Origin: an uncultured Bacilli bacterium
GTDB taxonomy: Bacteria; Bacillota_I; Bacilli_A; RF39; UBA660
Reading direction: 5' to 3'
NCBI GenBank assembly: GCA_947632625.1
Contig: CANRPZ010000004.1
Location: forward strand, 1-34,025
DNA length: 34,025 nt
Part shown: positions 1 through 34,025 of the stretch, one piece after another
Layout: each line of letters begins with the position of its first letter
Position numbering within the stretch: position 1 is the first letter of the stretch
Made by a program: the position numbers and the translations under genes
Notes under the pieces: model-generated
Told to the model about the DNA's origin: nothing
Seen by the model: the letters and a program-made list of their open reading frames with translations, nothing else
The model's database searches: none

Positions 1-72
<72 letters not shown>

Positions 73-81
73 TTTTATTTT

Positions 82-158
82 GGCAAGTTGGTGAAGCGGC
101 TTAACACACTGCCCTTTCACGGCAGCATTCACGGGTCCGAATCCCGTACTTGTCACCA
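82..158 (+). tRNA. tRNA-Glu (anticodon TTC), CCA encoded
   Basis: Acceptor GGCAAGT pairs with ACTTGTC (one G-U); anticodon loop CTTTCAC; T-arm CGGGTCCGAATCCCG; terminal ACCA. Confidence 0.95.
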
Positions 159-212
159 AAATTGTTAGAAAATACTTTGAATAAGTATTTTTTCTTTGGC
201 ATAAAAATTAGT

Positions 213-602
213 ATGGGAAATAATAGTAAAGATAGTGAAACGTTAGAAGAACTACGCATAGAAGATTATATATGGCTTATATACATTTTTTTGGCTATTT
301 TTGCTATTGTTTCCAATCATTATGAACGAAACTATTTAAAAAAGCATAATAAACAAGATGAAAGCTTATTTCGAACAATTAATTCTGAAATTTTTATTAT
401 TTCTTTTTTTATTTATCTTTATTTTGTTTATATCAATTACAAACATTTAAAAGAACTATCCTTTAATGCCAGTAAAAAAGATTACCTATTTGGTAATCTC
501 GGTTTAATAGCTTCTATATTTTTCTTAATTGGTGGGGCGATTTCATTATATATTAGTTTGTATGGTGCCGATGAAGATGCCGTGTCTTTAGATTTCTTTT
601 AA
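213..602 (+). CDS. Hypothetical small membrane protein
   Basis: ORF with several hydrophobic segments. The listed start at 150 is a TTG inside the tRNA-Glu gene, so ATG at 213 (MGNNSKDSE...) is more plausible. Confidence 0.6.
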   Translation: MGNNSKDSETLEELRIEDYIWLIYIFLAIFAIVSNHYERNYLKKHNKQDESLFRTINSEIFIISFFIYLYFVYINYKHLKELSFNASKKDYLFGNLGLIASIFFLIGGAISLYISLYGADEDAVSLDFF

Positions 603-1763
603 AGAGTGATATACTTTATGTTGCTCTAATTGAACACTTTTTAACGCAGCAAGTTCAGAGACACTTACAACTTGATATCCTTGGGCATAAAGTATCGGTA
701 GTAAAGTATCTACAGCTTCTACCGTAGAATCATATAAATCATGCATTAAAATAATAGCACCATCCTCTATTTCATTTAAAACCGTTTGTACAACTCGATC
801 TTTATTACGATGCAACCAATCTTCTGTATCAATACTCCAATTAATAAAAATTGTATTTAAATTTTCTTTAATATTATCATTTATAGAACCATAAGGAACA
901 CGAGTATAAATTATCTCTTTTCCCGTTATATTTTTAAAAATTTCTTGAGTTTTTTCTTCTCCTTCAAGTACATCTTCCAATTTCATTCTCTTTAAATTTT
1001 TGTGATTATAAGAGTGGCTTCCAATTTCAGAGCCTTTATTTAAAACATTATAAATTGTACTTTTATCATATTCCATTCGATTTCCTACCATAAAGAAAGT
1101 TGCATGTGCTTTATTTTCTTCTAGTATATCTAAAATTCGATTAGTTTTTTCACCATTTGGTCCATCATCAAAAGTTAAAGCTACCGTTTTTTTCGTTTTA
1201 TCATAATGATAGCCATTTTCATTTTCATATTTCGAATCCAAAAGTAACGTAAAATCTAAATAATCTTTCACCTCATTATAATTAACATGTAATAAAAGAT
1301 CCTCTTCGATTTTAGGTTCAATACCTTCCTTATCATAATAAAGAACCAATTCATTATCGAAAAGCAAAACATCTTTTATTTTCTCTTCTCCTACTAAAGA
1401 ATCCGCTATAAATTTAGGATATTTTAAATATAAAAGTTCATTTATTTTATTAAAGAAATCTTCTTTTCTTTCTTCTTTAATATAATAAAACAAAGAGGTT
1501 TCTTCTCCTGTTTTTGTATCGATGACATAATGCGTTTTAACATTATCTTTGTTAAATACTAAATATATAAATTTATCATAGGAACGATTAGAAATTAATT
1601 CTTTATCTTTGTTCGAATCTAAAATGGTTTGAACTTTGTTTTTTATATTTTCCTCCATAAATACCGACTGCATATGCGGTTTTGTCTTACCAATATATAA
1701 ACAAAAAGGAATAGCAAATACTAAAAAAAGCATCAAAACAAATTTAGAATTTATATTTTTCAT
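588..1763 (-). CDS. Polysaccharide deacetylase (NodB homology domain), membrane-anchored
   Basis: N-terminal TM; NodB motifs ALTFDDGPNG, ATFFMVGN, EIGSHSYNHKNL, TRVPYGS, ILMHD. Confidence 0.92.
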   Translation of the reverse strand: MKNINSKFVLMLFLVFAIPFCLYIGKTKPHMQSVFMEENIKNKVQTILDSNKDKELISNRSYDKFIYLVFNKDNVKTHYVIDTKTGEETSLFYYIKEERKEDFFNKINELLYLKYPKFIADSLVGEEKIKDVLLFDNELVLYYDKEGIEPKIEEDLLLHVNYNEVKDYLDFTLLLDSKYENENGYHYDKTKKTVALTFDDGPNGEKTNRILDILEENKAHATFFMVGNRMEYDKSTIYNVLNKGSEIGSHSYNHKNLKRMKLEDVLEGEEKTQEIFKNITGKEIIYTRVPYGSINDNIKENLNTIFINWSIDTEDWLHRNKDRVVQTVLNEIEDGAIILMHDLYDSTVEAVDTLLPILYAQGYQVVSVSELAALKSVQLEQHKVYHSLKEI

Positions 1764-1788
1764 ATTCTATCACGTTAATTAGTATAAC

Positions 1789-1818
1789 AAAAAATAATGT
1801 TTTTACACATTATTTTTT
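1789..1818 (-). terminator. Rho-independent terminator overlapping the stop codon of the 1810 gene
   Basis: AAAAAATAATGT-(GTAAAA)-ACATTATTTTTT, 12-bp stem with U-rich 3' arm; stop TAA at 1812-1810 lies inside the stem. Confidence 0.75.
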
Positions 1819-2616
1819 TAATCCAAATTTTCTTACATAATCCTCTTTTATTTCTAAAGTATCATTGTCAATATCATTATATATTTTTGAACCAGATACA
1901 TAGCTTATTAATAATTGATAATATTTTATTATTTCCAAATCTTCGGTTATTGAAAAAGGACTCCTATCTATATCCAAATATTTTCCTAATTTTTCTAGTT
2001 GCTTTGCTTTTTCCTTTATCTCTTGCTTTGTATAAATAGGAATAAAACGATTTTGTAGTGTACTATGGATTGGAGATACACATTCTAAAGTATCTACATC
2101 AATAAAATATCTTATTTTTTCTTCAATAGTTTCGCTAGTAAATGTAAACCATCTTTTTTCTACTAAAATAATATTATTTTTACAAAGCATTTTGTTATCC
2201 ATATAAATTCGATCAAATAATTCTGATAAATCTTTTAAATTATATAAACGAGCAGAATAATGATCATCTTCTACCTTAAAAGTATGATTTCCAATTCGTA
2301 TATCATCAAGACACCAATATTCTGTTTCAAATTCATCTTTTAACCGAACATAATCTTCCCCATCATCAAGTATATAATCACATAATTTATTGCAATGTTC
2401 TTTATGATTTCCAATTACAAAATGGGTTTGTTTATCTAGATCAATTTGCACAGCATATGTTGGATATGGATTAGAAATATAAATAATTTTGTTATCACTT
2501 AATCGATGTATCGTTAATACATTTAACTTATCAATACAATCTATCCTATATTTTGTCTCATCATATTCAACTGGAATTTTTCCATAATCTTTTATATAAA
2601 TACTTTCTTTTACCAC
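1810..2616 (-). CDS. Hypothetical soluble protein (GTG start)
   Basis: 268-aa ORF preceded by GGAGG; no recognised domain. Confidence 0.65.
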   Translation of the reverse strand: MVKESIYIKDYGKIPVEYDETKYRIDCIDKLNVLTIHRLSDNKIIYISNPYPTYAVQIDLDKQTHFVIGNHKEHCNKLCDYILDDGEDYVRLKDEFETEYWCLDDIRIGNHTFKVEDDHYSARLYNLKDLSELFDRIYMDNKMLCKNNIILVEKRWFTFTSETIEEKIRYFIDVDTLECVSPIHSTLQNRFIPIYTKQEIKEKAKQLEKLGKYLDIDRSPFSITEDLEIIKYYQLLISYVSGSKIYNDIDNDTLEIKEDYVRKFGLKK

Positions 2617-2645
2617 TTTTAAAAACCTCCTAAAATTATAAAATT

Positions 2646-2675
2646 ATTATACAACATAATAAAACGAAATGTAAA
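2646..2675 (-). promoter_or_regulatory. Sigma-A-type promoter candidate for the 1810-2616 gene
   Basis: TTTACA - 18 nt - TATAAT on minus strand. Confidence 0.5.
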
Positions 2676-2702
2676 CTTAATCCATTATCATTTAAATATA
2701 AA

Positions 2703-3200
2703 TTATTTATTTTTTATATGCATAAATAATAAATAAAATAGCAAATAAATAAACCATATAATTAAAAATTCGACTATATTAAAAATAAAATCACTTATCA
2801 TAAAAGAAACATAGTTAGAAAATAGCTGATAAATAATTATAAAATGGAATAAACGATACAAAAGAACTAGCAAGAAAGAAAAAACAATTTTATACTGAAA
2901 TAATTTTTTTTTAGAAATACGACATAATGTATATTCTAACGAATTATTTTCCTCAAAGGTAAAATAGATATGTACTGAAAATAAAATTATAAAGATTTGA
3001 TAAAGAAAAAATAATAAATTAATTGATGTCCAAAAACTTTTTGAATTTGGAACAGCAAGTAAAGACGTCATATCTTGCCTACTAACAGAAAGACTTAAAT
3101 CTAAATTAGAATAAAGAAAATAAAGTAAAACAATATAAATTAAAATCCAAAAAATACTTTTGCTCACACACTTTAAAATTGATTGTATTTGATAATTCAT
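2703..3200 (-). CDS. ABC-2-type permease-like membrane protein
   Basis: Several hydrophobic helices. ATG at 3200 overlaps the upstream stop as ATGA (translational coupling), preferred over the ORF start at 3236. Confidence 0.6.
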   Translation of the reverse strand: MNYQIQSILKCVSKSIFWILIYIVLLYFLYSNLDLSLSVSRQDMTSLLAVPNSKSFWTSINLLFFLYQIFIILFSVHIYFTFEENNSLEYTLCRISKKKLFQYKIVFSFLLVLLYRLFHFIIIYQLFSNYVSFMISDFIFNIVEFLIIWFIYLLFYLLFMHIKNK

Positions 3201-3847
3201 TTTACGGTCCTTTCTATAATTGTACTTATTAGCCATATCAATAATAGAAATATAAATTCCATTAAAAGATTATAAATATTAAATGATAACGAAAAATAGA
3301 AGAAAATAAATATGCAATTAAAAATTAAATAGACAATACACGCAACATCTTTATTAAAAAAATTTAATAAATATTGAAACATTAATCCAGAAATTATACT
3401 TAACATTAAAAAAATTAACAACATACAAAAATCTAAAACCCATAACTTTATTCCATTTAATGAAATTAAAAAACTATAATTATTTTTACTAAAAAAAACG
3501 GAAAATGCAATAATTAAAATTAAAGAAATTAAAAATAAATATAGATTAGATAGTATTAATTCCTTTTTATAAAAACTATTTTGTTTAGCTTTAGAAACTC
3601 TTAAATTAAATGTATCTCTAGCAATTAACTCATTTACAATATTTATATTATTAATCAAAAAAGCTAAAATTAAAGATATCAAAAATATATAATTTGTCAT
3701 AATATGGTATACATTTAAGAAAAAATTATTTTTTTCTATATCATAACTATAGCTACATAAAAATATTCCTAACAAAAGAATTAAAAAACACAAAAAATTA
3801 TTTTTACTATTTAAAGATTCATCAATAAAAAGAAACTTTGTTTTCAT
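3197..3847 (-). CDS. ABC-2-type permease-like membrane protein
   Basis: 216-aa polytopic hydrophobic protein next to an ABC ATPase gene. Confidence 0.65.
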   Translation of the reverse strand: MKTKFLFIDESLNSKNNFLCFLILLLGIFLCSYSYDIEKNNFFLNVYHIMTNYIFLISLILAFLINNINIVNELIARDTFNLRVSKAKQNSFYKKELILSNLYLFLISLILIIAFSVFFSKNNYSFLISLNGIKLWVLDFCMLLIFLMLSIISGLMFQYLLNFFNKDVACIVYLIFNCIFIFFYFSLSFNIYNLLMEFIFLLLIWLISTIIERTVK

Positions 3848-3852
3848 AAGAG

Positions 3853-4482
3853 TTATTCCTTTGTAATATTCCCATTATCAAAAAAATAAATTTCGTCTGC
3901 TAATTCTTCTAAATCTTCTTTTATGTGACTACTTATTATAATTAATTTTCCTTTTTTTCGTAAATTTTTTAATAATTCTTTTATTTTTTTTACAGTTATT
4001 TCTTCTAATCCATTAAAAGCCTCATCCAAAATGATAATTTCTTGATCTTCCATAATTGCTTGAGCAATTCCTAATTTTTGTTTCATTCCCAAAGAATATT
4101 TGCCAAACTTTTTATTCTTTTCTTCTAATAAATTAACATCTTCTAAACTTTTAAGAATTTCTTTATCGCCAATTTTTCCTTGTAAATCAGCAAGAAGCTT
4201 TAAATTTTCAAACCCACTCATTTGATTAAAAAAATGAGGATTCTCGATTAAAGCACCAACACGATATTTATAAATATCCCCTTGTATTTTATTACCATCA
4301 TAAAGGATATCACCACTTGTTGGCTTTATCAAATCACAAATCATTTTTAAAAGAACAGATTTACCGCTACCATTGCGACCACGAAACCCATAAATTTTAC
4401 CGCTTTCTAATGTCATATTTGCTTGCTTAATTACATCCACATTTTTAAATTTTTTATTTACATTTTTTAATTCTATTTTCAT
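3853..4482 (-). CDS. ABC transporter ATP-binding protein (exporter type)
   Basis: Walker A GRNGSGKS, signature YSLGMKQKLGIAQAI, Walker B IIILDEAF, switch His SSHIKED. Confidence 0.93.
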   Translation of the reverse strand: MKIELKNVNKKFKNVDVIKQANMTLESGKIYGFRGRNGSGKSVLLKMICDLIKPTSGDILYDGNKIQGDIYKYRVGALIENPHFFNQMSGFENLKLLADLQGKIGDKEILKSLEDVNLLEEKNKKFGKYSLGMKQKLGIAQAIMEDQEIIILDEAFNGLEEITVKKIKELLKNLRKKGKLIIISSHIKEDLEELADEIYFFDNGNITKE

Positions 4483-4491
4483 ACTCTCTCC

Positions 4492-5370
4492 TTATTTTTT
4501 TATATCCAAATATAATTTTTCTTTATTCCGATAAGCCATATAGACAGCTCCCCATGAAAGAAGACAACACGATATTCCAAATATTAAAAGTTTATCCAAA
4601 CCTAAACGGGTATTAAATCGGAAAAAATTAATTAAATTAATTAAAGATGGAACATTTATGACATTTTCAAAAAAGATTTCTATTGCTAATATTGTTAAAA
4701 ATGAACTGATAACTGCCACAATATAATTTTTATATTTTTTTAACCAAACTAAAGTAATATTAATATAAATACTTAAATATAAAATGATATTAAATAGATA
4801 AATACTAATAAAAATGAAAGAATGGTTTTGAAAAAAGTTTCCCCATATTTCAGTACTGCATGCTCCTAAATTACAAACTAATCCTTTTTTAAATATTTCC
4901 AATAGAAACAGTCCTATCATACAAACTGGTAATACCCAAATGAAGCGGTAGGCTTCTTTCAATATTTTTTTAATAATATTTTTATATGGAATTCGCATTG
5001 CATAATAAGCAAAAACTTTATTTTTTAAAAAAATAGATACCCAAATTGCACACGTTAAAACTGTAAAGAAAACAACTGGAAGAGTAAAACCATTTAAATA
5101 TTGAATAATCAATGATGAATGCATTTCTAAAAAACTATCATGTAAATGATATTCTTCTTGACAATATTTTTTTATAGTGTCCGAAATATCCACAGGATCT
5201 CCAGCTAAATAACTTTCGCAAGCACTACCCCATTTATCTTTTCCTGTATATACATGACTTTCTTTGATAAAAATTGTTATAAAAAAAATTCCATAAATTC
5301 CTATTAACAATAATGCTATGAGTAAATTCCACTTTTTTTTCATAAAAGATTCTCCAATCTTTAAAAGCAA
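4492..5370 (-). CDS. ABC-2-type permease with Cys-containing ectodomain
   Basis: N-terminal TM followed by a polar loop with 2 Cys, then further TM helices; adjacent to the ATPase gene. Confidence 0.65.
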   Translation of the reverse strand: MLLKIGESFMKKKWNLLIALLLIGIYGIFFITIFIKESHVYTGKDKWGSACESYLAGDPVDISDTIKKYCQEEYHLHDSFLEMHSSLIIQYLNGFTLPVVFFTVLTCAIWVSIFLKNKVFAYYAMRIPYKNIIKKILKEAYRFIWVLPVCMIGLFLLEIFKKGLVCNLGACSTEIWGNFFQNHSFIFISIYLFNIILYLSIYINITLVWLKKYKNYIVAVISSFLTILAIEIFFENVINVPSLINLINFFRFNTRLGLDKLLIFGISCCLLSWGAVYMAYRNKEKLYLDIKK

Positions 5371-5391
5371 CTTTTAGATAATGATGTAAAT

Positions 5392-7146
5392 TTAATTCAT
5401 TACTCTTTTAAACATACGTTCCAAATCATAGATAGAAAACTTAATAATCGTTGGTCTTCCATGTGGGCAATTATAAGGATTATCACACAAAACAAGTTCG
5501 TTTAATAGCTCCTCTACTGCCTCATTACTAATACGCATATTGGCTTTAATACTCATTTTACAAGCCAAAGTAATCGCAATATGTTCATTAAATTTTACAC
5601 GGTCAAAAGCTCCATGGTTGGATATTAAAATATCTAGTATTTTACGAATAGATTCCTCTTCATACCCGGTCTTTAACCAAGTTGGATGTTCTTTAAACAC
5701 AAAAGTATTCATCCCAAACTCTTCAACTTTAAACCCTAAATCTTCTAAAACTTGAATATTATTTTTAACAATTAAAAATTCACTACTTGATAATTCAACC
5801 GTAATAGGAAATAACAAACCAATACTTGAGGTTTTACTTTCTTTTAAAGCCTTTAAATAACGTTCATAATTTACTCTTTCTTGTGCAGCATGTTGGTCGA
5901 TTAAATAGACTCCTTCTTCATTTTGAGCAATAATATAGGTCCCTAGAGCAACACCAACCGGATATAAAACTAAAGATTTTAATTCTTCATTGATAATTGT
6001 AGGACTTTCTTTTTCTTCTTCATAACTTAAATCTAAAGCAACTTGCGTATTCGTTGAAGACTGATACGCATCTTCACTTTTGGTAGCCTCACTTACAAAA
6101 TGCTCAACATAATGATCTTTAATTTCATTATATTCCGGCTTTTTAACAGCATCTGGTATAAGTAAATTTTTATATAAGGCATCTTTAATCGTTTTTAAAA
6201 TTAATTCATTTAATTCTTGAATTTTAGAAATTTTAATATCTTGTTTAGTAGGATGAATATTGACATCAATTAGCGTTGGATCTGTATTAATTTTTAAAAC
6301 AACAATTGGATATTTTGTATCCGGTTTGTAGGTATAATAAGCATCATTAATGGCTCGATTAATTTCATAATTTTTAATTACGCGATCATTAATCATCGTA
6401 ATAAAGTGATTACGATTGGATTTTAAAATTTCCGGTTTACAAATATACCCATAAAGATCAAAATCATCATTACTTGCTTTTATCTCAATCATTTTAGAAG
6501 AAACATTAAGACCATATATTTCATGAATACATTTATGTAGATTTTTACTCCCAGTCGTTGAAACTAAAACATGCCCATTATTTTTTAAAGTAAAAGAAAT
6601 GGCATCATGAGATAAGGCAAGATGTTCTATTAAAGAAACACAGCCAGCTAGTTCTTGCGCTTCGTTTTTTAAATATTTTAACCTCGCCGGCGTATTATAA
6701 AATAAATCACTTACGGTAATACTTGTTCCTTTTCTACTATCGGCATTTTCTACCTTTACAATTTTGCCACCCTTTATCTCAATCATCGTACCTAATTCTT
6801 TATTACACGTTTTTAAAACAACTTTACTCACACTAGCAATAGAAGGTAAAGCTTCTCCACGGAACCCTAAAGTATCGATAAAAAACAAATCATCGTCGCG
6901 TATTAACTTACTAGTCGCATGTCTTAAAAAAGCCATCTCGGCATCTTTTCGATCCATTCCTTCTCCATCATCGATAACTTGAATACTTTTAAGTCCTCCA
7001 TCTTCTAAAAGAACATCGATTGTATGAGCATGCGCATCGATACTATTTTCACATAACTCTTTTACAACAGAAGAAATCTTTTCCACAACCTCTCCTGCCG
7101 CTATTTTATTAGCAAGTGTCTCACTCATTACTTGTATTTTACTCAT
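5392..7146 (-). CDS. mutL: DNA mismatch repair protein MutL
   Basis: GHKL ATPase motifs KIAAGEVVEKISSVVKELCENSIDA, DDGEGM, TLGFRGEAL; C-terminal endonuclease motif DQHAAQERVNYE. Confidence 0.97.
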   Translation of the reverse strand: MSKIQVMSETLANKIAAGEVVEKISSVVKELCENSIDAHAHTIDVLLEDGGLKSIQVIDDGEGMDRKDAEMAFLRHATSKLIRDDDLFFIDTLGFRGEALPSIASVSKVVLKTCNKELGTMIEIKGGKIVKVENADSRKGTSITVSDLFYNTPARLKYLKNEAQELAGCVSLIEHLALSHDAISFTLKNNGHVLVSTTGSKNLHKCIHEIYGLNVSSKMIEIKASNDDFDLYGYICKPEILKSNRNHFITMINDRVIKNYEINRAINDAYYTYKPDTKYPIVVLKINTDPTLIDVNIHPTKQDIKISKIQELNELILKTIKDALYKNLLIPDAVKKPEYNEIKDHYVEHFVSEATKSEDAYQSSTNTQVALDLSYEEEKESPTIINEELKSLVLYPVGVALGTYIIAQNEEGVYLIDQHAAQERVNYERYLKALKESKTSSIGLLFPITVELSSSEFLIVKNNIQVLEDLGFKVEEFGMNTFVFKEHPTWLKTGYEEESIRKILDILISNHGAFDRVKFNEHIAITLACKMSIKANMRISNEAVEELLNELVLCDNPYNCPHGRPTIIKFSIYDLERMFKRVMN

Positions 7147-7154
7147 TGTCACTA

Positions 7155-8129
7155 CTACCTTTCAAAAAAAGAATTTCGAATTTCTATCCCGTTTTGATTT
7201 TCTATATAAAGATTTAAAACCGCATCATTTTTTATATTAATAAATCCTACCCCTAGAATAACCAAATCTTGATTTTTCTTTATAGAAATTTCTTTACAAG
7301 AATACTCTTTTCCTATTTCATTTTTTTCATAAACTTTTTTAATATCCAGTAAATTACTCATATAAAGAGTCATATTACATTTTTCATTTTTATTCTCTAT
7401 TCGAATGATTCCTTCAATTACAATAGAAGCTCCTTTTTTTAATTGATACGTAATTGGTTTTAAAAAAGTTTTAGGATTTATCTTTTTTAAAAGAACTATA
7501 TCCTCTTTATAAATCGGATTTTGATATTGAAATCCTGGACTATCAATTAAATATTTATCCTCTGAAATTGGTATTTTAATATAATCTAGGGTAGTATTCG
7601 GAACTAAACTTGTCGTAATTGTACTATTTTCTTGAATATGATTTAATAATGTACTCTTACCAGAATTTGTAAATCCTAATAAATAAGCACTTTTTTTGTT
7701 TTCCTTTTCTAATGTTTTTAAAATAGAACCCATATTTATATTCTTAACCGCACTAGCAAACAAAATTTCTTCTTTTATGCCATACTCTTCTTTAAGCCAA
7801 CTCTTTATTTTTTCTTTATTGATATATTTAGGAATATAATCGACTTTACTAATAATTAAAGTTTTCGGAATCGATATTTTTTTATAAACCGAGATTACCT
7901 CTTTATTCATATTTAAAAAATCCATTAAGAAAAAAGCATATTCTCCTTTTTCATTGACAGTGTTTAAAATATCTTCCTTTGGTAATTCTACCATTTTTAA
8001 ATCGTTATAATGTAAAATACGAAAACAGCGTAGACAAAGTTTTTCTTCCTTTTTTTCTTTAGGAATATAGCCAATTTCATCTTTTTTCTTGCTTTGTAAG
8101 ATGGCTCCACACCCTAAACACCTATTCAT
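7155..8129 (-). CDS. yqeH: Ribosome biogenesis GTPase YqeH
   Basis: N-terminal Zn finger CLGCG...CLRC, circularly permuted GTPase: SKVD, GFTNSGKSTLLN, DSPG. Confidence 0.93.
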   Translation of the reverse strand: MNRCLGCGAILQSKKKDEIGYIPKEKKEEKLCLRCFRILHYNDLKMVELPKEDILNTVNEKGEYAFFLMDFLNMNKEVISVYKKISIPKTLIISKVDYIPKYINKEKIKSWLKEEYGIKEEILFASAVKNINMGSILKTLEKENKKSAYLLGFTNSGKSTLLNHIQENSTITTSLVPNTTLDYIKIPISEDKYLIDSPGFQYQNPIYKEDIVLLKKINPKTFLKPITYQLKKGASIVIEGIIRIENKNEKCNMTLYMSNLLDIKKVYEKNEIGKEYSCKEISIKKNQDLVILGVGFINIKNDAVLNLYIENQNGIEIRNSFFER

Positions 8130-8652
8130 AATATTCACCAACTTTAAATAGCCCTTGACGTTCTAACTTTTTAAAAATTCTTCTTTCAAAAATACGATTA
8201 ATTTTTGTTCCAATTAAATCCACATTACTAATAGGATGCACAAGGATACTTAAAAATCCCATTCGATTTGCACCATAAATATCCGTTAAAAGTTGGTCGC
8301 CAATACAGGCAATTTCATTATCTGAAAAGTTATAAATATGCATTACTTTTTTATATTTTTTCTTAAATGGTTTATGACTACTAAAACTAGAGTCCACATT
8401 TAACCCTTCCTTAAAAGGTCTTACTCTATTTTTATTCGAATTGGATAAAATAATCACTTTTATTCCTAAAAGTTCTATATCAGCAACTAAATCTTTCATT
8501 TCTTTATCAGGGCCACTTACATTCACCGGAGCTATAGTATTATCTAAATCAAATAAAATACATTTAATTCCCCTATTTTTTAAATTTTCATAATCAATAG
8601 CGTAAATGCTCTTTTGGTAAATATCAGGAATAAATTTATCCATTCTTTTCAC
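8122..8652 (-). CDS. yqeG: YqeG family HAD-type phosphatase
   Basis: HAD motif LFDLDNTIAPV, GDQLLTDIYGANRMG; linked to yqeH. Confidence 0.93.
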   Translation of the reverse strand: MKRMDKFIPDIYQKSIYAIDYENLKNRGIKCILFDLDNTIAPVNVSGPDKEMKDLVADIELLGIKVIILSNSNKNRVRPFKEGLNVDSSFSSHKPFKKKYKKVMHIYNFSDNEIACIGDQLLTDIYGANRMGFLSILVHPISNVDLIGTKINRIFERRIFKKLERQGLFKVGEYYE

Positions 8653-8755
8653 CTCGCATTATAAGTATATCAAATAAAATAAAAAAAGAACAATCATTTT
8701 AGATAATTATTTAAAGAATTTCACTAAAAACTTAAAGTTTCTTCTTTAATTGAAA

Positions 8756-8784
8756 GTATAAAATACCTAAAAAAATAATACAAT
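8756..8784 (+). promoter_or_regulatory. Candidate sporulation-type (sigma-E-like) promoter for sigK
   Basis: GTATAAA - 14 nt - AATACAAT, close to the sigma-E consensus CATACAAT -10 element with ATA-type -35. Confidence 0.35.
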
Positions 8785-8802
8785 GTAATAAGGATGTGTT
8801 CT

Positions 8803-9498
8803 ATGTTTTTAAGTATTTTAAATTTAATTAAAGATATGCTTTTTTTTACAGGGAGTTATTCCAATAACGTTTTTCCTGAACCCCTTAGCGAAGAAGAAGA
8901 AAAACAAGCAATTTTGGCCATGCAAAACGGTGATAAAAACGCCAGAAATACTTTAATTGAAAGAAATTTACGTTTAGTTGCTCATATTGTTAAAAAATTT
9001 GAAAGTAAAAATATTAGCCAAGATGACTTAATTAGTATTGGTACTATTGGACTCATCAAAGGAATTGATTCGTATAATGACTCTAAAAAAACTAAAATAA
9101 CCACCTACGCGGCTCGTTGTGTCGAAAATGAAATCTTAATGTATTTTCGTAGCAATAAAAAAAGGGAAGGAGACGTTTCTTTAAATGATTCTATTGGTTA
9201 TGATAAAGATGGAAATGAAATTAGTCTAATCGATGTTTTAAAAGACAACACCAATGATTTTGCAGATGTTATTCATACCAAAGACAATATTAAGGATTTA
9301 AATACATATTTGAATTTATTAAATAAAAGAGAAAAAGAAATCATTATAAAACGTTATGGACTTTTAAATCAAAAAGAAAAAACCCAAAAAGAAATTGCGG
9401 GAGAGCTTCATATTTCAAGGAGTTATGTTTCTCGAATAGAAAAAAGAGCACTTACTAAAATGCTCAAAGAATTTATTAAAAACAAAAAGGATTTATAA
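8803..9498 (+). CDS. sigK: Sporulation RNA polymerase sigma factor SigK, uninterrupted
   Basis: ARNTLIERNLRLVAHIVKKFESK, DLISIGTIGLIKGI, TKITTYAARCVENEILM, DGNEISLIDVLKD, SRSYVSRIEKRALTKM; hydrophobic pro-like N-terminus. ATG at 8803 preferred over 8794. Confidence 0.92.
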   Translation: MFLSILNLIKDMLFFTGSYSNNVFPEPLSEEEEKQAILAMQNGDKNARNTLIERNLRLVAHIVKKFESKNISQDDLISIGTIGLIKGIDSYNDSKKTKITTYAARCVENEILMYFRSNKKREGDVSLNDSIGYDKDGNEISLIDVLKDNTNDFADVIHTKDNIKDLNTYLNLLNKREKEIIIKRYGLLNQKEKTQKEIAGELHISRSYVSRIEKRALTKMLKEFIKNKKDL

Positions 9499-9507
9499 GT
9501 TTAAAAA

Positions 9508-9933
9508 TTAATACTTTTCGGCAATCTCATCAATAACATCCATTTCGGATTCAATAGCTTGTTTAAACTTTCTTTTAAAAGCTACTACTCTACGTTGTAA
9601 TTCCAACGCATCTTTTTCGATTTCATTAGCTCGAATTAAAGCATCATTAATAATACGAGAGCCATTCTTTTTGGCTTCATCTACAATACTTTTTCCTTCT
9701 TCACGAGCCACTCTTTTAATTTGGTTTGAGGTATCCTCGGCAATTAATATTGTTTTGTTTAAGGTATCTTCTAAATTTTGGTATTTGGTTAAATTCATCT
9801 TTAAATTTTCAATTTCCAAATCTTGCTTTTTTAATTTATTTACTAAATTTTCATATTCAATGGTATACTCTCTAACAAAGTTTCTAACCTCTTCTTTACT
9901 ATACCCAAATACACTTGTTCTAAACTTTTTCAT
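9508..9933 (-). CDS. divIVA: DivIVA domain-containing cell division protein
   Basis: KFRTSVFGYSKEEVRNFV...YEN plus coiled coil; downstream of sepF. ATG at 9933 with GAGG SD rather than the TTG at 9945. Confidence 0.85.
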   Translation of the reverse strand: MKKFRTSVFGYSKEEVRNFVREYTIEYENLVNKLKKQDLEIENLKMNLTKYQNLEDTLNKTILIAEDTSNQIKRVAREEGKSIVDEAKKNGSRIINDALIRANEIEKDALELQRRVVAFKRKFKQAIESEMDVIDEIAEKY

Positions 9934-9960
9934 ACCTTTCCTCAATTCTAAACAACTTTT

Positions 9961-10365
9961 TTACCATTCAATTTCAGTTTCTTCGTTTTTGGTTTTTTCA
10001 GCATCATCTGAAATTTTACCTTGAATATTAACATTTTTAGGGGTACATAAATAAATGCCTACCCCAATTTTTTGCATCTTGCCTCCAATAGAATAAATGC
10101 AACCACTTAAGAAATCAATAATTCTTTTAGCTTGTGCAGATGTTACTCTTTTTAAATTAACAACTACACTATTTCTATTTTTTAAATGATCGGCAATTTG
10201 TTGGCTTTCAGAATAAGCACGTGGCTCCATCAAAATCATTTTATTGCCCGTTTTATCTGCTTCTTTTAAAGCTTCATCTTCACTTACGGAATAGTATTCA
10301 TCCTCTGTTCCCATTAAGTTATCTTCATCATCTGAAAACATTTTCTTAAGTTTATTTAATACCAT
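9961..10365 (-). CDS. sepF: Cell division protein SepF
   Basis: EPRAYSESQQIADHLKNRNSVVVNLKRVTSAQAKRIIDFLSGCIYSIGGKMQKIGVGIYLCTP. Confidence 0.94.
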   Translation of the reverse strand: MVLNKLKKMFSDDEDNLMGTEDEYYSVSEDEALKEADKTGNKMILMEPRAYSESQQIADHLKNRNSVVVNLKRVTSAQAKRIIDFLSGCIYSIGGKMQKIGVGIYLCTPKNVNIQGKISDDAEKTKNEETEIEW

Positions 10366-10396
10366 GTTTTTTCCTCTTTCCTATTTTACTATATTA

Positions 10397-10425
10397 ATGA
10401 TAGCAAAGAATTCGGTATTTTTCAA
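10397..10425 (-). promoter_or_regulatory. Sigma-A-type promoter upstream of sepF
   Basis: TTGAAA - 17 nt - TATCAT on minus strand. Confidence 0.6.
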
Positions 10426-10436
10426 TTACTTTCCAT

Positions 10437-11816
10437 TTAAAATTGAATTTTTGTTTCAATATAGGCTTTTATTTCATTAACATTTAATTTAATTTGTTCC
10501 ATTGTATCACGATTACGAATGGTTACAATATTGTTTTCTAAAGTATCATCATCAACGGTTATGCAAAAAGGTGTACCCACTGCATCACATCGGCGATAAC
10601 GCTTTCCAATACTGCCCGCTTCATCATAACTACATGAAAAATCATGACATAAACTAGCATACAAACTTTCTGCTTTTTTTCCATGAACCTTTTTAATTAA
10701 AGGTAGAATAGCCACTTTATTAGGAGCAAGATAAGGGTGAATTTTTAAAACCTCGCGCTCTTCGCCATTTTCTAAAATTTCTTTATGATAGGCATCCGTT
10801 AAAATAGCCAAAACCAAACGATCAACACCTACAGATGGTTCAATAACAAAAGGAAGATACTTTTCATTTGTTTCAGGATCTAAATATCTTAAATCCGTTT
10901 TAGCGTGTTCCATATGAACCCCTAAATCATAATCGGTTCGATCGGCGATTCCCCAAAGTTCGCCCCAACCCATAGAAAATAAATATTCGATATCGGTAGT
11001 GGCTTTACTATAGAAAGATAACTCTTCTTTCGCATGATCACGAAATCTTAAATTTTCTTTTTGTAACCCTAAATCTTTCAAAAAGTCCATACAGTAATTT
11101 TTCCAATAACCAAACCATTCTAAATCCGTATTTGGTTTGCAAAAGAACTCCAATTCCATTTGTTCAAATTCACGTGTTCTAAAAATAAAGTTACCAGGTG
11201 TAATCTCATTACGAAAACTTTTTCCTATTTGACCAATTCCAAAAGGAACTTTTGCTCTCATACTCCTTTGGACATTCAAAAAATTAACGAATATCCCTTG
11301 AGCGGTTTCTCCACGTAAATAAACTTTGCTTTTCGCTTCTTCTGTAACACCTTGGTGCGTTTCAAATAAAAGATTAAATTTACGAATCGGCGTAAAATCA
11401 CACGCTCCACATTTTGGACAAGGAATATGATTTTCTTTTATATAATTCTCCATTTTTTCTTGTTCCCAACCATCAGCTGTAACACTACCCTTGGTAAAAT
11501 CTTCGATTAACTTATCCGCTCTTTCACGACTCTTACATTTTTTACAATCAATTAAAGGATCAGCAAAAGAGGCAACATGTCCACTTGCTACCCATACCTC
11601 GGGATTCATTAAAATAGCTGAATCAAGTCCATAATTATATAAATTTTCTTGGATAAAACGTTTCCACCAAGCATTTTTTATGTTATTTTTTATTTCTCTA
11701 CCAAGTGGCCCATAATCCCAAGTATTCGATAAACCTCCATAAATTTCACTACCTTGAAAGATAAAACCATATTGCTTACAATAGTTCATTAAATCTTCCA
11801 TTTTTATTTTTTCCAT
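10437..11816 (-). CDS. glyS: Glycyl-tRNA synthetase (single-chain type)
   Basis: YCKQYGFIFQGSEIYGGLSNTWDYGPLG, YLRGETAQGIFVNF, GIGQIGKSFRNEITPGNFIFRTREFEQMELEFF. ATG at 11816 follows AGGAGG; the ORF extension to 11885 reads through the T-box. Confidence 0.96.
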   Translation of the reverse strand: MEKIKMEDLMNYCKQYGFIFQGSEIYGGLSNTWDYGPLGREIKNNIKNAWWKRFIQENLYNYGLDSAILMNPEVWVASGHVASFADPLIDCKKCKSRERADKLIEDFTKGSVTADGWEQEKMENYIKENHIPCPKCGACDFTPIRKFNLLFETHQGVTEEAKSKVYLRGETAQGIFVNFLNVQRSMRAKVPFGIGQIGKSFRNEITPGNFIFRTREFEQMELEFFCKPNTDLEWFGYWKNYCMDFLKDLGLQKENLRFRDHAKEELSFYSKATTDIEYLFSMGWGELWGIADRTDYDLGVHMEHAKTDLRYLDPETNEKYLPFVIEPSVGVDRLVLAILTDAYHKEILENGEEREVLKIHPYLAPNKVAILPLIKKVHGKKAESLYASLCHDFSCSYDEAGSIGKRYRRCDAVGTPFCITVDDDTLENNIVTIRNRDTMEQIKLNVNEIKAYIETKIQF

Positions 11817-11829
11817 CTTTTCTCCTCCT

Positions 11830-11958
11830 AAAAATAAAAATACTAAAGAACAAACATAGGGACGAATAAAAATCCGCGGTTCCACCCTACTTATTCTTTA
11901 GTAGAATCTCTTTTTTTATATAACTCCGAGTTTTCCCATCACTCATCAACGTTTGTAT
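11830..11958 (-). ncRNA. T-box riboswitch leader of glyS, unusually short
   Basis: T-box bulge AGGGTGGAACCGCGG at 11888-11874; antiterminator GAATAA(11896-11891)/TTATTC(11869-11864); competing terminator TACTAAAGAA(11903-11894)/TTCTTTAGTA(11850-11841) followed by TTTTTATTTTT. Confidence 0.85.
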
Positions 11959-11964
11959 AATTAA

Positions 11965-11993
11965 ATTATATGCAATAACAAGTTGAATTGCAA
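11965..11993 (-). promoter_or_regulatory. Sigma-A promoter for the T-box/glyS transcript
   Basis: TTGCAA - 17 nt - TATAAT on minus strand. Confidence 0.75.
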
Positions 11994-12014
11994 GTTTTTT
12001 TCTACTTTTCTTAA

Positions 12015-12746
12015 TTATAAAGAAAGCATTTTATTTAAAAACTTTTTACTATTCAAAAATAAACCCGTGTATCTTTCATAATAGCGATTTATAAAAAAGT
12101 TTATCTCTCTTACGATTGTATCACTAATTTTTAAATCCCGAATAGAAGAAATTTCGATATAGTAGTACATTCGAATTAACTGCACGGTTTTTTTACTTAC
12201 AAGTATTTGATTTGTAAAACATCTCTTACACACATACCCTCCAATATCAGCATCTAAAGTGACAATATCCGTTTTATTTCCACACAAAATACAAGAATCC
12301 AATTCTAAACCGACACCTAAAAAAGGCAAGTATTTTAATTCTAAAATATTGGTAATGACAAGAGGATTTAATCCTTCATTAATCTTTTTAATTCCCTCTA
12401 TAAATAATGTATATAAAATTTTTTCTTCACTTTGTTTATACACTTGCGTTGTTAATTCCGTTAAATAGTTTAAATAACTAATTAATAGAATATCACTTTT
12501 AATCGTTTTAAAATCCTCTATTACATCCACATCCTTTAAAATAGATAATTTATCTTCTTTATAATACAAATAAAAAAACCCATAAGTAAATTTTATGGTT
12601 AAAGCTCTTAATGGACTTTTCATGGATTTAACTCCTTTACATAATACACCAATAAGTCCATATTCCTTTGTTAAAATTTGAATTATTTTTGAGGTATCTT
12701 TAAAAGGAGTTTCACTTACGATTATCCCTTCTACTTTCGTTATCAT
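12015..12746 (-). CDS. recO: DNA repair protein RecO
   Basis: EGIIVSETPFKDTSKIIQILTKEYGLIGVLCKGVKSMKSPL; Zn Cys cluster CILCG...CKRC; ATG at 12746 with AGGTGAAG SD. Confidence 0.93.
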   Translation of the reverse strand: MITKVEGIIVSETPFKDTSKIIQILTKEYGLIGVLCKGVKSMKSPLRALTIKFTYGFFYLYYKEDKLSILKDVDVIEDFKTIKSDILLISYLNYLTELTTQVYKQSEEKILYTLFIEGIKKINEGLNPLVITNILELKYLPFLGVGLELDSCILCGNKTDIVTLDADIGGYVCKRCFTNQILVSKKTVQLIRMYYYIEISSIRDLKISDTIVREINFFINRYYERYTGLFLNSKKFLNKMLSL

Positions 12747-12834
12747 TTTCTTCACCTTTTTTTTGGGCATATTCTAAATAATCGACAACTTTGCCACTTT
12801 TTTTAAATTTATCCCATGCATCTTTTTTATTCAT
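12712..12834 (-). CDS. yqzL: YqzL-like small protein (40 aa), not in the supplied ORF track
   Basis: GAGG-preceded ATG at 12834; MNKKDAWDKFKKSGKVVDYLEYAQKKGEENDNESRRDNRK*; position between era and recO as in B. subtilis; overlaps recO start by 35 nt. Confidence 0.7.
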   Translation of the reverse strand: MNKKDAWDKFKKSGKVVDYLEYAQKKGEENDNESRRDNRK

Positions 12835-12881
12835 TTTTAAATCCTCTTTTCTATTTATATAATGAGGATTCTTTTTAAATT

Positions 12882-13766
12882 TTATTCATTTTCATTGAAA
12901 CCAAGTTCATGTAGTACTTTTTCTTTATCTCTCCATCTTTTTATCGTTTTAACATAAAGCTCCAAATAAACCTTTTTACCAAGCATTTCTTCTATCTCTT
13001 GTCGAGCAAGGGTTCCAACTAATTTTAATCTTTCCCCGTTTTTGCCAATCACAATTTTTTTAATGCTATCTCTTTCCACGATAATATCAACATTAATAAA
13101 AATCATATTTTCTTTTTCTTGATAATTAGAGGTTACACAAGTTAAACAATGAGGCACCTCTTCTATTGTGTTTTCCAATAATTTTTCTCGAACAATTTCA
13201 CTAATCATAAAATAAGGGGTATTACTCGTTACAACCGCATCATCAAAATATTTTACATTATCCGTTAAATATTTTTTAATTAATTTAATTAAAAGTTCAA
13301 TATTCTCTTTTTTAAGAGCACTAACTGGAATAATATCAGCAAAAGGATACAAATCTTTATAAGAATCAATAACTTTAAGAATTTGTTCATTTTTAATTTT
13401 ATCAATCTTATTTAATACTAAAATTACCGGTACTTTAGAATTTTTTAAAGTTTCTAAAATAAACAAATCCCCTTTTCCAAGTTCTTCTGAAGCATCCGTT
13501 AAAAACAAAATTGTATCGACATCGTGTATTAAAGATAGGGCTTGTTTATTTAAAATTTTTCCTAAACGACTTTTGGGTTTATGAATACCGGGAGTATCCA
13601 CAAAAACAATTTGGGTATCCTCTTCATTATAAATACCTTGTATAATATTGCGAGTTGTTTGAGCTTTATCACTCGTAATCGCAATTTTATGACTTACTAA
13701 AGAATTTAATAAAGTACTCTTCCCAACATTCGGGCGTCCAATAATACTTACAAAACCACTTTTCAT
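12882..13766 (-). CDS. era: GTPase Era
   Basis: GFVSIIGRPNVGKSTLLNSL, DTPGIHKPKS, LNKIDKI, C-terminal KH domain KKIVIGKNGERLK. Confidence 0.97.
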   Translation of the reverse strand: MKSGFVSIIGRPNVGKSTLLNSLVSHKIAITSDKAQTTRNIIQGIYNEEDTQIVFVDTPGIHKPKSRLGKILNKQALSLIHDVDTILFLTDASEELGKGDLFILETLKNSKVPVILVLNKIDKIKNEQILKVIDSYKDLYPFADIIPVSALKKENIELLIKLIKKYLTDNVKYFDDAVVTSNTPYFMISEIVREKLLENTIEEVPHCLTCVTSNYQEKENMIFINVDIIVERDSIKKIVIGKNGERLKLVGTLARQEIEEMLGKKVYLELYVKTIKRWRDKEKVLHELGFNENE

Positions 13767-13778
13767 ACAACAACACTC

Positions 13779-14180
13779 CTATATTCCAAATACTTTCATA
13801 AAATAAGGTCCAAAAACAAATAGACAGATAACAATGGCCACTAAAGTCATAATAAAACTAGCAGCACTCCCACAGTCTTTGGCAATTTTAGCTAGGGGAT
13901 GCACCTCTAAAGTAACTAAATCAACCGCAGCTTCAATCGCTGTATTAATAAGTTCCATCCCTAAAATTACACCTAAAGCAATAAAAACAATGGCCCACTC
14001 GGATAACTTAATTCGAAAAATAATTCCTAAAGAAATCGCAAAAATCGTTGCAATGGCATGAACCCATAGACTTTGTTCATAACGATAGGCATAAATTAAA
14101 CCTTCTAAAGAAAACTTTATACTATTAAAAAAACGTTTTATTCCCTTTTTCTTTATATCATCTCTTGATATTTGCGCCAT
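13779..14180 (-). CDS. dgkA: Diacylglycerol/undecaprenol kinase family protein
   Basis: GMELINTAIEAAVDLVTLEVHPLAKIAKDCGSAAS signature; three TM helices. Confidence 0.94.
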   Translation of the reverse strand: MAQISRDDIKKKGIKRFFNSIKFSLEGLIYAYRYEQSLWVHAIATIFAISLGIIFRIKLSEWAIVFIALGVILGMELINTAIEAAVDLVTLEVHPLAKIAKDCGSAASFIMTLVAIVICLFVFGPYFMKVFGI

Positions 14181-14595
14181 TTAAAATCAACTCCTGTTTT
14201 GCAAACATAATTGCTTCCTCTTCTTTTTTTATATGATCGTATCCAAGTAAATGCAAGAGTCCATGAACCGTTAAAAAGGCAAGTTCCCTTTTACTCGAAT
14301 GTCCATAACTTTTCGCTTGTTCAAGCATTCTTGGAATACAAATATAAATATCTCCGAGTACTCTTAATTTTGAATGAAGAAAAGAAGCATCTTCAAAAGC
14401 AAAACTTATCACATCCGTTACACAATCTCGATTTCGATACTCTTTATTTAACTTTTTTATCTCTTCTTCTCCTACAAAAGTAATTGAAAAAACCGCATGT
14501 CGAACTTTTTCTAATTTCAAAGTTTTTTTAATGACTTTATTTAAATAAGAAAAATCTTCTTGATATCCATAAAGATTATTAATTGTGTATTCCAT
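14158..14595 (-). CDS. ybeY: Endoribonuclease YbeY
   Basis: LNKEYRNRDCVTDVISFAFED; HGLLHLLGYDH metal-binding motif. Confidence 0.96.
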   Translation of the reverse strand: MEYTINNLYGYQEDFSYLNKVIKKTLKLEKVRHAVFSITFVGEEEIKKLNKEYRNRDCVTDVISFAFEDASFLHSKLRVLGDIYICIPRMLEQAKSYGHSSKRELAFLTVHGLLHLLGYDHIKKEEEAIMFAKQELILNGANIKR

Positions 14596-15213
14596 TTAAA
14601 ACCACCCAAGCCCAATTACATTTGAAAAATAGTATACCACAATTATGAAGATGAAGATACATAAAACGTTATAAAACAAATCACTTTGGAAAAAACGGGG
14701 AAGATGCTTTTTAATCGCGGTAAGTCCGATATAAAGTAAAAAGCCAATGATACTCCCAACAACATTTAATAAAATATCATCAATATCTAATGATCTACCT
14801 ATTCTTAATTGGACGAGTTCAACAGTTAAACTCGTTAATATACTAATAAATAAAATATGAGATACTTTATTTGCTTTTATATAACCGGAAACAAAATAAC
14901 CAAAGGGTACAAAGATTAAAATATTTCCAATTACGTTATAAATAAACAACTTACTACCAATTGGATAACGAAATATTTCCGTAAAAGGAACCAAGTTATA
15001 GCCGCTATTCGTATTTATTTCTGTACTGGTTAAAAGTTCAAAGAGTAAAAGTACATAAATGATAAAAATTAGATTTAAAAATTCTTTATAAAAAACAAAT
15101 TTCTCATGATTAATACGAATATACGATAAACGTATAGCAACAATAACCACCAAAAAAATAATTAACATCGGCCAAATTCCTACTAAAGCATTTGATAAAG
15201 TATCCTCGATCAT
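14596..15213 (-). CDS. VanZ family protein
   Basis: Polytopic; NLVPF...NVIGNILIFVPFGYF, VELVQLRIGRSLDIDDILLNVVGSIIGF. Confidence 0.9.
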   Translation of the reverse strand: MIEDTLSNALVGIWPMLIIFLVVIVAIRLSYIRINHEKFVFYKEFLNLIFIIYVLLLFELLTSTEINTNSGYNLVPFTEIFRYPIGSKLFIYNVIGNILIFVPFGYFVSGYIKANKVSHILFISILTSLTVELVQLRIGRSLDIDDILLNVVGSIIGFLLYIGLTAIKKHLPRFFQSDLFYNVLCIFIFIIVVYYFSNVIGLGWF

Positions 15214-16365
15214 CTATAGTCCCTCTTTTTCCATCGTTATAGAATATTGTTCCACCGCACTAATATTTTCTATAACAGCATAAAATAAATCTACCTCTAT
15301 TGTACTATCATTTAAAGTATTTTTCAAAACTTTTCGTAATTTTATTCGTTCTTTTTCTAAAAAATTGGTTTCTATTTTTTGATCGGCCAGTTCAATTGCC
15401 CTTTTCGTGCCACTTTCCAAAGTATACTGATTTTCTTCTTCCCTAATCTCACTTTCAATATCCAAATAAAAAGTAAAATTAAAAAAGTGAAACAATGGCT
15501 TACTTTCCGTTTCGTAATTTGAAAGACGCCCCCTTAACAACTTATACTTTCCACTATCCGTCTCGATACTAAAATTCCATCTTTTCTTACCGGTTTTTTC
15601 CGTCGTTTTATAATGTATAGGTAAACTTACATGACTTTCGTACCAAACCTCGGCGTACACATTACCACTAGCACAAACATTCCCTTTTATCTCTTCATTC
15701 ATTTTAATTTCTCCGCTAATCAATATGTCCCCTTCTTTTACATACTGATCCGTATGCACTAAAATATCCCCTTTAGTACTTGTAACATTATTAATAATTC
15801 CACTTTTTTTAGCAACGATATGACAATACTTTTCTTCATCGTTTACATTCTTAATAATACGCTCTTCAATTCGTACCACATATTTCATACCAATCGATTC
15901 AATTTCTATCCACTCCAATCGGTCTTTATACATAGCTAAAATTTTTTCTTTACTTTCCTTTAAAGTATGATAATCTTTTTTTAAACTCCAAATGCGAATT
16001 CCTTCTTGATCTAATGCTTTACTTACCAACTCGCGTATTTCTTTATTGGAATGGATCACCTCTACTTTTACAATAATTTGACTAAAAAAATTTGTAAAAA
16101 ACAAAAAACAAAGAACGGCGATTACTTTTAAAGGTGTAATTGCCCTTTTTAATTTAAAAATACCACTATCCCCTACATAATAAAAAGAATCCGTAACAAT
16201 ATTCTTTTTTATTTTTTCATAATCTTCATACGTTACTTTTAAATAAATTTCCTCATTTTTTTTTACAATATCATAAACATTTATATGATTTTTATATAAT
16301 TTTACGAGAAGGCGATTTTGATTCTTTACTTTTCCTTTAATATATACATAATGCTTTAAATTCAT
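15214..16365 (-). CDS. yqfD: Sporulation protein YqfD
   Basis: Downstream of a YqfC-like gene; TM after ~80 aa, GIRIWSLKKDYHTLKESKEKILAMYKDRLEWIEIESIGMKYVVRIEER, KEGDILISGEI. Confidence 0.88.
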   Translation of the reverse strand: MNLKHYVYIKGKVKNQNRLLVKLYKNHINVYDIVKKNEEIYLKVTYEDYEKIKKNIVTDSFYYVGDSGIFKLKRAITPLKVIAVLCFLFFTNFFSQIIVKVEVIHSNKEIRELVSKALDQEGIRIWSLKKDYHTLKESKEKILAMYKDRLEWIEIESIGMKYVVRIEERIIKNVNDEEKYCHIVAKKSGIINNVTSTKGDILVHTDQYVKEGDILISGEIKMNEEIKGNVCASGNVYAEVWYESHVSLPIHYKTTEKTGKKRWNFSIETDSGKYKLLRGRLSNYETESKPLFHFFNFTFYLDIESEIREEENQYTLESGTKRAIELADQKIETNFLEKERIKLRKVLKNTLNDSTIEVDLFYAVIENISAVEQYSITMEKEGL

Positions 16366-16604
16366 CTTAAAAACCTCACCTCATCTATTTCTCCCTCAAT
16401 CAATATTTCCCTTTTTTCTAATTGCTTGACAACAAAATGATTTCCGGTTAATACCAATTGAAATTTAGACATTTGCAAGGCTATTTCCTTCTCATTTAAT
16501 TTTAAAATATCAATATAATTAAATACATGAATACAATTTTCAAAAAAATCAATCGAATAAGAACAATCCATTAAAAAATTTTTCATCGTTTCATACAAAT
16601 GCAT
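16362..16604 (-). CDS. yqfC: YabP/YqfC family sporulation protein
   Basis: 80-aa protein directly upstream of and overlapping yqfD; AGGTGAT SD. Confidence 0.8.
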   Translation of the reverse strand: MHLYETMKNFLMDCSYSIDFFENCIHVFNYIDILKLNEKEIALQMSKFQLVLTGNHFVVKQLEKREILIEGEIDEVRFLR

Positions 16605-16666
16605 AAAATCACCTATAAAAATATATGTTATTTTTTAAATGAAAATGTACTATCCCTATTAAGGCA

Positions 16667-16691
16667 AGAAAAAAACCTCTTTTTAGAGGTT
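16667..16691 (-). terminator. Rho-independent terminator overlapping the yqeY stop codon
   Basis: AACCTCT-AAAA-AGAGGTT followed by T-run; stop TAA at 16685-16683. Confidence 0.85.
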
Positions 16692-17123
16692 CATTAATTT
16701 TTCCTTTACCATACTAGAAACTTTCGCCATATCACAACGAGCTGAAATTTTTTGTAACTCTTTCATAATAAGTCCCATATCTTTCATACTTGTTGGTTTA
16801 ATCTTTTCAAAAGCTTCTTCAATTGAAGAAGAAATTTCTTCTTCGCTCATACTTTCTGGTAAATATGTTTCTAAAACAGCTATTTCTTGTTTTAAAGTAT
16901 CAATAGCGTCTACTTTATTATATTTTTTAAATTCTTCTATTGAATCATTACGCATTTTTACTTGCTTTTTCACAACCGCAATAATTTCATCATCCGTTAA
17001 ATCGCTTTTCTTATTAATACTTTCAAGTTGTAAAGCACTTTTAAGCATTCTTAAGACACTTAATGTAAACTTATCTTGTTCTTTCATACTTTTAACTAAA
17101 TCAGCATGAATTTGTTCTAACAT
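16683..17123 (-). CDS. yqeY: GatB/YqeY domain-containing protein
   Basis: QIHADLVKSMKEQDKFTLSVLRMLKSALQLESI, VLETYLPESMSEEEI, MGLIMKELQ; follows rpsU. Confidence 0.93.
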   Translation of the reverse strand: MLEQIHADLVKSMKEQDKFTLSVLRMLKSALQLESINKKSDLTDDEIIAVVKKQVKMRNDSIEEFKKYNKVDAIDTLKQEIAVLETYLPESMSEEEISSSIEEAFEKIKPTSMKDMGLIMKELQKISARCDMAKVSSMVKEKLMNL

Positions 17124-17135
17124 ATGCATCACCCA

Positions 17136-17318
17136 CTAATTATTTTTATGCTTACGAGCATTACGAATCATTTCTTTTTTTGCTTCTCTTTTCTTAACTC
17201 CTGGTTTTGTATAGTGCTTCTTTTTCTTAAGTTCAGAAGGGACACCACTTTTAGCAACTTTCATTTTCCAAGTTTTCATAGCTTTTTCCAAGTTACCATT
17301 TACCACAACTTTTGTCAT
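17136..17318 (-). CDS. rpsU: 30S ribosomal protein S21
   Basis: 60-aa basic protein, NGNLEKAMKTWKMKVAKSGVPSELKKKKHYTKPGVKKREAKKE; upstream of yqeY. Confidence 0.92.
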   Translation of the reverse strand: MTKVVVNGNLEKAMKTWKMKVAKSGVPSELKKKKHYTKPGVKKREAKKEMIRNARKHKNN

Positions 17319-17348
17319 ACAATCCCTCCTTTCAGTTTAACTACACCT

Positions 17349-17378
17349 ATTATAGCACTACACTTTCCTATTTGGCAA
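17349..17378 (-). promoter_or_regulatory. Sigma-A promoter for rpsU-yqeY
   Basis: TTGCCA - 18 nt - TATAAT on minus strand. Confidence 0.65.
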
Positions 17379-17419
17379 GAAAATCCATTGTACTTTTAAA
17401 GCAAGTAGGAAACGTTTAC

Positions 17420-19340
17420 TTATTCACCCCAAATGGCATAGATAGTAGACTTATCTTCTAAAACATCATAATAATAAGTCTCATTTCCTTTTAGCATATT
17501 ATTTTTAGTATTATCTGTACTAAATCCTTCAAATGTTTTGCTACCTTTAGATAATGCGCTTTCTAAAGTAGTTTTCTCTATACCATAAACAGCATATAAA
17601 TTTAAAGTAAGACAACTACCTGGTACATAATCTTTTAAATCATTTATATAAGTTACTTTATAATTAATATTATCTTTTGGATTTGTTGACCAACCAAGGA
17701 ATTTACTTGAACTTGTAATAGAAATTTCTTTTCCATTACTTTCACCATTTCCATCATAATTTTTAATTGTTAAAGTAGTAAGATTTTTTGTAAATTGATT
17801 TTCTATTAATTTATGAGGCGTGTTATCATCATAATTGAATGATTCGTTAGACATAGTACTACCATTATAATTATGATACACAACCTTTACTAGATGTCCT
17901 TCAGCTTTAACATTAAATGTATGATCATGATCTGGCATAGTAACTGTTGCATCTCCAGTTGTTACAATTTTACCATTAGAATTAATATGATAGCCATTAG
18001 ATTTAGCACTAATTTGTACTTTTACCTCTTCGTTATAGTAATGATCTCCTGCATCATAATCTGCAAGTTTATTCTCTGCTTTACCAATCCAATTTAAACC
18101 ATTACCTTCACCATGAACAGTCAAATGGAATTGATTTCTTACATATTTATACTCTACAGATGTTGTTCCATCCCCTTTTAAAGTAACAGTTTGTTGAGTT
18201 TCTGGAGCAGTAAAACCAACACCTACAGAGGTACCTTCTAACTCTTTTTTAAATCCTGGAGTAACGGTACTACCTTGTCTAGATTTTAAAGTTTCTAATT
18301 CACATAATGGATTACTTTCACATGTAGCATCAGAATCGATTGTTGGATAACCACCTGTTGTATTCATCATGATATGTCTTACAGAATAAGTTTCATCAAA
18401 AATTGCATAGATTGTTGTAGCGTTATCAATATAATAACCATCTTCTGTTTTGGTAAGCATTTTATTACCAGCAGCATCTAAACTAAATCCAACAAAAGTA
18501 AGTTTTGAAGAAGCATTATTAATTTTACTTTCTAAATTAGTTCCTTCTATTCCATAAACGGCATATAAATTTAAATCTGTACAACTATTTGGTACATAAC
18601 CTGTTAAATCATCCTTATAAGATACTTTATAGTTGGCATCACTTTTTGGATTTGTTGACCAACCAAGGAATTTGTTTTCTAATGTTACAGTAGTCTCTCC
18701 ATCTTTACCATCGTAATTTTTGATAGTAATTTGAGAGTCTGCTTTTGTAAATTTATTTTCTATTAATTTATGAGGTGTTTGATCATTATAAGTAAATGTA
18801 TCTTTGGGCATATCTGCACTAGTGCTATTATCATAATTATGATAATACACATTTACTAGATGTCCTTCTGCTTTAACATTAAATGTATAATCATGATCTG
18901 GCATAATAACAGTTGCAGTTCCTGTTGTTACGATTTTACCATTGGAATTAATATGATATCCTTTTGATTTGGCACTAATTTCAATCGTTACCTCTTCTTC
19001 ATAGTAATGCATACCAGCAGCATAATCTTTATTTCCATTCTCACTATTACCAATCCAATTTAATCCATTACCTTCACCATGAACAGTTAAATTAAATTGT
19101 TTTCTTTCGTATTCATATTTTACAACTGTCGTTCCATCCGGTTTAATTGTAGCAGTAGTTTCTGCTGGTTTTGTAAATCCATTACCATAATCTTTTACAG
19201 CTACATTTATTGTACTATCTGCTTTTCCTTGTAAAGTTTCAGGTTCACAAAGTGCATTTGTTCTACATTCTTCATTAGATGTAATATTTGGATAGTGACC
19301 AGTCGTATCCATCTTTATATGCCATACAGTGTAATTTACA
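17420..19340 (-). repeat. Tandem in-frame duplication (two ~320-aa units) in the 1163-aa protein
   Basis: LTVHGEGNGLNWIG...GYHINSNGKIVTTG...MPDHD.TFNVKAEGHLV...FLGWSTNPK...NLYAVYGIE twice; shared DNA markers are offset by 966-969 nt. Confidence 0.9.
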
Positions 19341-20911
19341 TCTACAGCTTCCCATTTTGCATATAAAGTTATATCTTTATGTGGCATGGTTTCATCTTCA
19401 AAATTCCATTCGTTTGTTCCTTCAGATTCTTTAAACCATCCTAAAAATTTATAACCAATACGAGTTGGATCTGTTGGTTTTTCGATAGTATCTAAATAAG
19501 AAACAGATACACTCTTTTCACCATTAAATACTGCATCTACAGAACCTAATTCATAAGTAACAGTATACGTATTTACTTTACTATTTGCTTGTAAAGTTGC
19601 GTCACTTGCACCCATCTTAAATGTTAATTCATTTTCTGTATTCTCTTCTAAAGAACCAGTATCTACAGTCCAATTAGCAAATGAATAACCTTCCATTACA
19701 TCTGCTTTTACATGAATTTCTTCTTCAAAATAATACTTTCCTTCTCCAGTTACAGAAGAAATTCCTTCATCTTTTGAAATCTTAAGTTCATATTTATTTC
19801 TTTCATAATAATATTTTACAACAGTTGTTCCATCACCATTTATTACAGCACGAACTTGTTCTGGAGATTTAAAACCAACATAATCTTTTACACTTGGTGT
19901 AATCTCTGTATCTGTAGTTCCTTTATAAGTATCACGAGCTATTAATGTATAATTTTCACCATCAATGTCCATTAAATAATGTTCTACAGTATAATTCGTA
20001 TCTGTATTAGCTTTTGTTGAAATTTCTATAGTTTCATCATGATTTTTCATAGTATATACATCATCTTTTAAAGATTCACTATATTTACTAAAAGAATAAC
20101 CAGGTTTTAAATTATAAGAAATTTTAACTTTTTCTCCATAATAATAAGTACCTGCACCAACTATATTTTCTATACCATAGTCTCCACTTAAGTCTAAAGT
20201 ATATTTTTCTCTTTCATAGTGGTATTGTACAACTGTTTTACCATCTTTTTTAATAGTTGTTGTTTTTACATCAGGTGATGTAAATCCAACATATTCTTTT
20301 GTTTTTGGTGAAACTTGACTACCAATTAAACCAGTAAACGTTTCACTTTCTTCTAAAGTATAATTTTTACCATCTAAATTCATTAAGTAATGTTCTACTT
20401 TATAAGAAGCTTTAGTAATTTCTTCCCATTTTGCAACTATTTTTAAACTACTTGTTACTTTAGAATTAAAATCATACTTTTCATTGCCAACATACCATCC
20501 TAAAAAAGTATATCCTTTTTTAGTTGGTGTTTCAATTTTTTCTACAGTATCATTTGGTTTTACTTGTTTTACAACATATTCTTTTCCATTATCTAAATCA
20601 AATTCTACTGTAAAAGTACCTTCAACCCATCTTGCCTCCAATTTAACATTTTTGGTAATAGGTGTACTCATATCAAATTTTTCATTATCTACATACCATC
20701 CAGCAAATATATAACCGTCTTTTTTAGGTTCTACAATATTTTCTAATGTATCACCTTTTTGAATCGTTGCATTATAATAAGATTGATTATCTACTGTAAA
20801 TTCTACTTTAAATCTTCGATTACAAGAAACTAAAAACAATAGAATAATAATGATTATAATGCCACCAATAATATAATAAATATTTCTTTTTTTATTCTCT
20901 TCTTTTTTCAT
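17420..20911 (-). CDS. Large membrane-anchored surface protein with InlB B-type (Listeria-Bacteroides) and MucBP-like repeats
   Basis: N-terminal TM ending LFLVSC-NRR; FAGWYVDNEKFD and FLGWYVGNEKYDF modules; YKVEHYLMNLDGKNYTL / YTVEHYLMDIDGENYTL MucBP-like repeats; C-terminal tandem duplication. Confidence 0.8.
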   Translation of the reverse strand: MKKEENKKRNIYYIIGGIIIIIILLFLVSCNRRFKVEFTVDNQSYYNATIQKGDTLENIVEPKKDGYIFAGWYVDNEKFDMSTPITKNVKLEARWVEGTFTVEFDLDNGKEYVVKQVKPNDTVEKIETPTKKGYTFLGWYVGNEKYDFNSKVTSSLKIVAKWEEITKASYKVEHYLMNLDGKNYTLEESETFTGLIGSQVSPKTKEYVGFTSPDVKTTTIKKDGKTVVQYHYEREKYTLDLSGDYGIENIVGAGTYYYGEKVKISYNLKPGYSFSKYSESLKDDVYTMKNHDETIEISTKANTDTNYTVEHYLMDIDGENYTLIARDTYKGTTDTEITPSVKDYVGFKSPEQVRAVINGDGTTVVKYYYERNKYELKISKDEGISSVTGEGKYYFEEEIHVKADVMEGYSFANWTVDTGSLEENTENELTFKMGASDATLQANSKVNTYTVTYELGSVDAVFNGEKSVSVSYLDTIEKPTDPTRIGYKFLGWFKESEGTNEWNFEDETMPHKDITLYAKWEAVDVNYTVWHIKMDTTGHYPNITSNEECRTNALCEPETLQGKADSTINVAVKDYGNGFTKPAETTATIKPDGTTVVKYEYERKQFNLTVHGEGNGLNWIGNSENGNKDYAAGMHYYEEEVTIEISAKSKGYHINSNGKIVTTGTATVIMPDHDYTFNVKAEGHLVNVYYHNYDNSTSADMPKDTFTYNDQTPHKLIENKFTKADSQITIKNYDGKDGETTVTLENKFLGWSTNPKSDANYKVSYKDDLTGYVPNSCTDLNLYAVYGIEGTNLESKINNASSKLTFVGFSLDAAGNKMLTKTEDGYYIDNATTIYAIFDETYSVRHIMMNTTGGYPTIDSDATCESNPLCELETLKSRQGSTVTPGFKKELEGTSVGVGFTAPETQQTVTLKGDGTTSVEYKYVRNQFHLTVHGEGNGLNWIGKAENKLADYDAGDHYYNEEVKVQISAKSNGYHINSNGKIVTTGDATVTMPDHDHTFNVKAEGHLVKVVYHNYNGSTMSNESFNYDDNTPHKLIENQFTKNLTTLTIKNYDGNGESNGKEISITSSSKFLGWSTNPKDNINYKVTYINDLKDYVPGSCLTLNLYAVYGIEKTTLESALSKGSKTFEGFSTDNTKNNMLKGNETYYYDVLEDKSTIYAIWGE

Positions 20912-20952
20912 TTACCAATATCCCTCCTAAAATATTTACTATTTTGTAATTG

Positions 20953-20983
20953 ACAAAAACCTCCATTTTTTTCATAAAAATGG
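20953..20983 (-). terminator. Second terminator-like hairpin upstream of the 1163-aa gene
   Basis: CCATTTTT-ATGAA-AAAAATGG followed by AGGTTTTT. Confidence 0.45.
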
Positions 20984-20987
20984 GCAT

Positions 20988-21019
20988 AAAAAGGGTGTCA
21001 CAAATTGAACACCCTTTTT
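20988..21019 (-). terminator. Rho-independent terminator after the 976-aa repeat gene
   Basis: AAAAAGGGTGT-(10 nt)-ACACCCTTTTT, 11-bp perfect stem with T-run. Confidence 0.85.
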
Positions 21020-21035
21020 ATTATTTTAATTTAAT

Positions 21036-23966
21036 TTAATCTGCATTAAATGGAGTTTGACCTAATTTAATAACAATCTCATCCATTACATCATCTTTAA
21101 ATGCTACATCATCTGCAGGATTTAAACGTACAGTAACTGTTACATCTTTATACTTTTCCCAAAAATCTTCAAAAGTCATAGACATATAATCATCATCACC
21201 AGCAATTGCTTGCGCAACTTTTGGCAAAAATCTCATCATTTGGAATGCTAACGTCATAGTATTAGTGCTAGATGTAACTACCGCACCTTCATATCCTACT
21301 AATTCAATAGAAGCTAATTTTTTATTTTTAAATAATTCTGCCAAAGCATCATTGATACCAGTACCTTGCATACTAGCCAATTCTTGTAATGTTTTGCCTT
21401 CAAAAGATTTTTTATTATAATTTACTGTTACAACATTTTTGTCAGAAGATATTTGAAACCACTTATTTCTACTATTATTAATTTTATTCTCAACAGTAGT
21501 TTGATTTGCAATTTCTGTATTACTTACTAATTGTAGATATTTAGCTGTTAATGTAACATCTTTTGTTACAGGAGCATTAAAATCAAATTCTGTTTTTCCA
21601 TTAGTAGTTGAATCATACCAATAAGCAAATTTGTAACCATCTTTGTCATCAGCCTTTGGAATAGATTCCGTACTTATAGTTTTTCCACTATCAACAGTTA
21701 CAACTGCATTTTTAGCTTCAGTAAAAGTTAATTTACGTGTTGCAACATCAAAAGTAATTGTATATTCTTCTTCGCGAGATGAACCAAATGTAGCACTACT
21801 TTTTAGATTTAAAATTGCTTTAACGCTCTTACCTTTAAGAATTTCATTTGTTAGAGGTCCTTCTCCAAATAATTGTGCTATTTTTTCTGCATTATCTGAC
21901 ATCCATTGTCCAATAGTTTCTACAGTTGTATTAGCATCATAAGTAAAAGTTAATCCTTCATAACTAAATTCTACAGATTTAACCTCTGGACTTTTAAATA
22001 GTTCACCCATAGCAACTAAAACGCCAGAATTCATACCCATAGCAATTTCAGTTGTAGCATCTTGAGCAGTAACTGTAAGTGTTTTTCCTTCTAATTTTAC
22101 ACTATATAAGTTGTCAGAAATTACAGAGGTTCCAGAATCATCTGGAATAAATCCACCTTTTAATAATTCTTCTCCTGAAACTACTTTAGGAGTTCCAGTA
22201 AAATTGAAAGTATATTTGTCTTTATTAGTAGTTTCTTTTTCAGCATAATATTTTAAATTAACTGTTGCTGTGAATGATTTACCAATTAAATCAGCAGTAA
22301 TTCCATCAGCATCTTCACCTAATACTTTTAATAAATTATTACTTACCCATCCTGCAATATCCATTTCAGTAGTTTCTCTAGTATAAGTAAATGGTTCTAC
22401 TCCTGCTATATCAGTTGCAAAATCTATAGATTCAATATCAGCATTTGTATCTAATAATTCTTTTAATGTAGCTAATACTCCAGAACCCATTCCTTTAATA
22501 ATTGTAGCATCTAAATCAACAACGGTAACTGTAACAGTTCCATCATTATAAGTTGCTGTAAACATGTCATTATTAATAGAACCACTTGTTTTAGTTGCGA
22601 CATCTTCAACTAATTTATCTACATTAACTTTTTTAGGTTCACCTGCAAATGTTACTATATATTCTTCAGCATCATCTGCTTCTTTTTCAGCAAAACTTTT
22701 TAAATTTACTTTTGCTTTAAAAGATTTACCAATTAAATCGTAAGTAATTCCTGTAGCATTATCACCTAATGCTGTTAACAAGTTAGATGCTAACCATGCA
22801 TTAATTTCTGCATCACCAGTTTCACTTGTAAGTGTAAATGGTTCTACTCCAGCAGTATCAGATGTAAAGGTAATAGATCTTACATTTTCATTAGCAAGTA
22901 ATTCTTTTAATGTATCTATAACACCTGAACCCATACCAAGTTCAATTTGTTTTTCTGGTTGTTTAACAGTTACACTTATAGTTTCGTTATTATCATAAGA
23001 AACCTCAAATAAATCACCATTTAATTTACTATTTTTTGAAGCAGTACTAACTAAACCATTAACATCAACTTGAGATCTTGTACCATCAAATGTAATAGTA
23101 TAAGTTACTGACTTGCCATCATTCTTTTGAGCAAAATAATTTTCTGTATCACTTGAACCAAGATTTAATGTTGCAGTAAATGATTTACCAATTAAATCTG
23201 CAGTAATACCATCAGCGTTTTCACCTAATACTTTTAATAAATTGTTACTTACCCATGCTGCAATATCAGTATCAGTAGTTTCTCTAGTAAAGGTAAATGG
23301 TTCTACTCCTGCTATATCAGTTGCAAAATCTATAGATGTTACTGATGAATTGTCTTCTAAAAATTTAGTTAAAACATCTATAACTCCAGATTTCATTCCT
23401 AAAGCAATATTTTCTTTTAAATTTTGAACTGTAGCTGTAACAGAACCATCAGCTAAACTATTTACATTAAATGTAAATAAATCAGGTTTATTATAAGATG
23501 TAAATGCAGTATTTAATAAAGTATCCGTATCAATTTTTACATCTTCTTTTAAATATTGATAATCAATATATTTAACTTGAATACCACTTTTTAAATCTTC
23601 TTCTAGAGTATTATCTCCATATAAAGATTTACCAATTGTCCAACTATCAATTTCTCCACTATTATTATATTGAGCATCGATAGTATAAATTGTCATTTCT
23701 TTAAAAATACCATCGGTATTAATTTTACCATTTTGATCTTTTGCTTGAATGCTTCTTGCAGCAAGCATAACATCTTGAACCGTTGTTTTATAACCAGTTG
23801 TAAAAGCATATTCACCAACTAAATAGAAACCTTCTGCATTTTTATTTACAGCTAATACATCATTTCCTAAAGTATTTAAATCTTTAATTTCTTTAGCAGA
23901 AACAGCATTTAGTGAAAGAACAAAACCAATTAATCCAATAGCTAATAATTTTATGTTCTTTTTCAT
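21036..23966 (-). CDS. Secreted repeat protein with ~150-aa GM.SGV repeats and one InlB B-type repeat
   Basis: Signal peptide MKKNIKLLAIGLIGFVLSLNAVSAKE; recurring GM.SGV...DFATDIAGVEPFTFTRET...WVSNNLLKVLGE.ADGITADLIGKSFTATLNL; FAYWYDSTTNGKTEFDFNAPVTKDVTLTAKYL; no LPXTG or C-terminal anchor seen. Confidence 0.78.
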   Translation of the reverse strand: MKKNIKLLAIGLIGFVLSLNAVSAKEIKDLNTLGNDVLAVNKNAEGFYLVGEYAFTTGYKTTVQDVMLAARSIQAKDQNGKINTDGIFKEMTIYTIDAQYNNSGEIDSWTIGKSLYGDNTLEEDLKSGIQVKYIDYQYLKEDVKIDTDTLLNTAFTSYNKPDLFTFNVNSLADGSVTATVQNLKENIALGMKSGVIDVLTKFLEDNSSVTSIDFATDIAGVEPFTFTRETTDTDIAAWVSNNLLKVLGENADGITADLIGKSFTATLNLGSSDTENYFAQKNDGKSVTYTITFDGTRSQVDVNGLVSTASKNSKLNGDLFEVSYDNNETISVTVKQPEKQIELGMGSGVIDTLKELLANENVRSITFTSDTAGVEPFTLTSETGDAEINAWLASNLLTALGDNATGITYDLIGKSFKAKVNLKSFAEKEADDAEEYIVTFAGEPKKVNVDKLVEDVATKTSGSINNDMFTATYNDGTVTVTVVDLDATIIKGMGSGVLATLKELLDTNADIESIDFATDIAGVEPFTYTRETTEMDIAGWVSNNLLKVLGEDADGITADLIGKSFTATVNLKYYAEKETTNKDKYTFNFTGTPKVVSGEELLKGGFIPDDSGTSVISDNLYSVKLEGKTLTVTAQDATTEIAMGMNSGVLVAMGELFKSPEVKSVEFSYEGLTFTYDANTTVETIGQWMSDNAEKIAQLFGEGPLTNEILKGKSVKAILNLKSSATFGSSREEEYTITFDVATRKLTFTEAKNAVVTVDSGKTISTESIPKADDKDGYKFAYWYDSTTNGKTEFDFNAPVTKDVTLTAKYLQLVSNTEIANQTTVENKINNSRNKWFQISSDKNVVTVNYNKKSFEGKTLQELASMQGTGINDALAELFKNKKLASIELVGYEGAVVTSSTNTMTLAFQMMRFLPKVAQAIAGDDDYMSMTFEDFWEKYKDVTVTVRLNPADDVAFKDDVMDEIVIKLGQTPFNAD
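21790..23420 (-). repeat. Four GM.SGV repeats (period ~455 nt), plus a degenerate fifth near 21380
   Basis: GMKSGVIDVLTKFL, GMGSGVIDTLKELL, GMGSGVLATLKELL, GMNSGVLVAMGELF; degenerate QGTGINDALAELF. Confidence 0.85.
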
Positions 23967-23983
23967 AATTTTACATCCTTTCT

Positions 23984-25324
23984 TTATTTATAAGATACCG
24001 AAACATTATTAATTTCTGTACCATTCTTTAATATAATTGTAGCACTTTTTACATTCTCATCAACATTTGTAGCTTTTACAGTTGCATCTTTAAATGGTTT
24101 AGTTTGGCCATTATATTTAATTACACTATAATCACTCCAAGCACTACCATTTCTTGTTACTAGAATTGTATATTCCAAAGAATCCCCAAATTCTTCTGGT
24201 ATTGCAGTAAATACAATCGCATAAGTAGAACTTACTTTAACAGTAATAGTATCTTCATAGTTACCATCTTCTGTTGTTACAGTAATAACTACCTCACCAT
24301 CATTAACACCATGAACTGTACCATTTTGATCAACTGTTGCAATACTTGGATCACTACTTTTCCAAGTAACCTTTTTATTTGTTGCTTTACTTGGACTTAC
24401 TACAGCTTTAAGTTTAAGATTTGATCCAACTTTTACCTCATTATCTCCTTGTATTTTAACACCAGTTACTGCAACATTAGTTTCAGTTGGTTCTTCCTCT
24501 TCTTCCTCTTCAATTGTAATTGTAATGCTACCATATTTTTTACTACCATCTTTAGCAGTGGCTGTAATAGTTACTTTTCCTGGTTTTAGAGCTTTTACTT
24601 TTCCATTTTCATCAACAGTTGCAATTTTTGGATTGCTACTTTTCCATGTAACATTTTTATTTGTAGCATCTGTTGGTTTAATGGTTACCGTTAATTTTTG
24701 ACTTTCTCCAACCATCATTTTTTTATCCCCACTAACAACAACACTAGTAACAAAACCATTTTTGTCATTAGTAACTGTAATTGTGCAACTTGCTTTATAA
24801 CGTCCATCTTTCGTTTGTACCGTAATTGTTACCTCACCAACTTTTAATGCTTTTACTTTTCCGTTTTCATCAACACTTGCAATTTTTGGATCACTACTAC
24901 TCCATACTAATTCTTCTTTAGTAGCTTCTCCATTTAATAAAGCACTTAAAGTAAGAGTATCATTTACAAGTAATGTTTCTTCTGTTGTATTTAAAGTTAA
25001 TCCTTCTTTTACACCATCGGCCCATCTTGCTTCTAGTGTTATATTTCCAGTAATTGGTGTAGTAAAATCGAATAATTCATCATTTAAATACCATCCAGCA
25101 AAAACATATCCTTCTCTTGTTGGATCACTTGGTTTTTCGATTGTTCCATTTTTTTCAATTTCTACGGATGAAACAGCACTACCACCATTCGTATCAAAAT
25201 CGACAGTATACTTTCTATTACATCCTCTTAATAAGAAAAAGAAAATAACGATTAGAACAACAGCTCCAATAATGATAAACGTTCTAAGTTGCTCTTTTTT
25301 TTCATCAGTTTTTTTCTTATTCAT
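23984..25324 (-). CDS. Membrane-anchored surface protein: InlB B-type repeat plus three bacterial Ig-like (Big_2) domains
   Basis: TM then RGCNRKYTVDFDTNGG...REGYVFAGWYLNDELFDFTTPITGNITLEARW; WSSSDPKIASVDENGKVKALKVGEVTITVQTKDG and two further copies. Confidence 0.85.
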   Translation of the reverse strand: MNKKKTDEKKEQLRTFIIIGAVVLIVIFFFLLRGCNRKYTVDFDTNGGSAVSSVEIEKNGTIEKPSDPTREGYVFAGWYLNDELFDFTTPITGNITLEARWADGVKEGLTLNTTEETLLVNDTLTLSALLNGEATKEELVWSSSDPKIASVDENGKVKALKVGEVTITVQTKDGRYKASCTITVTNDKNGFVTSVVVSGDKKMMVGESQKLTVTIKPTDATNKNVTWKSSNPKIATVDENGKVKALKPGKVTITATAKDGSKKYGSITITIEEEEEEEPTETNVAVTGVKIQGDNEVKVGSNLKLKAVVSPSKATNKKVTWKSSDPSIATVDQNGTVHGVNDGEVVITVTTEDGNYEDTITVKVSSTYAIVFTAIPEEFGDSLEYTILVTRNGSAWSDYSVIKYNGQTKPFKDATVKATNVDENVKSATIILKNGTEINNVSVSYK

Positions 25325-25357
25325 GTATAAATGTCCTTTCTTTTAAAATACTTTTGG

Positions 25358-25376
25358 TATCCTAATTATTAGGATA
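25358..25376. promoter_or_regulatory. Perfect 19-nt palindrome in the 5' UTR of the surface-protein operon
   Basis: TATCCTAAT-T-ATTAGGATA, 9-nt arms. Confidence 0.55.
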
Positions 25377-25471
25377 AACTAACTTATTTCTACTACTCCT
25401 TCACCTCAATTTCCCCAAACAAATTTTCGTATCGAAAAGATTAGATAAAACCTTTCTTAATACTTGGTTTC

Positions 25472-25501
25472 ATTATAACCCCCCCCCCGAAGCTTTGTCA
25501 A
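25472..25501 (-). promoter_or_regulatory. Candidate phase-variable sigma-A promoter (G10 tract in spacer)
   Basis: Minus strand TTGACA-AAGCTTC-GGGGGGGGGG-T-TATAAT: consensus -35 (25501-25496) and -10 (25477-25472), 18-nt spacer with G10 (C10 at 25479-25488 on +). Confidence 0.85.
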
Positions 25502-25582
25502 TCAATTTTTGGGGATTTAAGAAACAATTAAAAAAGTCTTTTATCTCTATCAAATGTATGTTACTAAAAAATATTTAATGCC

Positions 25583-25613
25583 AAAAAAAAAGAATTAAAC
25601 GGTCATTAATTCT
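25583..25613 (-). terminator. Rho-independent terminator overlapping the frr stop codon
   Basis: AGAATTAA-TGACCGT-TTAATTCT followed by a T-run (T9 overlapping the last stem base). Confidence 0.75.
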
Positions 25614-26122
25614 TCTTCTTTGCTTTTTAGTTTTTCATCTACAATTTTATTATATTTATTAATTGCTTCTTGGACGCTTTCTAATCTTCGTTTTTCTTCA
25701 TCTAAAGGATATTCTTCTTTTTTAATCTGATTGTTTTCTTCTTGACGAATATTTCTTAAAGCCACTTTAGCTTCTTCTGCTACCTCTTTTGCTTGACGAA
25801 CATAATCTCTTCTTCTATCCTCTGTAAGTTCTGGAACCGTTAAAAGAATAATTTCCCCATTATTCGTTGGTGTAATACCAATATTTGCTTCATTAATAGC
25901 TCTTTCTATATCTTTTAAAACATTACGATCAAAAGGTTTGATCATTAATTGTCTTGCTTCAGGAACGGTAATATTGGCAAGACTTTGTATAGGAGTTGCA
26001 ACTCCATAATAAGGAACCATGATTCCATTTAGCATAGCCGGATTTGCTCGACCTGCTCTAATATTTAAAAGCTTGTTTTCTAATGATTGAATGGCTTTTT
26101 CCATTTTTTCTTCAATATTCAT
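25595..26122 (-). CDS. frr: Ribosome recycling factor
   Basis: LLNIRAGRANPAMLNGIMVPYYGVATPIQSLANITVPEARQLMIKPFDRNVLKDIERAI. Confidence 0.97.
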   Translation of the reverse strand: MNIEEKMEKAIQSLENKLLNIRAGRANPAMLNGIMVPYYGVATPIQSLANITVPEARQLMIKPFDRNVLKDIERAINEANIGITPTNNGEIILLTVPELTEDRRRDYVRQAKEVAEEAKVALRNIRQEENNQIKKEEYPLDEEKRRLESVQEAINKYNKIVDEKLKSKEEELMTV

Positions 26123-26134
26123 AATTTTAGTCTC

Positions 26135-26893
26135 CTATTCATTTATTGTTATAGTATCATTATAATCGCCATCGAGCGTTTTGACAACATAATTCATAAC
26201 TAAAGTGCCAAATTCATCGATATAAATTACAAAAGTATCATTTTCTTTTAATCCGTTTATGGTTTCTTCTAATTTTACATTTGGAACGGTACTTAAACTT
26301 TCTTGTATTTTTTCCAAAGCTATTGTAAGAGTGGTATGATACAAAGAAAATAAGTCGCTACTTTCAATTTTTTCTCCTGTAAGAACATTAAATGTATAAG
26401 CTTTTACTTTACTAGATGCCGAAAAACCATTTAAACAAGAATAATTCGATTCACGAATAACCAAAGAAATATATTCTTGGTATTCATAAATTCCATAATC
26501 TAAAAAATTAGTTTCATAAATATTCTCTTCATTTTGAAAAGTACAAGTAGGATCACTTTCTTTTTTTAAGCTAGCTTTAGTCTGTTTTACATAAGAAGCA
26601 ATTTCTTCATTAACCTCTGTTGCATCTTTACTATTTAAATTAAAAACGGGTCTCTTACTTGTAATAGCTAAAGAAGAACTAATAGTCTCTTCCTCTGTAT
26701 AGTAAATAAAATCTTTTGTTTTATCTATTTTCATTTTATCGCTAATTACAAGTTCTTCTTCTGGACTTTTAATTTTTTGTTCTCTTTTTTCTTTCGTATT
26801 AAAATACAATAACGCACTACCGACAACAACGATTAAAACAATAAAGAAAAAGAATAAACCAAACCCTAAAACGTTGTTACTTTCTTCTCTCAT
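26135..26893 (-). CDS. Membrane-anchored extracellular protein, possibly RsiV/DUF3298-like
   Basis: N-terminal TM; YISLVIRESNYSCLNG...KVKAYTFNVLTGEKIESSDLF resembles the DUF3298 region; family call tentative. Confidence 0.5.
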   Translation of the reverse strand: MREESNNVLGFGLFFFFIVLIVVVGSALLYFNTKEKREQKIKSPEEELVISDKMKIDKTKDFIYYTEEETISSSLAITSKRPVFNLNSKDATEVNEEIASYVKQTKASLKKESDPTCTFQNEENIYETNFLDYGIYEYQEYISLVIRESNYSCLNGFSASSKVKAYTFNVLTGEKIESSDLFSLYHTTLTIALEKIQESLSTVPNVKLEETINGLKENDTFVIYIDEFGTLVMNYVVKTLDGDYNDTITINE

Positions 26894-27480
26894 TCCTCTT
26901 CTCCTAACATGGCTAGAATCGCCTTATCAAAATTCATTCGAATTAAATTTTTACGATAATCTGTGAAATACTCTTCTGGTTTTATATCTCCTGTTAAATA
27001 AAGAATTTCATTATCAAAGTAAACAATTTCACCATTTTTTATCATAACGACAGTAGGAGCACTTAACTCTTTTTTATTCGTATCACTACTGATTAAATAG
27101 GAATCTAATTTTTGGACAATCTTTTGATACGTTTTATTATTTAACTGACGGTCTTTATAAAAATCATAGTAATAAATTTCTTTTAGATTATGAAAACTTG
27201 CCATTTCGTTTAAATAATCTGCATAATAGTGACTCCATATATTACTAGAAAACCCTAAAAATAAAATACCAGTTTTTCCATTTAACAATTCCAAAGCTTC
27301 ATTTTCATTAATATATTTATAAAGATTATTTTTAGAGATATCTTTGTATTCACTTGCAAATCGAATATTGTCTGCTACATCCAAGTGGTAATCTTTTGTT
27401 CCTAGATATATAAATAAGTAAAGCATTCCCACAAATAAAATCAATTTTATAATATTTTTACTTTTTTTTAATTTCTTCAT
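26890..27480 (-). CDS. Membrane-anchored protein, possible thioredoxin-like fold without CXXC
   Basis: N-terminal TM; GILFLGFSSNIWSHYY at the active-site position and SAPTVVMIKNGE resembling the cis-Pro segment; fold inferred only. Confidence 0.45.
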   Translation of the reverse strand: MKKLKKSKNIIKLILFVGMLYLFIYLGTKDYHLDVADNIRFASEYKDISKNNLYKYINENEALELLNGKTGILFLGFSSNIWSHYYADYLNEMASFHNLKEIYYYDFYKDRQLNNKTYQKIVQKLDSYLISSDTNKKELSAPTVVMIKNGEIVYFDNEILYLTGDIKPEEYFTDYRKNLIRMNFDKAILAMLGEEE

Positions 27481-27502
27481 ACTATCACTATCTTTAGTAT
27501 AA

Positions 27503-27540
27503 CAAAAAATAAAGAAAAAAGATGCTTTTTTCTTTATTCT
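27503..27540 (-). terminator. Rho-independent terminator after tsf
   Basis: AATAAAGAAAAAA-GCATC-TTTTTTCTTTATT followed by T-run. Confidence 0.8.
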
Positions 27541-27548
27541 TGACAGTT

Positions 27549-28427
27549 TTAATTTCCTTTTACTTGGTTCATTACCTCTTCGGCAAAGTTTTCGTTTCTT
27601 TTTTCCATTCCTTCTCCAACCTCATAACGAACCATTTTAACAATCTCTCCACCATTATTAGTTACGTAAGTATTAACACTTATATCATTATCTTTAATAA
27701 AAGCTTGTTCTGCTAGACATACCTCTTTATAGAACTTTTTGATTCTACCCTCTACCATTTTTTCAGCAATATCAGCATTTTTTCCTTCATTAATAGATTG
27801 TTCTTTTAATATTTCACGTTCACGATTCAATACATCTTGTGGTACATCTTCAATAAAGACATAACTTGGTTTCATTGCAGCCGCTTGCATCGCAACATCT
27901 TTAGCAATTTCTGCACTTGTATTTTTAAGAACCGTTAATACGGCGATTTTGCCACCCATATGTAAGTAAGAGCCAAAAACCTCATCTTCACCTTTGGTGA
28001 CAACCTCCATTCTTCTTAAAGATAATTTTTCACCAATTTTAGCCGTTTTAGCAACAATTAAATCATTGATAGTTCCTTCACTTGCATTCACTTGTAAAGC
28101 CGATTCTAAAGTCGTTGCATCACTATTTAATATAGCATGACCAATTTCATCAATCATGTTTGTAAATTCTTCATTTTTACTAACGAAATCGGTTTCACTA
28201 TTAACCTCTAAAATAACAGCTTTATTACCACTTACATAGATATTCGCTAATCCTTCAGCAGCAATACGGCTCTCTTTTTTAATTGCTTTAGAAATTCCTT
28301 TTTCTCTTAAATAATCCATAGCAGCATCAATATCGCCATTGCATTCAGTCAAAGCTTTTTTGCAATCCATCATACCTGCACCGCTTTTTTCACGCAAATC
28401 TTTTACTAAACTTGCCGTAATTTCCAT
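27549..28427 (-). CDS. tsf: Translation elongation factor Ts
   Basis: LVKDLREKSGAGMMDCKKALTECNGDIDAAMDYLREKG; EVNSETDFVSKNEEF. Confidence 0.98.
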   Translation of the reverse strand: MEITASLVKDLREKSGAGMMDCKKALTECNGDIDAAMDYLREKGISKAIKKESRIAAEGLANIYVSGNKAVILEVNSETDFVSKNEEFTNMIDEIGHAILNSDATTLESALQVNASEGTINDLIVAKTAKIGEKLSLRRMEVVTKGEDEVFGSYLHMGGKIAVLTVLKNTSAEIAKDVAMQAAAMKPSYVFIEDVPQDVLNREREILKEQSINEGKNADIAEKMVEGRIKKFYKEVCLAEQAFIKDNDISVNTYVTNNGGEIVKMVRYEVGEGMEKRNENFAEEVMNQVKGN

Positions 28428-28445
28428 AAACTTTTCTCCCTTTCT

Positions 28446-29387
28446 TTATTTTAAATTGCTAATTAATTCATCTTTTTTCATTGTAGAATAACCTTTAATT
28501 CCTTGTTCTTTAGCAATACCTTTTAATTCAGCTAAAGTCATGGCACTATAGTCTTTTTTCTCTTCTTTTTCTTCTACAACAATTTCTTCTTTTGCAAGTT
28601 CTTCTTCCTCTTTTTTAGGTTCAATATTTTCTATAGCTGCAGCCATAGAAACCTCTTTTGTTTCTTTTTTGTTTTTATCTTCTTCCGTAACATAATCAAC
28701 CATTTCTAAATTACGAGATTCACAAATGGCATTATTAAGTACTCCAATCACAACTTTTACAGAACGAACGGCATCATCATTAGCTGGAATGCAATAATCA
28801 ACCTCATCTGGATCACAATTCGTATCAACAATACCAAATACAGGTATATTTAATTTTCTTGCTTCACGAATAGCATTGGTTTCCTTTTTAGGATCAACAA
28901 TAATAATTGCTTGAGGTAATTTATTCATTTCACGAATACCTGATAATACACGATTTAATTTTTCGTATTCTTTCTTTAATCCAATAACCTCTTTTTTAGG
29001 TAAAACATCAAATATTCCATTCTTTTCCATTTCTTCAATTTCTTCAAGACGTTTTACTCTTTTGCGAATGGTTCTAAAATTAGTAAGAGTTCCCCCTAAC
29101 CATCTTTCGGTTACATAGTAACTATTACTACGTATCGCTTCTTCTTTGCATACCTCACTTGCTTGTTTTTTAGTTCCAACAAACAAGAAAGTACCTCCAT
29201 TATCTGCAATTGCTTTAATTGCTTCATAAGCTTCCTCTAGTTTTTCAACTGTTTTTTGTAAATCAATGATGTGAATTTCATCTCTTGCTGCAAAAATATA
29301 TGGTTTCATTTTTGGATTCCATCTTTTTGTTTGATGTCCAAAATGAACACCTGCTTCTAATAAATAACTCATAGAAACAACGGCCAT
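28446..29387 (-). CDS. rpsB: 30S ribosomal protein S2 with C-terminal acidic linker and Rho_N/SAP-like domain
   Basis: [64 protein letters not shown]; tail [31 protein letters not shown]. Confidence 0.96.
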
Positions 29388-29413
29388 AAAAATTCCTCCT
29401 TCGTTATAACATC

Positions 29414-29463
29414 TGCCAAGATCAACTTACTCTTATCACCTCTTCGGCACTCGATAAAAGTAA
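29414..29463 (-). promoter_or_regulatory. Structured rpsB leader with hairpin and possible pseudoknot
   Basis: TTACTTTTATC (29463-29453) pairs with GATAAGAGTAA (29437-29427); loop TGCCGA (29449-29444) complements downstream TTGGCA (29419-29414). Confidence 0.6.
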
Positions 29464-29505
29464 TCCCTTAAGCATGTTTATTTGCTAACTTTTTTAGCCA
29501 TTTGT

Positions 29506-29534
29506 ATTTTAACAAAAACTTTTCCTACTTACAA
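29506..29534 (-). promoter_or_regulatory. Sigma-A promoter for rpsB-tsf
   Basis: TTGTAA - 17 nt - TAAAAT on minus strand. Confidence 0.55.
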
Positions 29535-29599
29535 GCTTTTTTATTATAATATATGAAAAAAGTTTAGAAAAAAGTTAAATTTCTCTATTTCTTACTAAA

Positions 29600-29642
29600 A
29601 GAAAAAGAAAAGGATTTTTATTGAATCATTAAAAATCCTTTA
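29600..29642 (-). terminator. Rho-independent terminator formed by the last codons of the 29618 gene
   Basis: AAAGGATTTTTA-ATGATTCAA-TAAAAATCCTTT then TCTTTTTCTTTT; codons KGFLMIQ-stop lie within the hairpin. Confidence 0.85.
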
Positions 29643-29839
29643 AATTGATGGTAATAATTTTTCTTAAATTGCCTTAAAAGTTCTTCATCTCTATTCCCAT
29701 TAATATGAATATAAATTTTATCAATTCCATAATCTAGAATAAGCCGAAAGATTCTTCTTTCCATAATAGCAATCGTATCAAAAGTAATATCGTAATCAAT
29801 ATGGACATACAAGGCTTCACTTTTGTAATAAATTTCCAT
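29618..29839 (-). CDS. Small STAS-like (anti-sigma-factor-antagonist-like) protein, tentative
   Basis: 73-aa MEIYYKSEALYVHIDYDITFDTIAIMERRIFRLILDYGIDKIYIHINGN...; ATG at 29839 with GGTGAAAG SD; fold call is weak. Confidence 0.45.
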   Translation of the reverse strand: MEIYYKSEALYVHIDYDITFDTIAIMERRIFRLILDYGIDKIYIHINGNRDEELLRQFKKNYYHQFKGFLMIQ

Positions 29840-29913
29840 TTCTTTCACCAAAATTATTTTAGCAAAAAAGTTAAGGAAATACTTTTTAATCGACAAAAGA
29901 TAGCAAAAAAAGT

Positions 29914-30516
29914 TTATTTTTGATTGGCATTTTTGCCAAAAAGACACCCACAGTATTCTTGACGATATAGATTGTATTGTTTACTTAATAAAATACTATT
30001 TTTATACCCATCTTTTTTCTTAAAATCAGAATATAAAAAATGGATTTTTTCGTTTTCTAAAGATTTCCCAATTTCATTAATCGTTTGAGCATTTTTATAA
30101 GGACTAACGGTTAAAGTCGTTCCAAAATAATCAAAATGATTTAAAAGAGCTAAATCTCTCGTTTTTTTAAGACGAAGATAGTAGCATTTACTACATCTTG
30201 CTCCTCCTTCTCTTTCCTGTTCTAATCCTTTACTTGCTTCTAAAAAAGAGGCATGATCATAATCACAATCCATAAAGGAAATGGAAGAACCGCTCTCCTT
30301 AATATAGCGTACTTGTTCTTCTTTTCTTTTTATATATTCTTCTTTAGGTTCAATATTAGGATTATAATAAAGAATAGTAATTTTAAAATAATCTTTCAAA
30401 CGTTCAATTACCGCTGTAGAGCAAGGTCCACAACAACTATGTAAAAGTATTGTTTTTTTCTCTTTAAAACTTTCTAATTCCTTTTCCATCCAAAGATTAT
30501 AATTTATTTTTTCCAT
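29914..30516 (-). CDS. queH: Epoxyqueuosine reductase QueH
   Basis: LLHSCCGPCSTAVIERL, YYNPNIEPKEEY, GGARCSKCYYLRLKKT, FGTTLTVSPYKN, YRQEYCGCLF. Confidence 0.95.
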   Translation of the reverse strand: MEKINYNLWMEKELESFKEKKTILLHSCCGPCSTAVIERLKDYFKITILYYNPNIEPKEEYIKRKEEQVRYIKESGSSISFMDCDYDHASFLEASKGLEQEREGGARCSKCYYLRLKKTRDLALLNHFDYFGTTLTVSPYKNAQTINEIGKSLENEKIHFLYSDFKKKDGYKNSILLSKQYNLYRQEYCGCLFGKNANQK

Positions 30517-30531
30517 AACAGCCTCGATTTC

Positions 30532-31233
30532 TTACGAACCAAAATAAGCGTTTTCATTATCAGAATCTAAATACAAGATTCCATTCGCACTTAATAAGGT
30601 ATAAACTTTCGTATACATATTAATTCGATCCATATGAATAAGATTGATATAAACTCGATTTCCATCATTCATTCGTAATAAAAATCTTGTATCATCTAAA
30701 ACTATATCTTTACTCATACTAGGAGCATATTCGATTTCACTAATTAAAGATAAAACATCAAAAGAAACATTTGCAAGTTCTTTAACTAATCTTTCATAAA
30801 TAGCACTTGGTACATAGTTGATTAGAAAAGGAATACCACTAAAATTCCCCTCTACCATTTCTTTACCATTGGAAAGAACATAAGCACTATTATTTCGATT
30901 ATAAAATAAAACTTTTGCTTCCTCAATGGTAATGGTTACTTTGCCAAATAAATTTTTTTTAACTTTAACAGAGTTTACCAAATCAAAGTTTTCAATTTTT
31001 TTCTTTATTGTTGCACTACTATATTTAAAAAGTTTTGGATATTCTTTTAGACCCGTTTCTTCCATAATTTCATAATCTTTTATTAAATTATTCCCTGTAA
31101 TCAAAACATGTTTTATCGGTAAGTTTAGTAAAGAGTAGAAAAAGTACCCTATTAAAAATAATAAAAAGACAAAAGGTATAAATACCTTCCATCGAATACG
31201 ACGTTTATGGCTTCTTTTTGGTACTTTTTTCAT
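30532..31233 (-). CDS. Cell division protein DivIB/FtsQ
   Basis: Basic N-terminus, one TM, POTRA-like LPIKHVLITGNNLIKDYEIMEETGL; located after murG. Confidence 0.88.
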   Translation of the reverse strand: MKKVPKRSHKRRIRWKVFIPFVFLLFLIGYFFYSLLNLPIKHVLITGNNLIKDYEIMEETGLKEYPKLFKYSSATIKKKIENFDLVNSVKVKKNLFGKVTITIEEAKVLFYNRNNSAYVLSNGKEMVEGNFSGIPFLINYVPSAIYERLVKELANVSFDVLSLISEIEYAPSMSKDIVLDDTRFLLRMNDGNRVYINLIHMDRINMYTKVYTLLSANGILYLDSDNENAYFGS

Positions 31234-31246
31234 ACTTTCACCCTTA

Positions 31247-32329
31247 CTATTTTATTAGTTCTTTAATTGCTTCATAAATTTTAAAACTAGGATTTCCTTT
31301 TTTATATTCTAACATATTTTTCTTTAGTTCTTCTATTTTTTCTTGATTATGTAATAAATCATTAATTTTATTGGCAAGATTTTCTTTCGATAAATCTTTT
31401 TCTTCCATCATTTCAATTGCTTTTTTATCATATAACTCTTTAGCATTAAAATATTGATGGTTATTACTTACATTCGGACTTGGAATAATAATACTTGGTT
31501 TTAAAAGTCCCATAATTTCAAATAAAGTACCTGCTCCAGCTCTAGAGATAACAACATCACTGGAAGCTATAATACTAGGTAAATTTTCAAAATAAGGCAG
31601 AATTTTAATATTTTTTTTCAAGAAAATTTGTTTTTTAAATGTATCCATATTTACATTACTACCCGCAATATATAAAATTTCATAGGCATCATGTAAATCA
31701 CTATTTAAAAAATCAATCATTTTTTGATTTAATGAAGAGCTGCCTAAACTCCCTGCAACATAAAGAACTAGTTTTTTAGTTGGACTAAAGCCTAGTTGGG
31801 TTTTATCGAAGGCCTTTACATTTACGGCATTATCTAAAGATGGATGTCCCGTATAAAGAACTTTTTTGGCTTTTTTAAAATAAGTCATGGAACTTTTAAA
31901 GGTTACCCCCACTAAATCGGCATAGCGACTTACTAAAAAATTGACTTTCCCTGGGCGACTATTTTGTTCATGAATGAAGGTTTTAATTTTTAATTTTCCT
32001 GCGGCTTTTAAAACCGGATATGTAACGTAGCCTCCGACACCAATTACAACATCAGGTTGAAATTCCTTCATAATTTGAATACATTTTTTGATAGCTTTAC
32101 GAATTAAAAAAACATTTTTTATATCGCGTTTGATATTTTTAGTAAATCCATAAATTTCTATCGATTCATATGGAATCCCTTTTTTAGGAATAATATCTTT
32201 TTCCATTCGATTATGGGTTCCTATATATAAAACCTTTAAATTTTTTTCGTGACGTTTAAATTCATCAATGATAGCAAGGGCTGGATAAATGTGTCCACCA
32301 CTACCTCCAGCTGATACAATTATATTCAT
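31247..32329 (-). CDS. murG: UDP-N-acetylglucosamine--N-acetylmuramyl-(pentapeptide) pyrophosphoryl-undecaprenol N-acetylglucosamine transferase
   Basis: SAGGSGGHIYPALAI; GVGGYVTYPVLKAA; HEQNSRPGKVN; SRAGAGTLFEIMGLLKPSIIIPSP. Confidence 0.97.
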   Translation of the reverse strand: MNIIVSAGGSGGHIYPALAIIDEFKRHEKNLKVLYIGTHNRMEKDIIPKKGIPYESIEIYGFTKNIKRDIKNVFLIRKAIKKCIQIMKEFQPDVVIGVGGYVTYPVLKAAGKLKIKTFIHEQNSRPGKVNFLVSRYADLVGVTFKSSMTYFKKAKKVLYTGHPSLDNAVNVKAFDKTQLGFSPTKKLVLYVAGSLGSSSLNQKMIDFLNSDLHDAYEILYIAGSNVNMDTFKKQIFLKKNIKILPYFENLPSIIASSDVVISRAGAGTLFEIMGLLKPSIIIPSPNVSNNHQYFNAKELYDKKAIEMMEEKDLSKENLANKINDLLHNQEKIEELKKNMLEYKKGNPSFKIYEAIKELIK

Positions 32330-32409
32330 AGAATCACCTTTATATCATTATACTATATTTTTGAAGACTTATTAATAAATTCAGAGAAGAAATTGTAAAG
32401 GATGTTTAT

Positions 32410-33504
32410 TTAACGTTTAGTTTTAATTAATACATTTTGTTCCTTAAGACTAGTACGAATTCTATTTTCAAGTTCTACTATCTCTTCATAAGTAAGTTCA
32501 TCGGCCGAATAAGATTCTTTATAGTCTTCTATATTCGCTATAGCGCATGTTTTACCTACAAATAAATCATTTTCATTTAAAGAAATAAATTCTTTTTGAT
32601 CCGCAATTTTGTCTTCACTTTCAAAAACAGGATCATTTGTATCAATTTTTAAACCTCTTGTTGGATCCGTAATGCTATAATAATAATTTTGGTACTCAAA
32701 AGTATAAATATCGTATGGGTCACTAGCTTCGATTATTTCCAAATATTTCTTTGAATCAATAAGAAAACCATCGTTTAAATCTTCACAATAGGCAAAATAC
32801 AATCCCTCTTTTTGAAAAGTATTTTGTTCTATTTTTTGATTTACTTGTTCTATCACATCTAAACTATTATTGTTCATCGCTTCTTCTATCGCTTTTAATT
32901 CTTCTAAACTATAATAGCTCTTCTCTTTATATTCTTTTGGTATAGGAAGATTATTTATATCATGAACTAAATAATATTGTAGATTATAATCAGGAATCCA
33001 ACCATTAAAAGGACAAGAATTTACTCTTACGCTTTCTTTTATCTCATCATACTTATAACTAAGACCATTTACTAGATCTTGGCGATAGCATTTATTTGGA
33101 TAAGCCAATTGATCATTGGTAATAGAAACATAAACATTTTCTTTAAAAGATAAATTTGTACCAGCTCCTAAATCGATATCCACAATATTTTCTTTAACAA
33201 AATGATATTCTGGTGTTCCTTCTTTGTCGTTTGTAACCACAGCCATTAAATCATTTTTATAATAACGATCTTCTACTCTATCTATTTTAAAATTTTCTGC
33301 TAAATCATCATATTGTCTTTGTAAATCTTCATATTGGTCTTGCAAATCTTCATATTGTTCTTGTAAATGATCATATTTTGTTTGTAATTCAGATGTTGAT
33401 TTACAAGAGGTTAATATTAATGAAAGTCCCAAGAAGGCAAAACTTATTATTTGTTTTTTAAATCCCTTTTTTTCTTTACTAGCACGAATACTTTTTATTT
33501 TCAT
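32410..33504 (-). CDS. Putative lipoprotein with N-terminal heptad-repeat coiled coil
   Basis: Signal peptide with lipobox-like LTSC; LQEQYEDLQDQYEDLQRQYDDL. Confidence 0.75.
   Translation of the reverse strand: MKIKSIRASKEKKGFKKQIISFAFLGLSLILTSCKSTSELQTKYDHLQEQYEDLQDQYEDLQRQYDDLAENFKIDRVEDRYYKNDLMAVVTNDKEGTPEYHFVKENIVDIDLGAGTNLSFKENVYVSITNDQLAYPNKCYRQDLVNGLSYKYDEIKESVRVNSCPFNGWIPDYNLQYYLVHDINNLPIPKEYKEKSYYSLEELKAIEEAMNNNSLDVIEQVNQKIEQNTFQKEGLYFAYCEDLNDGFLIDSKKYLEIIEASDPYDIYTFEYQNYYYSITDPTRGLKIDTNDPVFESEDKIADQKEFISLNENDLFVGKTCAIANIEDYKESYSADELTYEEIVELENRIRTSLKEQNVLIKTKR
33301..33387 (-). repeat. Imperfect 21-nt tandem repeat encoding coiled-coil heptads
   Basis: Recurring (T/C)AAATCTTCATATTG(T/G)TCTTG on +, period 21 nt. 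Confidence 0.85.
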
Positions 33505-33560
33505 TTAAAACTCTCCTTTATTTCGTATTTTTATTATAAACGTCACTAAAAAAATTCAAT

Positions 33561-33594
33561 AAAGAAGAAAACCATGTTTTTAGTTTTCTTCTTT
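33561..33594 (-). terminator. Rho-independent terminator overlapping the stop of the Rpn remnant
   Basis: AAAGAAGAAAAC-(taaaaacatg)-GTTTTCTTCTTT; stop TAA begins the loop. Confidence 0.75.
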
Positions 33595-33909
33595 TAGCTT
33601 TTCTATTTCTTCTATTGATAAGCCAGTTGCTTCTGCAATTTGTTCTATTGGAATAGTTCCAAATTGCAATAATTTTTTAGCAATAGAATGTGTAGCTTCA
33701 TCCATACCGGTCTCTTTGGCATCCGCTATTTGTTGACGATGCTTCTCTTCCAAATCATAATATCCTGCAAATTCTGGGTCTGTGCTTAATTCTTTTACTG
33801 TTCTTACTACAGACATATATTCTTCATCCCCTTTGTAGAAATCTAGATGCTCATTTATTGTTTTCTTCTCTTTTAGTAACTTATAAGTTTCTATATTTCT
33901 TTGTCTATA
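33580..33909 (-). pseudogene. C-terminal remnant of an Rpn-family (PD-(D/E)XK) nuclease / putative transposase
   Basis: Frame continues upstream of the ATG as YRQRNIETYKLLKEKKTINEHLDFYKGDEEY-MSVVRTVKELSTDPEFAGYYDLEEKHRQQIADAKETGMDEATHSIAKKLLQFGTIPIEQIAEATGLSIEEIEKLKEEN and is closed by an in-frame TAA; catalytic N-terminus absent. Confidence 0.6.
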
Positions 33910-34025
33910 TTATATCAAAATGCTAAAGCAAAATCTATGTATATTTTCATTTGAGTTTCCGTATTTTAAAAAAATTTAGATATATTATGATGATTTTTAG
34001 TTTACATGTCTAATAATATTCTATT

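Follow-up and report, generated by a model that had tools for sequence, protein, structure and literature searches.

A Poly-G Spacer Promoter Upstream of a Two-Gene Surface Operon in an Uncultured RF39 Bacterium: A Probable Site of Slippage-Mediated Phase Variation

Introduction

An uninterrupted run of ten G residues separates two perfect promoter hexamers in the genome of an uncultured Bacilli bacterium (GTDB lineage Bacteria; Bacillota_I; Bacilli_A; RF39; UBA660; GenBank assembly GCA_947632625.1), which raises the question of whether this promoter is a fixed element or a switch set by the gain and loss of G residues. The window considered here is the whole 34,025-nucleotide stretch of contig CANRPZ010000004.1 (positions 1 to 34,025 of the forward strand). 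The reading that we favor, with a probability of roughly 0.8 on sequence-based evidence, is that the window promoter serves a two-gene surface operon, is recognized by a housekeeping sigma factor and is phase-variable under the control of slippage.

Under this reading, DNA polymerase would slip on the G-run and add or lose one G, and each G would change the distance between the hexamers by one base. The altered spacing would then turn transcription of the genes for an anchored Ig-like protein and a secreted repeat protein up or down, and the outcome would be a cell population with differing surface coats. As judged from sequence, phase variation by slippage in a spacer tract appears well supported for the class of promoters described below and likely for the window locus itself, where we infer a tract length that differs among cells of the population, use of the promoter and an effect of length on expression.

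Promoter Anatomy and Operon Context

The promoter lies on the minus strand of contig 4 of this genome at 25472-25501 (TTGACAAAGCTTCGGGGGGGGGGTTATAAT). Read from 25501 to 25472, it is TTGACA-AAGCTTC-GGGGGGGGGG-T-TATAAT, with both hexamers perfect and a spacer of 7 + 10 + 1 = 18 nt. The features of the locus are as follows.

25595..26122, minus strand: frr, upstream of the tract promoter
25582..25622, minus strand: low-GC intrinsic terminator overlapping the frr end, stem-loop and U-run (-16.6 kcal/mol, z -4.8)
25496..25501, minus strand: -35 hexamer TTGACA (sequence match)
25489..25495, minus strand: fixed part of the spacer, AAGCTTC (sequence)
25479..25488, minus strand: G10 tract, the proposed slippage site (sequence)
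25478, minus strand: single T between the G10 tract and the -10
25472..25477, minus strand: -10 hexamer TATAAT (sequence)
25325..25471, minus strand: leader of 147 nt from the -10 to the ATG, with a ribosome site, AAAGGA, at about 25334-25339
23984..25324, minus strand: gene 1, 446 aa, with an N-terminal membrane anchor, one Flg_new (List_Bact_rpt) and three Big_2 domains
21036..23966, minus strand: gene 2, 976 aa, with a signal peptide, internal repeats and an Flg_new domain
20986..21021, minus strand: terminator 3' of gene 2, with a 14-pair stem and T-rich tail
17420..20911, minus strand: gene 3, 1163 aa, with a membrane anchor and InlB-like Flg_new repeats

The G10 tract is the only run of at least seven G residues in the window. 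Since a first-order Markov model based on base and dinucleotide content expects only about 0.002 runs of at least ten G residues on the minus strand of the window, the tract is not a product of chance, and the probability that both hexamers would flank such a run at these distances is approximately 1.6e-6. Transcription is predicted to start near 25465. No other good promoter was found in the interval, where the second-best match on the minus strand scores 9/12, and the leader showed no notable RNA structure. The homopolymer lies wholly between the -35 and the -10 and exceeds the length of about 8 expected of porA/opc-type switches; it is intergenic, 5' of the ATG, and is thus not a coding-tract (translational) switch.

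Because the terminator at 20986..21021 follows gene 2, genes 1 and 2, which are 17 nt apart, most likely make up the unit driven by the tract promoter, while gene 3, located beyond this terminator, is probably a separate unit. The products of the operon are predicted from sequence to be surface-exposed, as indicated by the anchor with Big_2 and Flg_new domains in gene 1 and by the signal peptide of gene 2. On the other side, the frr terminator, missed by a GC-based scan, insulates the tract promoter. Several statements of the first-pass annotation are borne out by these data: the exact sequence agrees with the perfect hexamers, G10 tract and 18-nt spacer that it had described, the run is as improbable by chance as it had supposed, the gap it had given as about 148 nt before the first gene measures 147 nt from -10 to ATG with the second gene 17 nt further on, and the terminator that it had placed at frr is a recognizable stem-loop with a U-run.

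Recurrence of the Layout among Relatives

The layout of TTGACA, at least seven G residues and TATAAT was found at 38 sites in 15 of the 22 genomes of the genus, and a reversed-pattern control gave 0. At the family level it is present in 61/386 genomes and 27/119 genera (controls 0), the 386 genomes having been drawn from the order and all belonging to one family; in a sample made at phylum level, whose rows all fall in the same family or class, it occurs in 15 of 396 genomes. Among the matches listed, the named genomes comprise many gut Clostridia, Bacilli, Saccharibacteria, Ancillula, Streptobacillus and others, in a scan run without a control.

Tracts of at least eight G residues are found in all 22 genus genomes, with 2 to 83 per genome. 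When tracts were sampled by region (96 tracts of at least eight G residues, seven genomes), nine lay between two perfect hexamers and three between hexamers with one mismatch; one further tract (C20 of this genome) has two hexamer mismatches at a plausible position. Most of the remainder are in coding sequence, which on inspection also seems to be the case for a few tracts with two or three mismatches.

Orthologous genes bear on selection for the layout. A tract promoter precedes the ABC-ATPase orthologs of four species, where the -35, G-run and -10 align within intergenic DNA that is otherwise not alignable, and further ortholog groups also retain the tract. For the window promoter, the sister species offer no ortholog for comparison, since the operon is not conserved behind frr in those compared, which carry other genes there. 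Relatives of the 976-aa protein occur in four sister genomes and on contig C11 of this genome, without a G-tract promoter immediately 5' of any of them.

A surface operon is the correct description of the window locus and is not the rule for tract-promoter genes. By a simple hydropathy rule, a clear hydrophobic N-terminus is present in 11/29 first genes of the genus, and a few more are lipoprotein-like or pilin-like; cytoplasmic targets include ABC ATPases, a DUF3419 protein, an HD protein and a sigma-70 factor.

Tract Length, Spacing and Promoter Strength

The slippage switch is the most likely explanation because relatives hold dozens of copies of the layout with differing G-run lengths. Eighteen sets of same-genome promoters with identical spacer flanks were built, by collapsing the tract, from the family-scan sites listed, which are a part of all sites; 12 of these 18 differ in tract length, and their spacers extend from 16 to 21 nt. 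The cleanest pair, in genome G226, shares an identical 45 nt upstream, an identical spacer flank and an identical 40 nt downstream and differs as G8 versus G9, each copy preceding a signal-peptide protein of a group of secreted-protein paralogs. Four tandem copies in genome G208 carry G10, G9, G9 and G8, and the six copies in genome G218 all carry G9. The G226 and G208 copies are paralogs in draft assemblies rather than alleles of one locus, and homopolymer lengths in draft assemblies may be off by one. Among viral contigs, nine pattern matches contained no near-duplicates, and a search of these contigs for species-specific strings of the locus found none.

Both mutS and mutL (the latter at 5392-7152) are encoded in the genome, so slippage should be restrained, not absent.

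The tract promoters of the genus most often have a spacing of 19 nt (12/38), whereas its ordinary TTGACA/TATAAT promoters peak at 17 nt, with only 1/102 at 19. Spacers with a tract span a wider range and are longer than those of ordinary promoters (Mann-Whitney P 0.01; at least 19 versus below 19 nt, Fisher P 0.001), in a comparison that counts some chance matches among the ordinary promoters and whose sites are non-independent. Either the assembled tract states are mostly off-optimum or the G-run moves the optimum to longer spacers. Relative to average DNA, poly-G DNA has a shorter length and a lower twist per base. In the 1995 porA study of van der Ende, longer poly-G spacers were reportedly the stronger state. 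Given the two options for the optimum, the assembled 18-nt state cannot be called a reduced phase. The proposal of the first-pass annotation has therefore been kept in part: its core, that a spacer tract makes the promoter of a surface operon phase-variable, finds support in the comparative evidence from relatives, whereas its view of G9 with a 17-nt spacer as the optimum, and of 18 nt as reduced, is not.

Coding G-Tracts in the Same Genome

Approximately 15 further tracts of this genome occur in a gene family whose products start with MKKRN(R/K)ILPTETSFGGG (MKKRNRILPTETSFGGG). These loci are outside the window (L186-L189, L191-L199, L203, L204), and the tract comes right after codon 14. Complete copies carry G9 (three), G10 (eight) or G11 (one) behind nearly identical 42-nt leaders, which indicates that G-tract length changes faster than its flanks in this genome. 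G9 is in frame, and G10 and G11 are out of frame; the G10 copies terminate after 20-21 codons, and in one of them, whose downstream sequence is complete, about 585 codons are open in the other frame. An Rfam search of the repeated coding-tract loci returned no RNA, and the approximately 585-aa protein (L198:3047-4800) had no Pfam match; by impression, its C-terminus resembles a formylglycine-enzyme/C-type-lectin-like fold. Starts of the LPT..GGG type with G-tracts are also seen in sister species. Elsewhere in this genome (L205, on C29), an identical G11 tract with its flanks occurs twice, 1515 nt apart, and is probably coding.

A broader proposal, which we regard as tentative and give somewhat less than even odds, is that G-tracts form a genome-wide system of two layers, in which copied switch promoters would set the level and coding tracts the frame, such that combinatorial surface diversity would arise from a 1-Mb genome, and in which the poly-G spacer would shift the optimum to about 18-19 nt.

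Alternative Explanations

The G-run could instead be a fixed structural element whose A-like geometry, or a factor binding to G residues, sets promoter strength, with length acting as no switch. Such an element would be in keeping with the TC found immediately 5' of the run at 27 of the 38 genus sites, with the distinct conserved lead-ins that other lineages place before their own G-runs and with the uniform G9 of the six G218 copies. However, two-thirds of the promoter sets with identical flanks (12/18) differ in tract length, and in the same genomes coding G-tracts set the reading frame, a role that carries no structural promoter meaning; this explanation is accordingly considered unlikely. 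An origin in sequencing or assembly, through two-color dark cycles called as G or a chimera joined via a shared 20-nt string, is far less probable still. Several G-tracts of this genome do lie at contig ends, and AGCTTC-G10-TTAT also occurs in some of its coding tracts, but the window tract lies away from contig ends and has unique flanks, many independent assemblies, some of them from isolates, show the layout with both hexamers perfect, and the contig ends are explained by the near-identical 5' ends of the gene family. A chimera through AGCTTC-G10-TTAT was accordingly judged unlikely.

Phase variation might also proceed by another route, for example an invertible segment, with the G-run being incidental. 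Invertible promoters are frequent in gut bacteria, but a search of 25330-25600 found no inverted repeats of the kind that an inverton would have, and we assign this route the lowest probability of all. Slippage in the spacer tract thus remains the preferred reading.

Relation to Known Systems and Implications

Promoter homopolymers are known from a small-genome relative in the wider Bacilli: the vlp promoters of Mycoplasma hyorhinis, which serve surface lipoproteins, have a poly-A tract near the -10. The resemblance is one of description rather than sequence, with poly-A there and poly-G here.

The closest precedent is Neisseria meningitidis, in which porA, opc and fetA, all encoding surface proteins, have unstable poly-G or poly-C tracts between -35 and -10 that are thought to alter sigma-factor binding (PMC2791445); the porA-type logic invoked in the first-pass annotation accords with this position of the tract. 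In contrast to Neisseria, the present promoters belong to distant Bacilli, have perfect hexamers on both sides and occupy many loci per genome, among them entire families of paralogs whose switch promoters are nearly identical; an effect of length on expression is a prediction here. In another gut commensal, Bifidobacterium breve UCC2003, slippage at G-tracts of pilus genes is modulated in the host, and further G-tracts in promoter spacers are mentioned without details (PMC9187656); the characterized tracts in that organism, from another phylum, are coding and act ON/OFF by frame, whereas the window tract is in a promoter spacer. Similarly, the unstable, frame-dependent G9 tract of Amuc_1413 in the gut commensal Akkermansia muciniphila (PMC13055324) is coding and resembles the coding tracts of this genome, not its promoter. 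A homopolymer survey of 99 genomes emphasized poly-A/T in coding genes (PMC2831843).

A literature search found no paper joining RF39 with phase variation, within a limited literature in which absence is no proof of novelty, and a paper on these orders (PMC10868615) leaves phase variation unmentioned. The mechanism is already known, as the porA/opc type, while its use in this lineage, an unexpected one, and on this large scale seems not to have been described. Most of what is known of spacer-tract promoters comes from a few pathogens; in this reduced-genome, uncultured gut family they recur, serving surface proteins as well as some regulators and transporters. If the reading is true, gene content would not suffice to read strain-level surface variation, and the lengths of G-tracts in metagenome reads already at hand would offer a direct and testable readout of active gut surface genes. 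In addition, the many natural copies of differing length constitute a data set on spacer length and poly-G geometry versus promoter strength.

Additional Observations

Among the genomes compared, the closest named relatives by frr (72-76% identity) are a Bacillota MAG (SIG197) and rabbit-gut Bacilli MAGs. The stretch behind frr (25324-25595 in the window; L298, L301, L302, L308 and L313 elsewhere) holds cargo that differs per species, and in several species of the genus switch-type genes with G-tracts are found there, in a hotspot-like manner. In genome G015, the gene behind a G-tract promoter encodes sigma-70 regions 1.2 to 4 (L058:1587-3029), so that a sigma factor may itself be switched. 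The gene for the methyltransferase-like DUF3419 protein has G10 in one and G9 in the other of two sister species (L040, L041), both with a spacer of 17. In family genome G259, the runs of tract promoters are unusually long (G14 to G16), and in two copies the run is broken by A or T, possibly representing locked states.
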